The translations under genes were made by a program, and so were the position numbers. DNA of 64,000 nucleotides. Origin: Pseudovibrio axinellae. Its GTDB lineage: Bacteria; Pseudomonadota; Alphaproteobacteria; Rhizobiales; Stappiaceae. Shown piece by piece: positions 1 through 64,000 of the stretch; position 1 is the stretch's first letter; each line of letters begins with the position of its first letter. The stretch lies in NCBI RefSeq assembly GCF_900110875.1, contig NZ_FOFM01000006.1:186001-250000 (forward strand), read 5' to 3'. The notes under the pieces were generated by a model. That model searched no databases. It was not told where the DNA came from and worked only from the letters and a program-made list of their open reading frames with translations.

Positions 1-435
1 GTTGTCTTACTGCCCCTTGTTACAGGCGAAGAACCCCTTCCACGTGACCTCAGCGTAGCAAGAATAGTCATCGGGGCACCCATCCGCTACGGCTTCCACC
101 TGCGCCCGGCACGAGTATTCATAAGACGTAATCTTGATGACCTGAACCATGCCCAAACTTCGTTCTTCTCAGTCAACCTAACGGCAAGAAAGCCAGGCAA
201 AGATACTCCAGAAAACAATGAGTATTTGAGGAAATTCCTCACCAAATCAAAGTTTCAACCGAAACACACCGCAGTGTTTGCAGGAGCTCTAAATTACCCA
301 AACTATAAGCCGTGGGATCGTTTAATGATCCAGCTCATCATGAAAATGACAAACGGCCCAACCGACCCCAAACGCTCGACTGAATTTACAAATTGGACCG
401 CAGTTCAGGATTTCGCGATCAGTCTTAGCCCATAG
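1..435 (+). CDS. hemG: Menaquinone-dependent protoporphyrinogen IX dehydrogenase (5' truncated by window edge)
   Basis: Reading frame 1 is open from the first base to the stop at 433-435, so the start lies outside the window. The visible 144 residues match the HemG flavodoxin-like family: an IGAPIRYG segment, then FFSVNLTARKPGK, a FAGALNYP segment and MIQLIMKMTNGPTD near the end, all typical of the E. coli type enzyme. HemG oxidises protoporphyrinogen IX to protoporphyrin IX at the membrane, passing electrons to the respiratory quinone pool; it is the penultimate step of haem synthesis. hemF, another haem-pathway gene, is present at 42.3 kb. The family assignment is strong from sequence; only the N-terminal FMN-binding part is missing from view. 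Confidence 0.9.
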   Translation, partial: VVLLPLVTGEEPLPRDLSVARIVIGAPIRYGFHLRPARVFIRRNLDDLNHAQTSFFSVNLTARKPGKDTPENNEYLRKFLTKSKFQPKHTAVFAGALNYPNYKPWDRLMIQLIMKMTNGPTDPKRSTEFTNWTAVQDFAISLSP

Positions 436-536
436 ATCAGAGCCTGCCCCAGTGTACGAAGCCACTTGCAAAATAGGAAGAAACGCGGATATCGTGCAGG
501 CCAAATTAATACTCTATTGGTTTACAGGTGGCTGCT

Positions 537-1154
537 ATGCAAATTCTTCGCTCTTCCAGCGCGTCCCCGTTTGGTCGAAAAATCAAAATTGCGCTTTATG
601 TTCTGGGGCTTGCGGATAAAGTAGAAGTTAAAGAAGCGAAGACGCTAGATCCAAACGACACACTCCGCAAACAAAACCCGCTTGGAAAAATCCCTTGCCT
701 CATCCTTGAGGATGACAACGTTCTCTATGACAGTCGCGTCATCACAGAGTATCTTGATTATCTGGCTGGCGGAGAAAAACTCATTCCCGCAGGTGCAGAA
801 CGGTTTGAAATCTTGACCAAGCAAGCACTCGCAGATGGTATTTGTGATGCTGCAATCCAAATCGTCTACGAAAGCCGCATGCGCCCGGAGAACAAGCAAC
901 ACTCAGAGTGGGTTGAGTATCAGCAAAGCAAAGTTGATCGCGCACTGGCCTCGTTTGAAAGCAAGCCACTACCGCCAGTTCAGCACAACTCACCCGATGC
1001 AGCGCAGATCGCTCTTGCATGTGCTCTGGGTTATCTAGACCTCAGGTTCGCAGGTGCTTGGCGCAAGTCCTACCCAAAACTCGTCGCATGGCTCGATGAT
1101 TTCGCATCAAGCATTCCTGCATTTGACAAGACTAAACCTGAACTAGTGGCCTAA
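537..1154 (+). CDS. Glutathione S-transferase family protein (first of tandem pair)
   Basis: 205 residues from the ATG at 537; an in-frame GTG at 528 is possible, but ACAGG at 524-528 fits the ATG better. The N-terminal thioredoxin-like half carries SPFGRK near the start (position of the catalytic Ser/Cys in bacterial GSTs), NPLGKIPCL (cis-Pro glutathione-binding loop) and YDSRVI. The C-terminal half is the all-helical GST domain ending in a Pro-rich tail. The next gene is a diverged tandem copy sharing the block IALACALGYLDLR. GSTs conjugate or reduce electrophiles with glutathione in the cytoplasm; the substrate cannot be told from sequence. Confidence 0.85.
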   Translation: MQILRSSSASPFGRKIKIALYVLGLADKVEVKEAKTLDPNDTLRKQNPLGKIPCLILEDDNVLYDSRVITEYLDYLAGGEKLIPAGAERFEILTKQALADGICDAAIQIVYESRMRPENKQHSEWVEYQQSKVDRALASFESKPLPPVQHNSPDAAQIALACALGYLDLRFAGAWRKSYPKLVAWLDDFASSIPAFDKTKPELVA

Positions 1155-1162
1155 GCGAAGTT

Positions 1163-1795
1163 ATGAACATACTCCGAACATCAACCACCTCACCGTATGG
1201 TCGGAAAGCTCGAATTGCAGCAGCGGTTCTAGGCATTCAGGATCAGGTGAAAGTCGACTGGGCAGATACAAGGGCGAGCGAAGGCTCTTTGTATGAACAA
1301 AACCCTCTTGCGAAAGTGCCGACGCTTCTAATGGCTGACGGCGAAACCGTTTACGACAGCCGTGTCGTCATTGAGCTGTTGGACACTCTGGCTGGCGGCG
1401 GCAAACTCATCCCATCAGATGAAACACGCATTTCTGTTCTAACACGGCAGGCAATGGCAGATGGCATCACTGATGCTGCGGTACAGGCTCAGGTAGAGGC
1501 AAGGAACCACCCAGAAGAGCACCAGAACCATGTCTGGATCGAACGCCAACAAGGAAAAGTTGATCGCACTTTGAAGGCGTTCAACGACACTCCGTTGCCA
1601 ACGCCAGACCAAACCCATGGAATTCCGGATTGCGCTCAGATCGCACTTGCGTGTGCACTAGGTTATCTAGATCTACGCGCGAACGGAGATTGGCGACACC
1701 AGCACCCAGAACTGGTGCGTTGGCATGCTGCCTTTATCGAGCAAGTTCCAGCCTACAACGAAACGCTGGCACCTGAGATGCTTGAAAAAAGCTGA
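1163..1795 (+). CDS. Glutathione S-transferase family protein (second of tandem pair)
   Basis: 210 residues, starting 8 bases after the stop of the upstream GST and so almost certainly co-transcribed. It has the same architecture: SPYGRK near the N terminus, NPLAKVPTL as the cis-Pro loop, YDSRVV, then the helical C-terminal domain with IALACALGYLDLR. By eye about half the residues match the upstream copy, so this is an old duplication or two related family members kept together. No strong Shine-Dalgarno is visible before the ATG, which suggests translation coupled to the first gene. Substrate unknown. Confidence 0.85.
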   Translation: MNILRTSTTSPYGRKARIAAAVLGIQDQVKVDWADTRASEGSLYEQNPLAKVPTLLMADGETVYDSRVVIELLDTLAGGGKLIPSDETRISVLTRQAMADGITDAAVQAQVEARNHPEEHQNHVWIERQQGKVDRTLKAFNDTPLPTPDQTHGIPDCAQIALACALGYLDLRANGDWRHQHPELVRWHAAFIEQVPAYNETLAPEMLEKS

Positions 1796-1803
1796 CCAAA
1801 AAA

Positions 1804-1830
1804 AAGGCGCATGCTGATTGCATGCGCCTT
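1804..1830 (-). terminator. Rho-independent terminator between GST pair and outer membrane protein gene
   Basis: An 11-bp perfect inverted repeat (AAGGCGCATGC / GCATGCGCCTT) with a 5-nt loop. On the minus strand it is followed by a run of eight T, so it mainly serves the outer membrane protein gene, which ends at 1849. It may also stop rightward transcription from the GST genes. Confidence 0.85.
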
Positions 1831-1848
1831 GATAATCAAACAGCCGAC

Positions 1849-2505
1849 TTAGAACTTCATAGATACGCCAGCACGGATCAGGTTTTCATCGAGTTTAGTT
1901 TTCTCGGTTGTTCCTGCAAAGTCAAACTTCTGGTCACCGAAGTCCTGGTAGAGGTATTCAACGCGTGCTGTCAGAGTATCACTCACAGCACGTTCAACAC
2001 CTGCACCAACGACGTAACCAGCGACATTCTTGTCATCTTTGCCAGCACTGCTCTTTGCAGTCAGGTTTTTAAAGGCAACACCACCTGTACCGTACACGAG
2101 TGTACGATCGAAGGCGTAACCAGCACGACCGCGCACAGATGCGTTCCAGTCGGAATTAAGCTCAACACCATCCTTACGCTCTTCAAGGTCATTGTACTGA
2201 ATATCAGCTTCAGCACCCAGCACAACGCTAGGAGCAACCGTGAAGTTGTAACCAGCATGCACGCCACCAGTCACACCGTTCTGGTTCTCATCAAGAGCAC
2301 CCGGCGCTCCATTTTTGCCATCAGCGCCGAGGAAACCCCAACCAGCATTGGCACCAACATAGCCACCAGACCAGTCGTAGGTCGCTGGTGTTTCATAAGA
2401 AATTTCTGGCTGAATTGGCTGAACTGGCTGAGGGAGGTCAGCAGCAAGTGAGGTGCCTGCCATCAGGCCGAAAGTAATGGCGGTACAAGATGCAATACGC
2501 AGCAT
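1849..2505 (-). CDS. Outer membrane beta-barrel protein, Omp25/Omp31 type
   Basis: 218 residues. The N terminus is a signal peptide ending in SLAADLP, followed by a Pro-rich linker and YDWSGGYVGANAGWGF, the typical opening strand of the Omp25/Omp31 porin-like family of Rhizobiales. GVHAGYNF, VLGAEADIQY and a final SMKF with C-terminal Phe (BAM recognition) fit an eight-stranded barrel. It would sit in the outer membrane; the family includes abundant structural proteins. GGAG lies 6 bases upstream of the ATG. The gene is monocistronic, with its own terminator downstream. Confidence 0.85.
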   Translation of the reverse strand: MLRIASCTAITFGLMAGTSLAADLPQPVQPIQPEISYETPATYDWSGGYVGANAGWGFLGADGKNGAPGALDENQNGVTGGVHAGYNFTVAPSVVLGAEADIQYNDLEERKDGVELNSDWNASVRGRAGYAFDRTLVYGTGGVAFKNLTAKSSAGKDDKNVAGYVVGAGVERAVSDTLTARVEYLYQDFGDQKFDFAGTTEKTKLDENLIRAGVSMKF

Positions 2506-2897
2506 TTATCATTCTCCAACAAATATGAGCGGAACGCTTGGGACGTATCCGCTAGGGGGAGGCGATCAAATAAGAACGCCCCTGGATGAAGAATGGTATG
2601 ATTTGACTTTGTGGCTGGATCTGACATGAATTCCGATTAATTCAAGGCAAACCACGGAAAGAATATGGCAACCTAGCAAGTCATTGTTTACGATAGGTAA
2701 TTTAGAATATTTCCGTGACCATTTTACTATACTCAAGCCCTGAACGATTCGATCACCTGAAACTTTTACGAAGAACTGCGATCAAAAGTGATCTGAGACA
2801 CTTCAAGAATGCCGAAAACCTGTCTATATACCCGGTCTGATAGCTGCACGCCCCATTAATGCAGACAAACAACCTTACATAATTGGAATTTCAGCTT
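2506..2897. other. Divergent intergenic region, promoters of omp and antiporter
   Basis: About 390 bases without a supported gene. It must hold the leftward promoter of the outer membrane protein gene and the rightward promoter of the antiporter. I see no clear palindrome, tRNA or small ORF with a convincing ribosome binding site. Confidence 0.6.
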
Positions 2898-3878
2898 ATG
2901 CTTTTTTCATATGCTGCCCTCCTCGGAGGTCTCGCACTTTTGATCTTTGCCGGTGACCTGCTTGTGCGCGGCGCTGTATCAATTGCTCAGGCACTCGGAA
3001 TTCCAACTCTCGTTATTGGCTTAACCATCGTTGCCTTCGGCACTTCGGCACCAGAGCTTTTCATTTCATTGAAAGCTGCCCTCGACGGTGTAAGCGGCGT
3101 TGCAATCGGTAATGTTGTAGGCTCGAATATAGCAAATGTCCTTTTGGTGCTCGGAGTGCCCGCCCTGATTGCTGCAACTCCATGCAACGAAAGCGGAGCT
3201 CAACGAAATGCACTGTTCATGCTTGTCGTTTCAGTCATTTTCACAGCACTCTGCTTCATGGGCACCCTGAACTTTTATGCTGGTATTGCTCTCCTTGCCT
3301 TGCTCCTGATCTTCCTTGCAGATTCAGTAAGAGCAACAAAAAAGCACAGAAAAGAAAACAGGGCTGGCTGTAAAGCCAACGAAACTGAAGAAGATGAGCT
3401 CGATGTTGAATCTGTTCCGGAAAATAAAGCTATTGCAGCAGTCTTCCTTATCCTTGGCTTAATCGGGTTACCGCTTGGTGCGCAGCTGACAATTACAGGC
3501 GCAACCGATGTCGCTTCCTCTTGGGGCGTTTCGGATGCTGTTATCGGCTTGACAGTCGTTGCTCTTGGCACATCCTTGCCGGAATTGGCGACAACCGTTA
3601 TGGCGGCAATTCGTAAGCACTCAGGTGTAGCGCTTGGCAACGTCATCGGGTCCAATGTCTTTAACCTGCTTGCGATCATGGGCATTACAGTCACCGTAAT
3701 CCCAATCCCCGTTCCTGAGCAGATCCTTGTCTATGATATCTGGGTTATGCTCGCTTGTGCCCTCCTGCTTTATATCATTGCAGCAAAGCGCCTGTGTCTT
3801 GGTAAGGTTTGGGGCATTTGTCTTACTGCGGCTTACGTCGCTTATATCTACGTCGTATTTGCTCTGGATTTCCTTTAA
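2898..3878 (+). CDS. Calcium/sodium antiporter, CaCA family (YrbG-like)
   Basis: 326 residues from ATG 2898, which has GGAA 9 bases upstream; a TTG at 2883 is in frame but less likely. The protein is almost all membrane segments (about ten), in two homologous halves. Each half carries the alpha-repeat signature: FGTSAPEL with GNVVGSNIAN in the first, and LGTSLPEL with GNVIGSNVFN in the second; the Glu/Asn residues form the ion site. A charged cytoplasmic loop (about residues 150-175) separates the halves. It exchanges Ca2+ for Na+ or H+ across the inner membrane. Confidence 0.9.
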   Translation: MLFSYAALLGGLALLIFAGDLLVRGAVSIAQALGIPTLVIGLTIVAFGTSAPELFISLKAALDGVSGVAIGNVVGSNIANVLLVLGVPALIAATPCNESGAQRNALFMLVVSVIFTALCFMGTLNFYAGIALLALLLIFLADSVRATKKHRKENRAGCKANETEEDELDVESVPENKAIAAVFLILGLIGLPLGAQLTITGATDVASSWGVSDAVIGLTVVALGTSLPELATTVMAAIRKHSGVALGNVIGSNVFNLLAIMGITVTVIPIPVPEQILVYDIWVMLACALLLYIIAAKRLCLGKVWGICLTAAYVAYIYVVFALDFL

Positions 3879-3904
3879 ACTAAGCAGCTTAAACGCGATC
3901 AGTG

Positions 3905-3938
3905 AACGCACCCGCGGCTGAATCAGTTAAGGTGCGTT
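3905..3938 (+). terminator. Probable terminator after antiporter gene
   Basis: Inverted repeat AACGCACC / GGTGCGTT with an 18-nt loop, followed by a short pyrimidine run. It lies between the antiporter stop and uvrC. The long loop and weak U tract make it only moderately convincing. Confidence 0.45.
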
Positions 3939-3977
3939 TCCTATCGAACTTCAGACGACACCGCGAGTAAATACACT

Positions 3978-6011
3978 ATGGCAAAAGACACATCTGACAT
4001 GCCTGCCCAAGCAGAGGAAAATGTCGATGTGCCTGAAGCCAAGCCGGATATCGTTTTTGAGAGCAACGCATCCCCTAGAAATCCAGGTGCAAAGGGCGTT
4101 GAGGTCATTGCAGACTTTGTTAAGCGCTTACCACTCGGCCCTGGCGTTTACCGAATGTTCGATGAGGATGGCGAAGTCCTCTATGTGGGCAAAGCCCGCT
4201 CACTAAAAAAACGCGTCACCAGCTACACACGCTTGCAAGGCCAATCCAACCGGATCATGCGGATGATCATGGCTACTGTTGCCATGGAGTTCGTCGAAAC
4301 CCGCACAGAGCCAGAAGCTTTGTTGTTGGAAGCAAACTTGATCAAAAGATTGCGCCCACGCTTCAACGTTCTGCTACGTGACGACAAGTCTTTTCCATAC
4401 ATCTTCATAAGTGCCGACCATGATGCTCCTGCACTCATCAAGCACCGGGGGGCACGAGCTCGCAAGGGCGATTACTTTGGGCCATTTGCTTCAGCAGGTG
4501 CAGTCAACGACACCATCAACGCTATGCAGAAAGCGTTTCTCATTCGCAATTGCTCCAACAGTTACTATGCCAACCGCTCACGGCCCTGCTTGCTCTATCA
4601 AATCAAGCGATGCGCAGCACCGTGCACCGGCGAAATCTCCATCGCTGATTACAAAGACCTTGTGACAGAAGCAAAGTCATTCCTTTCAGGCAAAAGCCAG
4701 CTCATCAAAAAGGAACTGGCAGAGGCAATGGAAAAAGCCTCAGAGAACCTCGATTTTGAACAAGCTGCAGTTTATCGCGACCGCATAGCGGCCCTCTCCC
4801 ATGTGCAAAGCCACCAAGGGATCAACCCACAGGGCATCGAAGAGGCAGATGTGTTCGCCACATACCAAGAAGGCGGACAGACATGCGTGCAGGTCTTCTT
4901 CTTCCGTACTGGGCAAAACTGGGGCAACCGGGCCTACTTCCCTAAAGCAGATAAAAGTTATGAACCTGCTGAAGTTCTTGAGAGCTTCCTCTCTCAGTTC
5001 TACGAGGACAAGCCGCCCCCGCGCATGGTCTTGCTTTCCCATGAGTTGGAGGAACAAGAGCTTCTTGCCGAGGCGCTCACCGCAAGAGCCAATCGGAAGG
5101 TTGAAGTCTTGACACCAAAGCGTGGTGAGAAGCGCGAATTGGTGGAACATGCCCTCATAAACGCCAAGGGCGCTCTTGGCCGCAGGCTTGCTGAAACATC
5201 AAGCCAGTTGAAGCTTTTAAAAGGCGTTGCAGAGGCCTTTGGACTTGATCGCACCCCGCGCCGCATCGATGTATTTGATAACTCACACATATCAGGAACA
5301 AATGCTGTCGGCGGAATGATCGTCGCAGGTTCTGAGGGTTTCGCCAAAGGCCAGTACAGAAAATTCAATATCAAATCAGAGGATTTGATACCAGGCGATG
5401 ACTACGGCATGATGCGCGAAGTGCTTTCGCGGCGCTTTGCCCGTCTCATGAAAGAAGATCCAGAGGGCTATAAGAAAGCTGCCCGTTTCACAGGGGTTTC
5501 CGACGCCAAGCAAGCTGGCGAAGAAGAAGGGCAAGAAGCACCTCTTTCTGGTTCAGATATTCCCTCATGGCCCGATCTCGTTTTAATCGACGGCGGAAAA
5601 GGCCAATTGAGCGCTGTCCGCGAAACCTTAGAGGAGATGGGCATCACGGATATACCGCTCGTCGGCATTGCTAAGGGTCCGGACCGTGACGCAGGCCGTG
5701 AGAAATTCTTCGTCACAGGCAAACAAAGCTTCATGCTACCAGAACGCGATCCTGTCCTTTATTTCGTGCAACGCATGCGAGACGAAGCCCACCGCTTTGC
5801 AATTGGCTCACACAGAGCCCGCCGAAAGAAAGCAATCGTTGCCAACCCATTAGATGAAATTGCAGGTGTTGGCCCTGCAAGAAAACGCACACTGCTTCGC
5901 CACTTTGGTACCGCGAAGGCAGTATCGAAAGCGGGTATTGACGATTTAACAGCCGTTTCCGGAATCTCGGAGAGCATCGCAAAACTGATTTATAATCATT
6001 TCCATGAGTAA
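3978..6011 (+). CDS. uvrC: Excinuclease ABC subunit C
   Basis: 677 residues, full length for UvrC. Domains in order: GIY-YIG nuclease (about residues 50-130; GVYRMF and LYVGKA, making the 3' incision), Cys-containing linker ([19 protein letters not shown]), UVR domain ([12 protein letters not shown]) that binds UvrB, RNase H-like domain making the 5' incision ([25 protein letters not shown]), and a C-terminal helix-hairpin-helix ([16 protein letters not shown]). The N terminus has an acidic extension of about 45 residues, and about 30 extra residues precede the DLVLIDGG motif; both look like lineage-specific additions. It acts with UvrA and UvrB in nucleotide excision repair. In many alphaproteobacteria it clusters with pgsA, moaD and moaE, as here apart from the intervening genes. 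Confidence 0.97.
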
Positions 6012-6094
6012 CTAAGTAAGCCCAATTCTCTTCACCGATAGCCAAGCCGTCAAAGGCCATTTTCCTACACTTTCGAGATATGAAGGCAAAATAA

Positions 6095-7125
6095 GTGGTT
6101 TCTTTAAAGGCATTTTTTGAAAGAGAACGGAATGCCTCATCTCTGCTTCGTTTGTCCCGTGTTGCATCATTCACCATCACTGCTTTGCTCTTACTCACGT
6201 TTCTCACTCCCGGAAACTTGCTCAGTGAAGCAAGCGCCTTCTTCATTCCTCAACTACTTGCAGCGGGTTTTGCTGGGCTTCTGCTTTGGATCACATCGGA
6301 GAGGGCTTTCCACTGGGCCCAGTTACTCTGCTTTATCGGCCTGAGTATTTCCAGCTACTGGATGGTGGCAAGCATTCAGCAAGTCACGCAATCAATCCCC
6401 ATATCCGGTACTCCAACTGATGCACCACAGCTTAAGGTGATGAGCCTCAATCTGTTGCATATGCGGTTCGAAGAAAAAAGCATTCAGCAACTGATCGAAA
6501 AGAGACAACCAGATCTCATCAGTTTTCAGGAAACAGCCAGCGCTACGCCTCGTCTGAAGTCGTTCCTGGTTGAGCACTACCAATACTCTGTTCTACCTCC
6601 CGAAAATCAAACTACAGACATCACACTCTTCAGCAAATACCCACTAGCAAACGCGGGACTTATCTTTGTTCCCGACCTTAAAGAAGGACCACACATACCA
6701 AAGGAATTTCTGAGCGCTGAAGTCGACGTAAATGGTTCGCCCATTCAGCTTTATGCTGTTCACCCAGCCAGCCCGAGAGGACCAAACCGTCTGGAAGGCA
6801 GAAGTAAGTATTTCGATTTTCTCTCAAAGCATATCAAAGCGCAAAAAACACAAGTGCCAATCGTGATCCTTGGAGACTGGAACACTCCGATCTGGTCCAA
6901 AACGTTCCAGGATTTACTTTCAGATCTACAGTTAAAAACAACGCTCACCAGCTTCATTCCGCAGACAACGCGATATTTTCAGATCCATCCCTAGCGAAAA
7001 TACTCGGATCAAAAGTTGATCACATTGCATCCTCTGGAGGAATATTCATTAAAGACCTAATAATTGATGAAAATGTTGGCTCAGGCCATTTTCCAATCTT
7101 CGCAACACTTCACATAACCCCCTAA
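6095..7125 (+). pseudogene. Endonuclease/exonuclease/phosphatase family membrane protein with apparent -1 frameshift
   Basis: From GTG 6095 the frame encodes 299 residues: three N-terminal membrane helices, then the EEP fold with SLNLLHM, SFQETAS, YAVHP and ILGDWNT. It stops at 6994 without the C-terminal catalytic strand. In frame 1, from about 6979, the missing end follows at once: SKVDHI and SGHFPIFATL, then a stop at 7123-7125. Restoring one T in the TTTT run at 6976-6979 joins the two frames into one normal protein of about 342 residues. Either the gene is broken in this strain or the base call is wrong. The family contains DNases and phosphodiesterases; membrane-anchored members like this have no settled role. 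Confidence 0.75.
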
Positions 7126-7174
7126 AGTAAGGCTATAATATCTTCGTAAGAAATAATTTGGAGGAACGTCTGGC

Positions 7175-7864
7175 ATGCCAAGAAATTTACTCATATCTTT
7201 TGATGCAGACCAAACGCTTTTTGACTTCGAACGTATTCTTGAAGAAGCTTTGATCACGACTGCCAGTTTTCTGAGCCATTATTCTGAAAAGCCAATCACT
7301 CCAAGGTACCTCCAAAAAATCCGCGACTCCATAGTTGATGACATGCCCGCAAAAACGATTGGTTTGCTGGAAATTCGCCGGGCATCTTTCGAGCAAGCTC
7401 TCAACCCACTGAGCAATGCGAGGGAATTGTCAGAGCAGGCATTAGTGATTTTCAAGAAAGTTCGCTTTGGGGAGCCTTATTTCTACCCATTCGTGAAAGA
7501 AACACTGGCGACATTAAAACGCCAAAACAAGACTGCTCTCATCACAAATGGAAACTCCTGTCCAAAAAGCGCTGGTATAGCTCATCTCTTCGATTTCGTT
7601 GTGATGGCGGAAGAATACCCCTACAGCAAACCAGACCCTCGTCTCTTCAAGGTGATGCTATCGATGGCTGGATTGAGCGCAGACAACCTGATCCACGTAG
7701 GCGACTCGCTCGAAGACGACATCGCAGGTGCAAACAATGTCGGAGCAACATCAGTCTGGTTCAACCCTCTTAATTATTATAACGGTTCCCCTGTTTTGCC
7801 TGATCACTCGATTGCATGCATGAGAGAATTACCTAGTTTGGTAGCCGGATACGCCTCCCGCTGA
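7175..7864 (+). CDS. HAD-superfamily hydrolase
   Basis: 229 residues with a strong GGAGG site 12 bases upstream. All HAD motifs are visible: motif I FDADQT near residue 8 (nucleophile Asp and acid Asp), a helical cap, motif II LITNGN, motif III KPDPRLF (Lys), and motif IV VGDSLEDDIAG. The cap type and order resemble YjjG/haloacid dehalogenase-like phosphatases, so a small-molecule phosphatase, perhaps of nucleotides, is most likely. It lies next to thymidine kinase, which would fit nucleotide housecleaning, but the substrate is inference. Confidence 0.85.
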   Translation: MPRNLLISFDADQTLFDFERILEEALITTASFLSHYSEKPITPRYLQKIRDSIVDDMPAKTIGLLEIRRASFEQALNPLSNARELSEQALVIFKKVRFGEPYFYPFVKETLATLKRQNKTALITNGNSCPKSAGIAHLFDFVVMAEEYPYSKPDPRLFKVMLSMAGLSADNLIHVGDSLEDDIAGANNVGATSVWFNPLNYYNGSPVLPDHSIACMRELPSLVAGYASR

Positions 7865-7981
7865 AAGTTTGTCACTGAACCTTGTGAGTAACCTTCTACG
7901 GTTGTGGCCTCCTTCACGAATCCATGTATGAAGATCTATTCAGATTGAACGCGATGAGGCGCTTTGCGCCGCGAAGGGCCA

Positions 7982-8620
7982 ATGGCAAAACTATATTTTA
8001 ATTTCTCCGCAATGAATGCTGGTAAGTCGACAGCGCTACTGCAGGCTTCCTATAACTATGAGGAGCGCGGTATGCGCAGCCTGCTATTTACAGCTGCGCT
8101 CGACAACCGCACCAAGGTCGGAGAGATCTCGTCCCGCATTGGCCTTACATCAAACGCCCTAACCTATGACACTCAATTCAATCTGTTCGCCTGCATCGAG
8201 CAACAAGTGGCTGAGCATAAAATCAACGCCGTCTTCATTGATGAAGCACAGTTTCTTACTGAAGATCAGGTGTGGCAGCTCGCCCGTGTGGCTGACCATT
8301 TGCAAGTTCCAGTTATGGCATATGGCCTTAGAACAGACTTTCAAGGCAAGATGTTCCCTGGCAGTGCTGCGCTGCTTGCTATTTCCGACATCCTCCGCGA
8401 AATCAGAACCATATGCTGGTGCGGTTCAAAAGCGACAATGGTCGCTCGGCTGGACCAAAATGGTGATATCGTTGAAGAAGGCGATCAGGTTGTTATTGGT
8501 GGCGAAGAAGCCTACATCTCACTTTGCAGAAAACACTGGTCGATGCGCAGATTGTGCGAGCCAACCTCAGAAAACAATGATGCACAGAGCAAGATCCTGT
8601 GCGAACCTGTAGACGACTGA
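7982..8620 (+). CDS. tdk: Thymidine kinase
   Basis: 212 residues from ATG 7982, preceded by GAAGGG with good spacing; an upstream in-frame TTG (7964) is less likely. Type II Tdk features are present: P-loop SAMNAGKST near the N terminus, Walker-B-like AVFIDEAQF, a lasso region with YISLCRKHW, and zinc-ligand cysteines in the TICWCG segment. It phosphorylates thymidine to dTMP with ATP for salvage. It is encoded between a HAD hydrolase and a HlyU-like gene. Confidence 0.95.
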   Translation: MAKLYFNFSAMNAGKSTALLQASYNYEERGMRSLLFTAALDNRTKVGEISSRIGLTSNALTYDTQFNLFACIEQQVAEHKINAVFIDEAQFLTEDQVWQLARVADHLQVPVMAYGLRTDFQGKMFPGSAALLAISDILREIRTICWCGSKATMVARLDQNGDIVEEGDQVVIGGEEAYISLCRKHWSMRRLCEPTSENNDAQSKILCEPVDD

Positions 8621-8647
8621 AACTCCATCTCGTCTGGGAGAACAAAC

Positions 8648-8929
8648 ATGGGCCTCTTCTCACGCCTGTTTGGCGGCAACAAGGATGATACCCCTGCCCC
8701 TGCTGCCCAAGCAGAGGAATACCTAGGTTATCTGATTTATTCCGAGCCAACCCCACGTGGCGGGCTTTGGCAAACAGCAGGCCGCATCACAAAGCAGTTT
8801 GATGATGAGACCAAAGAACATGCGTTCATCCGGGCAGATACACATGCGACTGAGGGCGAGGCGATCGAGTTTTCTTCTGTAAAAGCAAAACAGATCATCA
8901 ACGAATTAGGTGACGGTCTGTTTACCTAA
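8648..8929 (+). CDS. HlyU family protein
   Basis: 93 residues, starting 28 bases after tdk with GGGAG upstream. It opens with MGLFSRLFGG, followed by a short acidic/proline linker, and the core GGLWQTAGRITK, KEHAFIRADTH and KAKQIINELGDGLF is the HlyU-family pattern. The founding member is a regulator in Vibrio; the short alphaproteobacterial proteins have no established function, and I see no recognisable DNA-binding helix-turn-helix here. Family call is good, role unknown. Confidence 0.8.
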   Translation: MGLFSRLFGGNKDDTPAPAAQAEEYLGYLIYSEPTPRGGLWQTAGRITKQFDDETKEHAFIRADTHATEGEAIEFSSVKAKQIINELGDGLFT

Positions 8930-9046
8930 TACAAGTTGTTCCCCCAAAGTCCTGCACAAATACGCGTGCCACAATTGACAGCACCCGCTTGGATGTGCAC
9001 ACCCTGCGTATCCGTACTCGTTAGCCGCGTAAACTTGAAGGTCCAT

Positions 9047-9619
9047 ATGTCCCGTAAGCTTATATTTTCGCTTCCAAATATTCTTACTTATGGCCGCATC
9101 GCCGCTGTTCCGGCGTTGGCAGCATGTTTCTATTTCCCAGGAAACACCGCACGCTGGATTGCGCTAGGTATTTTCCTTGCTGCGGCCATCACTGATTTCT
9201 TTGACGGCTACCTTGCAAGAGCTTGGCAGCAACAATCAGCACTAGGCAGAATACTTGACCCGATTGCAGATAAACTTCTTGTCTCAGTATGCCTGTTGCT
9301 CCTGGCATGGGATGGTACCATCGGCGAATGGTCGGTGATTGCAGCAATCATTATCCTATGCAGAGAAATACTGGTTTCAGGACTAAGAGAGTTTCTTGCT
9401 GAGCTCAACGTTTCTGTACCCGTCACACAGTTGGCGAAATGGAAAACCACTGTGCAGCTGGTCTCATTAGGGTTCCTATTGGCGGGTCAAGCTGGCGACA
9501 GTATTTTCCCATACACGACATTAACTGGGACGGTGCTACTTTGGGTCGCAGCGATTTTGACCCTCTATACGGGCTATGACTACTTTCGCGCTGGAATTGG
9601 TCATCTGATTGAAGACTAA
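9047..9619 (+). CDS. pgsA: CDP-diacylglycerol--glycerol-3-phosphate 3-phosphatidyltransferase
   Basis: 190 residues from ATG 9047, which has GAAGG six bases upstream; the open frame extends 111 bases further 5' but that part has no family likeness. The CDP-alcohol phosphotransferase signature is complete: ITDFFDGYLAR, then GRILDPIADK (Dx2DGx2ARx8Gx3Dx3D). About five membrane helices follow the typical pattern, starting with LPNILTYGRI. The enzyme makes phosphatidylglycerol phosphate in the inner membrane. Upstream of moaD/moaE, as in many Rhizobiales. Confidence 0.95.
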   Translation: MSRKLIFSLPNILTYGRIAAVPALAACFYFPGNTARWIALGIFLAAAITDFFDGYLARAWQQQSALGRILDPIADKLLVSVCLLLLAWDGTIGEWSVIAAIIILCREILVSGLREFLAELNVSVPVTQLAKWKTTVQLVSLGFLLAGQAGDSIFPYTTLTGTVLLWVAAILTLYTGYDYFRAGIGHLIED

Positions 9620-9677
9620 TTCCTGTGAAAGGCGAGGTTTCCTGTGAGGGAACCCAATAATACCGGGGCTGTATCCG

Positions 9678-9929
9678 ATGAAAATTCGTTATTTTGCATG
9701 GCTGCGTGAGCGCACAGGCACTTCCGAGGAAACCATTGCTCTTCCGGAAACTGTAAAGACCACAGGCGAACTCATGAGCTGGCTTGCCGCTCGCGATGAA
9801 GGCTATGCGTTTGCGTTCGAACAACCGGACACCATTCGCATCGCTGTCGATCAAGAACACGTTGAAGCTGACTATGTTTTGTCTGGAACTGAAGAAGTCG
9901 CATTCTTCCCTCCAATGACTGGCGGATAA
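9678..9929 (+). CDS. moaD: Molybdopterin synthase sulfur carrier subunit
   Basis: 83 residues ending in FFPPMTGG; the C-terminal Gly-Gly is thiocarboxylated to deliver sulfur. The MKIRYFAWLRERTG opening and beta-grasp size fit MoaD. It works with MoaE, encoded 43 bases downstream, to convert cyclic pyranopterin monophosphate to molybdopterin in molybdenum cofactor synthesis. Confidence 0.95.
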   Translation: MKIRYFAWLRERTGTSEETIALPETVKTTGELMSWLAARDEGYAFAFEQPDTIRIAVDQEHVEADYVLSGTEEVAFFPPMTGG

Positions 9930-9972
9930 AAGCCAACGTTAGTTCCAGTAGGAAGCAAAGCTTACAAAGATC

Positions 9973-10461
9973 ATGACAACTAGCAGCCCAATCGACTTCA
10001 AAGTTCGCGTTCAAGCCGAAGATTTCGAAGTTTCTGCCGAAACCGATATCCTCACCAAAGATCGCAAGGATATCGGAGCCATCGTTACTTTTACGGGTTT
10101 GTGCCGTGATGAGGGTGGCATGCTAGAGGCACTCGAACTGGAGCACTACCCGGGAATGGCCGAAGCGCAAATTTCAAAGTTTGCACAACAGGCAGTCGAG
10201 CGTTGGCCTCTAAGTGGTCTGACAATCATACATAGATACGGCAAAATTCCTCCTGGTGAGAACATTGTATTGGTAAGCGCCACCAGCGCACACCGGCGCG
10301 CTGCGTTTGAAGCTGCTGACTTCCTGATGGACTTCTTGAAAACACAAGCTCCCTTCTGGAAAAAAGAACATTTAAAAGACGTTTCAAATGGAACATGGGT
10401 CGAAGCCAAAGCGCTTGACGATGCTGATGCAGCACGCTGGACATTGCCAAAAAGCAAGTAA
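9973..10461 (+). CDS. moaE: Molybdopterin synthase catalytic subunit
   Basis: 162 residues, slightly long for MoaE because of the N terminus. Recognisable blocks are IGAIVTFTGLCR, LEHYPGMAE, IIHRYGKIPPGE, VSATSAHR and the active-site lysine segment PFWKKEH. It forms the heterotetrameric molybdopterin synthase with MoaD, encoded just upstream, and together they transfer two sulfurs to the pterin side chain. Confidence 0.95.
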   Translation: MTTSSPIDFKVRVQAEDFEVSAETDILTKDRKDIGAIVTFTGLCRDEGGMLEALELEHYPGMAEAQISKFAQQAVERWPLSGLTIIHRYGKIPPGENIVLVSATSAHRRAAFEAADFLMDFLKTQAPFWKKEHLKDVSNGTWVEAKALDDADAARWTLPKSK

Positions 10462-10614
10462 CACCCTGTATATCAAGAATATGCAAAGCACATTGGCGAG
10501 CTGACCCTTGCCTTGACATAGCCATGTTTGTCAGTTCAAATGGCGCATAGTTTAAGTTAATTTGGCCGCAACAGCGGCCTCTTACCTTGTTTTACCCCAA
10601 CAAACAGGTCTCTG

Positions 10615-11871
10615 ATGTCTGCAGTATCTAATCTGCGGCATGAGCCAGCACCTCATCCTGGGCTTTCCTTATTGGAAATTGTCAGCCTCGTTGCTGCGCT
10701 TATGGCGCTGAACGCGGTTGCGACATCTATGATGCTTCCAGCTCTTCCTGCAATGAGCCAAGCTTTGTCTGTCGCTGACAATGATCGCCAATTGGTGATC
10801 ACAGCCTATATGATTGGTCTCGCTTGTGCTTCTCTCTTTTTCGGCCCGCTCTCAGATACGATCGGCCGCCGCACCACTTTGTTGATTGGCCTCAGCCTTT
10901 ACATCATTGGCGGCATCTACTCCACGTTTGCCCTGAGCTACGAGCACATGCTGGCGGCGAGAGTCCTGCAAGGTATAGGCGCGGCCGCACCACGCGTTGC
11001 ATCCATCTCAATGATCCGTGATTGGTACAGCGGGCGTCAAATGGGCAAGGTAATGTCCTTGGTTATGGTCGCTTTTCAGGTGGCACCTGTTATAGCGCCC
11101 TTCCTCGGCCAGATCGTCTTGTGGGTTGCACCATGGCAAGGTGTCTTTGCTGCCCTCACTTTTTTTGGCGTCCTGCTCCTGGCTTGGTGCTATATGCGGC
11201 TTCCCGAAAGCCTTGCCCCTGTAAACCAACGGCCTTTGGAAATTCGCTCCATCTTGAGTGCCTATAAGCTCGCGCTCACCACACGTGTGACAGTTGGCTA
11301 CATGATGGCAATGACATTTATCTTTGCCTGTCTGTTTTCCTTTATCAACTCCGCGCAGCAAGTCTTCATGGAACGGTTCGAGCTCTCTGATCTGTTTCCG
11401 ATCGTATTTGCAGCAATCTCTATCGCGATGGCTCTCTCCTCCTATCTCAACTCGCAGATGGTTGAGAGATACGGCTTGAGAAAAATGTCGCATATGGCCC
11501 TTCTTGGCTTCACCGCGACAACATTGCTGACAGCTGCAGTTGCCACGGGCGGAACGCTTACCATTGTTCCATTCATTGCGCTCCAGTCTCTGGCTATGTT
11601 CTTTTTCGGATTTATTGGGCCAAACTTTAACACTATGGCCATGGAACCGTTGGGTCGTGTTGCAGGTGCTGGCTCTGCCGTGATCGGATTTGTTACAACA
11701 TTGATTGGCGCCCTTCTGGGAGCCGGTATCGGCAAGCTCTACAACGGAACCGAGCTGCCGCTTGTCTATGGCATTGCCCTGTTCTCAGTCCTTGGACTGA
11801 TCTGCGTGCTGATAACCGAAAGCGGTAAACTTTTCAGACCGCATCATGAGCCTGAGCAGCTTCCCTCATAA
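10615..11871 (+). CDS. MFS drug efflux transporter, Bcr/CflA type
   Basis: 418 residues with about 12 membrane segments. The MFS motif between helices 2 and 3 is clear (GPLSDTIGRRTT), and the helix-4 region ARVLQGIGAAAPRV resembles Bcr/CflA and DHA1 multidrug transporters. The N terminus has a short cytoplasmic tail. It should be a proton-driven exporter in the inner membrane. The substrate is not deducible. It appears monocistronic, with a strong terminator immediately downstream. Confidence 0.85.
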   Translation: MSAVSNLRHEPAPHPGLSLLEIVSLVAALMALNAVATSMMLPALPAMSQALSVADNDRQLVITAYMIGLACASLFFGPLSDTIGRRTTLLIGLSLYIIGGIYSTFALSYEHMLAARVLQGIGAAAPRVASISMIRDWYSGRQMGKVMSLVMVAFQVAPVIAPFLGQIVLWVAPWQGVFAALTFFGVLLLAWCYMRLPESLAPVNQRPLEIRSILSAYKLALTTRVTVGYMMAMTFIFACLFSFINSAQQVFMERFELSDLFPIVFAAISIAMALSSYLNSQMVERYGLRKMSHMALLGFTATTLLTAAVATGGTLTIVPFIALQSLAMFFFGFIGPNFNTMAMEPLGRVAGAGSAVIGFVTTLIGALLGAGIGKLYNGTELPLVYGIALFSVLGLICVLITESGKLFRPHHEPEQLPS

Positions 11872-11879
11872 TAACAACA

Positions 11880-11916
11880 ATGCCCGCTACTGAGGATAAG
11901 TAGCGGGCATTTAAAT
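11880..11916. terminator. Bidirectional terminator between MFS gene and ilvE
   Basis: Perfect 11-bp stem ATGCCCGCTAC / GTAGCGGGCAT with a 9-nt loop, followed by TTTAAATTC on the plus strand. It sits between two convergent genes and probably serves at least the MFS gene. Confidence 0.8.
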
Positions 11917-11984
11917 TCTATTTCATGCCAAGTGCGCTGGCCTTCAGCATCTTTAAAGAACCAATTGGTCCGCTAAAAGCTTAA

Positions 11985-12884
11985 TTAGCTCGCAACAAGC
12001 AACTCTTGTTTAACTGGCTGCACAGCTGTCATATAATCTTCGATCATGAGCTTGCTGATTTCGCCAGGAGTGAACCTGTAAGGCCCAATTTCGGAAACCG
12101 GTGTTACTTCAGCAGCGGAACCGGTCAGGAAGCACTCTTCAAAGCTCTCCATTTCCTCTGGCAAAATGCGACGTTCAATCACGTCGATGCCGCGAGCACG
12201 AGCCAGAGCAATAACAGTGCGACGTGTCAGGCCATCAAGGAAACAGTCCGCGATTGGTGTATGGAGTGCGCCGTCTTTAACAAAAAACACGTTTGCACCA
12301 GTCGCCTCAGCAACCCGGCCCTGCCAATCAAGCATAAGTGCATCAGAATAGCCCTTCGCTTCAGCAGCGTGTTTAGAGATAGTGCAGATCATGTACAGGC
12401 CAGCAGCCTTAGATTTAAAAGGTGCAGTTGCTGGGTCTGGACGTCGGTATTCAGCCAAATCCAGACGAATACCTTTTAAGCGTTCTTCTGGAGAGAAGTA
12501 GCTCGGCCACTCCCATGCTGCAATCGCTAGGTGAATTGTATTGCTCTGAGCGGAAATGCCCATCATTTCGCTACCACGCCACGCAACGGGGCGCAGATAG
12601 GCATCCGTCAACTTGTTCTCAACCAACATCTGCTTACAGGCATCGTTGATCTGCTCTTCGCTCCAGGGAATAGTGAAGTTCAAAACTTCTGCAGAAGCAT
12701 GCAAACGCTTTGTGTGTTCTTCCAGTTTGAAGATTTCACCGCCATAGGCACGCTGTCCCTCGAACACGCTGCTACCATAGTGCAAACCGTGGGTCAGCAC
12801 ATGCACTTTGGCCTCTGACCAAGGAATGATTTTTCCGTCCAACCAGATTGAGCCTTCCAGTTGATCAAAGGGTATACCCGCCAT
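11985..12884 (-). CDS. ilvE: Branched-chain amino acid aminotransferase
   Basis: 299 residues from the ATG at 12884 (GGAG with good spacing); the open frame runs 60 bases further upstream without family likeness. Class IV aminotransferase features: WSEAKVHVLTHGLHYGSSVFEG at the start, the PLP-lysine segment SKAAGLYMI, EATGANVFFV, and the C-terminal FLTGSAAEVTPV cofactor-binding loop. It interconverts Val, Leu and Ile with their 2-oxo acids using glutamate/2-oxoglutarate. It is divergent from the petP-like regulator gene. Confidence 0.93.
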   Translation of the reverse strand: MAGIPFDQLEGSIWLDGKIIPWSEAKVHVLTHGLHYGSSVFEGQRAYGGEIFKLEEHTKRLHASAEVLNFTIPWSEEQINDACKQMLVENKLTDAYLRPVAWRGSEMMGISAQSNTIHLAIAAWEWPSYFSPEERLKGIRLDLAEYRRPDPATAPFKSKAAGLYMICTISKHAAEAKGYSDALMLDWQGRVAEATGANVFFVKDGALHTPIADCFLDGLTRRTVIALARARGIDVIERRILPEEMESFEECFLTGSAAEVTPVSEIGPYRFTPGEISKLMIEDYMTAVQPVKQELLVAS

Positions 12885-13199
12885 TTCTCTTCTCCATATG
12901 GCGAACAATTCACGGTGCAGGCAAAGCAAGGCCTTGCCAGTCAAGGTGTGTTCTAGCTAAATCAATGAGTTTTAAAAGGACAAGAGATACGAACAACCGC
13001 ATTGCAACTGTAGGTCGTAACCATTATCCACGATGTACACGAGTGAAGAAAGAGTTTTCAACTATTTCGCGAATACGTCACGTTTAGTTCTTTCCTTTCT
13101 CCAACGATGGCCAATTAGTAACTTTCATTCTCAAATAAGTCAACATGACTGACGTATTTTTTGTTAGATTAAAAAATAGGCAGTTATCTGGAACAGGAA
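12885..13199. other. Divergent promoter region ilvE / MarR-type regulator
   Basis: 315 bases with no gene. The half nearest the MarR-type gene is AT-rich, and an AGTCA-ACA-TGACT inverted repeat occupies 13138-13150, about 50 bases before that start codon. This could be an autoregulatory operator, but the arms are short. Confidence 0.5.
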
Positions 13200-13676
13200 A
13201 TGAGCAAAAAAGACAGCGTTTCACCACGGTTTGACCTTATTGAACTGTTTTTCTTCGCGTATCGCGACTTTACGGGCGATCCGGATGTACTTCTTGACGA
13301 GTTAGGTTTTGGCCGCGCCCATCACCGCGTTCTTCATTTTGTGCATCGAAACCCGGGAATCAGAGTTTCCGATCTGCTCGAGATTTTAAAAATTACGAAG
13401 CAAAGTTTGGGACGCGTTTTAAAACAGTTGGTAGACGAGGATTTCATTTGTCAGGAGCCCGGTGCTTTGGACCGCCGACAACGTCTTCTTTATACCACTG
13501 AAAAAGGGACAGATTTTTGTACTCGACTGTCCAAGCTTCAGTCCCAGCGTATTAATAAGGCTATCGAACTCATGCCCGATGGCAGCGACGAGATTGTCCG
13601 ACAGTTTTTATACCTTATGATTGATGAGAACGAGCGCAGCGAAGTTGCCCGCCTCATTAGCAAACAAACAGATTGA
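13200..13676 (+). CDS. petP: MarR-family transcriptional regulator, PetP-like
   Basis: 158 residues. A MarR winged helix is visible: FGRAHHRVLHFVHRNPGIRVSDLLEILKITKQSLGRVLKQLVD is the helix-turn-helix with recognition helix (residues about 40-80), and DRRQRLLYTTEKG is the wing. It is followed 9 bases later by an OmpR-type response regulator, the petP-petR arrangement known from Rhodobacter capsulatus, where the pair is needed for cytochrome bc1 gene expression. In this window petABC lie at 34-37 kb, so the functional link is plausible but inferred from gene order. Confidence 0.8.
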   Translation: MSKKDSVSPRFDLIELFFFAYRDFTGDPDVLLDELGFGRAHHRVLHFVHRNPGIRVSDLLEILKITKQSLGRVLKQLVDEDFICQEPGALDRRQRLLYTTEKGTDFCTRLSKLQSQRINKAIELMPDGSDEIVRQFLYLMIDENERSEVARLISKQTD

Positions 13677-13685
13677 GGAATTACC

Positions 13686-14387
13686 GTGGCCCGCTCTGCT
13701 GTTCTGGAAGATAATGCACCTCACATTCTTCTGATTGATGATGATAGCCGTATCCGTGACCTTCTCCAAAGGTTCCTCGGAGAACATGGTCTGCGCGTTA
13801 CTGTTGCAAAAGATGCGCAAGAAGCCCGTCGCAGAATGTCGGGCCTTGAGTTTGATCTCCTTATTCTGGATGTGATGATGCCGGGAGAAAGCGGGATCGA
13901 GCTTGCTAAAGATCTTCGCCGCTCGAAATCCGTACCTATTCTCATGCTCACGGCTCGCTCTGATATTGAAGACCGGATTGAAGGTCTGGAGGCTGGGGTT
14001 GATGATTATGTATCCAAACCATTTGAACCCCGAGAATTATTACTGAGGATTTCTGCGATCCTGCGCCGTGGTGGACCCAAGCAAAAAATGAAACTTGAAG
14101 TTCTGTCATTTGGCCCGTTTCAATACAATGCCGAACGCGGTGAACTCAAACGCAACGACGAATATGTTCGCCTGACCGATCGCGAAAAACAGATTCTCAA
14201 CACCTTCGCTGAAAGGCCAGGCAAAACAGTTGCAAGAACCGACCTAGTGGGCACCGACGCGGCGCTTGGAGAGCGGACCATCGACGTCCAGGTGAACCGT
14301 TTGCGCCGAAAGATTGAGGAAGATCCTGGCAATCCAATGTACTTGCAAACTGTGCGTGGATTAGGGTATCGGCTTATAACCGATTAA
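13686..14387 (+). CDS. petR: OmpR-family response regulator, PetR-like
   Basis: 233 residues from a GTG with GAGGA upstream. Receiver domain: acidic cluster DDD at 18-20, phospho-acceptor Asp62 (LILDVMMPG), Thr89 and Lys111 (VSKPFEP). The C-terminal winged helix (about 130-230) has YVRLTDREKQIL and TIDVQVNRLRRKIE with the GLGYRL end. It lies between a MarR-type gene and a histidine kinase, all co-directional with short gaps, so one regulatory operon. By homology to R. capsulatus PetR it may activate the bc1 operon. Confidence 0.88.
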   Translation: MARSAVLEDNAPHILLIDDDSRIRDLLQRFLGEHGLRVTVAKDAQEARRRMSGLEFDLLILDVMMPGESGIELAKDLRRSKSVPILMLTARSDIEDRIEGLEAGVDDYVSKPFEPRELLLRISAILRRGGPKQKMKLEVLSFGPFQYNAERGELKRNDEYVRLTDREKQILNTFAERPGKTVARTDLVGTDAALGERTIDVQVNRLRRKIEEDPGNPMYLQTVRGLGYRLITD

Positions 14388-14432
14388 TTGAAAATACGAT
14401 TTGGCAGTACATAGACCGCCTGCGAGAGAACA

Positions 14433-15815
14433 ATGGGCTTATCAGACCGTTTCAAACTCCCCAAATGGGTCAGAACGATTTTAGCGCCCTATTATGCGTT
14501 CACCAGCTGGCTACATTACCGCCTTCCCAAAGGGCTGTATGTCCGCTCGCTGCTCATCATCGTCATCCCGTTTCTGATTCTACAGTCCGTGCTCGCTTTT
14601 GTGTTTATGGAACGTCACTATGATCTGGTCACACGGCGTTTGTCAGAAGCGGTTGTAAGAGAGATTGCAGCGGTCGTCGACATGGCGCAGAACTATGCGC
14701 ACGATGACAACTATGCAACGCTCAAAAACATCAGTGCAAGTGCTTTAGGCCTCTCCGTATCTGTTCTGCCTAAAGAACCTTTGCCGGCACCAAAGCCAAA
14801 GCCGCTGTTTGATCTGGTTGATCGATACATGACTCGCGAAATTGCAGCTCGTATCGGCAGACCGTTCTGGATTGATACGGCCGGTGCCTCCAAATACGTC
14901 GAAATTCGCATCCAGCTGGAAGACAAAACGCTGCGCATTATCGCACGCAGAAGCCAGACCTATGCCTCCAACTCCCATATTTTCATTGTCTGGATGGTTG
15001 CCACCTCGCTCGTTTTGATCATCATTTCCGTGCTCTTCCTCAGAAACCAGATCAGGCCTATCGAAAAACTTGCCGATGCAGCAGAAGAATTCGGCAAGGG
15101 AAGGCAGGTCTCCCATTTCCGTCCCCACGGTGCCCGCGAGGTCCGCCGTGCTGCACTCTCATTTATCGACATGCGCCGAAGAATTGAGCGCCATGTTGAC
15201 CAGCGAACAACCATGCTTGCCGGTGTCAGCCACGACCTGAGAACCATCCTGACGCGCTTCCGCTTGGAACTTGCGCTGCTCGATCAATCACCTGAGTCAG
15301 ATGCGCTCCGCAGGGACGTCGACGAAATGAATCGGATGCTCGAGGACTATCTCTCCTTTTCCAAAGGATACGGAGATGAGCCCCCGGCTCCGGTTGATAT
15401 TGCGCTCATGCTTGAAGATCTGGAGGTGGAGGCAGAGGTTGTTGGCGCGGATGTGGCATCGTCCTTTGACGGCGACCCACTTGTTATTCTCAAGGGCCGA
15501 GCATTTAGGCGCTGCCTGCTCAATGTCATTTCCAATGCAGCTCGATATGGCCGCACGTTGCGCATCAAGGGCAATCGAACACCAGATTGGCTGATCATCA
15601 CCGTTGATGACGATGGCCCCGGCATCCCACGCGAGGAGCGTGAGAATGTCTTCCGTCCGTTCCACCGGCTTGATACAGCGCGAAATCAGGACAGTGGCGG
15701 CTCTGGCCTCGGTCTGTCCATCGCACGCGATATTGTAAGAAGCCATGGAGGAGAAGTCTTCCTGCGCCAATCCCCCTTGGGTGGCTTGCGGGTGCGTATT
15801 CGCGTTCCGATTTAA
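14433..15815 (+). CDS. Sensor histidine kinase, EnvZ-like
   Basis: 460 residues. Two membrane helices (about residues 38-58 and 182-204) bracket a periplasmic sensor region of about 120 residues; a HAMP linker follows. Phospho-acceptor His267 sits in AGVSHDLRTILTRF, where the usual Pro of HDLRTPL is Ile. The ATPase domain has N box NVISNAARYG, G1 DDDGPGI and G2 GGSGLGLSIA. It begins 45 bases after the response regulator and is its obvious partner. The signal is unknown. Confidence 0.9.
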   Translation: MGLSDRFKLPKWVRTILAPYYAFTSWLHYRLPKGLYVRSLLIIVIPFLILQSVLAFVFMERHYDLVTRRLSEAVVREIAAVVDMAQNYAHDDNYATLKNISASALGLSVSVLPKEPLPAPKPKPLFDLVDRYMTREIAARIGRPFWIDTAGASKYVEIRIQLEDKTLRIIARRSQTYASNSHIFIVWMVATSLVLIIISVLFLRNQIRPIEKLADAAEEFGKGRQVSHFRPHGAREVRRAALSFIDMRRRIERHVDQRTTMLAGVSHDLRTILTRFRLELALLDQSPESDALRRDVDEMNRMLEDYLSFSKGYGDEPPAPVDIALMLEDLEVEAEVVGADVASSFDGDPLVILKGRAFRRCLLNVISNAARYGRTLRIKGNRTPDWLIITVDDDGPGIPREERENVFRPFHRLDTARNQDSGGSGLGLSIARDIVRSHGGEVFLRQSPLGGLRVRIRVPI

Positions 15816-16322
15816 AGCAGAACTGCTAAAACAGCAGCGCACACACGTGCAAATATCACCGCGCAGTCTTCTGTGCAGTGTTCCAGAAAAGCCCCAGGAT
15901 ACGGGGGTGGGCAAGGCATACAGGCAATGCCTGCGCTACTTGTTAAATTAGTTTCTTCGGCATCAGCTGTTCACCTTGCCCGGGCGTTTTTGTATGAAAC
16001 AAGGTCATCCCCGACAGGCATTGTGAGCATATAAGCGTCAAAGACACTCATCTGCCAGTGCCGACACCCATCAGGTTGACCAGCTTCCGCTTGGCCTCTG
16101 CACTGTTGGCTTTCAAGGGGTGTTTCAACGAACCCGCCGAAAGATGCGTTAGGTCTTCCGGTAGCCCCGCCCAGCCCACGCTGCACTGACGGACGCTCCG
16201 CCAGCTGCCCGTATACGTGAGCACAAGATGTAGTGTAGACGCGATTTCAGCCAGGAGGATAAGTCTCAGCAAGAAACGCAGCTGCCCTGCTGTCTACTCA
16301 ATGCGCAAAGCGAGGCAAACGC
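15816..16322. other. Intergenic stretch without a supported gene
   Basis: About 500 bases between the kinase and csaA. Several short open frames exist on the minus strand (for example 16048-16272 and 15971-16186), but none has a convincing start, ribosome site or family likeness. A GGCAT/ATGCC hairpin at about 15917-15933 could end the kinase transcript. I looked for SRP, 6S or tmRNA hallmarks and did not find them. Confidence 0.5.
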
Positions 16323-16679
16323 CTAATGCATCCGCCCGCCGTTCGGTACTTTTTGATCGGGCTGCAGCAGAACAATATCGCCATTGTCGTCCGAAAGCCC
16401 TAGCGTCAGCACCTCAGACATAAAAGGTCCGATCTGTCGCGGCGGAAAATTCACGACCGCAACCACTTGGCGGCCAAGCAGAGCCTCCGCGGTGTAATGA
16501 GCTGTAATCTGAGCTGACGTCTTTTTGACGCCAATCTCATCACCAAAGTCAATCTTCAGCTTATACGCCGGTTTACGAGCCTCAGGAAAATCAAAGGCCT
16601 CAATCACGGTCCCCACTCGCACGTCCACATTCAAAAAGTCATCAATTGTGATCGTTTTCGTATCTTCACTCTGGTCCAT
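16323..16679 (-). CDS. csaA: tRNA-binding protein CsaA
   Basis: 118 residues, a single OB-fold tRNA-binding domain. Typical blocks are FLNVDVRVGTVIEA, KPAYKLKIDFG, KKTSAQIT, LLGRQVVAVVNFPPRQIGPFMSEVLTLG and the LLQPDQKVPNGGRMH end. CsaA dimers bind tRNA and have been described as having chaperone-like, secretion-related activity in Bacillus; the in vivo role here is uncertain. It is transcribed with the TetR gene 20 bases upstream. Confidence 0.93.
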   Translation of the reverse strand: MDQSEDTKTITIDDFLNVDVRVGTVIEAFDFPEARKPAYKLKIDFGDEIGVKKTSAQITAHYTAEALLGRQVVAVVNFPPRQIGPFMSEVLTLGLSDDNGDIVLLQPDQKVPNGGRMH

Positions 16680-16699
16680 ACTTATCTCTATAATCTCAA

Positions 16700-17386
16700 T
16701 TACGGCCTTACTTCAGCATCTCCGCCTGTACCATCCGACGCAGATGTGCTGCCTGATCGGTTCGGCCGCCGGCACAAACGCCCCAAGCCTTCCAAGATAG
16801 GTGCTGCCACTTTCTCAACACGACAGGCCCGCCCCATCCACTTTTCACCATCAGCTAACATGTCATCTACGGCAACCATGACCTTAGGATGCCCCGGCGC
16901 ATCATCATTCAGCCAAACATGCACCACACGCTTAAAACCTACAGCCAGCGCATTCGACATACCAACGCTACGCAGGCCAAACTCTTCAATACCAGCTGCA
17001 ACCAGCATCCATTTCATTGAACGCGCCACCTGCTTATGCAAATGCAGAGCAAGAGCTGGATCCTTTGCTACAGTTTTGTACAGATTACGTATGGATTCCT
17101 TATGAGGCCCCAAAAGATCAAGCCGGCACATCAAAACATCGAAAAGACGGTCGCGAGGCGTTTCCTCCATCAAATCAGGATCGCGTTCTCGAAGCACCTT
17201 CTGGTCGATTTCGCGCATAAAGGCGGCCAGAAGCTCTAGTTTTCCATTGCAACATGCCCGCACCACGTCAATCTTCACGCCCGCATGGTCAGCAATCGCC
17301 GTATAGGTGATCTCTTCAATGCGGTGCGTTGTCAGTAACTCGATAAAACTTGCTACGACTTTCTGATGGGTCTTCTCGGTGGGCAT
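16700..17386 (-). CDS. TetR-family transcriptional regulator
   Basis: 228 residues from ATG 17386, with CAGGAGCG upstream; a start at 17410 is in frame but lacks a site. The N-terminal helix-turn-helix covers VVASFIELLTTHRIEEITYTAIADHAGVKIDVVRACC, with the tyrosine of the usual YYHF motif replaced by CCNGK. The rest is a helical ligand/dimer domain, with a Ser/Gly-rich tail. It lies directly upstream of csaA on the same strand. Ligand and targets unknown. Confidence 0.75.
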   Translation of the reverse strand: MPTEKTHQKVVASFIELLTTHRIEEITYTAIADHAGVKIDVVRACCNGKLELLAAFMREIDQKVLRERDPDLMEETPRDRLFDVLMCRLDLLGPHKESIRNLYKTVAKDPALALHLHKQVARSMKWMLVAAGIEEFGLRSVGMSNALAVGFKRVVHVWLNDDAPGHPKVMVAVDDMLADGEKWMGRACRVEKVAAPILEGLGRLCRRPNRSGSTSASDGTGGDAEVRP

Positions 17387-17466
17387 CGCACGCTCCTGTA
17401 TGACCAACATGCTATCTAAGCATCAACACCTAATCATACACACACGAAGCCCGCAGGTACAAAGAA

Positions 17467-17494
17467 AAAGCCTCAGGCTAGTAACCGAGGCTTT
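17467..17494 (-). terminator. Rho-independent terminator after ybjN-like gene
   Basis: Stem AAAGCCTC / GAGGCTTT with a 12-nt loop; on the minus strand it runs into TTTTTCTTTG. It lies between the ybjN-like gene and the TetR gene, so the two are separate transcripts. Confidence 0.75.
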
Positions 17495-17623
17495 ACTTCA
17501 ATTCCCTACAATTTTAATTTCTACTTAGGGCGCAAACAACGTCACACCACCATATACTTCGCCCGGTTCCCGGCAACTTAGAAATAGCGCAGGCCAGACC
17601 AAGTCAGCACACATGCATTAATT

Positions 17624-18124
17624 TCATGCGTCGCCAGCAGTTTCAAACATCACAGTTTCCAGCGCCTCTTGAGCGGTTTTCCCAGCCCAGACGACAAACT
17701 GGAAAGACTGGTAGTAACGTTCACAAGAATCCAGAGAATTGGAAAGCAGAACTTCGATCTGAGATGAGTTTGCTTCTGCACCACCCGCCAACAAAAGCGA
17801 CTGGCGGAAAATAACGACACCTTCACGGCCCCAGATATCAAAGTGCCCCATCCATTGCTGTTCGTTGATCAGCGCAAGGAGGCGGACAATTTCATCTTTT
17901 CTGGGCGCAGGAACTTTAAGGTCAAACGCGCTTGCCATGTGCAACGCTTCCAGCTCTTCCATCCAGGAAAAGGTAACATGGTAGTCGCACCAAGATCCGG
18001 TAACCGAAATCGAAATCTCGTCATCACCAAGTCGCTCAAAGGACCAGTCATTTCCGGTTGCAAGGTTTTCGATCGTATCAACCGGATTTAGGGGGCGCTC
18101 TGTGCCGAAATCAATTAGGCTCAT
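17624..18124 (-). CDS. YbjN domain-containing protein
   Basis: 166 residues from ATG 18124 (GAGG upstream). The YbjN core is visible: NPVDTIENLATGNDWSFERLGDDEISISVTG, WCDYHVTFSWMEELEALHMA, and LLALINEQQWMGHFDIW. YbjN proteins are soluble, have a chaperone-like fold related to secretion chaperones, and in E. coli affect motility and stress phenotypes; no molecular activity is settled. A perfect 18-bp palindrome lies about 190 bases upstream. Confidence 0.85.
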   Translation of the reverse strand: MSLIDFGTERPLNPVDTIENLATGNDWSFERLGDDEISISVTGSWCDYHVTFSWMEELEALHMASAFDLKVPAPRKDEIVRLLALINEQQWMGHFDIWGREGVVIFRQSLLLAGGAEANSSQIEVLLSNSLDSCERYYQSFQFVVWAGKTAQEALETVMFETAGDA

Positions 18125-18311
18125 TTCCGGTCCTCTTTCCGTTTGAGGAATGGGTTGTCTACCCACACCAAACGGACGCGGGTTGATTGATCATGGACCA
18201 GACACTTACGTGCTCTTTGATAGAAACATGCACTACAAAGGAAGTTCCCAGAGGAACTATTGATGCAGGACATCGAATCCCTTTTTTGTCAATATACCGA
18301 TAGATTTGCGC

Positions 18312-18329
18312 TTTCCCCTATAGGGGAAA
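18312..18329. promoter_or_regulatory. Perfect 18-bp palindrome, possible operator
   Basis: TTTCCCCTA followed directly by TAGGGGAAA is a perfect palindrome with no spacer, in the gap between the ubiK-like and ybjN-like genes (both leftward). With no loop and no T run it is unlikely to be a terminator, so a protein-binding site upstream of ybjN is more likely. Confidence 0.5.
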
Positions 18330-18404
18330 CAGACAGAGCATCGCGAAAAGTGTGGACGACTCAAAGCCGCCCACAGCATATACACATGTAATTTCCTGCG
18401 TGGC

Positions 18405-18689
18405 CTATTCTGAGCTGTCAGACTTTGCGGTCTCATCCAGAGCAGCAAGGCGCTCTTCTACAGCACTGAGACGCTCTTCCAACTTATCAACTTCATCAAG
18501 CGCTTTGATCGCCATGTCTTTGACCGCGTCAAATTCATCGCGCGACACCAGATCCATATCCGACATGAAACGCTCCATCTGTGCGCGGAAAGCTGTTTCA
18601 ACTTCCCGTTTTGCACCTTGAGCAACACCGGCTGCATCGGTCATCAGCTTTGCAAATTCGTCAAACATGCGATTTGGAGACTGGCTCAT
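18405..18689 (-). CDS. ubiK: UbiK-type accessory factor (BMFP domain, YqiC)
   Basis: 94 residues from ATG 18689, with GAGGA upstream; the open frame continues 132 bases further but that part has no likeness. RMFDEFAKLMTDAAGVAQGAKREVETAFRAQMERFMSDMDLVSRDEFDAVK followed by a C-terminal coiled coil (LDEVDKLEERLSAVEERLAAL) is the BMFP pattern. In Enterobacteria UbiK supports the ubiquinone biosynthesis complex; membrane-fusogenic activity was shown for the Brucella homologue. It is divergent from lgt. Confidence 0.85.
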   Translation of the reverse strand: MSQSPNRMFDEFAKLMTDAAGVAQGAKREVETAFRAQMERFMSDMDLVSRDEFDAVKDMAIKALDEVDKLEERLSAVEERLAALDETAKSDSSE

Positions 18690-18996
18690 AGCATCCTCAT
18701 TAAATTTATCTCTACCAAACAAGTATTGGTCTGGCTCGTCAGTTTCAAGCTCTGAGAGCTGATTTGCACGTACAACCCTAAAGAACCTGTCAGTAAAATG
18801 GCGAAAGCTTGTGTTGAACACCTATGACAAACCTCTTGACCAAAACCTTCACTTATCGGAATGCTTGCGCAACTGGGGGCCGTTTCGTTTGATTGGCTGA
18901 AATCATACGGCCAGAATTCGCCCAAGGAAGAAGATTATAGCATCGTGAGAGGATGCAGATGAGCGCCAGCACGCTCTACCAACAGAAGGATGCCAT

Positions 18997-19833
18997 ATGC
19001 CGCTCCTAGCAATACCTTTCCCGACGATTGATCCGGTTCTGATCAGTTTCGGACCACTGGCCATTCGTTGGTATGCTTTGGCATATATCGCCGGAATCCT
19101 TCTGGCGTGGCGCTATATGATCGTAAGTGTCCGCAATAAAGCACTTTGGAATAAAACCCCTCACCCAAACACAACAGACATCGACGACTTTGTAATGTGG
19201 GCAACACTTGGGATCGTGTTGGGTGGTCGCCTTGGGTATGTGCTGTTCTATAACCTGCCGTACTATCTGGATAACCCATCGCAGATCCTCGCAGTGTGGG
19301 AAGGCGGCATGGCCTTTCACGGTGGCATGCTTGGTATGGTCGTTGCGCTTTTCCTCTATTCCAGAGTGAGAGGCCTGTCCGCACTGACCATGTTTGATCT
19401 GGCAGCAATTGCAGCACCCATCGGCCTCTTCTTCGGGCGTATTGCAAACTTCATCAACTCAGAGCTTTGGGGCCGACCAACAGACGTAGCATGGGCTGTT
19501 ATCTTCCCAAATGGCGGGCCGGAACCAAGACACCCAAGCCAGCTTTATGAAGCTGCGTTGGAGGGCTTGCTGCTATTCCTGTTGCTGCGCCTCCTGTCTC
19601 ATCGCTTCCACCTGCTGCAAAAACCCGGAGTACTCACCGGTTGTTTCGCCATTGGTTACGGCTGCGCCCGTATCTTTGTTGAGTTCTACCGCGTCCCGGA
19701 TGCGCATATCGGCTACCTCTCCGGCTTCCTGACCATGGGCATGCTGCTAAGCCTGCCAATGATGATTTTAGGAACTGCTCTGGTGGTTTGGTCCCTTCGA
19801 AGAAACGCCCCGAAAAATAAAGACGTAAAATGA
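18997..19833 (+). CDS. lgt: Prolipoprotein diacylglyceryl transferase
   Basis: 278 residues, seven membrane helices. Lgt hallmarks: the essential His in GGMAFHGGMLG, the family signature GRIANFINSELWGRPTD, and FPNGGPEPRHPSQLYEA. It moves diacylglycerol from phosphatidylglycerol onto the lipobox Cys of prolipoproteins in the inner membrane; the lipoprotein at 24.9 kb would be one client. Its stop overlaps the next gene in an ATGA junction. Confidence 0.96.
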   Translation: MPLLAIPFPTIDPVLISFGPLAIRWYALAYIAGILLAWRYMIVSVRNKALWNKTPHPNTTDIDDFVMWATLGIVLGGRLGYVLFYNLPYYLDNPSQILAVWEGGMAFHGGMLGMVVALFLYSRVRGLSALTMFDLAAIAAPIGLFFGRIANFINSELWGRPTDVAWAVIFPNGGPEPRHPSQLYEAALEGLLLFLLLRLLSHRFHLLQKPGVLTGCFAIGYGCARIFVEFYRVPDAHIGYLSGFLTMGMLLSLPMMILGTALVVWSLRRNAPKNKDVK

Positions 19834-20921
19834 CCAGTCCCGCTTCCACGCCGCTTCAGGAAAAAATCAAAAAACACATTGCCGATCATGGTCCCATGAC
19901 CATTGCCGAGTATATGAGCATGTGTTTGTCCGACCCGGAGCATGGTTACTACATGTGCCAGCAACCCTTCGGCAAACAAGGCGATTTCACCACCGCACCT
20001 GAAATCTCGCAGTTGTTTGGCGAGCTGATTGGCGCATGGTTGTTGCATCAGTGGATTGCACAGGACCTTAAAGGACCGGTTCACCTGGTCGAAATTGGTC
20101 CGGGCCGTGGCACTTTGATGAGAGACATCCTGCGCGTCATTTCCCTGCGCCCGCAAATGCTGGCAAACCTGCAAATCCATCTGGTGGAGACCAGCCCCGC
20201 CTTGCGCAAGGAACAGCGAAAACGCCTCAAAGCCTATACCATTAAATGGCACGACACATTGCACAGCGTCCCGCAAGGCCCTACCCTTTTCGTGGCCAAC
20301 GAACTCTTTGACGCCCTGCCGATCCATCAATATCAATTGACCGAATCTGGCTGGCGTGAGCGCTGCGTTGGTCTGGACAGCGACAATAATCTCACATTTG
20401 GGATTGGACTGGGAACACTGTCTCCCGCTGATATTGCCAAGGCAAAGCTTCAGGCAAAAATCGGAGATACGCTCGAAATATCTCCAGCATCCAACGCTAT
20501 AGCAGCTCAAATCGGTCAGCGCATCAAAACACAAGGTGGGGCCGCTCTGCTGATCGATTACGGCTACGCAAGAACGGCAACTGGTGACACCTTCCAAGCC
20601 CTCAAGAAACACGAATACATCTCCACGCTGGAACAATGTGGGGAGGCTGACCTGACCGCACACGTCAACTTTCAAGCACTGGCCAACGCTGCCAGAGCCG
20701 AGGGTGCACACGCGCACGGGCTACTTGGACAAGGAGAGTTTCTGCTCGGCTTAGGCCTTCTGGAACGTGCAGGACAGCTTGGCGCTGGCAGATCTAATCT
20801 CGATCAGGAGCAAATTCGCAAAGATGTTGAACGCCTCGCAGCCGATGACCAAATGGGGACTTTGTTCAAAGTTCTTTGCCTGACTGCACACGCAACACCA
20901 ACAATTCCATTTACAACATAA
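19830..20921 (+). CDS. SAM-dependent methyltransferase, NDUFAF7/MidA family
   Basis: 363 residues, translationally coupled to lgt (ATGA overlap). Blocks typical of the family: GPMTIAEYMSMCLSDPEHGYY, GDFTTAPEISQLFGELIG, the SAM-binding LVEIGPGRGTLMRDILR, and ALPIHQYQ. Mitochondrial NDUFAF7 dimethylates an arginine of the complex I subunit NDUFS2; the alphaproteobacterial homologue may do the same to NuoD, but that is inference. The lgt-methyltransferase-pgeF order is common in alphaproteobacteria. Confidence 0.88.
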   Translation: MTSPASTPLQEKIKKHIADHGPMTIAEYMSMCLSDPEHGYYMCQQPFGKQGDFTTAPEISQLFGELIGAWLLHQWIAQDLKGPVHLVEIGPGRGTLMRDILRVISLRPQMLANLQIHLVETSPALRKEQRKRLKAYTIKWHDTLHSVPQGPTLFVANELFDALPIHQYQLTESGWRERCVGLDSDNNLTFGIGLGTLSPADIAKAKLQAKIGDTLEISPASNAIAAQIGQRIKTQGGAALLIDYGYARTATGDTFQALKKHEYISTLEQCGEADLTAHVNFQALANAARAEGAHAHGLLGQGEFLLGLGLLERAGQLGAGRSNLDQEQIRKDVERLAADDQMGTLFKVLCLTAHATPTIPFTT

Positions 20922-20944
20922 GCAAGCACCCCTGGGAGACGTCG

Positions 20945-21712
20945 ATGATTAAAGTGCCAGAGCTTGAAGCAATGCAGCGCATTTCGCACGGCTTCTTCAC
21001 GCGCGAGGGCGGTGTCTCCGAAGGCATCTACAAAGGTTTGAATGTTGGTCTGGGCTCTGATGACAACCGCGAGCATGTGCTTGAAAACCGTCGGCGTGTC
21101 GCCAACAAACTTGGCACAACTCCGGAAAAGCTGGTTACACCCTATCAAGTCCACTCGGCAAAGGTGCTCAGTGTATCTGCCCCATTCACAGAACAGGACG
21201 ACAAACGGGCCGACGCCCTTGTCACCAAGACACCTGATCTGGCCATTGGCATTCTTACGGCAGACTGTGGCCCCGTCCTTTTTGCAGATCCAACAACCGG
21301 GGTGATTGGGGCCGCGCATTCCGGGTGGAAAGGTGCGGTCGACGGTATCTTACCAAACACAATAGAAGCCATGCAAAAGCTTGGAGCAAACCCAGCCCAC
21401 ATCACCGCCGTCATGGGGCCGATGATTTCGCAAGAAGCTTATGAAGTTGGACCAGAGTTTATGGCTCACTTCCTTGATCGCTCCGCAGCAAATGAGTGCT
21501 TTTTCATTCCCTCTGCCAAAGCAGACCATGCCATGTTTGACCTGCCAGCTTTCATCAAGGCACAATTGGATGGCTTTGGCCTCAAGCAAGTCATCGACGT
21601 TAACCGCTGTACGTACTGCGATGCGGACAGCTTCTTTTCCTACCGCAGAACAACACATAATAAAGAATCGGATTACGGACGCCAAATATCAACTATCATG
21701 TTGACCGCCTGA
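20945..21712 (+). CDS. pgeF: Peptidoglycan editing factor / purine nucleoside phosphorylase-type (laccase-domain) protein
   Basis: 255 residues from ATG 20945 with GGGAGA upstream. It matches the YfiH/DUF152 fold: ISHGFFTREGGVSEGIYKGLN, the zinc ligands His in YQVHSAKV, Cys in LTADCGPVL and His in AAHSGWKG, and the DVNRCTYCDADSFFSYRR end. Family members have been reported as purine nucleoside phosphorylases/adenosine deaminases and, in E. coli, as an editor of misincorporated muropeptides. The last 20 codons and following bases are repeated at 23497-23576. Confidence 0.92.
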   Translation: MIKVPELEAMQRISHGFFTREGGVSEGIYKGLNVGLGSDDNREHVLENRRRVANKLGTTPEKLVTPYQVHSAKVLSVSAPFTEQDDKRADALVTKTPDLAIGILTADCGPVLFADPTTGVIGAAHSGWKGAVDGILPNTIEAMQKLGANPAHITAVMGPMISQEAYEVGPEFMAHFLDRSAANECFFIPSAKADHAMFDLPAFIKAQLDGFGLKQVIDVNRCTYCDADSFFSYRRTTHNKESDYGRQISTIMLTA

Positions 21713-21728
21713 TTGTGCTTGTAAACGA
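21649..21728 (+). repeat. 80-bp direct repeat, copy 1 (3' end of intact pgeF)
   Basis: Matches 23497-23576 at 76 of 80 positions by eye. It covers the last 21 codons of pgeF and 16 bases beyond. The two differences inside the coding part (T/C and G/A) are both third-position and synonymous. The pair encloses tRNA-His and a PrpF-family gene. Confidence 0.9.
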
Positions 21729-21761
21729 AAAAAATAAACCTATGTTCCGCGAACTTGGCGA

Positions 21762-21838
21762 GCAGACGTAGCTCAGTTGGTTAGAGCGTCGGATTGTGGC
21801 TCCGAAGGTCGGTGGTTCAAATCCACTCGTCTGTACCA
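21762..21838 (+). tRNA. tRNA-His (anticodon GTG)
   Basis: A complete 77-nt cloverleaf with encoded CCA: acceptor GCAGACG pairs with CGTCTGT, D stem GCTC/GAGC, anticodon stem TCGGA/TCCGA around loop TTGTGGC, and T stem GGTGG/CCACT with loop TTCAAAT. The anticodon is GTG. The base before G1 is A, the discriminator is A73 and the first pair is G-U, so the near-universal G-1:C73 of tRNA-His is absent, as known for most alphaproteobacteria. It lies between two 80-bp repeats of the pgeF end. Confidence 0.95.
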
Positions 21839-21995
21839 TTTCGCTAAGTGATTTCTACATGCCTCTTACGGCAAAAGCCGTGAAATGCATTGGGTAGAAA
21901 CTTAAAGTCTATAATTCTCCAAATTTATAGGTAGTTTTCTTCGAAAGTACATAATTGGCTTTTCGGTAATAACCTATTCTATCATATCTCAGTCA

Positions 21996-23096
21996 TTATC
22001 CATTCCATACCTTCGAGGGTATGCAAAGCGTACCTCGTGCCAAAAGGCGGGCAGTTCTGATGAGGCTTGCCGAAACGAGCTGAAACTTTCCTCCATCATA
22101 TTTGCAATGCACTGCCACGTCTATGTGTCCGCAAGGGTGCTCGATTTGAATAGCTATGGGTTGATTGTCACTATGGTTTACAGGGGGAGTGTAAAAATCC
22201 ACTGCAATAGTTCCCTCATAAAGCATAGAGGTTGCAATGCACTGGGCGCCTGTTAACGCCATGGAAGGGTGAGGGGCCCATGGAGTAAAATAACGTGCTG
22301 TGATGTCGCCTCCCTCCCGTGCCATGGCAAGGGCTGCAAATTTGGGGATGACCTGACGGCTGGTGTCGCCCAACCCCATTAGCTGGCCAGCCTTAATGTG
22401 TATACTTGCAAGTCTTGCCATTAACTCTTTGTTGGCGGCAAGTTCATCTACGCTTTCATATCCGCTGATATTGATATCGCTGGCGCGAACGAGAACCAGT
22501 GGCATAGCTACATCAACGCAGCTTACTTCCAATCCGTCGATTATTGTTCTTGGTTGGCCTGTCGGTAAAATTTTTCCGGTGCTTGATCCCGCGACTTCCC
22601 GAAACTCCATAACAATACTTGCAGCTGTTCCTGGAACCCCGTCAATATGGGTCGCTCCCTCGTATTCAACGCATTTATCAGGAGTTTTGACCTTTGCGGT
22701 GATATGGGCCCCTGTGTTTACGGCCCTAATCTTGACGTGGGTTATGTAGTTTTGTGCCTCTACCAATCCCATTTCGATTGCGGCGGGGCCAACGCCTGCG
22801 AGTATATTGCCGCAGGTGGGCCCGAAATCTACAATCCTTTTGTGGCCATCAATTTGCGCAAATAAATAGTCAACATCGGTTGAAGGGTCAGTGGAAGGGG
22901 AGAGTATTGCAACTTTTGTTGTTACCTCTGCTCCGCCCCCGATGCCATCAATGTTTAGCGGGTGACCTGCTCCCATTACGCTAAGGAGAGCGCTTTCCAA
23001 CAAGGTCTCGTCTTCTGGCAGGTCCTTGCGCTGGAAATACGCTCCGCGCGAAGTGCCGCCCCGCATAAATAGAAACGGTATTTCAAATTGGGGCAT
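21996..23096 (-). CDS. PrpF-family isomerase (4-oxalomesaconate tautomerase-like)
   Basis: 366 residues from ATG 23096, with AGGAGG upstream; 16 further in-frame codons exist. It opens with the PrpF signature IPFLFMRGGTSRGAYF, then GIGGGAEVTTKVAIL, DFGPTCGNILAGVGPAAIE, GAHITAKV and HPSMALTGAQCIATSM. The fold is that of diaminopimelate epimerase, and characterised members are cis-trans or tautomer isomerases of tricarboxylates: PrpF in the methylcitrate cycle and GalD in gallate breakdown. No partner pathway genes are nearby, so the substrate is open. It is the only protein gene inside the repeat-bounded segment. Confidence 0.88.
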   Translation of the reverse strand: MPQFEIPFLFMRGGTSRGAYFQRKDLPEDETLLESALLSVMGAGHPLNIDGIGGGAEVTTKVAILSPSTDPSTDVDYLFAQIDGHKRIVDFGPTCGNILAGVGPAAIEMGLVEAQNYITHVKIRAVNTGAHITAKVKTPDKCVEYEGATHIDGVPGTAASIVMEFREVAGSSTGKILPTGQPRTIIDGLEVSCVDVAMPLVLVRASDINISGYESVDELAANKELMARLASIHIKAGQLMGLGDTSRQVIPKFAALAMAREGGDITARYFTPWAPHPSMALTGAQCIATSMLYEGTIAVDFYTPPVNHSDNQPIAIQIEHPCGHIDVAVHCKYDGGKFQLVSASLIRTARLLARGTLCIPSKVWNG

Positions 23097-23631
23097 GCAG
23101 AGGCCTCCTTCAGCCTTCAAGGTACTCCAAAGTAGTTGCGGCAAGATTATCCTTTAAAAAAGTTGACTATTTTTGACTTTGAAAGAAACTTGATGTTCTC
23201 AGGAAATCGAAGCCGGACCACCGCTTTGAAAAATGAATGCCGTTTCGGGTAAGCTTGCTCGAAAATATATAGAAAAACCCCGTTCCCGGTTAGAGGGGCG
23301 CAATATGAGCAAAAAGCCTCCTGACAGTACTTTGACTTCTCCTTTATCGAAACTTTTATTAGCGGAAATACAGCGGATTGCCTCCATGTCTCTGTCAGCG
23401 CCATAGTGCTTGTTCCAACATTATGTGGAGGCAGAGCGTTGCAGTTTTTTTTCAAAAAGGCAGGCAGCTAGAGGCCAAACGTAGCAACCTTCTGGAAACA
23501 ACACACAATAAAGAATCAGATTACGGACGCCAAATATCAACTATCATGTTGACCGCCTGATTGTGCTTACAAACGAGCAATAGTAAGTTCGGTTTCAGAT
23601 CGCGACGCAAACTATGAAATGGGAGAAGAAC
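23097..23631. other. Intergenic region containing displaced pgeF 3' fragment
   Basis: About 530 bases between the PrpF gene and the M24-type gene. It holds the promoter side of the PrpF gene, the second copy of the pgeF repeat (23497-23576), and about 55 bases leading into the next gene. The open frame reading into the repeat from 23378 is a by-product and not a gene. Confidence 0.6.
23497..23576 (+). repeat. 80-bp direct repeat, copy 2 (orphan pgeF 3' end)
   Basis: Second copy of the pgeF 3' end, encoding the same final TTHNKESDYGRQISTIMLTA and stop, with no upstream pgeF sequence. It lies only 55 bases before the start of the M24-type gene, which suggests that this copy marks the original pgeF downstream junction. 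The sequences outside the repeat show no similarity to copy 1 flanks. Confidence 0.9.
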
Positions 23632-24792
23632 ATGGCCCTGCACTTTTCATCGGAAGAATTTGCGGAGCGCCGTGCTGCTCTGGATGCCAAGCTCAAAGAG
23701 CGCAATCTGGATTGCCTGCTCATCTTTGCACAGGAAAGCATGTACTGGCTGACTGGCTTTGACACCTTTGGCTACTGCTTTTTCCAATGCCTGATCTACC
23801 GCCCCTATGAAGAGCCAATCCTCCTCACGCGATCTGCTGATTTGAGACAGGCCCGTAATACCTCCAATCTAAAAGATATTCGCCTCTGGATGGATGTGGC
23901 CGGAAAATCTCCCGTCGGCCAGGTCAAAGAGCTCCTGTTCGATCTGGACCTGCTCGGCACGCACATTGGTGTAGAATACGACACCCATGGCCTCACAGCA
24001 GCCAATGGGCGCTTGCTGGACGAGTCCCTTCACTCCTTTGCCAACGTCAATGATGCCTCTGACATCGTAAAGTCCCTGCGTCTGGTGAAGTCCCCAGCTG
24101 AGCTGGAATATGTAAGGATCGCAGGCAAGCTCGCCGATGATGCCTTTGAGGCAGCGATAGCCGAGATCAACCCGGGCGCGGACGAAGGCCGCATTCTTGC
24201 GAAGATGCAAAGCGCTATCTTTGAAGGGGGTGGCGATTATCCAGCCAATGAATTTGTAATTGGCTCTGGGCCAGATGCTCTTTTATGTCGCTATAAATCA
24301 GGTCGAAGAGTTCTTTCTTCACAAGATCAGATCACGCTGGAATGGGCCGGCGTCTACCGCCATTATCATGCAGCTTCCATTAGAACCGTGATTCTTGGTG
24401 AGCCGACACCGCGTCATTTGGAGCTTCACCGCGCGGCCAAAGATGCGCTGCTTGCTGTCGAGAAAGTCATGCAGGTCGGCAACACTTTTGGTGACCTTTT
24501 TGCAGCTCATGCCAATGTTCTGGATGATCGCGGCCTGATGCCACATCGCCTGAATGCCTGCGGATATTCGCTAGGGGCCCGTTTCACCCCAAGCTGGATG
24601 GAACCGCCTTACATGGCCTTCAAAGAAAATGCACATGAAATTCAGGAGAACATGGTGCTGTTTATGCATATGATCATTATGGATTCTGACAGCGAAACCG
24701 CGATGACTTTAGGCCAAACCTACATCACGCACGAAGAGGGGCCAGAAGCGTTATCGCAGCTTTCTCTCGACCTGCCTGTGAAGGCAGGGTAA
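23632..24792 (+). CDS. M24 (creatinase/Xaa-Pro peptidase fold) family protein lacking the metal-site motifs
   Basis: 386 residues from ATG 23632 (GGGAGAAG upstream). An N-terminal creatinase-like domain (about 1-145) is followed by the pita-bread domain. The usual metal ligands of M24 peptidases are not in place: the DxG...HxD strand pair reads LEWAGVYRHYHAAS, the GHGIG-type His segment reads CGYSLGARF, and the EPG motif reads MHMIIMDSD. That is the creatinase or DoeA-like (ectoine hydrolase-like) condition rather than a metallopeptidase. It probably hydrolyses a C-N bond in a small molecule; the substrate is unknown. Confidence 0.8.
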   Translation: MALHFSSEEFAERRAALDAKLKERNLDCLLIFAQESMYWLTGFDTFGYCFFQCLIYRPYEEPILLTRSADLRQARNTSNLKDIRLWMDVAGKSPVGQVKELLFDLDLLGTHIGVEYDTHGLTAANGRLLDESLHSFANVNDASDIVKSLRLVKSPAELEYVRIAGKLADDAFEAAIAEINPGADEGRILAKMQSAIFEGGGDYPANEFVIGSGPDALLCRYKSGRRVLSSQDQITLEWAGVYRHYHAASIRTVILGEPTPRHLELHRAAKDALLAVEKVMQVGNTFGDLFAAHANVLDDRGLMPHRLNACGYSLGARFTPSWMEPPYMAFKENAHEIQENMVLFMHMIIMDSDSETAMTLGQTYITHEEGPEALSQLSLDLPVKAG

Positions 24793-24868
24793 AGACAGGC
24801 ATAATTGATATGTTCGAATCTTTCGGGGCACCCCACACTGATTCTTTGATTGGACTTTAAGGACTGAC

Positions 24869-25372
24869 ATGCTGAAGCTCGTACTTTCACCTCGGGTATT
24901 AATCATAGCTGCCCTAGCATTTCTTGCGGGCTGTGCAGCGAACCCAATTCCTCCTTCCAGCATAGGGGATATGATTGAAACCAAGTCAGCCCCTCCTGCA
25001 GTGTCTCCGGCAAAAGCAACATTTGCATTTGAACAACTGACTGGACTGCCAGGAAATATCGCCGACGATCTGGCTGAAGAATTAGGGAATCGCGCAACAG
25101 CAGCGAATCTTAACCTTGTCAGACGCGTTGGAGCGCCTGCGACCTACCGTATCAAGGGATTCTTGACTGCTGCAGGTGACCAATACACCACCACCGTCTT
25201 CTATGTATTTGATATTATTGATGCAAATGGAACACGTGTGCACCGGATTGATGGTCAGGAGCAAACAGGCGGCAACTCTGGCGACCCATGGAACTCCGTT
25301 TCCAGCGATGCGCTGCAAAGAATTGCGTCAAGAACTATTGCTTCTTTAGAAGCATGGTTACACAGCAAGTGA
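24869..25372 (+). CDS. Putative lipoprotein
   Basis: 167 residues. The N-terminal signal peptide ends in a lipobox, FLAGC, at about residue 22, so it is an Lgt substrate. A Pro-rich linker follows and then a compact alpha/beta domain of about 125 residues with NIADDLAEELGNRA, YRIKGFLTAAGDQYTTTVFYVFDI and a C-terminal helix. Location between the M24-type gene and prs. I do not recognise a specific family. Confidence 0.75.
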   Translation: MLKLVLSPRVLIIAALAFLAGCAANPIPPSSIGDMIETKSAPPAVSPAKATFAFEQLTGLPGNIADDLAEELGNRATAANLNLVRRVGAPATYRIKGFLTAAGDQYTTTVFYVFDIIDANGTRVHRIDGQEQTGGNSGDPWNSVSSDALQRIASRTIASLEAWLHSK

Positions 25373-25402
25373 CTCAGTAAAATCAAGTAGATACGCATTT
25401 AC

Positions 25403-25434
25403 GCGGCTCAGCTTTCCCAAAAAAGCTGGGCCGC
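25403..25434 (+). terminator. Strong hairpin after lipoprotein gene
   Basis: A 13-bp stem (one G-U pair) GCGGCTCAGCTTT / AAAGCTGGGCCGC with a 6-nt loop, 30 bases after the lipoprotein stop. There is no T run, so termination is likely but not certain; alternatively it is part of the prs leader. Confidence 0.5.
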
Positions 25435-25607
25435 TGTGCGTTCTGGCTATTGTCGGCTTAAGGTGAGGTTGCTAAAAGGCGCTCCAAGGCGACCAGTTTG
25501 GGCGTCTTACGAGAAGAAATCGGGTTCCGTCATGGGACGCAAATTTCCACCTCACCACCGACACATGTCACAAGGTGAGATCAAAGCCCAAGAAGGACTT
25601 GCGGGTT

Positions 25608-26540
25608 ATGAAAATCGTCGCGGGTAACTCCAATCGCGCGCTGGCCGAGCAAATTTCAAAGTATCTTGATGTACCATTGGCGAAGTGCCAGGTTCGCCGC
25701 TTTGCAGACCAAGAAATCTACGTTGAAATCCAGGAGAACGTGCGCGGTGAGGACGTCTTTGTCATTCAGCCTACAAGCTATCCGGCAAATGACCACCTCA
25801 TGGAACTGCTGATCATCATTGATGCACTCCGCCGTTCTTCAGCACGTCGTATTACCGCAGTGGTTCCATACTTTGGCTACGCCCGTCAGGACCGTAAGTC
25901 AGCGCCTCGTACGCCAATCTCTGCAAAACTTGTTTCCAACCTTATCACCAATGCTGGTGCAGACAGAGTGCTTACACTCGACCTGCATGCTGCGCAGATT
26001 CAGGGCTTCTTCGACATCCCAACCGACAACCTTTACGGCGCGCCGGTGATGACTCGTGACATCAAAGAGCACTATGACACAACCAACGTTATGGTTGTTT
26101 CTCCAGATGTTGGCGGTGTGGTTCGTGCGCGTGCACTTGCAAAGCGCATTGAAGCTCCTCTGTCGATCGTTGACAAACGTCGCGACAAGCCTGGTGAATC
26201 CGAAGTCATGAACATCATCGGTGATGTGAGCGGCTATGATTGTATCCTCGTGGATGATATCGTCGATTCTGGCGGAACCCTTTGCAACGCAGCTGATGCA
26301 CTTCTTGCTGCCGGTGCTAAGTCTGTCACGGCCTACATCACACATGGAGTTCTCTCAGGTGGTGCAGTTGCGCGCGTTTCAGCATCCAAGCTCAAGGAAC
26401 TGGTAATCACCGATTCCATCGAGCCAACTGCTGCTGTTCAGGCTGCTCCAAACATCCGCACTATTTCTATTGCCCCGCTCATGGGCGAAGCGATCAACCG
26501 TACATCGCAGGAACGCTCCGTTTCCAGCCTGTTCGATTGA
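25608..26540 (+). CDS. prs: Ribose-phosphate pyrophosphokinase
   Basis: 310 residues from ATG 25608, the usual length; the frame is open 33 bases upstream. Both phosphoribosyltransferase-type folds are visible: [12 protein letters not shown], the flexible ATP loop [36 protein letters not shown], and the PRPP-binding [10 protein letters not shown]. It makes PRPP from ribose 5-phosphate and ATP for nucleotide, His and Trp synthesis; PRPP feeds Apt encoded at 32.8 kb. Confidence 0.97.
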
Positions 26541-26557
26541 TCCATTAGAAATACACG

Positions 26558-26592
26558 AAAAAAGGCAGGGACCGCAAGGACCTGCCTTTTTT
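26558..26592. terminator. Bidirectional terminator between prs and tauE-like gene
   Basis: Perfect 12-bp stem AAAAAAGGCAGG / CCTGCCTTTTTT with an 11-nt loop between convergent genes, with A and T runs on both sides suited to either strand. Confidence 0.9.
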
Positions 26593-26602
26593 TATGGCTC
26601 CA

Positions 26603-27430
26603 TCAAACAAAAATGTCTGAAAGCATTTTCACTCCGGTAATAAGCAGGAACAATGCAAACAGCCTATCAAGCAGTTTAGGTTTGATAGTGTGCGCAAGCT
26701 TTGCTCCAACTGGTGCCAGTAATACAGAGGCCGGTATAATCAGGCAGAACCCAATCACATTGACAAACCCGAGAGAATAGGCTGGCCGCCCTGGCTCTGA
26801 CCAACCAAAATAAATCGCTGCAAGGGTTCCGGGAATAGCAATAATAAGCCCGATCGCCGCCGACGTGCCCACCGCTTTGCGTATGGGGTAGTTGAAAAAG
26901 GTCAGTGTAGGCACACCCAACGTCCCACCGCCAATGCCCATCATCACCGAAAACCCACCGATTAGAAAACCGATAATTTGCCGCAGTGGTGTGCCTGGCA
27001 AATGATCAGCAAGCGCGGCCCCTTCTTTGCGAAGTAACATGTTGGCGGCAACCAAAAGCGCGATCACCCCAAATACGCCAACGAGGATTTTTCCGCTGAC
27101 AACTCCAGCCAGAACAGAGCCTAAAACAACCCCCACAACAATGGGCAATCCCCACTGTCGCAGTAAGTCAACGTCAATCCCACCGCGTTTATAATGTGAG
27201 TACGTGGAGGATGACCCAGTGGCCACAATTGTAGCAAGTGACGTACCAACCGCTGCATGCATAATGACGCTAGGAGCAACGCCCACTAAACCAAACATGA
27301 AGTAAAGGACCGGTACAATAACAATACCGCCCCCAACACCCAACAGCCCTGCGACAAGCCCGGCAATAACACCAGTCGCCAGTAGTGCTGCCGCCAAACT
27401 GAGCAGCTCTAGATAATTTGTATCGGCCAT
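26603..27430 (-). CDS. TauE/SafE family sulfite/sulfonate-type exporter
   Basis: 275 residues from ATG 27430 (GGAG upstream). Eight or so membrane helices in two halves, each starting with the family glycine motif: GLVAGLLGVGGGIVIVPVL and GGFSVMMGIGGGTLGVPTL. The family moves small organic or sulfur anions across the inner membrane; sulfoacetate, sulfite and other substrates have been proposed for members. Nothing nearby narrows the substrate. Confidence 0.88.
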   Translation of the reverse strand: MADTNYLELLSLAAALLATGVIAGLVAGLLGVGGGIVIVPVLYFMFGLVGVAPSVIMHAAVGTSLATIVATGSSSTYSHYKRGGIDVDLLRQWGLPIVVGVVLGSVLAGVVSGKILVGVFGVIALLVAANMLLRKEGAALADHLPGTPLRQIIGFLIGGFSVMMGIGGGTLGVPTLTFFNYPIRKAVGTSAAIGLIIAIPGTLAAIYFGWSEPGRPAYSLGFVNVIGFCLIIPASVLLAPVGAKLAHTIKPKLLDRLFALFLLITGVKMLSDIFV

Positions 27431-27641
27431 GACCACTCCAAACCTAAACAATTTACCGGAAGACTAGACCAAATAACGTTAAAAAGGCAGCTCGTTAAAG
27501 GCACATTTTGTATCTACGCAAGTGTTGTAATATTCTTGAGTTACAATCTAACAACAGAGTTGAGTTTCACTTGCGCTTTTTATGCGCATCCGGTATAGCA
27601 GCACCGTTACGTCGACACCCTTGGAGGAGACGTGCAAAGTT

Positions 27642-27680
27642 GGCCGTAGTCGAGCGTGCAAATCTGTCGCTCCCACGGCC
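27642..27680 (+). promoter_or_regulatory. Structured hairpin in rplY leader
   Basis: GGCCGT (27642-27647) pairs with ACGGCC (27675-27680), and inside it GAGCG (27652-27656) pairs with CGCTC (27668-27672), leaving an asymmetric internal loop and an 11-nt terminal loop. It lies 32 bases before the L25 start in a leader that could be up to about 200 bases long. This is the layout of an autoregulatory ribosomal protein leader. Confidence 0.5.
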
Positions 27681-27712
27681 TTACTTTTATAATCTAACTA
27701 GGAGATTCCACC

Positions 27713-28333
27713 ATGGCAAACAGCTATGAGCTGAAAGCATCGGTGCGTGAACGGGCCGGCAAGGGGGCCGCTCGTGCGGCTCGTCGTGAAGGTCTTGTAC
27801 CAGCAGTAATCTACGGCGACAAAAAAGCAGCAGTTTCTATCAATCTGCCGATTAAAGAAGTAACAATGACCCTGCATAAGGGCGGTTTCCTGTCTCACGT
27901 CGGTACAATCGACCTGAACGGCGAAAAAGCTTCTGTAATCGCGAAAGATTTCCAGCTGCACCCAGTCAAAGACACGCTGATGCACATCGATTTCCTTCGT
28001 GTTGCAGCTGACGCTACCCTGACCGTTGACATTCCTGTGAAGTTCTTGAACGAAGAAACTTCCCCAGGTCTGAAGCGCGGCGGCGTTATCAACGTTGTTC
28101 GTCACACCGTTGAAATGACTGTTCCAGCGAACGCAATCCCAGAAGCTCTTGAGATTGACCTGGCTGAAGCTGATCTCGGCTCTTCCCAGCACATCTCTGC
28201 AGTTACACTGCCAGCAGGTTGTGCACCTACAATCACAGACCGTGACTTCACGATCTCTACGATTGCTGCACCAGCTGGTCTGAAAGAAGCTGACGAAGCT
28301 TCTGAAGAAGGTGAAGGCGAAGGCGAAGAGTAA
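27713..28333 (+). CDS. rplY: 50S ribosomal protein L25 / general stress protein Ctc
   Basis: 206 residues with AGGAG upstream of the ATG. The N-terminal L25 domain (GKGAARAARREGLVPAVIYGDKK) binds 5S rRNA, and the C-terminal TL5/Ctc domain follows (about residues 95-185), ending in an acidic EEGEGEGEE tail. This is the long bacterial form. It is the first gene of rplY-pth-ychF, a very common trio. Confidence 0.96.
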   Translation: MANSYELKASVRERAGKGAARAARREGLVPAVIYGDKKAAVSINLPIKEVTMTLHKGGFLSHVGTIDLNGEKASVIAKDFQLHPVKDTLMHIDFLRVAADATLTVDIPVKFLNEETSPGLKRGGVINVVRHTVEMTVPANAIPEALEIDLAEADLGSSQHISAVTLPAGCAPTITDRDFTISTIAAPAGLKEADEASEEGEGEGEE

Positions 28334-28365
28334 TTCTCATTATCTAGGGCATTGGAGCTATACCC

Positions 28366-29130
28366 ATGAAGCTGTTAGTCGGCCTCGGTAATCCTGGCCC
28401 TAAATACGAGAAACATCGTCACAATATCGGGTTCATGGCGGCGGATGAGATTCATCGCCGCCATAGCTCCTTCGGCCCGTGGCGGGCACGCTTTCAGGCT
28501 CAGGTTTCTGAAGGCAATCTGGCAGGCGAAAAAGTCCTGCTGATGAAGCCAATGACTTACGTGAACGAGTCCGGTCGTTCAGTAGGCGAAGCACTCCGTT
28601 TTTTCAAAATCGACCCACAAGACGTTGTCGTGCTCTATGACGAGCTAGACCTGCCTGCTGCAAAATTCCGCATGAAAAATGGCGGCGGCAATGGTGGCCA
28701 TAATGGCCTGCGCTCAATCACAGCACACATCACAGATGGGTATCGCCGTCTACGACTTGGTATTGGCCACCCTGGCCACAAAGACCGCGTGCACCAATGG
28801 GTACTGGGTGATTTTGCAAAAGTGGATCAGGAATGGCTGTCCCCTCTTCTAGAGGCAATCGCTGACAACGCTCCACTCCTGGCGCAAAACAACGACAACC
28901 AGTTTGCAAACAAAGTCACACTGGCAACGCGCCCGTCCGGGGCGGTAAAACCTTACAAAAAGGACAGCTCTCGCGAGGCCGCTGCAAAGAAACAGCAGGA
29001 TAAGGCCAAACCTGAGACTGAAAAAAAGCCTGCGCCAAAAGCCGTCGGTTATCAGGACAAAGAAGCTAACAAAAAGGGACCGCTCGCCGCAGCGCTTGAG
29101 CAGCTCCTTGGATCGAAAGGACAAGACTAA
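28366..29130 (+). CDS. pth: Peptidyl-tRNA hydrolase
   Basis: 254 residues. The catalytic core (1-190) has [18 protein letters not shown] with the catalytic His, [11 protein letters not shown] and [12 protein letters not shown]. The last 60 or so residues are a Lys/Ala-rich extension ([18 protein letters not shown]) seen in Rhizobiales versions. It frees tRNA from stalled peptidyl-tRNA. Its stop codon directly abuts the ychF ATG. Confidence 0.96.
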
Positions 29131-30231
29131 ATGGGTTTTCAGTGCGGCATCGTGGGCCTGCCTAACGTTGGCAAATCTACCCTGTTCAATGCGCTTACAA
29201 AAACAGCGGCAGCGCAGGCAGCAAACTACCCTTTCTGTACCATTGAACCAAACACCGGTGATGTTGCAGTACCAGATCCACGTCAGCTCAAGATCCGTGA
29301 GATTGCAAACTCCAAAGAAATCATTCCAACACGCTTGACCTTTGTTGACATCGCGGGCCTCGTACGCGGTGCGTCCAAAGGCGAAGGCCTGGGCAATCAG
29401 TTCCTGGCGAACATCCGTGAGGTTGATGCAATCGCACACGTGCTGCGGTGCTTCGAAGACGACGACATCACGCATGTCGATGGCAAGATCGACCCGATCG
29501 CAGACGCTGAAACTGTCGAGACCGAGTTGATGGTTTCTGACATGGAAAGCCTCGAAAAGCGAATTGCGCCACTGGCGAAGAAAGCAAAGTCTGGCGACAA
29601 AGACGCAAAACTAGCGCTTCCGATCATGGAACAAGCTCTTGCGATTTTGCAGGATGGCAAACCTGTACGCGCCCTTGCCCTGACCGACCCAGACGACATC
29701 AAGCAGCTGAACCTGCTTAACCTTTTGACGTCCAAGCCAGTGCTTTATGTTTGTAACGTGGAAGAAGAATCTGCTGATAAAGGCAACAGCCTGTCAGCAA
29801 AGGTTCAGGAAATGGCCGAAAAGCAAGGCGCTGCCGCCGTTGTTATCTCTGCAGCCATTGAAGCTGAAATTGCTCAACTGGACGACGAAGAGCAGCGTGA
29901 ATATATGTCCGACATGGGTCTGGATGAGCCCGGTCTTGATCGTCTTATCCGTGCTGGCTACTCACTCCTTGAGCTGATTACCTACTTTACAGCGGGACCG
30001 AAAGAAACCAGAGCCTGGACGATCAGTAAGGGCACCAAAGCACCACAAGCAGCTGGCGTGATCCATACAGACTTCGAACGCGGCTTTATTCGTGCACAAA
30101 CCATCGCCTATGAAGACTATATCGGTCTGGGTGGGGAAGGACCTGCAAAAGACGCAGGTAAAGCACGCGATGAAGGTAAAGAATACGTTGTTCAAGATGG
30201 CGACGTGTTGCTCTTTAAGTTCAACACCTAA
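29131..30231 (+). CDS. ychF: Ribosome-binding ATPase/GTPase YchF
   Basis: 366 residues, normal length. G1 loop GLPNVGKSTLFNAL, switch/G3 FVDIAGLVRGASKGEGLG, G4-like CNVEEE, a coiled-coil insertion, and a C-terminal TGS domain (TYFTAGPKETRAWT...KAPQAAGVIHTDFERGF). It is an Obg-family ATPase that binds ribosomes and takes part in stress responses. AAGGA lies inside the end of pth. Confidence 0.97.
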   Translation: MGFQCGIVGLPNVGKSTLFNALTKTAAAQAANYPFCTIEPNTGDVAVPDPRQLKIREIANSKEIIPTRLTFVDIAGLVRGASKGEGLGNQFLANIREVDAIAHVLRCFEDDDITHVDGKIDPIADAETVETELMVSDMESLEKRIAPLAKKAKSGDKDAKLALPIMEQALAILQDGKPVRALALTDPDDIKQLNLLNLLTSKPVLYVCNVEEESADKGNSLSAKVQEMAEKQGAAAVVISAAIEAEIAQLDDEEQREYMSDMGLDEPGLDRLIRAGYSLLELITYFTAGPKETRAWTISKGTKAPQAAGVIHTDFERGFIRAQTIAYEDYIGLGGEGPAKDAGKARDEGKEYVVQDGDVLLFKFNT

Positions 30232-30297
30232 AAGCCCATCGTCAGAAAGATCTCCGCTCGCGTAGAATTCCATGCCCGAGCACAGAGGTGAAATCAC

Positions 30298-30326
30298 AAA
30301 AAGGCACTCTCTGGAGTGCCTTTTTT
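30298..30326. terminator. Bidirectional terminator after ychF
   Basis: Perfect stem AAAAAGGCACTC / GAGTGCCTTTTT with a 4-nt loop and a T6 run. It lies between convergent ychF and the DeoR-like gene and can serve both. Confidence 0.9.
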
Positions 30327-30349
30327 GCTATCACAACAATGCAATCTAG

Positions 30350-31159
30350 TTACAGATCCAGCAAAACAATCTCGGTGGAAGCTTCGGCCTCCACATCCGC
30401 AACATGCACGTCTTTCACACCTTGTGCGACCAAGCTATTAAGAGTACTGGACTCCACACCACTATCGACGACAAGCAAATCTGCACGCGCGCAAGGATCG
30501 GCTACAAAGCGACTGGGAACGCCTATCTTACTGGAGTTGCACAAAACCATCAGCCGCTTGCATGAGGCAATCACAGCTCGTGCAAACTTGGCTTCCTCCT
30601 CTACGTAGTACATGAGCTCACCGGTCACCGATACGCCCACTGGGCATATAACACCCCAGTCCGCCTTAAGTTCCCCAACGGTTTCTAAAGCAACAGGCCC
30701 CAGCGCACCCTGCCCCTCGGAGTAAAGGTTCCCGCCGATCACATGGATATCTGCTGCAGTTTCTGCGCCGATAATCGTCGAAGCAACCGCGTACGAGTTG
30801 GTTGAAACCCGGATGTTCTTTATTTGTGCAAGGTGTTGCGCAAAGATAGTCATGGTGCTTCCAGCTTCGGTCACAACATGATCTCCGGGCAGAATGAAAG
30901 ACGCAGCCAAACGGCCAATCGCGAATTTCTCGATGTAGTGGCTTCTCAGCCTGACCCGATAGGCATCTTGGCCCCGTGGCATGAGAAAACAGATTGAGTT
31001 TTCAAGAAGCTCAAACTCATCGCGGTCCGATAACATATGCGCAAGGATCGTGAGCTCTTCAAAGTCCATACCCAGAATATCGGAAGCGGCAGTCAATGAA
31101 ATACGTCTGTGGCGCTTAACCAAATTGGCCAGCACATCCACCATTAAGTCATCAATCAT
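30350..31159 (-). CDS. DeoR/GlpR-type transcriptional regulator
   Basis: 269 residues. The C-terminal two thirds is a clear DeoR sensor domain: HVVTEAGSTMTIFAQHLAQ, VSTNSYAVASTI, VIGGNLY and LVVDSGVES. The N-terminal winged helix (ISLTAASDILGMDFEELTILAHML) is diverged from the classic DeoR pattern. The sensor domain usually binds a phosphorylated sugar. No sugar transport or kinase genes lie beside it, so the regulon is unknown; an AT-rich region lies upstream. Confidence 0.8.
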   Translation of the reverse strand: MIDDLMVDVLANLVKRHRRISLTAASDILGMDFEELTILAHMLSDRDEFELLENSICFLMPRGQDAYRVRLRSHYIEKFAIGRLAASFILPGDHVVTEAGSTMTIFAQHLAQIKNIRVSTNSYAVASTIIGAETAADIHVIGGNLYSEGQGALGPVALETVGELKADWGVICPVGVSVTGELMYYVEEEAKFARAVIASCKRLMVLCNSSKIGVPSRFVADPCARADLLVVDSGVESSTLNSLVAQGVKDVHVADVEAEASTEIVLLDL

Positions 31160-31617
31160 CCAAAATGCCTAGATCTAAGATACTCTTCCACTCGTAGTTT
31201 GCATTCACTTTTAGAGAAAACAAAATTAAAATTGCTTAACTATTCTATAGGATTAGGTTTGGGAGCAAGGTATCCTCAAAAATCACCTAAAAATAGCATA
31301 TTTCAGATACTCCGTTATATTTCAATTCAAATTTTATAATATATTTAGTGAAAAGGACACCGATGCTGGAGTGATTTCAATTTAAATTCTGCACTCTGTT
31401 CAATACGCAAAACAGTTTATCTGACTTACATGAAAATGATTCATCTATTCCCCTCGCAGGTTCTCCACTCACTCTATGCAATAAAGCAGATAGATGGCGA
31501 CCGTAAAACAAGATCGGGTCATGAAAAACGCGCACTTCACCACACCAGTCGCGCCTGCGGAACGCGGGGCACCAGTGCCGCAGAGCGATGACCGCTCAGG
31601 AGTCCAATGGAAATTGG
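31160..31617. other. AT-rich intergenic region
   Basis: About 460 bases between the DeoR-like gene and the acetyltransferase gene. The part around 31200-31400 is clearly AT-rich compared with the flanks and is where the DeoR-like promoter should be. A short frame starting at 31494 runs into the antisense of the acetyltransferase and has no ribosome site. Confidence 0.5.
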
Positions 31618-32112
31618 TTAAGGTTGATGACTTGCGATGTCGCGCCCAAAAATCACTTCATCACGAAGTGGGATACCATGAAGGCCAGTCACTGGAATTT
31701 CAGGCTTTAGCTTACGCTCTTCATCAATGACGCCCTGCACCACCTTCTCCAGGCAAAATCCCCGTCTTTGGTAGAACCGAAAGGCATCCAGATTGTCATT
31801 AGAGGTCCGCACCATGATCCGGCTAATCCCAGCATGGCGTGCAGCATCAACTGCTCCGTCGAGCAGCACCGTACCAACACCACCCCAGCGCTGAAGTGAA
31901 TCGAGCGTCAGAATTTCCCATTCATGCTCCCGCTTAATCAGGGTGATCATACCAACCAGACGCCCATCATCTAAGGCCAAAAAGCCTGGTAGCGTGGAGG
32001 CATCTATCATCTCACCATCAAGCAATTGCTCAGGGCTGGTCCACCGGTTCACGAGCAGCTCAATGACTTGCTCTTTATCTTCTGGTTCAATTGTTCTTAC
32101 TTGGATTGACAC
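31618..32112 (-). CDS. GNAT family N-acetyltransferase
   Basis: 164 residues from a GTG with AGGAG 9 bases upstream; it overlaps the bluB end by 16 bases, so it is translationally linked. The acetyl-CoA-binding strand-helix is LQRWGGVGTVLLDGAVDAAR, followed by IMVRTSNDNLDAFRFYQRRGF, a typical GNAT ending. Substrate unknown; the operon context (cobalamin ligand, adenine salvage) does not decide it. Confidence 0.85.
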   Translation of the reverse strand: MSIQVRTIEPEDKEQVIELLVNRWTSPEQLLDGEMIDASTLPGFLALDDGRLVGMITLIKREHEWEILTLDSLQRWGGVGTVLLDGAVDAARHAGISRIMVRTSNDNLDAFRFYQRRGFCLEKVVQGVIDEERKLKPEIPVTGLHGIPLRDEVIFGRDIASHQP

Positions 32113-32807
32113 GAAGACGGCTCCTGTTTGGCTGAAAGCCTAACTAGATCAATATCTTTCAACATTCTGGTTTCAGTGGCAGTACGTGCCTGCCAACCTG
32201 TGCGGTGAAGTTCGGGCAGCTCGTTATTTTCAACCGGATAGCCCACGCAAAGATAGGCAACCAGTTTCCAGTTATCAGGTGCCCCAAAGAGCGGGCCGAT
32301 ACTCTCAGGGTCCAAAATAGATACCCAGCCAACGCCAATGCCCTTAGCTCTGGCAGCAAGCCAGAGGCAGTTAATTGCACTCACACAAGAATAAGCGAGT
32401 GTTTCCGGCATGGTCTTACGTCCCAACCCGGAACCCTGCTTGGGTTCAAGCTCACAAAACACAGCAAATTGCACTGGGGCGTCGGTCAAACCCTGCAGCT
32501 TAAGCGATGCGTAGCTCTCAGCCTGTGCGCCTTTGTAGCCCTCAAGAGCTTCTGCGTTTGCTTTTTGGAAGTTGAGATACACTGCCTCTCTGTTTTCAGG
32601 CAGGCTTACCTCAATAAAACGCCAAGGCTGGCTGTTGCCAACACTGGGGGAAAGGTCAGTTAACCGCAAAAGCTCATCCAAAGTTTCGCGATCAATAGAG
32701 TCTTGCTTGAAGTGGCGTACATCTCTGCGCCACTTCAAAAGCAGTTCTAAATCGTGATTAAAGGCCTCAGAAAATTGCGGGCCGCTATCAATAAATGTGT
32801 CATTCAA
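32097..32807 (-). CDS. bluB: 5,6-dimethylbenzimidazole synthase
   Basis: 236 residues. BluB-type flavin reductase fold: [11 protein letters not shown] at the start, [54 protein letters not shown]. It cannibalises FMNH2 to make the lower ligand of vitamin B12. The start overlaps the apt stop in an ATGA junction. No other cobalamin genes are in the window. Confidence 0.92.
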
Positions 32808-33358
32808 TGACCGGGAAACTCCACTAATGTCCTGACGGGAATATCAAGTGCTTCCAGTTTTGCACGTCCTTGCAGTTCTGGCAAATCGACAATGAAGCAC
32901 GCAGCAACAACATCTGCCCCAGCACTTCTGAGCAACTTGACAGCAGCTTCGGCCGTTCCGCCAGTCGCGATGAGGTCATCCACCACAATGACTTTCTCAC
33001 CCTGTTTCACAGCATCACAATGGATCTCAATGGTATCCATTCCGTATTCCAGCTGATAGTCCTGCTGGAGCGTCTTGAACGGAAGCTTGCCTTTCTTGCG
33101 GACAGGCAGGAAACCAGCAGACAACTGGTGAGCAACAGCACCGCCCAAAATAAATCCACGTGCTTCGATACCAGCGACCTGTTCGATTTTGGATCCGGCC
33201 CATGGCTGCACAAGCGCATCCACTGCACGACGGAAAGCGCGAGGGTTGCTCAATAGCGTCGTGATATCACGAAACAAAACCCCCTCTTTTGGGTAGTTCG
33301 GAATGGTGCGAATGGATTCGATCAGCTCAGCAGAGATCGCATTGGTAGTATCGGTCAT
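32804..33358 (-). CDS. apt: Adenine phosphoribosyltransferase
   Basis: 184 residues. [13 protein letters not shown] near the start, [17 protein letters not shown], and the PRPP loop [17 protein letters not shown] are diagnostic. It converts adenine and PRPP to AMP. MtnP, encoded 58 bases upstream, is an adenine-releasing enzyme, so the two form a salvage module; Prs at 25.6 kb supplies PRPP. Confidence 0.96.
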
Positions 33359-33416
33359 ATTTTATTCCGCGTAGTCGTTTGATTTCGGCCAGCAGGCCAA
33401 CAAAACACAGGCATAT

Positions 33417-34292
33417 TTAGGTCTTATGTAAAACACGCCCTGCAACGGCATCAAGCTTGGCCAGCAGTTCTGGGTCACGTTTATCCGCAGCCGTAAGAAT
33501 AGCGTATTCAAGGGCAGAGTTAGAACCAACCGGGCACTCTTCATGCTCCCTGGGAAGGCTTTTTGCGACAGACAGAACCAGCTTTTGCGCAGTATCTACA
33601 TTCTCGTGCAGGACCTTGAGAATAGCATTGATGTCCACGTTTCCATGATCAGCATGCCAACTATCATAGTCTGTGACCATGGCAATAGTGGAATAACTTA
33701 TCTCCGCCTCACGAGCCAGCTTTGCCTCTGGCATATTCGTCATGCCGATCACATCACAGCCCCAAGAACGGTAGAGGTGGCTTTCGGCCTTGGAGGAGAA
33801 CTGCGGTCCCTCCATTGCCAGATAAGTCCCGCCGCGGTGATACGCCAGACCTGCCGCCTTACATGAGGCTTCCACCACATCAACCAGCAAGGGTGAGATC
33901 GGGTCGGCAATAGACACATGCGCAACGCACCCGGTCCCGAAGAAGCTCTTCTCACGCGCGATGGTACGGTCAATAAACTGATCAACAAGCACAAACGTTC
34001 CCGGCTTATATTCTTCTTTCAGCGAACCGCATGCACTGACCGATATAAGATCGGTAACCCCCTCACGCTTGAGCGCATCTATGTTTGCACGGTAGTTGAT
34101 CGCACTGGGTGAATGAACGTGCCCGCGACCATGACGAGGAAGAAAAACGACTTTTAGACCATCGATCTCTCCGATGAGAAGATCATCTGATGGCTCACCC
34201 CATGGACTTTCAACACGCTGCCACAGCGCATTTTCAAAGCCAGGAATATTGTAAAGGCCTGAGCCTCCGATAATGCCCAAAACCGCCTTCAT
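33417..34292 (-). CDS. mtnP: S-methyl-5'-thioadenosine phosphorylase
   Basis: 291 residues of the PNP/MTAP class II family: GIIGGSGLYNIPGF, PRHGRGHVHSPSAINYRANI, SVSACGSLKEEYKPG, YLAMEGPQFSSKAES and GMTNMPEAKLAREAEI. It splits methylthioadenosine to adenine and methylthioribose 1-phosphate. Downstream apt consumes the adenine. It follows the pet operon but is separated from it by a terminator. Confidence 0.93.
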   Translation of the reverse strand: MKAVLGIIGGSGLYNIPGFENALWQRVESPWGEPSDDLLIGEIDGLKVVFLPRHGRGHVHSPSAINYRANIDALKREGVTDLISVSACGSLKEEYKPGTFVLVDQFIDRTIAREKSFFGTGCVAHVSIADPISPLLVDVVEASCKAAGLAYHRGGTYLAMEGPQFSSKAESHLYRSWGCDVIGMTNMPEAKLAREAEISYSTIAMVTDYDSWHADHGNVDINAILKVLHENVDTAQKLVLSVAKSLPREHEECPVGSNSALEYAILTAADKRDPELLAKLDAVAGRVLHKT

Positions 34293-34386
34293 GGTACTCT
34301 CCCAGTTCGTCAGATCGCTTTTCTAACATTCTATCAGGTTCTGCCAAAATTACTGATTTTTCATATCGCAGATATGAATTGAACCC

Positions 34387-34415
34387 AAAAAAAAGGGCCA
34401 CCCATCAGGCGGCCC
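34387..34415 (-). terminator. Terminator of petABC operon
   Basis: On the minus strand an 8-bp GC-rich stem (GGGCCGCC / GGTGGCCC, one G-U pair) with a 5-nt loop is followed by eight T. It lies 25 bases after the petC stop, and separates petABC from mtnP-apt-bluB. Confidence 0.88.
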
Positions 34416-34439
34416 CTCTTAAATTTTTGCAGCTGGATC

Positions 34440-35285
34440 TTAGTGATCCACCTTGCTCCAGATCTTGCGCTTAGTGAAGTACAGCAGAGCTGCAAACAGG
34501 ATCAGGAACGCCATTACGCCAAAACCGATCTGTTTACGTGCTTCAAGGTGAGGCTCAGCAGTCCACATAAGGAATGCAGAAACGTCACGTGCGTACTGGT
34601 CAACAGTCATTGGAGAACCATCAGTGTACTCAACCGCCTCATCAAACAGTGGCGGCGCCATTGCAAGCGTCGTACCGGAGATGAAGTTCGGGTTGTAGTA
34701 CTGGCCTTCTGGCACCTCAACACCTTCAGGTGCTTCGTGGTAACCAGTCAAAAGACCGTACAGATAGTCAGGACCGTTTTCCTGATACATCGTAGCGATG
34801 TCCAGAACGAACCAAGGGAAACCGCGAGTTACCGCACGCGCCTTCGCCATCAAAGACAGGTCTGGTGGGTATGCGCCATTGTTGGACGCACGAGCAGCCT
34901 GTTCGTTCGCGAATGGGGACGGGAACTTGTCGAACGGCTTACCGTCACGTTCGAACATTTCACCTTCGCCATCAGGACCATCTTCAATGGTGTATTCAGC
35001 AGCAAGGGCTTTTACTTCGTCAGGAGAAAAGCCAGGACCACCGGCTTCAGCCAGGTTACGGAATGAGACAAGGCTCAATCCATGACAGGAAGAACAAACT
35101 TCCTTGTAAACCTGAAAGCCGCGTTGAACCTGTGGCTTGTCAAACTGACCGAATGGACCAGCAAAAGACCAAGGCTGTTTTTCAACATGAGGACCATCAC
35201 CAGCAGCCAATGCTGGGCCGGCAACAGCAAGCCCTGCAACTACTGCAAGAGCACGTGCGCTTTTGAACATCAGATTTTTCATCAT
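34440..35285 (-). CDS. petC: Cytochrome c1 of the bc1 complex
   Basis: 281 residues. A cleavable signal peptide ends near PALAAG, the haem site CSSCH is at residues 64-68, the MAPPL segment supplies the axial Met region, and a single C-terminal membrane anchor (FGVMAFLILFAALLYF) is followed by KRKIWSKV. It accepts electrons from the Rieske protein and passes them to soluble or membrane cytochrome c. Last gene of petABC. Confidence 0.96.
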   Translation of the reverse strand: MMKNLMFKSARALAVVAGLAVAGPALAAGDGPHVEKQPWSFAGPFGQFDKPQVQRGFQVYKEVCSSCHGLSLVSFRNLAEAGGPGFSPDEVKALAAEYTIEDGPDGEGEMFERDGKPFDKFPSPFANEQAARASNNGAYPPDLSLMAKARAVTRGFPWFVLDIATMYQENGPDYLYGLLTGYHEAPEGVEVPEGQYYNPNFISGTTLAMAPPLFDEAVEYTDGSPMTVDQYARDVSAFLMWTAEPHLEARKQIGFGVMAFLILFAALLYFTKRKIWSKVDH

Positions 35286-35302
35286 ACCAAAATCTCCCGC
35301 TC

Positions 35303-36538
35303 TTAAGCCGCGTGGCCGGTCTTACCCAGCACAGCATCGTTGATTGAGTCAGGCACTTTCTTAGTCTTTTCGATCAAGCCAAGAACCGGCAGGATCACCA
35401 GGAAGTGCGTGAAGTAAAGTACAGTGAACACGCGAGAAAGGATCACGTAGATACCTTCTGCAGGCATTGCACCAAGCCAACCAAGCATCACGCTGTAGAA
35501 AGCGAAAAGCCAGAAGAAGACTTTGAATACTGGACGGAAAGTCGCTGAGCGAACTTTAGATGTGTCGAGCCAAGGCAGCACGAAGAGAACTGCAATAGCA
35601 CCAAACATTGCGATAACGCCACCGAGCTTGTCTGGAACAGCGCGCAGGATCGCGTAGAACGGCAGGAAGTACCATTCAGGAACGATATGTGCAGGCGTAA
35701 CCATCGGGTTAGCTTCGATGTAGTTGTCTGGGTGACCCATGTAGTTTGGCAGGTAGAACACAAACCAGGAGAAGAAGATCATGAAGACAACGATCGCCAG
35801 CAAATCCTTCATCGTGTAGTACGGATGGAAAGGAAGTGTGTCTTTTTCGCTCTTAGGATCAACGCCAGCCGGGTTGTTGTTGCCAGTGGTATGGAAAGCC
35901 CAAATGTGCAAGATCACGATACCTACCAACACAAATGGCAGCAGGTAGTGCAAGGAGAAGAAGCGGTTCAGTGTTGGGTTACCAACGGAGAAGCCACCCC
36001 AAAGCCAGGTTGTGATGCTTTCACCAACCAGCGGAATAGCAGAGAACAGGTTAGTAATAACCGTTGCGCCCCACAAGGACATCTGACCCCATGGCAGAAC
36101 GTAACCCATGAATGCGGTCGCCATCATGATCAGGAAGATCAGAACGCCCAAAATCCACGAAATTTCGCGTGGCTCTTTGTAGGAGCCGTAGTACATGCCA
36201 CGGAACATGTGGATGTACACCGCAATAAAGAACATTGATGCGCCGTTAGCGTGCAAGTAACGCATCAACCAGCCGTAGTTCACATCACGCATGATGTGCT
36301 CAACGGATGCAAACGCCATAGTATCGTTTGGAGTGTAGTGCATAACCAGCACAATGCCGGTTACGATCTGCACAACCAGAACGAAGAAAGCGATCCCGCC
36401 GAAAGTCCACCAGTAATTCAGGTTCTTCGGGGTAGGAAAATCAACAAAACTCCCGCGCATAAGCGAGATAACCGGCAAACGGCGCTCCAGCCACTTTGCA
36501 GGTGCGCTTTGCGGTTCATATGTAGAATGACCAGCCAT
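35303..36538 (-). CDS. petB: Cytochrome b of the bc1 complex
   Basis: 411 residues with eight membrane helices. [57 protein letters not shown] (Qo site side), the [13 protein letters not shown] motif, and paired histidines in helices 2 and 4 for the two b haems. It forms the quinol-oxidising core. It starts 23 bases after petA and ends 17 bases before petC. Confidence 0.97.
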
Positions 36539-36561
36539 AGCTGCCTCCTGAGGGGGTCTGG

Positions 36562-37143
36562 TTAGCCGACGACGATCGTATCGTTTTCAGCAAACTGATA
36601 AGGCGGCACAAGCATGTTTTCTGGTGCCGGGCCTTTGCGGATACGACCTGCGGTGTCGTAGTGAGAGCCGTGACATGGGCAGAACCAGCCGCCGAAATCA
36701 CCTGCTTCACCAAGCGGCACACAGCCAAGGTGTGTACAAATTCCAACCATCACCAACCAGGCTTCTTTGCCAGTCGAAGAACGGTTTACGTCACTTGCAT
36801 CAGCACCGTCTTCCAGGTTTGCGTTACGAGCAAACTGGTCTGGAAGATCAGAGATTGGCACTGCGTTGGCTTCAGCGATCTCTTTTTCCGTACGTTGACG
36901 AATAAAGACCGGCTTACCGCGCCAGGTGACTGTGATAGATTGTCCGACTTCAACTGCAGAAACGTCGACTTCAACTGAAGCCAATGCCAGTGCAGATGCA
37001 TCCGGATTCATCTGATGGATAAAGGGCCAAGCCAGAGCTCCCACACCGACCGCGCCCACGGCGCCGGTCGCGATGTACAGAAAATCGCGGCGAGTCGGTT
37101 CTGCCGTGTCCGTGTGTTCCAAGGTCGCGTCCTCTCGAAACAT
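36562..37143 (-). CDS. petA: Ubiquinol-cytochrome c reductase iron-sulfur (Rieske) subunit
   Basis: 193 residues from ATG 37143. A Tat-type N terminus ([12 protein letters not shown]) precedes the membrane anchor; the [2Fe-2S] ligands are in [10 protein letters not shown] and CPCHGSHYD. The start is uncertain: GTG 37158 and ATG 37143 have weak ribosome sites, whereas a TTG at about 37122 has GAGG 8 bases upstream and would place RRDFLY exactly where it is in Rhodobacter. It is the mobile electron carrier of bc1 and the first gene of petABC. Confidence 0.95.
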
Positions 37144-37484
37144 TATTGAAAGAGACACCTATTCGGACATCACGCTCAGCGCCAGAAACCGGTTTACACC
37201 AGGCGTTCATCTGCGGATCGTTAAGGCCCTTAGGTGAAAATGCGCTAAATACGCACTTATATTGATGGATGCTATCTGCCACCAAAGGTCGCACTTGTCC
37301 AGATCACATAAAATTTTGCGGACTTATTGTCGCAGACAACTTGGGAATAAGCTCTAAAACAGTGGATCAACAACATGTTGGAGCCCGAAACATGAGTCAA
37401 AAGTAGGGTAGTTCGGGAACCAAAAGACGCAAACTGGCCCCGAACTACCTTAAGTTTTACCCTCTTGATTCCCCAGTAAGGCCA
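37144..37484. other. petABC promoter region
   Basis: About 340 bases between the ABC exporter stop and petA. The petA-proximal half must hold the operon promoter and, if the R. capsulatus model applies, PetR sites. A terminator-like hairpin for the exporter lies at 37407-37449. I could not recognise a clear regulator box. Confidence 0.5.
37407..37449 (-). terminator. Hairpin after ABC exporter gene
   Basis: Perfect 11-bp stem GGTAGTTCGGG / CCCGAACTACC with a 21-nt loop, 36 bases after the exporter stop. On the minus strand it is followed by CTACTTTTGAC, a modest T run. Confidence 0.6.
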
Positions 37485-39323
37485 CTATTCAGCCGCAGCT
37501 TGGGCAAGAAAACCGCCAGATTGGTGGTTCCAAAGGTTCTCGTAGATACCCTGAGATTGAACAAGTTCCTCATGGGTACCCATTTCAACAATTTTGCCTT
37601 GATCCATGACAATAAGGCGATCCATTGCCGCAATTGTGGAAAGTCGGTGGGCAATTGCAATAACTGTCTTACCTTCCATCAATTCAAACAGGCTTCCCTG
37701 GATGGCAGCTTCTACTTCTGAATCCAAAGCAGAGGTCGCTTCGTCCAGCACAAGGATCGGAGCATCCTTCAAGAGGACACGGGCAATGGCGACACGCTGG
37801 CGCTGACCACCAGAAAGCTTCACACCGCGTTCACCCACCAGCGTATTAAAGCCAGTGCGCCCTTCTGGGTCCTTCAGATCGGAGATGAACTCCCACGCAT
37901 GTGCACGACGTGCTGCCTCCTGCGCCTGCTCAAAGCTAGCTCCATCTTTGCCATAGGTAATGTTTTCCAAAATGGTCCGATGCAGCAAAGAGGTATCTTG
38001 CGACACCACGCCGATATGCTGACGCAAGCTCTCCTGGGTAACGCCTCGAATGTCCTGTCCATCAATCTTGATGTGACCACCTTCTAAATCATGAAAGCGT
38101 AGCAACAAATTCATCAGCGTTGACTTGCCAGCCCCTGACCTGCCGACGATCCCGATTTTCTCACCAGACTTGATCGACAATGTCAGCTGTTCAAGCACAC
38201 CACTGCCCTTGCCATAATGGAACTTCACATCTTCAAATGAGATTTCCGCTTTGGAAACCACAAGCTCCTTGGCATCATCTTTATCAGCCACTTCAGTGTG
38301 CTTGGACAACATGCCGAGCCCATCTTGAACCGTACCAATATTCTCAAAGAGGCCTGCAACTTCCCATAGGATCCACTGAGACATCCCCTGCAGACGCAAA
38401 GCAAGGCCAATTGACAGCGCGATATCGCCCGTCGTGACCAAGGAACCCTGCCAAAGCCAGATCGAGGTTGCTCCAAGAGACAGAAGCAGCAAGTTGTTAA
38501 TGAAGGACAGACAAACATTGAGCTTAGTCACATTGCGCATTTGCTGATGGACTGTACCCAGGAACTTACTCATGGAGCCCTTGGCATAATCCTCTTCTCG
38601 CGCAGCATGAGAAAACAGCTTCACTGTTGAGATATTCGTATAAGCATCAACAATATGACCAGTCATCAAAGACCGTGCATCCGCTTGCTTCTTCGATATT
38701 TGCTTAAGCCGTGGCACGAAGATGTACATGACCAGGAAATAGGAGGCCAACCACCCGACCATAGGTAGCGCAAGCCTCCAGTCGGCACCTGCAAGCACGA
38801 CAAGTGCAGCCAGAAAATACACGACCACATAGACAAATATGTCAACAATACGAGTAATCACCTCCCTAACGGCGAGAGATGTCTGCATTAACTTGTTGGC
38901 GACACGTCCTGCAAAGTCATTACTAAAAAATGACAAGCTTTGCCGTAGCAACTGCCGGTGGCCCTTCCACCTAATTAGCATTGGGTAGTTGCCTACCAGA
39001 CCCTGATGGAAGAATAGCTCCCAAATTATATTAACAGCCGGAGCGATCACCAGAAGAACAACGCCCATCCATACGAGGCTCCCCCAGTTATCGGCAAAAA
39101 AGGTCTCAGGGTCTTCAGTACTCAGCCAATTAACCAGATCACCCATGAATGTGAAGATAATAACTTCAACAATAGCAATTGCAGCGGCAAAAACTGCGAC
39201 AATCAAAAGCAAAAATGAGACTGGCTTAGTATAGTACCAAACGAAACCCCAGAAATTACTTGGTGGAGTCTCAACCTCTTCGATCTTAAATGGGTCAATA
39301 ATTTTCTCAAGATAAGAGAACAT
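37485..39323 (-). CDS. ABC exporter, fused permease and ATPase
   Basis: 612 residues. A six-helix transmembrane domain (about 30-335) is followed by the ATPase domain: Walker A GRSGAGKST, Q loop VVSQDTSLLHRT, signature LSGGQRQR, Walker B ILVLDEATSALD and H-loop IAHRLST. The intracellular loop has the KQADARSLMTGHIVDAYTNIST motif. It is MsbA/multidrug-like and works as a homodimer or with a second half-transporter. It lies upstream of petABC on the same strand but is separated by a hairpin; substrate unknown. Confidence 0.9.
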   Translation of the reverse strand: MFSYLEKIIDPFKIEEVETPPSNFWGFVWYYTKPVSFLLLIVAVFAAAIAIVEVIIFTFMGDLVNWLSTEDPETFFADNWGSLVWMGVVLLVIAPAVNIIWELFFHQGLVGNYPMLIRWKGHRQLLRQSLSFFSNDFAGRVANKLMQTSLAVREVITRIVDIFVYVVVYFLAALVVLAGADWRLALPMVGWLASYFLVMYIFVPRLKQISKKQADARSLMTGHIVDAYTNISTVKLFSHAAREEDYAKGSMSKFLGTVHQQMRNVTKLNVCLSFINNLLLLSLGATSIWLWQGSLVTTGDIALSIGLALRLQGMSQWILWEVAGLFENIGTVQDGLGMLSKHTEVADKDDAKELVVSKAEISFEDVKFHYGKGSGVLEQLTLSIKSGEKIGIVGRSGAGKSTLMNLLLRFHDLEGGHIKIDGQDIRGVTQESLRQHIGVVSQDTSLLHRTILENITYGKDGASFEQAQEAARRAHAWEFISDLKDPEGRTGFNTLVGERGVKLSGGQRQRVAIARVLLKDAPILVLDEATSALDSEVEAAIQGSLFELMEGKTVIAIAHRLSTIAAMDRLIVMDQGKIVEMGTHEELVQSQGIYENLWNHQSGGFLAQAAAE

Positions 39324-39396
39324 GACAAATCCTAAGTAAGATGTTTATTTTACTGGATACGCTACGATATCAACACGGGGAAACAATGGCGGTTGC

Positions 39397-39786
39397 TTAC
39401 TGCAACCACTCATCTCTTTCGTAAGGATCTCTGCTGTCTTTCGATGGGCCTGAAAATGTCCAGATGACACTTGCAAACCCAACTCCAACAGCAAAAGCAC
39501 CAACCAACGTATCGATAAAACGTTCCTTCAATAGAGAGCCGTTTTCACGCACTCCATTTGATTCAACAAGCTCTACAGCGCCCAATTCGGCGTAAAGTGC
39601 TGGAACAATTGCAAAAAATGCAACTCCTGCACTAATCAGCAAGAACCAGAAAGCATGCTTCAGGCTTTGAGAGAGAAGTCTTTTTTCAGGACGGGCCGAA
39701 CGCAAATAACTGCGGTTATCGACCGGAATTTGAGCTGCAAAGCCGTCACGGGACGCGACTTGCGCCCAGATAAACGAGGTAATCAT
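39397..39786 (-). CDS. Small membrane protein of unknown function
   Basis: 129 residues from ATG 39786, which has GGAG exactly 8 bases upstream; a TTG 42 bases earlier is in frame. Two membrane segments are visible: AFWFLLISAGVAFFAIVPAL and TLVGAFAVGVGFASVIWTF, with a charged N terminus and an acidic tail (SKDSRDPYERDEW). I do not recognise the family. It lies 73 bases upstream of the ABC exporter on the same strand and may be co-transcribed with it. Confidence 0.65.
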   Translation of the reverse strand: MITSFIWAQVASRDGFAAQIPVDNRSYLRSARPEKRLLSQSLKHAFWFLLISAGVAFFAIVPALYAELGAVELVESNGVRENGSLLKERFIDTLVGAFAVGVGFASVIWTFSGPSKDSRDPYERDEWLQ

Positions 39787-39891
39787 TGGAAATACTCCGA
39801 CAACATATGCATGCAACCACAGACGCAATTCGTCTTTGAAGGGTTACATTGAGAAAATACGAGTTAGATGAGAGTGTTGGAAAAACGCTTT

Positions 39892-39993
39892 TTAAGCGAA
39901 AACATTGCAACGAGAACTATTGGTGGGATGCGTCTTGCATGCGCCAACAGTTGGGAGAACATGTTCGTTCATAACTACAAATACAGTATTCAT
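39892..39993 (-). CDS. Candidate small ORF (33 residues), possible leader peptide
   Basis: ATG 39993 on the minus strand is preceded by GAGGGAG at ideal spacing, and the frame runs 33 codons to TAA at 39892. The product begins MNTVFVVMNEHVLP and has two cysteines; no membrane segment or known family. Right at its stop a short CGCTT/AAGCG hairpin runs into TTTTT. It sits between a stronger hairpin (40025-40042) and the small membrane protein gene. Support is the ribosome site and position only. Confidence 0.35.
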   Translation of the reverse strand: MNTVFVVMNEHVLPTVGACKTHPTNSSRCNVFA

Positions 39994-40024
39994 GCGTGTC
40001 TCCCTCGGTCCAATGTTAAAAACA

Positions 40025-40042
40025 GCTGATCGGGCGATCAGC
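40025..40042 (-). terminator. Hairpin, terminator or attenuator on minus strand
   Basis: GCTGATCG and CGATCAGC form an 8-bp perfect stem with a 2-base centre; on the minus strand TGTTTTTAAC follows. No gene ends just upstream on that strand (trmL is on the plus strand), so it may act within a leader rather than at the end of a gene. It could also be an operator. Confidence 0.5.
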
Positions 40043-40355
40043 AACTCGGAGAGTTATATTCAAAGATGAATAGGGCTCTCAGCCGGTGCGAGATGCTTAT
40101 ACCCATAAAGGAACAAAGCTGCCTAGCCCCTAATATTCCAGAAAATGACTTTGGATTGCAGTGTATCTTTTTCGCAACATATATCACCTAGTTTACGCAT
40201 GCCTCTTGTTTCCAAATAGGTTTCGCCCATAACGCCCCCTCATATTTCAAGAAACTATGCATTTTTTCTGGCGATTTTCACCGGGTTCCTCTAGATGCCC
40301 GAGTGATGCTTCCATAAACGAACCTGAACACGACCAGCAGCGAGCACCCTCAGAT

Positions 40356-40811
40356 ATGCCAGATATCGCTCTTTACCAACCCGACATCCCGCAGAACACA
40401 GGGACGCTGCTAAGGTTGGCTGCATGTATGGATGTAACGGTCCACTTGATCGAGCCTGCAGGCTTTCCTCTTTCAGATCATGCACTCAAGCGGGCAGGTA
40501 TGGACTACATCGAGCGCGCGAAGCTTCAGCGCCATCTTGACTGGGAGAGCTTTCGTGCTTGGCAGCTAGCAGAAAAGCGCAGACTTATCCTCATGACCAC
40601 AAAAGGAGCGCGGAGCTATACTCAATTCGCGTTCAAAAAAGACGATCTAATCTTGATGGGGCGAGAAAGCTCAGGGGTGCCAGAGGACGTTCATCAAGTT
40701 GCAGATGCACGATTACTGATCCCAATGAAGAACGGCATGCGTTCTTTAAACATGGCGGTATCTACGGGCATGGTTCTGGGTGAGGCCCTACGTCAAACAG
40801 ATTGCTTTTGA
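40356..40811 (+). CDS. trmL: tRNA (cytidine(34)-2'-O)-methyltransferase
   Basis: 151 residues from ATG 40356; the frame is open about 100 bases further upstream but only this start fits the family length. SPOUT knot motifs: YQPDIPQNTGTLLRLAACMDV, LMGRESSGVPEDVH and IPMKNGMRSLNMAVSTGMVLGE. It methylates the wobble ribose of tRNA-Leu isoacceptors. It is upstream of the secreted paralogues and hemF on the same strand. Confidence 0.93.
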   Translation: MPDIALYQPDIPQNTGTLLRLAACMDVTVHLIEPAGFPLSDHALKRAGMDYIERAKLQRHLDWESFRAWQLAEKRRLILMTTKGARSYTQFAFKKDDLILMGRESSGVPEDVHQVADARLLIPMKNGMRSLNMAVSTGMVLGEALRQTDCF

Positions 40812-40879
40812 CACAAGTACAACCTAGGCTAGGCGCATTGTTAAATACGGTGCCTCGCACAGTTTAGGTTTATTTTGCA

Positions 40880-41461
40880 ATGTTCGAGTGTCATCTGAAG
40901 AATCTTACTCATCTGTTTTGCATGACACTCGTGCTTTTGCTTCCTCACACAGCCCTTGCAGGAGCACCACTTGAACCCGTGCTCTCTCCCAATTTGCGTG
41001 ATGAAGCACAGTTGGACCAATATGTAAGCCAACTCAACGAAATATACCCCTGCGACTGGCATGATGCGCATAAACGCAGCGGGTATAATCTCTACCATAT
41101 CGGGAATGATATACAGGTGTTGGAATTCTCCTGCACTGTAGGGCTACACAACCTTGCAAGCATTTATATCCGTCAGGTCAACGGCACAGACGAAGCCATA
41201 AAGCCAATTTTAATTCATCGACCTAAAGGTCAGCCCGTCATCAGCCCTTACATCCTCTACAACAGTTTCTGGGACTTTTCGCGCAATGCGCTGACCAGCT
41301 TTACCGTTGATCGTGGCCTGTCCGATTGCGGGTCTTTTGAGGTGCACCGCTTTACAGCGGATGGCCAACTAAAGCTCCAAGAATATCGCGCGAAGCGCAC
41401 CTGTGATGGGAAGTTCCAAGAGCCGACCAATTACCAGCTTATCTATTATGCAGAGGATTGA
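40880..41461 (+). CDS. Secreted four-cysteine protein, DUF1176-like (first paralogue)
   Basis: 193 residues with an N-terminal signal peptide (hydrophobic MTLVLLLPHTALAGA). The mature part carries YPCDW, LEFSC, LSDCGSFEVHRFTADG and TCDGKF; the last two blocks resemble the C-terminal part of DUF1176 proteins. The four cysteines are shared with the next gene, which suggests two conserved disulfides in the periplasm. It has the same length as its neighbour, a tandem duplicate. Function unknown. Confidence 0.75.
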   Translation: MFECHLKNLTHLFCMTLVLLLPHTALAGAPLEPVLSPNLRDEAQLDQYVSQLNEIYPCDWHDAHKRSGYNLYHIGNDIQVLEFSCTVGLHNLASIYIRQVNGTDEAIKPILIHRPKGQPVISPYILYNSFWDFSRNALTSFTVDRGLSDCGSFEVHRFTADGQLKLQEYRAKRTCDGKFQEPTNYQLIYYAED

Positions 41462-41599
41462 GCGTTTACCCGCCTTTTGTCATTCTCAGTCCAACAATCA
41501 CTTCCTGTAAACCAAAAGCTTTCAGCCTACCGTAAGAGGCAAAAGGCTATTCTCTTGTAACCTCAATCAGAGTTTGCAGTTACAAAGAGGATGGCTTCC

Positions 41600-42181
41600 G
41601 TGTTCAAAACCGTATTGAGAGATACATCAGCATTCCGCAGCATACTGGTCGCCTGCCTGTCGTCCGTTCTTCTTGCATCCCAAGCCCAAGCTGACGCAAA
41701 GCAACCTCAAAAAGAAATGGGCCGACAGAATCTGAACCGCTACCTCCCGCTGTTGAATGCCGCCTACCCCTGCGATTGGACGGCAACCCATGACGATTAT
41801 GGCAATTACCGAATGAAGTTTGGCGTAGATGTGCAGGTACTGGATTTTTCTTGCACCATCATCCCTTATAATAGCGCCCACCTCTTCGTCCGTGTAGATG
41901 AGAAAAACCCGGACAGCGCACAGCTGTTAACGTTTGAGCGCCCCAGCGGCGAAAACAACGGTGATCCAAAAATCGTTTTCAATGGGGTCTGGCACATCAA
42001 AACCGGAGACCTGACAAGTTTTACAAAAGGGCATCCTCTAGGGGATTGTGGCACCTACGAAGTTCACCGGTTTACTCCGGACGGCTACCCTCATCTCATC
42101 GAGTTCCGCTCCAAACCCAATTGCGATGGAAACTACATGAAGCCTGAAGAGTACCCCGTCATTTTCAAAGCGGGGAATTGA
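41600..42181 (+). CDS. Secreted four-cysteine protein, DUF1176-like (second paralogue)
   Basis: 193 residues from GTG 41600, chosen because AAAGAGG ends 9 bases upstream; ATG 41591 touches that site and is unlikely. Signal peptide ending in SQAQADA. Matching blocks to the upstream paralogue are AYPCDW, LDFSC, LGDCGTYEVHRFTPDG and NCDGNYM. The repeat VQVLDFSCT / IQVLEFSCT shows the common origin. It ends 83 bases before hemF. No known function. Confidence 0.75.
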   Translation: MFKTVLRDTSAFRSILVACLSSVLLASQAQADAKQPQKEMGRQNLNRYLPLLNAAYPCDWTATHDDYGNYRMKFGVDVQVLDFSCTIIPYNSAHLFVRVDEKNPDSAQLLTFERPSGENNGDPKIVFNGVWHIKTGDLTSFTKGHPLGDCGTYEVHRFTPDGYPHLIEFRSKPNCDGNYMKPEEYPVIFKAGN

Positions 42182-42264
42182 CGAACGAGCAGCACGCATA
42201 ACTGTACATCTCCAAGGCCGTCCAGTACATAGAGCACCAAATATGGCTTTGCGCTTCAGGAGGG

Positions 42265-43179
42265 ATGATGAGCGAGCAAATAAATGCACTTCCAGCTGAT
42301 CTGGAAGATAAGAAGAAAGAAGCGGCAGCGTGGTTCAGCCAGCTTCGTGACAACATTTGCGCAGCTTTTGAGAAGCTGGAAGAAGAAGTAGGCGAACAGG
42401 ATGGCCCACTTTCAGAACAGCCAGCTGGCCGCTTTGAGCGCACCCCCTGGGAACGCACAGACCACACCGGCGGCCATGGCGGCGGCGGTGTTATGTCTTT
42501 GATGCATGGCCGCGTTTTTGAAAAGGTCGGCGTCCACGTATCGAGCGTGCATGGCGAATTCTCTCCTGAATTTAGAGACCAAATCCCCGGCGCAAGCGAA
42601 GACCCTAGGTTTTGGGCCTCAGGAATCTCCTTGATTGCCCACATGCACAACCCCAACGTCCCAGCTGTTCACATGAACACGCGTATGGTTGTTACAACGA
42701 AACAGTGGTTCGGTGGCGGAGCAGATCTGACCCCTGTCTTGGGCGCACGCCGCACCCATGAAGACCCGGACACCGTTGAGTTCCACGCTGCGATGAAAGC
42801 AGCATGCGAAAACCACCCCGGTGCTGACTACGACCACTTTAGAAAATGGTGCGATGACTACTTCTATCTGCCACATCGCAAAGAACACCGCGGAGTTGGC
42901 GGCATCTTTTATGACCGTCACAACACCGGTGACTGGAATGCGGACCTGGATTTAACCAAGTCCGTCGGCAACGCCTTCCTCGACATCTACCCGAAACTGG
43001 TGCGGAAAAACTTTTTGACGCCTTGGACAGTGGAACAACGCGAAGAACAACTCGTGCGCCGTGGCCGCTATGTAGAGTTCAACCTGCTCTATGATCGCGG
43101 AACCATCTTTGGCCTGAAAACAGGTGGCAACGTCTCTTCTATCCTGTCTTCCATGCCACCAGTGGTAAAGTGGCCATAA
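42265..43179 (+). CDS. hemF: Oxygen-dependent coproporphyrinogen III oxidase
   Basis: 304 residues. [43 protein letters not shown] at the start of the core, [24 protein letters not shown] (active-site His/Arg), [12 protein letters not shown], and the C-terminal [20 protein letters not shown] motif are diagnostic. It converts coproporphyrinogen III to protoporphyrinogen IX with O2; hemG at the window start does the next step. AGGAGG lies right before two ATGs (42265, 42268), the second being better spaced. Confidence 0.97.
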
Positions 43180-43198
43180 GCCACTCAACATGACACAA

Positions 43199-43233
43199 GC
43201 ATCCCGATCAACAAATCGGGATGCCTTCTTTCT
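43199..43233. terminator. Terminator after hemF
   Basis: Perfect 10-bp stem GCATCCCGAT / ATCGGGATGC with a 6-nt loop followed by CTTCTTTCT. It lies between convergent hemF and the DUF2087 gene. Confidence 0.8.
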
Positions 43234-43252
43234 AGCGTCATGGTGCTCCAGA

Positions 43253-43843
43253 TTAAGTGTCAGGCCGTACAATGAAGGAAAGAGCAGCGCGAGTAGGATT
43301 GCTCGCCAGACGCCGGGCCTTCAAGCGCCCGATCAAATCAAGCGCTTCCAGCGGAGGCCGCTGCTCCTGCCGCCTATAATCGGAACCGTCTCGATTACGC
43401 TGCAACATTCCTAGACCAAACAACTCCCTTCGCAACAGCGCAGGATCTCCAAAACAATGAGCTCCGTTCAGCAGGGCGTTGACTTCCTTTTCACTGAGCG
43501 ATGTTCCCGCTGGGATCACAGACCACATCTGCCATAGGCAAAGAACTTGCACTTGCCTTCGGCCAGGCCATTTCACCAGTTGCCCAACCTCATCAAATTG
43601 GTTGAGTGCTCTCTCTAAAAGACGATGATCAATCTTCTCTTCAATAGCCGGGTTATCAACTCGAGGATAAGCAACATGAGCCGCCTTTAAATGTTGGAAA
43701 TTCTTAAATCCTGAAGATTTGGCAAGCATGTTCATCAGCTCCAGATGAGATGGAGCTGCGCCGTGGGATTTCATCTGGCGGGCAATACTGCGCGCAAACT
43801 GAGAAATATCAGGCGAACTAAAAGGAACCGGGACTCTCGACAT
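43253..43843 (-). CDS. DUF2087 domain-containing protein
   Basis: 196 residues, AGGA upstream of the ATG. The N-terminal part (about 10-60) has LELMNMLAKSSGFKNFQHLKA, a helical segment also found fused to other domains in alphaproteobacteria. The C-terminal part is DUF2087: KWPGRRQVQVLCLWQMWSVIPAGTSLSEKEVNALLNGAHCFGDPALLRRELFGLGMLQRNRDGSDYRR. DUF2087 is often linked to ArsR-type regulators and suggests nucleic-acid binding, but that is inference. Confidence 0.8.
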   Translation of the reverse strand: MSRVPVPFSSPDISQFARSIARQMKSHGAAPSHLELMNMLAKSSGFKNFQHLKAAHVAYPRVDNPAIEEKIDHRLLERALNQFDEVGQLVKWPGRRQVQVLCLWQMWSVIPAGTSLSEKEVNALLNGAHCFGDPALLRRELFGLGMLQRNRDGSDYRRQEQRPPLEALDLIGRLKARRLASNPTRAALSFIVRPDT

Positions 43844-44157
43844 TGAAAAATCCTTTTGGCCGCATCAAATTTCGTGGTTGCTGGCTTACGAAGCGGCATC
43901 GGGCATGAATGTCGATTGCTTCTGAAGTGAAGTGGCAGGTTTAGCTCCCCTTTCGGGGCAGCAACGCCTTGGGAACTGCCGACCATTTGAAACAATAAAA
44001 GCACAACGCACAAAATGTCAACGTGCTCTTGATTGGCGCATAATTAACCACGCGCAGTCGGTAAGCTACACAACTCACACTGTGTTCGAGCAGCAAAAGC
44101 ATTCAAGCGGCGACATGCCGGACATAGGCAATAAATGTCAGGCTACACGCACATGCC
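43844..44157. other. Intergenic region without a supported gene
   Basis: About 310 bases between the DUF2087 gene and the end of fumC. It contains the DUF2087 promoter side; nothing else was recognised, and no clear terminator is seen after fumC. Confidence 0.5.
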
Positions 44158-45564
44158 CTAGCCCGGCCTGACCATATTTTCGGGGCGAACGGCCTTGTCA
44201 AACTCCTCAAGCGTCACATAGCCAAGCCGCAACGCCTCTTCTTTCAAGGTCGTTCCGTTCTTATGAGCTGCCTTCGCAATTTCAGTCGCCTTGTCATACC
44301 CAATGGTTGGCGCAAGTGCAGTCACCAGCATCAACGAGCGCTCCATCAAGTCTTCAATACGATCCGTGTTCGGCTCAATGCCAACAACGCAGCGATCTGC
44401 AAAACTCACCATACAATCCGCCAGAAGCTCAATAGATTGCAGCAGGCTATTGGCTATAACCGGCTTAAACACGTTCAGTTCAAAGTGTCCGGTTGCGCCC
44501 GCCACACTGATAGCCGTCTGATTGCCCATCACCTGAGCGCACACCATTGTCACCGCTTCACATTGAGTCGGGTTCACCTTGCCAGGCATAATTGAGGAAC
44601 CTGGCTCGTTGGCGGGCAGAGTAAGCTCTCCAAGCCCGGAACGCGGCCCAGAAGCAAGGAACCGGATATCATTGGCAATCTTCATCAAGGAGCAAGCCAG
44701 CGCATTCAACGCGCCATGAGCAAACACCGCTGCATCATGTGTTGCCAAAGCCTCAAATTTATTAGGTGCCGTCACAAATGGGAGTCCAGTCAGCGCACTC
44801 ACACGGGCAGCAAATGCTCGTGCAAATTCAGGCGTTGAGTTAAGCCCAGTACCAACAGCCGTCCCTCCTTGGGCAAGGCGATAGAGCCCCACAAGGCTCT
44901 GCTCAATACGTTCTTTGGAATACTCCAGCTGCGCCGTATACCCGGAAAACTCTTGCCCCAATGTCAAAGGGGTCGCATCCTGCGTATGCGTGCGGCCAAT
45001 CTTCACGATATCGGCAAAAGCGGCAACCTTCGCCTCAAGCGCAGAATGCAAATGTTCGAGCGCAGGCAGCAATATCTTATTAATCTGACAAGCAGCTGCA
45101 ATATGCATCGCAGTTGGGAATGTGTCGTTTGAAGACTGTCCCATATTCACGTGGTCATTGGGATGCACCGGAAACTTGCTGCCAACTTGTCCGTCAAGTA
45201 TTTCGATCGCCCGGTTTGCAATCACCTCGTTGGTGTTCATGTTAGACTGGGTCCCAGACCCTGTCTGCCAGATCACAAGCGGGAAATGCTCATCCAGCTT
45301 ACCAGAAATCACCTCACGCGCAGCCTGACAGATTGCTGTGCCAAGCTCTTCAGAAAGGCGGCCCTCTTCCACGTTCACCTTGGCAGCAGCCAGCTTTACG
45401 GCTCCCAACGCGTGGATAAGCGCAGGAGGCAGATGCTCCCTTCCAATAGGAAAGTTAATCAGCGATCTGGCTGTTTGCGCGCCCCAGTATTTGTCAATAG
45501 GAACATCGAGTACGCCAAAACTATCGGATTCGCGGCGCATACCATCAGAATTTTGAGCAGACAT
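44158..45564 (-). CDS. fumC: Class II fumarate hydratase
   Basis: 468 residues. [76 protein letters not shown] and the signature [15 protein letters not shown] are all present. The enzyme hydrates fumarate to malate in the TCA cycle; the class II form has no iron-sulfur cluster and is oxygen-stable. GGAAAG lies before the ATG. Confidence 0.96.
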
Positions 45565-45804
45565 CGAAACTTTCCTCTAAAGCGTACTCCCGCAAACCGG
45601 GATTGGTTTAAAACCAAGCATACGCGACAAAACAATGGCACAAGCAGTGTAACTTCAATTTGAGCACCAAACTGCTTGGGCGACATATAAGAACAAAACG
45701 TGAATTTTCAGTGCATGAAACACCCGTTTTCATTTACAACCTTCAGCCAACCTGTTTATTCTCAACCAATACCTACCCAAGATATATCAAAAAAGTTTCA
45801 CCAG

Positions 45805-46929
45805 ATGTCTATGCCACCTCTTTCAGCAATCGGTATTGAAAATTACCGCTCTGTTCATAAGCTTTTTATGCGAGTTGGCGCCGTCAATGTTTTTGTCGGT
45901 AACAATGGAGTAGGCAAGACCAACCTCTACAAATCGCTGGAACTCCTGCAACAGGCTGCTTTGGGCCGTATTACACGCGCTGTCTCTGAAGAAGGTGGCG
46001 TCGAGAGCGTCATGTGGGCTGGCGATTTGAAGGTCCATGAGAAGAAGCGCATCATTTTGCGCGCTGATCTCGGCGACCTTTCCTATAAGATTGAGTTGGG
46101 GCTACCCAACCCAATTTCCGATCCTGCTCTTCCCCTTGAAACAATGGTAAGAGAAGAAACACTGACCCTCATGGCCGGCAGGAAACCTGTAGTGCTCATG
46201 CAGCGAAAAGGTCCAAGCGCCTTTCTCAGGTCAAGTAACGGCGCCCGTGTCACCTATGACAATGAGTTGCTGCCCTCAGAAACTGCGCTGGCCAGCATTC
46301 GTGATGGTGGCCAGTTCCCTGAGCTCGACCTTGTTCGCCGCGCTTTAGCCGACTGGCGCTTCTACCACACCTTCCGTTCGGATCGCGACAGTCAGTTACG
46401 TCGTCCAAGTCCCAATATTACCACGCCCACACTCTCATCCGATGGGAGCGACTTGGCCGCCGTCTTCGCAACACTCAAGGAAATCCGAAAGGACACATAT
46501 TTCCTTCAGGAAGCAGTGGCTGATGCCTTCCCTGGCAGCAACCTGCTCCTTGAGGCAAACGGGCAGGATTGTCGCTTTTCGCTGCAAACACCAGAAATCC
46601 GCCGTCCCTTTCCATCCCAGGAACTTTCAGATGGGACACTTCAATATCTGGCGCTTCTCGGGGCTATGTTGTCCTATCGCCTGCCTGCCTTCATCGCCCT
46701 CAATGAGCCAGAAGCCAGCTTGCACCCTGACCTGCTTGAGCCACTTGCAAAAGTAATTGCCAAAGCCTCCGAACGCAGCCAGATCTGGCTGGTAACGCAC
46801 TCAGAACAACTTGCAGACCACATTGCTGAACATGCAGGTGCGTACCCAAGGCGAATCTACAAGGAAAACGGCCACACTGGAATTGATGGCCTGAAAATCA
46901 CCGGCGAATTTGTCGGAGAGGAGTACTAA
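45805..46929 (+). CDS. Predicted AAA/ABC-type ATPase (COG4637-like)
   Basis: 374 residues from ATG 45805; earlier in-frame starts (GTG 45700) and ATG 45811 are possible and no start has a clear ribosome site. SMC/RecF-like ATPase: IENYRSVHKL, Walker A VGNNGVGKTN, signature-like ELSDGTLQYLALLGA, and Walker B FIALNEPEASLHPDLL, where Asn takes the place of the usual Asp, followed by VTHSEQLADHI. No nuclease (TOPRIM) domain follows, unlike OLD proteins. Cellular role unknown; it is coupled to a transporter gene downstream. Confidence 0.8.
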   Translation: MSMPPLSAIGIENYRSVHKLFMRVGAVNVFVGNNGVGKTNLYKSLELLQQAALGRITRAVSEEGGVESVMWAGDLKVHEKKRIILRADLGDLSYKIELGLPNPISDPALPLETMVREETLTLMAGRKPVVLMQRKGPSAFLRSSNGARVTYDNELLPSETALASIRDGGQFPELDLVRRALADWRFYHTFRSDRDSQLRRPSPNITTPTLSSDGSDLAAVFATLKEIRKDTYFLQEAVADAFPGSNLLLEANGQDCRFSLQTPEIRRPFPSQELSDGTLQYLALLGAMLSYRLPAFIALNEPEASLHPDLLEPLAKVIAKASERSQIWLVTHSEQLADHIAEHAGAYPRRIYKENGHTGIDGLKITGEFVGEEY

Positions 46930-46931
46930 GC

Positions 46932-47924
46932 TTGACCCCCAAAGGACTTATGGTCTGCCTTACCACAATGGTAAGTTGGGCGCTTCTTATTGTGATCAGC
47001 AAGGGTTTGCTGGTCAGATACAATTTGGACCCGTGGATCTTCACCATTATTCAGCTGATGTTCGGTGGCGTGTTTCTTGTGTGCATCAGCGGCAGCTCAG
47101 CGACCACACTGATCGCGCTGCGCAGCCCTTACACGTGGGCCTATGGCGTGGCCCGTGTTCTGTCTGCAGCTTGTTTCACGGCCTCCCTGCTTTACATCAG
47201 CGCGGCAAACGCTGGATTTTTTGGACTGGTCTCGATCCCGTTTTCCGCTTTGATGTTTGTCTTACTGTTCTCCCGCAAACCATCCGTACTTGAACTACCC
47301 GGCCACATAATTATCGTTGCTGGAATGGTTCTGCTGATCTCCACTTTGGAAAATACATTCTCCAATCCAGCTGTATACCTGATGCTCCTCTCCGAAGCAG
47401 CAGTCGTTTCCTCGGTGATTATCGCAGAGTTTCATCCTCAGAACCAAGGGGATAGCCTAAAGGAACGCGCCTCTCTTAGCGGTGTTATGTTGCTCGCTAG
47501 TGCCTTCACGATGCTCGTCACTCTAGCAGCACTATCGCTTTTGACGGGAGCAACGGAACCGGCCACAACAACGCCGCAGGTGGTGGACTGGAAACAAAGC
47601 ATACCACTCATTGACCTCAGCCAAGTCTGGAGCCTTAAGATGTGGATCGCGGCTATCGCCGTGGGGGTCACACTGCGCGGCACTTCCATGTTCTTATCCA
47701 TGCAGGCAATCAGTCTGGTTGGCGGGCAAAATTACGTAGCAACCATTGCAGCACTACCGTTTACATCCTTGCTGTTTGAACGTGTTGCCGACGTATCAGG
47801 GTATCTGCCACAACACATGCCTGATCCGCTCACAGTGCTGGCAGGCGTAATCATGACCTGCGGATCGCTTAGCATCATGTGGGCTCGCCAGCATAAGCTA
47901 AAAACCGCTGCTGCAATTTTGTAA
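46932..47924 (+). CDS. DMT-superfamily (EamA-like) transporter
   Basis: 330 residues with about ten membrane segments in two halves, typical of drug/metabolite transporters. It starts at a TTG two bases after the stop of the ATPase gene, with GAGAGGAG 9 bases upstream, so the two are co-translated. The loop between helices 6 and 7 is long (GATEPATTTPQVVDWKQ). The substrate is unknown, and the tight coupling to a predicted ATPase may be only operon convenience. Confidence 0.78.
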   Translation: MTPKGLMVCLTTMVSWALLIVISKGLLVRYNLDPWIFTIIQLMFGGVFLVCISGSSATTLIALRSPYTWAYGVARVLSAACFTASLLYISAANAGFFGLVSIPFSALMFVLLFSRKPSVLELPGHIIIVAGMVLLISTLENTFSNPAVYLMLLSEAAVVSSVIIAEFHPQNQGDSLKERASLSGVMLLASAFTMLVTLAALSLLTGATEPATTTPQVVDWKQSIPLIDLSQVWSLKMWIAAIAVGVTLRGTSMFLSMQAISLVGGQNYVATIAALPFTSLLFERVADVSGYLPQHMPDPLTVLAGVIMTCGSLSIMWARQHKLKTAAAIL

Positions 47925-47987
47925 ATCAGGCAAAAGTTCAGTCCCCGTAAGAGGAACTATTTATCGGTCTGGAAATTTCCATAGAGC

Positions 47988-48020
47988 GCCCTGACAGCCA
48001 GAAATCTGTCGGGGCCTTTG
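47988..48020 (+). terminator. Terminator after DMT transporter
   Basis: 10-bp stem GCCCTGACAG / CTGTCGGGGC (one G-U pair) with an 8-nt loop and CTTTG following. It lies between convergent genes. Confidence 0.65.
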
Positions 48021-48069
48021 CAATTCTCGGAAAACATGCGGCTTGCTTGGAAAGCGTCCGCTGACATGA

Positions 48070-48540
48070 TCAGCCAGAAACCTTCTCCTTTGCCTTTATC
48101 ATATGCGCCTGAACCTCATTCAGCTGCTCTACAAGCTGACGGATCGTCTCCGCTGGCGTATCCAGATGCGAAAACGCACATTGCTGAATGTCAATAATGC
48201 CATCACTCAGGCCACGCCCGGTCTCGCTCAGGCTCACGATGACTTGCCGCTCGTCTTCCTGGGAGCGCGTTCTGGAAATATATCCCATTTCTTCAAGGCG
48301 TTTAAGCAGAGGCGTCAAGGTGTTGGACTCAAGGAACAAGCACTCACCCAGCTCAGAAACACGTTGATGGTCTTTTTTAAAAAGTGCCAGCAGCGTGATG
48401 TATTGCGGATAGGTGATGCCAAGCTCTTTCATCACCGGCTTGTAAAAACGGTTAAAGGCGTGGTTCGCTTTATAGATCGCGAAACACACATGATCATCCA
48501 ATTCATAACCTTGAAATTCATCTGGCTTCTTCTTGGTCAT
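48070..48540 (-). CDS. ohrR: Organic hydroperoxide-sensing MarR-family repressor
   Basis: 156 residues from ATG 48540; in-frame starts at 48588 and 48606 are possible. The reactive cysteine is in LDDHVCFAIYKANHAFNRFYKP (Cys19 in this numbering). The winged helix has GITYPQYITLLAL, SELGECLFLESNTLTPLLKRLEEMGYISRTRSQEDERQV. A second cysteine near the C terminus (IQQCAFS) suggests the 2-Cys type. It faces ohr across a region with three copies of an ATCGT-N2-ACGAT site and should repress ohr and itself until oxidised. Confidence 0.93.
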   Translation of the reverse strand: MTKKKPDEFQGYELDDHVCFAIYKANHAFNRFYKPVMKELGITYPQYITLLALFKKDHQRVSELGECLFLESNTLTPLLKRLEEMGYISRTRSQEDERQVIVSLSETGRGLSDGIIDIQQCAFSHLDTPAETIRQLVEQLNEVQAHMIKAKEKVSG

Positions 48541-48611
48541 CGCCCAGTTCCAGTCTTGACTACTATTCTGGCGGTCACTTCTAGTCATCAACTCAAATCG
48601 CGTCAAATTAA

Positions 48612-48623
48612 ATCGTACACGAT
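48612..48623. promoter_or_regulatory. OhrR operator, ohrR-proximal
   Basis: ATCGT-AC-ACGAT inverted repeat with AT-rich flanks (TTAA before, TAAT after), close to the ohrR start. An identical 12-mer lies in the ohr promoter. It probably mediates autoregulation. Confidence 0.7.
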
Positions 48624-48638
48624 TAATTCAAACTCCCA

Positions 48639-48667
48639 TTGACAACAGTTCCAAGTTTTTCTATTTA
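48639..48667 (+). promoter_or_regulatory. ohr promoter
   Basis: A consensus -35 TTGACA (48639-48644) and -10 TATTTA (48662-48667) separated by 17 bases. Operator copies start 2 bases after the -10, so repressor binding would block the start site. The ohr ATG is about 50 bases downstream. Confidence 0.7.
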
Positions 48668-48668
48668 C

Positions 48669-48695
48669 ATCGTACACGATCTAATCTTAGACGAT
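48669..48695. promoter_or_regulatory. Two adjacent OhrR operators at ohr start site
   Basis: 48669-48680 is the exact ATCGTACACGAT sequence and 48684-48695 (ATCTTAGACGAT) matches it at 10 of 12 positions. Their starts are 15 bases apart and they cover the expected transcription start of ohr, which suits binding of two OhrR dimers. Confidence 0.65.
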
Positions 48696-48719
48696 TTAAA
48701 TAGCGAATAGGAAATTCAA

Positions 48720-49151
48720 ATGTCAGTTAATGTTCTTTATCAAACAAGTGCAGTCGCAACAGGTGGTCGTGACGGCACCACAAAAACCAAAGACGGTTCG
48801 CTAGACTTACAATTGTCTACTCCCAAGGAACTCGGCGGAGCAGGTGGAGCGGGCAACAACCCTGAGCAACTCTTTGCTGCTGGTTATGCCGCATGTTTCA
48901 TAGGTGCTATGAAGTTCGTTGCCTCACAGCAATCCGACGTATCTCTGCCAGCTGATGTAAATGTGGAATCGACAGTTGGAATCGGTCCACGTTCAGAAGG
49001 TGGTTTTGGTCTGGAAATTGCTCTGGCTGTGACTGTACCGGGTATGGACAAAACGCAAGCTGAGCAGCTCGTCGCAGCAGCACACGAAGTTTGCCCCTAT
49101 TCAAATGCCACACGCAATAACATTGACGTCAAACTCTCTGTTGCAGTTTGA
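48720..49151 (+). CDS. ohr: Organic hydroperoxide resistance protein Ohr
   Basis: 143 residues, normal length. The two redox cysteines are Cys59 ([10 protein letters not shown]) and Cys125 ([11 protein letters not shown]), with the catalytic Arg17 region GGRDG and ELGG. Ohr is a lipoyl-dependent thiol peroxidase that reduces fatty acid and other organic hydroperoxides in the cytoplasm. It is divergent from ohrR and controlled by the operators described above. Confidence 0.96.
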
Positions 49152-49193
49152 GCTGTACGCAGGTCTGAAAAGATCAACGACAGGCGACCACAA

Positions 49194-49220
49194 AAAAAGG
49201 GGCCTTTTTGGCCCCTTTTT
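49194..49220. terminator. Bidirectional terminator after ohr
   Basis: AAAAAGGGGCC / GGCCCCTTTTT stem with a T5 loop, flanked by an A run and T run, between convergent ohr and the Tim44-domain gene. Confidence 0.9.
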
Positions 49221-49239
49221 ATAACTTATGGTATGCGCG

Positions 49240-50289
49240 TCAATCAGCCTGCTGAATGGCTGACAGCTTCCAGGCTTCCCCAGCCTCGCGGATAAACGTC
49301 CAGATCTCCCGGCGCTCTTCTGGCACATCTGCATTGCCTTCAACCACTTTGTTTGAAGATCGTTCGCGCATCACGTCAATGGCCTCATAACGCATCGCGA
49401 CAGAAGCATAGTCCTTGCCGTCTTCATTCCATGACTCACTCAGATCACCCTGAAGTAATTTGATAGAGTGCACTTCGTTGATAAGGCCTTTAGAGGCTGC
49501 TTTACCCAGCTCCTCCGCGAAATAACCCATAATTTCAGGAGTAGCTACTTCCCGAATCTTACCGTAGTTCTCACTGCCATAAGCAGTCCAGACCGTGGTC
49601 AGCAGAGCTTCGAAAGCATCAAAGTCCTCAGCAGTAACCCCAAGCTCATCATCTCCTTTTGAGGAAAACACAGGCGTCTCATCTGGCTGAGCTGCCTGTG
49701 TGCCTCCAAAACCGGTATTCGGAATACCGGAGGAACCTGAACGACGAGGCGCATCCTGCGCTCCTGCATCGTTAAAAGAGAAACTTTGGTTTTCTTCGGG
49801 GGCCGGCTGGTACCCGTTGGCCCCTGCCGGTTGCGGCTGCTGCCGACCACGCAAAAAGCGCATCAACAACATGATACCACCACCAATCAACAGCATCTGG
49901 ATGATCAGACCAAACATCCCGGCAGCCCCGCCAAAGCCGCCGCCAAACAACATCCCTATCAAACCACCCAGAGCCAGGCCGCCAAGCATGGAACCAATCA
50001 TACCACCCCCGAAGAAGCCGCGCTTTTGACCGGTCGCCGCCTTGGAGGCCGCAGCAGCACTTGATTGCTGAGCACCCGTTTTAGGGCCGTTGTCTGGTGT
50101 CATTGAACGTTGAACCGGAGCGGTCTTCGGCGCAGTATTTGTCGACTTTGGAGCAGACCAACTGCGCGAACCGCGACTACCAAAACTAAAACCGCGTTTC
50201 GCCTCGGCAAAATCAGTGGTCACAAACATAAGACCGACAGCAAACACAAGAGCTGTCAGAAACTTTGGGAACTTTTTCAATGCAAGCAT
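49240..50289 (-). CDS. Tim44-like domain-containing membrane protein
   Basis: 349 residues from ATG 50289 (TAGGGG upstream). The N-terminal signal or anchor (LTALVFAVGLMFVTTDFAEA) is followed by a low-complexity Ser/Thr/Pro/Ala region, a Gly-rich double membrane stretch (MIGSMLGGLALGGLIGMLFGGGFGGAAGMFGLI, then LIIQMLLIGGGIMLLM), a Gln/Pro linker and the Tim44/Tim45-like domain (about 230-345) ending WTFIREAGEAWKLSAIQQ. In mitochondria Tim44 links import channel and motor; the bacterial proteins' role is not settled. Confidence 0.85.
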   Translation of the reverse strand: MLALKKFPKFLTALVFAVGLMFVTTDFAEAKRGFSFGSRGSRSWSAPKSTNTAPKTAPVQRSMTPDNGPKTGAQQSSAAAASKAATGQKRGFFGGGMIGSMLGGLALGGLIGMLFGGGFGGAAGMFGLIIQMLLIGGGIMLLMRFLRGRQQPQPAGANGYQPAPEENQSFSFNDAGAQDAPRRSGSSGIPNTGFGGTQAAQPDETPVFSSKGDDELGVTAEDFDAFEALLTTVWTAYGSENYGKIREVATPEIMGYFAEELGKAASKGLINEVHSIKLLQGDLSESWNEDGKDYASVAMRYEAIDVMRERSSNKVVEGNADVPEERREIWTFIREAGEAWKLSAIQQAD

Positions 50290-50465
50290 GTTACCCCTAA
50301 ACCTGCGCTTAAATTCACGTAGCCCTCCATATGGGGGCATTCTCTTAAAATTTGAAGACCTAAGGGCACAGATGAAACGGGGATATGTGTTTTCTGCTCA
50401 TATTAAGCAGATGCAAAAGTCTCAATTACCCCAACCACACAGGTAAGAGACAGTCTGTATTAGTG

Positions 50466-50897
50466 CTATTTTGGATAGAGAAGGCGAGTTTTCTGATAAC
50501 CACCTTCCGCAATTTCCTTGCAAAACGGCTCCCACTCACACTCATTGCAAGCCACCTTCATATCTCCATTGCCGAAAGCACTGCGCAACTGAGTAACCAA
50601 GCCGCTTGTCAAAACCAGCTCATCTCCCACACTCAGCGGGCGATCAAGGATTTCACGCACTGTTTTCAAAGCTTTTGCATCGCGCTCCACCACACTGCAG
50701 TTAAAACAGTGCGGGGCGGCTTCCTCCTCGATTAGGGCAGAGCAAATATCATCGGGCCCATCCACCAGCAACACTGGCTCACCTGTGTTCAACCGCTGGA
50801 CCACCCTGTTATAATTTTTGGAGAAGCCCTTCGAATAACCGTGGCCAATGAAAGTCAGGATACATAACAGGTGATGGCCACGCAGCTTAACACTCAT
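50466..50897 (-). CDS. DUF1284 domain-containing protein
   Basis: 143 residues: KLRGHHLLCILTFIGHGYSKGFSKNYNRVV is the DUF1284 opening, and the protein carries several cysteines (HCFNCSVV, ACNECEWEPFC, plus those near the N terminus) that could bind an Fe-S cluster or zinc. Biochemical function unknown. Its start overlaps the cca stop in an ATGA junction, so it is the last gene of that operon. Confidence 0.8.
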   Translation of the reverse strand: MSVKLRGHHLLCILTFIGHGYSKGFSKNYNRVVQRLNTGEPVLLVDGPDDICSALIEEEAAPHCFNCSVVERDAKALKTVREILDRPLSVGDELVLTSGLVTQLRSAFGNGDMKVACNECEWEPFCKEIAEGGYQKTRLLYPK

Positions 50898-52120
50898 GGC
50901 TTTTTTGCCTCCAAAATCAACTGCGTTTTGACCTGCTCAAGCAATAAGTCAGCAGAGCTCTGGTAATCCGACTCTGCCCAAATCTGCTGCCCCAAACGCA
51001 TCGCTTTACCCATCTCTGGTCCAGTCGGAATTCCTGCAGAAATCATCATTTTGCCCGTAAGGGGAAAACTAGGGATCTCCCAGTTATTAGCAAACAACAG
51101 CAAGTCCCTAAACTCCGCCTGCGTTGAAAGGTCACCGTACATCCAAGCGGTCAAAAGACCATCAACAACCCCATCAACACCAAAAGCAATCAAAAGGCCT
51201 TTTAAGTCCTGCCCTTTGTCAACCGACTTGCGCAAAATCTCGGCAACATCATCAGCCCTATCAATCTGCTTCGTCTGGGCGTTGGAAAGTCGCAGATATG
51301 GCGCGACCTTACGCCCCGCCAAACCTCCAAGCCTCAAAACCGGGCTCATTGCAGCTCGTGGCAGGTCCTCAAGCTCTAGCAAGCGGGCAAACCGGAAACA
51401 CACAGCATCTTCACCCAAAACAAGCTGCAAGATGCCACCGCGCTCCATCAACTCAAGCGCCTCAAGCGCTCGCGGTGCGCACAGTGTTCTTAGCACTTCC
51501 TTGGTGATACGTTCTTTGGAAAGATGCGAAAGCCCATCCTTCAACTCAACACAAGCTGCATACCCTCGCGCATCAATTGTGCCGCGCCCATATGTTGCGA
51601 AAAACCGAAAGAACCGCAGAATACGCAGATAGTCCTCGCGAATACGCGCATGCGCTTCGCCGATAAATCGTAAGTGCCGGTTGAGACAATCTTCAACGCC
51701 ACCCAGCGGGTCAAACAAGTCACCGTTCCGGTTCACATAAAGCGCGTTCATCGTAAAGTCGCGCCGCTCTGCATCTTTTGTCCAGTCCCGCCCAAACTTC
51801 ACAGTTGCATGACGTCCATGCGTTTCCACGTCTTCGCGAAGGCAAGTGACCTCAATTGGCACACCATCAATAACAAGCGTGACGGTTCCGTGGTCAACGC
51901 CGGTTGGTATCGCCTTGATACCCGCAGCTTGCGCTCTGGCCAAAACCACCTCCGGCAACGCAGTGCATGCAATATCAACGTCGTCGACGCTCTCTCCTAA
52001 AAGCGAATTTCGAACGGTACCACCAACCGCGCGCGCGACATCACCGTCCTGTTCCAAAACGTCAAAAACCCGCTGAACAACCGCACTGTCCAGCCAGCCT
52101 CTCTGCAATAGCTGGGTCAT
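50894..52120 (-). CDS. cca: CCA tRNA nucleotidyltransferase / poly(A) polymerase family
   Basis: 408 residues. Class II nucleotidyltransferase head: GGTVRNSLLGESVDDVDIACTALPEVV with the catalytic carboxylates, DFTMNALYVNRNGDLFDPLGGVEDC, RIREDYLRILRFFRF, then a helical tail. It adds or repairs the 3' CCA of tRNAs; since the tRNA-His here encodes CCA, repair is probably the main duty, though a poly(A) polymerase role is possible. It overlaps DUF6111 upstream and DUF1284 downstream by 4 bases each. Confidence 0.92.
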   Translation of the reverse strand: MTQLLQRGWLDSAVVQRVFDVLEQDGDVARAVGGTVRNSLLGESVDDVDIACTALPEVVLARAQAAGIKAIPTGVDHGTVTLVIDGVPIEVTCLREDVETHGRHATVKFGRDWTKDAERRDFTMNALYVNRNGDLFDPLGGVEDCLNRHLRFIGEAHARIREDYLRILRFFRFFATYGRGTIDARGYAACVELKDGLSHLSKERITKEVLRTLCAPRALEALELMERGGILQLVLGEDAVCFRFARLLELEDLPRAAMSPVLRLGGLAGRKVAPYLRLSNAQTKQIDRADDVAEILRKSVDKGQDLKGLLIAFGVDGVVDGLLTAWMYGDLSTQAEFRDLLLFANNWEIPSFPLTGKMMISAGIPTGPEMGKAMRLGQQIWAESDYQSSADLLLEQVKTQLILEAKKP

Positions 52121-52389
52121 TGCTTTGGCGTCTCGTACCCACCTGGAACAAACTCACCGTCGATCACCTGTGCAGGTCGGTATTGTGAGCCGAGCGGAGC
52201 ACGACTTACTTCTGCAAGCAAAACCAAACTGGCAATCACAAGAGCAATGCCAAATATGCTCAACCACAACATTGGACCATCGCGAAAACGTTTATCACTC
52301 TTCGCCTTGCGAACCACCATCACCCACACAGCGTAGGCAATAAATGGAACAAAGAACAACAACCCATGTGTTAGGAGCATACGTATCAT
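52117..52389 (-). CDS. DUF6111 family small membrane protein
   Basis: 90 residues with two membrane helices (LLTHGLLFFVPFIAYAVWVMVV and MLWLSIFGIALVIASLVLLAEV), and a conserved C-terminal segment SQYRPAQVIDGEFVPGGYE. It sits between the Nudix and cca genes with one-base and four-base overlaps, an arrangement widely kept in Rhizobiales. Function unknown. Confidence 0.8.
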   Translation of the reverse strand: MIRMLLTHGLLFFVPFIAYAVWVMVVRKAKSDKRFRDGPMLWLSIFGIALVIASLVLLAEVSRAPLGSQYRPAQVIDGEFVPGGYETPKQ

Positions 52390-53021
52390 CAGGCATAGAC
52401 CCTATTATAAAGCACGCGCAGGATGCCAGCGGTGACACCCCATATGTAACGCTGCTCAAACGGCATGGCATAATAGTAGCGCGTTTTGCCTCTGAATTCT
52501 CCGCTTTTTTTATGATGGTTCTCAGGATTCATCAGGAAAGACAAAGGCACTTCAAAGACTTCATCTACTTCCGCGGGGTTAGGCGAAAGGATCAAAGGTG
52601 GTTTGACAGTGGCAAGAACCGGAACAATACGGTAACCTGAGCCCGTGTAATAGTCCCCAAGATCTCCCACAACCTCCACTTGTCCTGCAGTCAGGCCAAC
52701 CTCTTCCTCTGCCTCACGCAACGCGGCTCCAACAGGCCCTTCATCTTCCTCATCAACTTTCCCACCGGGAAACGCAATTTGTCCGGCGTGAGAACGCAGG
52801 TGCTCTGTGCGCCGTGTCAGCAAAATGGAGGTATCTTCTCCCCGATCAACAATACCAATCAGGACAGCGGCTTCTCGGACTTGATCCAGTTTCTCACCAT
52901 AATCCGCAATATCAGGGTTTAGAATATGATCACCAGCAGGTTCGTGCGCACTGCTGCTCAACCGGTCCAGAACCCGTAACCTAAAATTCTCTGCTGTAAA
53001 CTCAGACAAGATCTCGTGCAC
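52389..53021 (-). CDS. CoA pyrophosphatase-type Nudix hydrolase
   Basis: 210 residues. The Nudix box GGKVDEEDEGPVGAALREAEEEVGL is complete, and LLTRRTEHLRSHAGQIAFPGG upstream is the CoA-specific UPF0035 motif. It should hydrolyse CoA or related dinucleotides to 3',5'-ADP and 4'-phosphopantetheine. The stop overlaps the DUF6111 start (TGATG). Confidence 0.9.
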   Translation of the reverse strand: MHEILSEFTAENFRLRVLDRLSSSAHEPAGDHILNPDIADYGEKLDQVREAAVLIGIVDRGEDTSILLTRRTEHLRSHAGQIAFPGGKVDEEDEGPVGAALREAEEEVGLTAGQVEVVGDLGDYYTGSGYRIVPVLATVKPPLILSPNPAEVDEVFEVPLSFLMNPENHHKKSGEFRGKTRYYYAMPFEQRYIWGVTAGILRVLYNRVYA

Positions 53022-53036
53022 CCTAATTTAATTCAC

Positions 53037-53684
53037 TTAAAACTCAAGATTACTGGCCATATCGACGACGAAAAACTCGCCATGGCTTTCAACACCAACA
53101 ACACGCCCATCCATACTGTCATGAACCTGTAAATACGGCGCAAGCTCATGGACTAATGGCCGCGCGAACAATGCCTCCAAGCGATCCCGCACAACAATAT
53201 AGGGCTTTAGTCCGCCACCCTCTTCCTGTTTGACAAACCTGATCGGATGGTCAGGCCCTGCCTCAACAACATCTCCGCAGTTGGTGCGCAGGGTAATCAC
53301 CTGCTCCCCGTCTTGCGCGTGAATGTCCATCTCAACCGCAACAAATGGCGCATCTTCCACAGTGAGCCCAATCTTCTCAACAGGCGTCACAAGGTAAAAT
53401 TTCCCGTCTTTCTCTTGCCGCAGCACGGTTGAAAACAAATGAACCAGCGCCTCTCGCTGGATTGGGGTCCCCATGTAATACCAGGAGCCATCGCGCTTAA
53501 TCTGCATATCCAGGTCCCCGCAAAACTCCGGGTTCCATAAATGGATGGGGGGCAGACTCTTAGATGTTCCGGCCCGCGATATCAAAGCCTGAAGACCTTT
53601 CGGCATTTCCTTTATTTCTGGAATGCTCTTTTGTGTTTTGTCAGTCGTCACGGTCAAATCCACCAGTACATCTTGAGGTATCAT
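53037..53684 (-). CDS. DUF1285 domain-containing protein
   Basis: 215 residues. The core PPIHLWNPEFCGDLDMQIKRDGSWYYMGTPIQREALVHLFSTVLRQEKDGKFYLVTPVEK is characteristic of DUF1285, a two-domain beta-rich family of unknown function present in many proteobacteria. It ends 15 bases before the Nudix gene and heads the leftward DUF1285-Nudix-DUF6111-cca-DUF1284 operon. It is divergent from the MoxR operon. Confidence 0.85.
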   Translation of the reverse strand: MIPQDVLVDLTVTTDKTQKSIPEIKEMPKGLQALISRAGTSKSLPPIHLWNPEFCGDLDMQIKRDGSWYYMGTPIQREALVHLFSTVLRQEKDGKFYLVTPVEKIGLTVEDAPFVAVEMDIHAQDGEQVITLRTNCGDVVEAGPDHPIRFVKQEEGGGLKPYIVVRDRLEALFARPLVHELAPYLQVHDSMDGRVVGVESHGEFFVVDMASNLEF

Positions 53685-54079
53685 TATAGTTAGTTAGGGG
53701 TAATTTGGTGTCGAAGAAGCCATAACGCTACCCCCACCACGCGCCTGCGCCAAGTTATACCTTTGCGATAACCATTAAATTCTCAGGGGCAAAGGCATTC
53801 TCAGTAGCCGGACTCACCCTCTGTTCACAAAAATGCCGCTAAGGTAGGTCCCAATCATTCGATAAACGCCCAACACCAACCAGGGATGCTCTGCCCCCGA
53901 TCTCATTGGTACAACGCATGGCCGATCTACCTTGCCAACCAAACGCAATGTCTGCGCTTTCACATAGCAAACGAAAGCAACAGGCCTATAGATTTGCTAG
54001 GGATCGTCTTTTTTAAAACCGAGTATGATGAAACTATGAGCCAGGCAGGGTTGTAAAGCGCGACGAAAAGAGAGCAGCG
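53685..54079. other. Divergent promoter region DUF1285 / MoxR operon
   Basis: About 395 bases with no gene that I can support. It must carry the promoters of two divergent operons. No tRNA or clear operator was seen. Confidence 0.5.
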
Positions 54080-55093
54080 ATGAACACCAATATGACAAGC
54101 ATCCCCCCAAAACCAGAGGATATCCTCGCGCGTACGGAAGCGGCCTGTGAGAAGATCCGGCTGGCAAAGGAGGAAATAGCTCGGTCTATATTTGGTCAGG
54201 AAAGCGTCGTTGAACGAACACTGGTTACTATCCTTTCCGGTGGCCATGGTCTGCTTGTGGGTGTCCCCGGCCTTGCCAAGACCAAACTGGTTGAGACATT
54301 GGGGACAGTGCTTGGTCTTGATTCTCGCCGCATTCAGTTCACCCCTGACCTCATGCCCTCTGATATTTTGGGATCTGAGGTGATGGAGGAAGCCCCGGAT
54401 GGAACCCGCTCATTCCGGTTCATTCCCGGCCCTGTTTTTGCCCAGCTCCTCATGGCAGACGAAATCAACCGTGCAAGCCCCAGAACGCAATCAGCACTCC
54501 TACAATCGATGCAGGAATACCACGTAACCATCGCGGGTCATCATCATGATCTGCCCGCCCCCTTCCATGTCCTAGCCACCCAAAACCCGCTTGAACAGGA
54601 AGGCACCTACCCGTTACCTGAAGCACAGCTGGACCGCTTCTTGATGCAGATTGACGTTCACTACCCGGATATAGATGCCGAACGCCGCATTCTGCTCGAA
54701 ACAACCGGAGCTTCAGAAGCAAAATCCAAACAGGTCTTACAGTTAGATGAGCTAAAGGAAATGCAAAGGCTTGTGCGCCACATTCCAGTCGGAGAAACGG
54801 TCATGGATGCGATCTTGAAACTGGTCAGGGCGGCCCGTCCAGGTGAAGCCGACGGCTTTGCAGACTTGGCTCAATACATCGCTTGGGGACCAGGCCCACG
54901 CGCCAGTCAGGCACTCATGTTAACCGTACGTGCCCGTGCTTTGGCTGATGGCCGTCTGTCGCCAAGCATCGATGACGTTATGGCATTGGCAGAGCCAGTG
55001 TTACAACACCGTATGGCACTCACCTTTGCAGCCAGAGCAGATGGGAAAACCATTCCTCAGATTCTCAGAGACATTAAAGACCGCATCGCCTAA
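54080..55093 (+). CDS. MoxR-family AAA+ ATPase
   Basis: 337 residues. Walker A GVPGLAKTK, Walker B LLMADEINRASPRTQSALLQSMQE, sensor 1 ATQNPLEQEGTYPLPEAQLDRF, then the lid domain. MoxR ATPases act as chaperones that fit cofactors or mature complexes, usually together with VWA/DUF58 proteins as here. First gene of a four-gene operon with DUF58, DUF4159 and a large membrane protein. Confidence 0.93.
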   Translation: MNTNMTSIPPKPEDILARTEAACEKIRLAKEEIARSIFGQESVVERTLVTILSGGHGLLVGVPGLAKTKLVETLGTVLGLDSRRIQFTPDLMPSDILGSEVMEEAPDGTRSFRFIPGPVFAQLLMADEINRASPRTQSALLQSMQEYHVTIAGHHHDLPAPFHVLATQNPLEQEGTYPLPEAQLDRFLMQIDVHYPDIDAERRILLETTGASEAKSKQVLQLDELKEMQRLVRHIPVGETVMDAILKLVRAARPGEADGFADLAQYIAWGPGPRASQALMLTVRARALADGRLSPSIDDVMALAEPVLQHRMALTFAARADGKTIPQILRDIKDRIA

Positions 55094-55115
55094 ACTCCAG
55101 CCGACAGGATCGTAT

Positions 55116-56042
55116 ATGTTATCTTCGAGGCCCGCTCCTCAAAGCTTACAAGAAAATACCTTCGGCGTAACGGGCGAAGCCCAGTCCCTCGCTGGCAGCC
55201 TGCCGGACCTGCTGGTCGAAGCCAGCCGCATCGCTGCCAATGTCACTGCTGGCTGGCATGGCCGCCGTCGCTCTGGTCCCGGCGAAACCTTCTGGCAATT
55301 CCGCCCGTTTCTCGCAGGAGAAGCCGCCCATCAAGTGGATTGGCGACGCTCAGCGCGAGATGATAATCTTTATGTGCGTGAGCGAGAGTGGGAAGCGGCC
55401 CAAACCATCTGGGTCTGGGCAGACCTTTCTGCCTCCATGCACTTTCAAAGCAAACAAGCCAAGTCGTCAAAACAAACTCGCGCGCTACTTCTCATGCTTG
55501 CACTCTCCTATGCATTAAATGAAGCCGGAGAACGCGTTGGACTGACCGGGCTGACACACGCCCTCGCCAGTAGAAATGCCGTGCAAACCATTGCTGAAAC
55601 ACTGGTACACGAAAACCCGTCATCAACACTCCCCAACCCAGAGGGGATCCGACGTTTCTCAGAGACCGTCCTTTTTTCAGACCTTCTCGACCCGCCAGAC
55701 AAACTCGAAAAGTGGATGGAAACCATCGCCAGCACGGGTGCAAAGGGCCACTTGGTACAACTCCTCGATCCAATCGAAGAGAGTTTTCCTTTCACAGGCC
55801 CAACCAGATTTGAAGACCCGGAAAACGGAGCGCAACTCAAGGCAGGCCGCGCCCAGACATGGCAACAGGAGTATTTGCACCGACTAGCGGTTCATAAGGA
55901 TCAAATCAGGTCTCTCGCCCGCAGGTTCGACTGGAGCTATACTCTGCACCACACAAATCGCCCAGCGTTAGAGCCGTTAATGCTGCTTCATTCCCGCCTG
56001 GCAAACACCCCTCAACACAAAATGAGAGGAGACAAGCTATAA
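55116..56042 (+). CDS. DUF58 domain-containing protein
   Basis: 308 residues from ATG 55116 (AGGAT upstream); the frame runs back into moxR, but the start just after its stop fits. The DUF58 signature RRSGPGETFWQFRPFLAGEAAHQVDWRRSARDDNLYVREREWEAAQTIWVWADLSASM includes a diverged VWA MIDAS-like DLSAS. These proteins pair with MoxR ATPases. Its stop overlaps the next ATG by 2 bases (TAATG). Confidence 0.9.
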   Translation: MLSSRPAPQSLQENTFGVTGEAQSLAGSLPDLLVEASRIAANVTAGWHGRRRSGPGETFWQFRPFLAGEAAHQVDWRRSARDDNLYVREREWEAAQTIWVWADLSASMHFQSKQAKSSKQTRALLLMLALSYALNEAGERVGLTGLTHALASRNAVQTIAETLVHENPSSTLPNPEGIRRFSETVLFSDLLDPPDKLEKWMETIASTGAKGHLVQLLDPIEESFPFTGPTRFEDPENGAQLKAGRAQTWQQEYLHRLAVHKDQIRSLARRFDWSYTLHHTNRPALEPLMLLHSRLANTPQHKMRGDKL

Positions 56043-58852
56043 TGGGCTCTCTCCTCCCCATCGGCTTTGCAGCTCCCTGGGTTCTTACTGCATTTGTGGC
56101 ACTACCGGTTCTATGGTGGTTGCTGCGAACGACTCCACCGCAGCCAGCCTACGTAAAATTCCCGCCCCTGCGATTGCTGCTATCCTTGCATAACAAAGAA
56201 GAGACACCCCAGCACACTCCGTGGTGGTTGATCCTTCTGCGCCTTCTGCTTGCTGCAATCTTGATCGTTGCAATGGCAGGCCCTGTTTGGAAGCCGCTGG
56301 ATATTGCCGAACCCAAAGCAGGCCCTCTATGGGTAATTGTAGATAACGGCTGGGATGCGTCAGCCGACTGGGATCGTCAGATCCGAATGGCAGAGATGCT
56401 GGTGGAGGGCGCCTCTCAAAACAACCGCACTGTTATGTTAGTCACGACGGCAGATGGTCCGGCTCAGCCCATGCGTTTATCCAGTGCTCAGGAAGTTGCG
56501 GATCAGCTTCGTGCCCTGTCTCCGAGAGGCTGGCAAGCAGCCCGTTCGGAGCTTTTACCTGCCCTTCAAAAGCAAGCAGCCCAAAGCCCACCAGGAGCAA
56601 TTCTCTGGTTTTCCTCACCTTTAGAAGAACCATCCACGACGAGTTTTGCCCGTGGTCTGGCCAATATTGCTCGCGCCACAGATGTTCAAGAACGCGCTTT
56701 CTTGATCTACCGTTCAGACACACCAGTTTATGCGCTCAAACACCTGCAAAACTCTGCTGGTGCTATGACAACAACAATTCTACGCCACCCTGCCCCTCTC
56801 TCCGAGACATTGACCGTGCGTGCTTATGATCGCAAACAGCGCGTGATTGCGGAACAAACTGTAGAGTTAGAGCCACGACAGAACTCTGCGCAAATCTCTC
56901 TTGAGCTCCCCTCAGAGCTGCGCAACGACATCACAAAACTCTCCATTCTCGGCAAAGCCAGCTCAGGCAGCACCGTATTAGTCGATGAGAAATGGCGTAG
57001 ACGCAAACTAGGTCTGTTTGCAGGTGGGTTTGCAGACCGCTCACAGCCCTTGCTTTCACCCCTTTATTATCTGGAGCGCGCCCTTTCCCCCTTTGCTGAT
57101 CTCCCTCCCGCTAAAACCACAGATATCAGCACGGCTGTTTCCGATTACTTCGACAAGGGTATATCCGTCCTTGTACTTGCAGAAGTCGGAACTCTGCCAA
57201 AAAGTACGGAAGCAGAAATCGCCAGTTGGGTCTCTAAGGGCGGCACTCTGGTTCGGTTTGCGGGCCCCCAACTACCTGAAAAGCAAGATTCTCTCATTCC
57301 TGTTGCGTTGCGGATGGGAGAGCGCAAACTAGGTGGCTCCCTTTCCTGGAAAGAGCCTCAAGCCCTCAAATCATTTTCGCCCAACAGCCCATTCCGTGCA
57401 ATCAGTTTGCCAAACGACGTTACAGTGAACCGCCAAGTCCTTGCTGAACCAACAGCAGACCTGCCTGACAGGACTTGGGCATCGCTAGAAGACGGAACGC
57501 CTCTTGTAACAGCAAAGAAACACGGCAACGGGACCATCGTATTTTTCCACGTTACCCCCGACACCAAATGGTCCAACCTGCCGCTTTCAGGTGGTTTCGT
57601 AGATATGCTGCGGGCAATCACAAGTATCTCATCAACAGCAGTCTTACCCCCGCAAAATGAGACTGATGGCCCAGCTTCTGCCTCAGCCCTCCCCTTGCTT
57701 AAAGTACTCAACGGGTATGGAAAACTCATAGATACTTCGGTCAATCATCAGCCAATTCTTGAACGCGACTTTGCAAACACGCACCCATCGCGAGAAACAC
57801 CTCCAGGCCTTTATGGCAGTCCAGAAGCAGCCCGCGCACTAAACCTGATAGAGGACGACGACACTCTGGTGCCACTAGACCTTTCTGCACTTTCGATGGC
57901 CACCACCCTAGAATATCCCTCAGAAAAGCCGCTTGACCTGCGTGGCTGGTTTTTCTCAATAGCAATCCTCCTTGCTCTGCTGGACACGCTTGCCCTCCTA
58001 TGGCTCTCAGGTAAATTGCGCAGCAACCGGGTCACCGCTTCAGCCACCTTCCTACTGATAACTACTAGCTTGATCCTAACAAGCACCGACAAAGTATGGG
58101 CGCAAAACAGCGCAGAAGATTTTGCTCTGGACGCCTCATTGGACACCCGCCTTGCTTACGTAATTACCGGCTCTCCAGAAGTGGATGAAATCAGCCGTGC
58201 GGGCCTCTTCGGCCTCACTCGGCTTTTGACAGACAGGACCGCATTGGAGCCGGAAACTCCAATTGGTCTTGACCTGCAAAAGCATGAGTTGGCGTTCTTT
58301 CCCATAATCTACTGGCCAATTGACGCCAATATGCAGCTCCCAGGCCCACAGGCCATGTCTCGCATTGGCGCTTACATGCGTAATGGCGGCACCATCCTGT
58401 TTGACACAAGAGATGCTTACGGGCCCTCAGGCTCAAATTCGCAAAACAAACAAAAACTGCAACAACTGTTACAAGGGCTGGATATTCCAAGTCTGGAACC
58501 AGTCCCCCACGACCACGTACTGACAAAGACGTTCTACATTCTCGATGAGTTCCCCGGACGTTATAATGAAAGCCCTATGTGGGTGCAGGCAAGTGCCTCA
58601 TCTTCAGACGGGAGCCGCCCTGTCCGCGCAGGCGATGGTGTTTCCCCAATTATGATCAGTGGCAATGACTTGGCAGCCGCATGGGCAATCGACCCTGAAG
58701 GAAATTACCTTTACCCGACCATTCCAGCCGACAGCAACCAGCGTGAGATGGCAGCGCGAGTTGGCATCAACATTCTCATGTACACCATGACAGGAAACTA
58801 CAAGGCAGATCAGGTCCATATTCCAGCGCTGCTGGAGCGCATAGGCCAATGA
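56042..58852 (+). CDS. DUF4159 domain-containing protein with BatA-type N terminus
   Basis: 936 residues. N-terminal BatA-like double membrane segment (PWVLTAFVALPVLWWLLR, and LRLLLAAILIVAMAGPVW), a VWA-like periplasmic region in which the metal motif is degraded (VIVDNGWDAS), a middle glutamine-amidotransferase-like fold, two further helices around 640-685, then DUF4159 (LAYVITGSPEVDEISRAGLFGLTRLL..., GGTILFDTRDAYG). It is anchored in the inner membrane and probably forms a complex with the neighbouring MoxR and DUF58 proteins. The client is unknown. Confidence 0.85.
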   Translation: MGSLLPIGFAAPWVLTAFVALPVLWWLLRTTPPQPAYVKFPPLRLLLSLHNKEETPQHTPWWLILLRLLLAAILIVAMAGPVWKPLDIAEPKAGPLWVIVDNGWDASADWDRQIRMAEMLVEGASQNNRTVMLVTTADGPAQPMRLSSAQEVADQLRALSPRGWQAARSELLPALQKQAAQSPPGAILWFSSPLEEPSTTSFARGLANIARATDVQERAFLIYRSDTPVYALKHLQNSAGAMTTTILRHPAPLSETLTVRAYDRKQRVIAEQTVELEPRQNSAQISLELPSELRNDITKLSILGKASSGSTVLVDEKWRRRKLGLFAGGFADRSQPLLSPLYYLERALSPFADLPPAKTTDISTAVSDYFDKGISVLVLAEVGTLPKSTEAEIASWVSKGGTLVRFAGPQLPEKQDSLIPVALRMGERKLGGSLSWKEPQALKSFSPNSPFRAISLPNDVTVNRQVLAEPTADLPDRTWASLEDGTPLVTAKKHGNGTIVFFHVTPDTKWSNLPLSGGFVDMLRAITSISSTAVLPPQNETDGPASASALPLLKVLNGYGKLIDTSVNHQPILERDFANTHPSRETPPGLYGSPEAARALNLIEDDDTLVPLDLSALSMATTLEYPSEKPLDLRGWFFSIAILLALLDTLALLWLSGKLRSNRVTASATFLLITTSLILTSTDKVWAQNSAEDFALDASLDTRLAYVITGSPEVDEISRAGLFGLTRLLTDRTALEPETPIGLDLQKHELAFFPIIYWPIDANMQLPGPQAMSRIGAYMRNGGTILFDTRDAYGPSGSNSQNKQKLQQLLQGLDIPSLEPVPHDHVLTKTFYILDEFPGRYNESPMWVQASASSSDGSRPVRAGDGVSPIMISGNDLAAAWAIDPEGNYLYPTIPADSNQREMAARVGINILMYTMTGNYKADQVHIPALLERIGQ

Positions 58853-58880
58853 CGCAAAAACTCGGAGCACAGCAACACAC

Positions 58881-60965
58881 ATGACATGGTCTCTTTCCAT
58901 TGATCCGCTGATGCCGCTTTCGGCAATAATCGCGCTTGGAATGGTCATAGCTCTGGTCTGTGCCTATCTTCTTTTCTTGGGATCCCGCGGCGCACTCATG
59001 CGCACCTTGTGTTTGGCATTGCTGGCACTGGCACTTCTCAACCCCGCAATTTTGCGAGAGGACCGTGAATTCCTTCCCAGCACCGTCGTTGTTGTTTCCG
59101 ACAACAGCCAAAGCCAGCAATTGGAAAACCGGTCCCAACAAACGGCAGAGGTAACGCAGAATATTGTTTCTCAGCTCCAAGCCATCGAAGGTATTGATCT
59201 CAGGCAGATTTCCCTGAATGACACATCAATGGAAACCCGTGACGGGACGCGAGCGTTCACCGCGATTTCCAACGAACTCGCTGATGTGCCCCCTGAAAGG
59301 ATTGCCGGGGCGATCCTTATCACCGACGGCCAGATACATGATGTACCCTCAACAGCTGAGAACCTTGGCTTTTCAGCCCCGATTCATGCGCTGGTTACAG
59401 GGCGAGAAGGAGAGTTCGACCGTCGCTTAAAGGTTGCAAAAGCCCCGCGCTTTGGGCTGGTTGGTTCCACACAGATCGTTCAGCTGGAAATGATTGAGGA
59501 AGGGACCCCACAACCTTTTGGAAGTCGTGCAGAAGTCACAGTCCGCCGCAACGGCGACATCCTCTCCAAGCAATTCATCACCTCCGGATATGCAGCTGAA
59601 ATAACTGTCGAAATTGAGCACGGCGGCGAAAATATATATGAGTTTGAGGTGGAATCGTTAGACGGCGAATTAACCCAGCTGAACAACCGGTCCTTGGTCA
59701 CCATCGATGGCATCCGCGAAAACCTACGGGTTTTGCTGGTCTCTGGCTCTCCTCATGCGGGAGAACGCACATGGCGGAACCTGCTAAAGTCAGACGCCTC
59801 TGTTGATCTGGTGCATTTTACGATCCTGCGCCCACCTGAAAAGCAAGACGGAACCCCAATCAATCAATTATCGTTGATTGCATTCCCGACACGCGAGCTG
59901 TTCTCAGTCAAAATCGACGAGTTCGACCTTATCATCTTTGATCGTTACGAACGCCGCGGCGTACTCCCCCTGCTCTACTTCGACAACATTGCCAGATATG
60001 TAAGTAATGGCGGCGCCGTCTTGATTGCCGGTGGCCCTGACTATGCTGAGGAGAACAGCATCTTCAGAACGCCACTAGGCCGCGTTCTGCCTGCAACCCC
60101 GACAGGAGAGATCTTTGAACAACCCTTCCACGCCAGTGTTTCAGAGCTTGGCCTTCGCCACCCGGTAACCCGCAACCTTCCAGGCGCTGGCGAAATCCCA
60201 CCACAATGGGGCAAATGGTTCCGCCTCGTGGGGGCTGATGTTCAAGAAGGTCAACCCGTTATGACCGCACTCGACAATAAACCACTTCTCGTTTTGAGCC
60301 GGGTTGGTAAAGGCCGTGTCGCTGCTTTGTTGTCGGATCATGTTTGGCTGTGGGCAAGAGGATACGAAGGCGGAGGTCCGCATGTCCCGCTTCTGCGCAG
60401 GCTGGCACACTGGTTGATGAAAGAACCTGATCTTGAAGAAGAAGCGCTTCGTTTGTCCCTCACAGGCTCAACTCTAACCACAGAGCGGCAAACCCTTGCA
60501 AACCTCGTTGACCCGGTAACGCTCACAACCCCCTCTGGTAAAACAGAGCAAGTAAAGCTAACCAAAAATACCAGCGGTCATTGGACAGCCTCCATCAAAG
60601 CAGAAGAGCTGGGCCTTTACAGTGCAACAGATGGTGCCCACACTGCCCTTATCAATGTTGGACCTCCGAACCCGCGAGAATTTCTAGAGGTCGTCTCCAC
60701 AACAAAAACATTGGCAAGCATCACCACACAGAGCAAAGGCATTGCAGAGCGCGTGGCTGCTAATGGTTCAACCTCTCTCTCAGTGCCAAATATCATCGCA
60801 CAGCGTGCATCCTCCCAATACCATGGCAACGGTTGGATAGGCATCAAACGCACCGATGCAAGTATCTTGAATGGAATTGACCGCTACCCACTTTTAATCG
60901 GCTTCCTGGGCCTTGCGCTGCTATTGGGATTACTGTCCTTCACTTGGTATCGCGAAGGACGCTGA
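58881..60965 (+). CDS. Large membrane protein with glutamine-amidotransferase-like domain
   Basis: 694 residues. Two N-terminal membrane helices (LSAIIALGMVIALVCAYLLFL, RTLCLALLALALLNPAIL) and one near the C terminus (LLIGFLGLALLLGLLSFTWY) bracket a periplasmic region. Within it lie a VWA-like part (VVVSDNSQSQQ, GAILITDGQI) and a class-I-GATase-like fold (VLIAGGPDYAEENS) without an evident catalytic Cys. Last gene of the MoxR operon, 28 bases after DUF4159. Specific role unknown. Confidence 0.82.
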   Translation: MTWSLSIDPLMPLSAIIALGMVIALVCAYLLFLGSRGALMRTLCLALLALALLNPAILREDREFLPSTVVVVSDNSQSQQLENRSQQTAEVTQNIVSQLQAIEGIDLRQISLNDTSMETRDGTRAFTAISNELADVPPERIAGAILITDGQIHDVPSTAENLGFSAPIHALVTGREGEFDRRLKVAKAPRFGLVGSTQIVQLEMIEEGTPQPFGSRAEVTVRRNGDILSKQFITSGYAAEITVEIEHGGENIYEFEVESLDGELTQLNNRSLVTIDGIRENLRVLLVSGSPHAGERTWRNLLKSDASVDLVHFTILRPPEKQDGTPINQLSLIAFPTRELFSVKIDEFDLIIFDRYERRGVLPLLYFDNIARYVSNGGAVLIAGGPDYAEENSIFRTPLGRVLPATPTGEIFEQPFHASVSELGLRHPVTRNLPGAGEIPPQWGKWFRLVGADVQEGQPVMTALDNKPLLVLSRVGKGRVAALLSDHVWLWARGYEGGGPHVPLLRRLAHWLMKEPDLEEEALRLSLTGSTLTTERQTLANLVDPVTLTTPSGKTEQVKLTKNTSGHWTASIKAEELGLYSATDGAHTALINVGPPNPREFLEVVSTTKTLASITTQSKGIAERVAANGSTSLSVPNIIAQRASSQYHGNGWIGIKRTDASILNGIDRYPLLIGFLGLALLLGLLSFTWYREGR

Positions 60966-61087
60966 CACAAGCCCCTTGTTGATGGTGCAATTAGCAGAAC
61001 AACAAGCGTTTGGTAGATCTTTCTAACCGTGACACATCGTCGGGCAATGTCCCACCAAAGGCCTTACCTCTCAATTGACTCAGCGTC

Positions 61088-61663
61088 TCAAGTCGCCATT
61101 GCGAAAGAGTTCAGCCCAAACTCAGGCGCCTGGCCTTCCAGCGGCTTAGATACAACGAGGGCAGGCTTGAAGTGACCGCCAACAACAGCCCCTTGCGGCA
61201 CTGTCCCAGCCCCCACCATCAATATGAGCAACCGATCCGGATCAACAGGCCCTGGCAAAGTGATGGTACCCCGAGTGATCTGCTGGTAGCCATGAGGGCC
61301 ATAATAGGGGTGATCACCAACCAACAAAATAGACTGGACACCTTGAGCCTTTGCTTCCTTTGCAACCGTTTCGAGCAACAACCTGCCAAGCCCCTGCCCA
61401 TTAAAAGCTGCTTTCACAGTCAACGGACCCAACAACATGCTAGGACTATTCCCGATCATGATTGGTGTGAGTTTGATTGAGCCAGCAATCTCTCCGTTTT
61501 GCTCACCAACAAAACACAGGCTCATTTCTTGCTGAACGCCATCCCGGATCTGGAAAGCTGTACGGGTAAACCGCGCCGGGCCAAACGCCTCAGCTTGCAT
61601 TTGTTCTATCTGGAAAAAATCTGCCGGGGCTTCCTGCCGCACCAGCCATTTTGAAACTACCAT
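61088..61663 (-). CDS. GNAT N-acetyltransferase, YhbS type
   Basis: 191 residues from ATG 61663; a frame extension to 61717 is possible. Acetyl-CoA site LGPLTVKAAFNGQGLGRLLLETVAKEAKAQG followed by ILLVGDHPYYGPHGYQQI, the YhbS pattern, and a C-terminal RLLILMVGAG segment. Substrate unknown. Monocistronic by appearance. Confidence 0.85.
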   Translation of the reverse strand: MVVSKWLVRQEAPADFFQIEQMQAEAFGPARFTRTAFQIRDGVQQEMSLCFVGEQNGEIAGSIKLTPIMIGNSPSMLLGPLTVKAAFNGQGLGRLLLETVAKEAKAQGVQSILLVGDHPYYGPHGYQQITRGTITLPGPVDPDRLLILMVGAGTVPQGAVVGGHFKPALVVSKPLEGQAPEFGLNSFAMAT

Positions 61664-61766
61664 ATCGCATACCACAAATCGAAGGAAAGAGACCGTCGAT
61701 CCATGTGGCTCGGGCATTTAAACCGATATTGGGAGCACACTGTGAAAAGGACGGTACGAAGCACCA

Positions 61767-61785
61767 CGCGAGATGATATCTCGCG
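61767..61785. promoter_or_regulatory. 19-bp inverted repeat, possible operator
   Basis: CGCGAGAT and ATCTCGCG separated by GAT, about 100 bases upstream of the acetyltransferase start on the minus strand. No T run follows on either strand, so a regulatory binding site is more likely than a terminator. Confidence 0.45.
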
Positions 61786-61987
61786 CGTTCGTTCGTCGTC
61801 GCTGTTCCCAGCAGATTGCCATAAGGCCCGTACCCCAAAAAATTAATGTCACTCGCATGCAGTCACACGCGAAATATTGTTTCGTAAGCTTACGTAGCAC
61901 GCATTTTTTTTATCGTAAAGTGAAAAAGTACGTGCAGATGCGTACACTATAGGGGGAGTAGCCTACGTGTAGAGCATTGATAAACAA

Positions 61988-62473
61988 CTACCAATACGGT
62001 TGTGGAGCTCTGTTGTCTGCAATTTCATGCAGGCGACGCTGCGTCGCCGGGCTCAGGCCCTCAGGCAATGCATCCATCGCAAAAAGCTGCAACTCAGCTA
62101 TTTCCATAACAGGTCGCCTCCAGTCCGCATCCTGTCCAGTCAGGACCGCCTTGAACAAGCCCACATGATCTCGCCCTGTTCCCATCCGGTTAAAATACAT
62201 GGAAAGCAGCACCAAATCCAAATTGCAGCCGTATCCAGTTTCTTCATACAGTTCTCTGCGTGCTGCCTCGGCCAATGTCTCTCCAGCATCAACCCCACCT
62301 CCAGGCAAATACCAGCCTGTTAGGTATTGGTGGCGAACCAGTAAGACACGATTCTCAGAGTCAAAGGCAGCAACCCGTACCCCCAACGTCATGCCGCGCC
62401 TCAAAAGTCCAAAGGATTGAACCGCCCAGTTGACAAATCTTGTCTTAAAACTAGCCAAAAGCAACCTCTCCAA
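61988..62473 (-). CDS. Nudix hydrolase
   Basis: 161 residues. The Nudix box GGGVDAGETLAEAARRELYEETGY is complete, preceded by VLLVRHQYLTGWYLPGG. The N-terminal part is short and basic. Nudix enzymes cleave nucleoside diphosphates linked to other groups; the substrate cannot be assigned. An AT-rich region lies upstream. Confidence 0.85.
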   Translation of the reverse strand: MERLLLASFKTRFVNWAVQSFGLLRRGMTLGVRVAAFDSENRVLLVRHQYLTGWYLPGGGVDAGETLAEAARRELYEETGYGCNLDLVLLSMYFNRMGTGRDHVGLFKAVLTGQDADWRRPVMEIAELQLFAMDALPEGLSPATQRRLHEIADNRAPQPYW

Positions 62474-62918
62474 ACAAATAACTATCTGATATTATACGAT
62501 AAAAATATAATATATCATTTATGCAAAAACTGCATACCACCTTTGCAAAACTAACACTACACAACCTACAGGATAGGCGTAGAAAGAGATCAATCAATAA
62601 GCATACGCCCAAAAATTAATCAGGGCGCCCCCACCACCTACAGATATCAAAGACCCAATGCGATGCACCACATCGCAGGAGAAACACGTCATGCTTACTA
62701 AAGTTCTTGCTCGCTTTCGTCGCACAAATCGCTTCCACTGGTCTCCAGCGATTAACAACGAAAACACACATGATGCAGCTGTCTTGCGTCCATCCTCCTG
62801 TCTTTAGATGGCATTTCATCTCCAGCGTTGATAAACTGTTAAAGGCGTTTGAGGGGAATTCCAAAAGAGCAGGAAAAACTCTTGACCGCAGGCGCAATGC
62901 AACTGATATGCGTAAGCT
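62474..62918. other. AT-rich intergenic region with one possible small ORF
   Basis: About 445 bases between the Nudix gene and the metallophosphoesterase gene. The first 80 bases are strongly AT-rich (promoter of the Nudix gene). A 38-codon ORF with a good ribosome site lies at 62691-62807; other frames there are unsupported. Confidence 0.5.
62691..62807 (+). CDS. Candidate small ORF (38 residues)
   Basis: ATG 62691 is preceded by AGGAGA at 9-base spacing, and the frame runs 38 codons to TAG. The product starts MLTKVLARFRRTNRFHW, basic and amphipathic at the N terminus, with no known family. It lies 110 bases upstream of the metallophosphoesterase gene on the same strand. Support is limited to the ribosome site and codon run. 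Confidence 0.3.
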   Translation: MLTKVLARFRRTNRFHWSPAINNENTHDAAVLRPSSCL

Positions 62919-63854
62919 ATGTTTAAGCTTGCTCACTTCTCAGACCCACACTTGGGTCCGTTGCCGGACGTGCAACCTGCTCAGCTCGCCTCCAAGCGCC
63001 TGATCGGCTATCTAAATTGGAGGCGCAACCGCGCCCATGCGATGACCAATTCCTATCTTGATGCATTGATCCACGATATTCATGCACAAGAGCCAGATCA
63101 TATTGCTCTCTGCGGCGACCTCGTCAACATTGCGCTCCCCAAAGAGATTTCGGGTGCAAAAGAGTGGCTCCCGACGGTGGGCTCTCCAGAGGACCTTTCG
63201 CTAACACCAGGCAACCATGACGCCTATGTTCCTGGTGCGCTTAAAAAAGCATATGCAGCCTGGCGCCCATATATGCAAAGTGATCCAGAGCTCGCAGTGG
63301 CCACAACGAACGCCAATCCCCCTCGCTTCCCTTTTGTTCGCAGACGGGGCAAAATTACGATAATCGGCGTTTCATCTGCCAGGGCGTCTAGCCCCTTTCT
63401 GGCAACCGGTTACATAAACAACAACCAGCTACGAGCATTGGGAGAGCAGTTACAGCACGCGAAAGCTCGCGGCGATTTCCGCGTTGTCTTGCTGCACCAC
63501 CCGCCAGTCCGCAATGCGACATCCTGGTACAAACGATTAGTCGGCTCCAGCCGTTTCCGAAATGTCATCGCAGAGCATGGAGCAGAACTGATCTTGCACG
63601 GTCATACTCACCGCGCAACACAGATGGAAATTATTGGCCCAGAGGGGCCGGTCCCCGTCATCTGCGTACCGTCAGCCTCAAATGGCATAGGAAGACACAC
63701 CCCACCAGCACGCTACAACCTCTATTCGATAGAGCAGGACGGGGCTGGGTGGTCTTGCATCGTGGAGGAACGCGGTTTTTCCACTGCTGCAGAAGGTGTT
63801 CACCACATCGCCCAGCATGATCTCCGCATCCCAGGGCTAAGGCTGGCAGCCTAA
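62919..63854 (+). CDS. Metallophosphoesterase
   Basis: 311 residues with the full calcineurin-like motif set: AHFSDPHLG, CGDLVNIA, LTPGNHDAY, LLHHPPVRN and ILHGHTHRA. It binds two metals and hydrolyses phosphomono- or diesters; members of this type include cAMP-like or lipid A-related phosphodiesterases. The segment RLIGYLNWRRNRAHAM after the first motif is typical of a widespread alphaproteobacterial subfamily. Substrate unknown. Confidence 0.88.
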   Translation: MFKLAHFSDPHLGPLPDVQPAQLASKRLIGYLNWRRNRAHAMTNSYLDALIHDIHAQEPDHIALCGDLVNIALPKEISGAKEWLPTVGSPEDLSLTPGNHDAYVPGALKKAYAAWRPYMQSDPELAVATTNANPPRFPFVRRRGKITIIGVSSARASSPFLATGYINNNQLRALGEQLQHAKARGDFRVVLLHHPPVRNATSWYKRLVGSSRFRNVIAEHGAELILHGHTHRATQMEIIGPEGPVPVICVPSASNGIGRHTPPARYNLYSIEQDGAGWSCIVEERGFSTAAEGVHHIAQHDLRIPGLRLAA

Positions 63855-63901
63855 CGCCCTAAACAGGCTTTACGCGAAACAGATACACATATGAAAACAA
63901 G

Positions 63902-63937
63902 AGAACACACGGCAAAACTTGCAGTGTGTTCTTTTTT
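63902..63937 (+). terminator. Terminator after metallophosphoesterase gene
   Basis: 9-bp stem AGAACACAC / GTGTGTTCT with a 13-nt loop and a T run on the plus strand. Confidence 0.8.
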
Positions 63938-64000
63938 GAAGCTGGCGACGAAGGAAATTTAGCTAAACCTCAGCTCAAAGAGCCGCAACGCAATTGCTTA

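Follow-up and report, generated by a model that had tools for sequence, protein, structure and literature searches.

A 1.8-kb segment between pgeF and the following peptidase gene of Pseudovibrio axinellae was, with a probability of about 0.7, acquired by illegitimate, microhomology-mediated capture of a foreign DNA fragment behind pgeF, accompanied by a short duplication of the target. The insertion has the appearance of an accidental by-product of DNA uptake and not of a mobile cassette. It lies in a window of 64,000 nucleotides (contig NZ_FOFM01000006.1, positions 186,001 to 250,000 of the forward strand), and all coordinates below are those of the window.

The gene of the peptidoglycan editing factor (pgeF, 20945-21712, plus strand) is intact, as had been described; it scored 196.4 bits with TIGR00726 (cut-off 141.15) and 261 bits with PF02578. 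pgeF was present in all of the 61 genomes compared, the P. axinellae genome among them. The gene directly after it in the relatives encodes an M24-family peptidase (PF00557/PF01321) and is located in the window at 23632-24792 on the plus strand; the list of open reading frames starts it at 23614, and the alignment with the relatives begins at the ATG at 23632. The junction of the two genes was compared in 49 of 60 relatives. In 42 of the 49 the site was empty, with pgeF followed directly by the M24 gene, the start of which was 11-75 bp past the last aligned pgeF codon; in the other seven, which belong to different families of the order, the stretch fetched showed no M24 gene. All 15 same-genus relatives had the empty site (M24 start 22-75 bp past the last aligned pgeF codon). 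Based on the empty sites in the genus and in the 42 of 49 relatives overall, the 1.8-kb segment is identified as an insertion. No cargo was detected between pgeF and the M24 gene in any of the 42 informative relatives. The junction alignment proposed in the preliminary description thus confirmed that relatives lack the segment, and the different cargo that it also anticipated was not encountered. A misjoined or contaminated contig was judged unlikely; the segment is well inside a contig of 344 kb, and the two repeat copies described next differ at four sites.

The insertion is associated with a direct repeat of 80 bp (21649-21728 and 23497-23576, both on the plus strand, spacing 1848). The copies are identical at 76 of 80 positions (95%), which agrees with the earlier account of the repeat. 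The repeat search covered the whole window (seed 14, length of at least 30 nt) and listed just two further direct repeats, of 42 nt at 74% and of 37 nt at 70% identity; a chance match was rejected on the result of this search. Copy 1 comprises the 3' end (last ~60 coding bases) and the trailer of pgeF. In copy 2, an orphan 3' end of pgeF runs on into the native trailer and the leader of the M24 gene. This copy ends 55 bases before the ATG at 23632, the distance given previously, or 37 bases before the listed start at 23614. The sequence 3' of copy 2 follows the junction of the close relatives, and for this reason the native right flank is that of copy 2, and the native left flank that of copy 1.

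Two of the four mismatches are in the coding part of the repeat. Both are synonymous, as had been noted (2 of ~13.3 synonymous sites, 0 of 46.7 other sites), and both occupy positions at which the relatives vary as well, which leaves the direction of change undecided. The other two, at 21721 and 21722, are located inside the -35 hexamer (21718-21723) of the tRNA promoter, with TAC in copy 2 and TGT in copy 1. These bases may be partly donor-derived, and because the two mismatches fall into this hexamer the cleanly duplicated stretch may be nearer 72 bp than 80 bp. At repeat positions 7 and 20 the two copies share bases that were found in none of nine close relatives, and they match each other at 76/80 positions and any of the nine relatives at no more than 71/80. 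The preferred explanation of the repeat is accordingly that recipient DNA from the end of pgeF was kept twice, while the second copy could also have come from another strain of the same species. Since the copies differ at 2 of ~13 synonymous sites, the duplication is far younger than the species splits compared, both those from the clade relatives and that from the congener G010 introduced below.

Between the repeats, the segment contains a tRNA gene, a PrpF-family gene, a 102-aa ORF without family match and the remnant of another ORF. The tRNA-His (GTG) was located with ARAGORN at 21762-21838 on the plus strand; Rfam places it at 21762-21835 with 72.4 bits. It is the second tRNA-His of this genome, in which the full-genome count suggested earlier yielded two genes. 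The other one is on contig C59, in a stretch 92% identical to that of the window. The PrpF-family gene (21996-23096, minus strand) passed the NCBIfam equivalog NF033377 narrowly (443 bits, cut-off 440), which refines the earlier family assignment to a probable 4-oxalomesaconate tautomerase. The LigA family, employed as a test for the protocatechuate 4,5-cleavage or gallate pathway, was matched in 0 of 16 genomes, but its control also matched nowhere. The ~350 bp ahead of copy 2 contain the ORF remnant (23336-23506, plus strand).

A locus of the same layout was found in a deep-branching congener (genome G010). Only one strong tRNA-His match is present there; behind it come a PrpF gene, encoded on the opposite strand, and an ORF of 131 aa. 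The segment from 21718 to ~23501 is collinear with positions 6228 to 4223 of L099 in this genome, with identities of 97% in the tRNA block, 80% in the PrpF gene (85% at the amino acid level) and 71% at the right end. Between the tRNA and PrpF genes, ~160 bp of the window and ~440 bp of G010 remained without alignment. The ORF remnant corresponds to residues 4-60 of the 131-aa ORF (51% identity), has one internal TAG and is cut by the right junction; among 87 genomes of the family the ORF was found in two, whole in G010 and as this remnant in the window. The G010 sequence runs on past both ends of the region equivalent to the segment.

The argument for transfer is based on the flanks of the tRNA-His gene and on the genomes in which the PrpF gene occurs. 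Compared to G010, the window copy is identical in the leader (33/33) and in the tail (11/11). Compared to the native copy on C59, 26/33 leader and 4/11 tail positions match, and the other 14 same-genus relatives and the C59 copy reached at most 27/33 and 6/11. One strong tRNA-His match was obtained in each of the 15 same-genus relatives and two in the P. axinellae genome, the best 12 candidates being scored in most genomes. A close PrpF was present in two of the 87 family genomes, P. axinellae and G010; the next best match had an e-value of 9.3e-131 and 56% identity. Of 397 genomes drawn from the order, P. axinellae alone passed an e-value threshold of 1e-140; G010 would have passed as well but was evidently outside this draw. 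The collinear G010 locus with its matching tRNA flanks and the empty site in the relatives together indicate that the inserted segment is of foreign origin. The proposal that it had entered from outside between pgeF and the M24 gene is upheld by the same two lines of evidence.

The divergence of the PrpF gene is by itself no proof of transfer, as synonymous sites are throughout close to saturation. Between the window and G010, 61% of the synonymous and 8% of the other sites of this gene differ (omega ~0.07). Compared to pgeF plus the M24 gene of P. axinellae, nine clade relatives differ at 60-72% of the synonymous and 7-11% of the other sites, and G010 at 72% and 22%. Likeliest, then, the donor was a relative of G010 about as distant from it as species within one clade are from each other. 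A recent transfer from G010 itself was rejected because of the 61% difference at synonymous PrpF sites; for the same reason G010 is treated as a proxy only, the true donor being unsampled. The synonymous divergence of PrpF from G010 (pS 0.61) is slightly lower than the values of four housekeeping genes (0.64-0.76). This value would also fit a vertical history, in which tRNA-His and PrpF are ancestral in the genus, the genome's own locus was copied into the pgeF site, and the native PrpF gene was lost thereafter. Such a history is hardly credible, however. None of the other 14 same-genus genomes has a PrpF this close, and the native tRNA-His on C59 has different flanks. As the duplication is young (4 differences in 80 positions), PrpF would have to have persisted in this lineage and to have been lost separately in every sampled sister lineage.

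Assignment of the event to illegitimate recombination was based on the foreign origin of the segment and on short exact matches at its joins, and matches of 5 and 6 bp were found, measured against G010 as a diverged stand-in for the donor. At the left junction (21718-21728, plus strand), a three-way comparison with copy 2 and G010 placed the transition from the recipient trailer to donor DNA in CTT...AACGA. The recipient reads CTTACAAACGAGCAA, the donor type CTTGCCAACGAAAAA and the window CTTGTAAACGAAAAA; donor type and recipient agree exactly in AACGA (5 bp). At the right junction (23496-23501, plus strand), the donor type reads TTGGGAACAATTG, the recipient CGCAGAACAACAC and the window CTGGAAACAACAC; donor and recipient match exactly in GAACAA (6 bp), of which one base is changed in the window, with A at the first position. 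In 400,000 draws with masked bases excluded, random junctions reached at least 5 bp in 0.51% and at least 6 bp in 0.16% of the cases. On the left, the segment begins within the donor-type tRNA promoter, and on the right it breaks off within the 131-aa ORF; neither border thus resembles the terminus of a discrete element.

In the proposed mechanism, a fragment from a relative with the G010-type layout (tRNA-His, PrpF gene on the opposite strand, small ORF) would have been joined between pgeF and the M24 gene, at AACGA within CTT...AACGA on the left and at GAACAA on the right. The right join would have re-entered the recipient chromosome ~72-80 bp behind the left exit, and in this way the 3' end of pgeF would have been kept twice. 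Re-entry could have occurred by a replication template switch that returned slightly upstream, or because each end was joined to a different sister chromosome; the lengths of the matches appear equally compatible with template switching and with end joining. Strand exchange and delivery by transformation or by a gene transfer agent are presumed steps. The genome has thereby gained a second tRNA-His, the -35 box of which spans the junction, and a PrpF gene at a new site. Ku-type end joining is disfavoured, as Ku was found in 0 of the 16 genomes of the genus in a search whose control matched in one of 14 genomes (B. subtilis). ComEC was present in 16/16 genomes of the genus, and so was a protein of the gene-transfer-agent cluster, which occurs in two places in P. 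axinellae; transformation or delivery by a gene transfer agent would accordingly be available in principle. Gene transfer agents are also reported in the part of a Pseudovibrio genome announcement cited here (PMC12424307).

Integrative elements and islands that insert at the 3' ends of genes or tRNA genes leave their cargo between two copies of the gene 3' end. The geometry of the present locus is the same, and the preliminary description had proposed a small integrative cassette which brought its own copy of the pgeF end. An element of this kind, or a relic that has lost its integrase, inserted site-specifically and restoring the pgeF 3' end, is nevertheless quite improbable. In line with the earlier statement that an integrase is lacking, the ORFs of the segment gave no match to a recombinase or to remains of one by family profiles. 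Both borders cut into donor-type genes, as outlined above. The tRNA-His locus of G010 is partly masked as N; no pgeF was found in its readable portion, and the pgeF of G010, ~3 Mb away from this locus, is strongly different; the readable locus therefore offers no ready-made attachment site, and attachment-site logic is absent here. Recurrence of the same discrete ends was not found in the 87 family genomes, nor was other cargo at this site in the 42 informative relatives. A cassette with its own pgeF end is also at odds with the bases that both copies share and that 0 of 9 close relatives have. A region in G010 with a serine recombinase, a coupling protein and a TrwC relaxase resembles an ICE and lies ~11-20 kb from its tRNA-His, which would favour an integrative element; this region, however, is separated from the tRNA-His side by 23S and 5S rRNA genes. 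In 52 kb of G010 sequence, partly masked as N, a repeat of the tRNA-His 3' end was not detected, the next best match being 21 bp at 86% with an e-value of 0.23.

Other carriers were considered as well. Transposons generally duplicate targets shorter than 80 bp. An insertion sequence or transposon was rejected, as no transposase was found by family match and no inverted repeat pairs the two ends. In a search for a plasmid carrier, 67 records matched and none covered 80% of the query; the best among the matches listed (20 of 67) covered 17%. In the corresponding search for a phage, 126 records matched, and the best 20 of these covered 3%, which is the tRNA. Viral contigs gave no match to the pattern searched.

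A route in two steps would explain the repeat differently. A hybrid piece of donor DNA and of the pgeF end of another strain would have been integrated through one homologous crossover within the 80 bp, and the two copies would then stem from different strains. There is a precedent for the second step: small non-replicating plasmids conjugated into E. coli gave mostly single-crossover duplications and not the expected deletions, according to the sections cited (PMC3240628). The position of both coding mismatches at sites that vary among relatives is likewise in line with it. This route is unlikely, since an earlier illegitimate joining would still be required, in addition to a circle or dimer. 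The synonymous differences had been taken as a hint that each copy had evolved as the end of a functional pgeF; two changes are too few for this and are not decisive, as by site-count arithmetic both would be synonymous by chance in ~5% of cases if they arose in an unconstrained orphan copy.

Capture by illegitimate joining at short matches, with the recipient's own pgeF end duplicated, remains the preferred reading, and the locus is an instance of an already known type of event, illegitimate capture of foreign DNA. Among the entries listed in a narrow literature search, none described this locus. One related process is microhomology-mediated break-induced replication with template switching (PMC2621351). 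The present case resembles the general model in the short matches at both joins, the inserted segment, and the short duplication from upstream re-entry, and differs from it in that the template would be foreign DNA and that the event is deduced from the sequence. Homology-facilitated illegitimate recombination (HFIR), known from S. pneumoniae, A. baylyi and P. stutzeri, integrates foreign linear DNA of on average 1 kb into the chromosome, with one end joined by long homology; most illegitimate junctions have a microhomology of 3-10 bp, and the event usually entails a deletion, as given in the parts of the study cited (PMC3240628). Common to both are the foreign DNA in the chromosome and the microhomology of a few bp at the junction. 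Unlike HFIR as described in these parts, the target was duplicated and not deleted; with G010 as proxy, no long homology was found at either end, so that HFIR in the strict sense does not apply. Merodiploids of pneumococcus arise by interchromatid integration, which uses repeats and homology and yields duplications of ~100-900 kb, with one small case of 3.3 kb of unclear origin, in the passages cited (PMC3784515). There, as here, two chromosome arms are linked through donor DNA with a duplication on the recipient side, but by homology over ~100-900 kb in that report compared to 80 bp at the present locus (PMC3784515). Insertions without integrase that are flanked by repeats of a gene end are easily annotated as decayed islands. 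A donor-type locus combined with junctions resolved at base level can separate illegitimate capture from site-specific integration, and the locus illustrates how, in nature, a foreign tRNA gene was acquired along with an unrelated gene.

The left junction also affects the putative promoter of the captured tRNA-His (21718-21745, plus strand), which is assigned by conservation. It consists of the -35 box CTTGTA at the junction, a 16-bp spacer, and the -10 box CTATGT from the donor, and is thus a donor-recipient hybrid. It is conceivable, though doubtful, that the -35 box was created by the illegitimate junction itself, that the hybrid promoter drives expression of the foreign tRNA-His, that the change from TAC to TGT was selected to restore the native CTTG, and that the locus represents a natural, fixed case of homology-independent uptake. 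If this applied and were general, fragments taken up by transformation or delivered by gene transfer agents could seed spare tRNA genes without an integrase. The captured tRNA-His may still be expressed. The native tRNA-His promoters in 16/16 genomes of the genus, P. axinellae included, have CTTGCC, a spacer of 17 bp, and a -10 box of CTATGT or a one-base variant of it.

At the right junction of the insert, the last 20 codons of pgeF are joined in frame to the remnant of the donor-type ORF, and this fusion gives rise to a predicted 60-aa ORF in the ORF listing (window positions 23378-23560, plus strand). In the deep-branching congener G010, the 8-base repeat ctctgtag occurs in a run shortly past the 131-aa ORF (about positions 3940-3995 of L099, the stretch that contains its tRNA-His locus).

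Near the tRNA-His locus of the same congener, an ICE-like region was located by Pfam matches at positions 6110-16264 of a second stretch (L206; G010:C1:3660001-3680000), comprising a TrwC relaxase, a TrwB/TraG-type coupling protein and a large serine recombinase. A helix-turn-helix ORF in this region looks like part of a transposase. The region is separated from the tRNA-His side by the 23S and 5S genes and one tRNA gene.

Matches to the gene-transfer-agent family GTA_TIM were obtained 1-3 times per genome across the genus, including two in the P. axinellae genome (G000:C16:639-1538 and G000:C53:480920-481807). The pgeF gene of the family member G036 was recovered as two matches in different frames (L218; G036:C3:893300-895200), reflecting either a frameshift or an assembly error.
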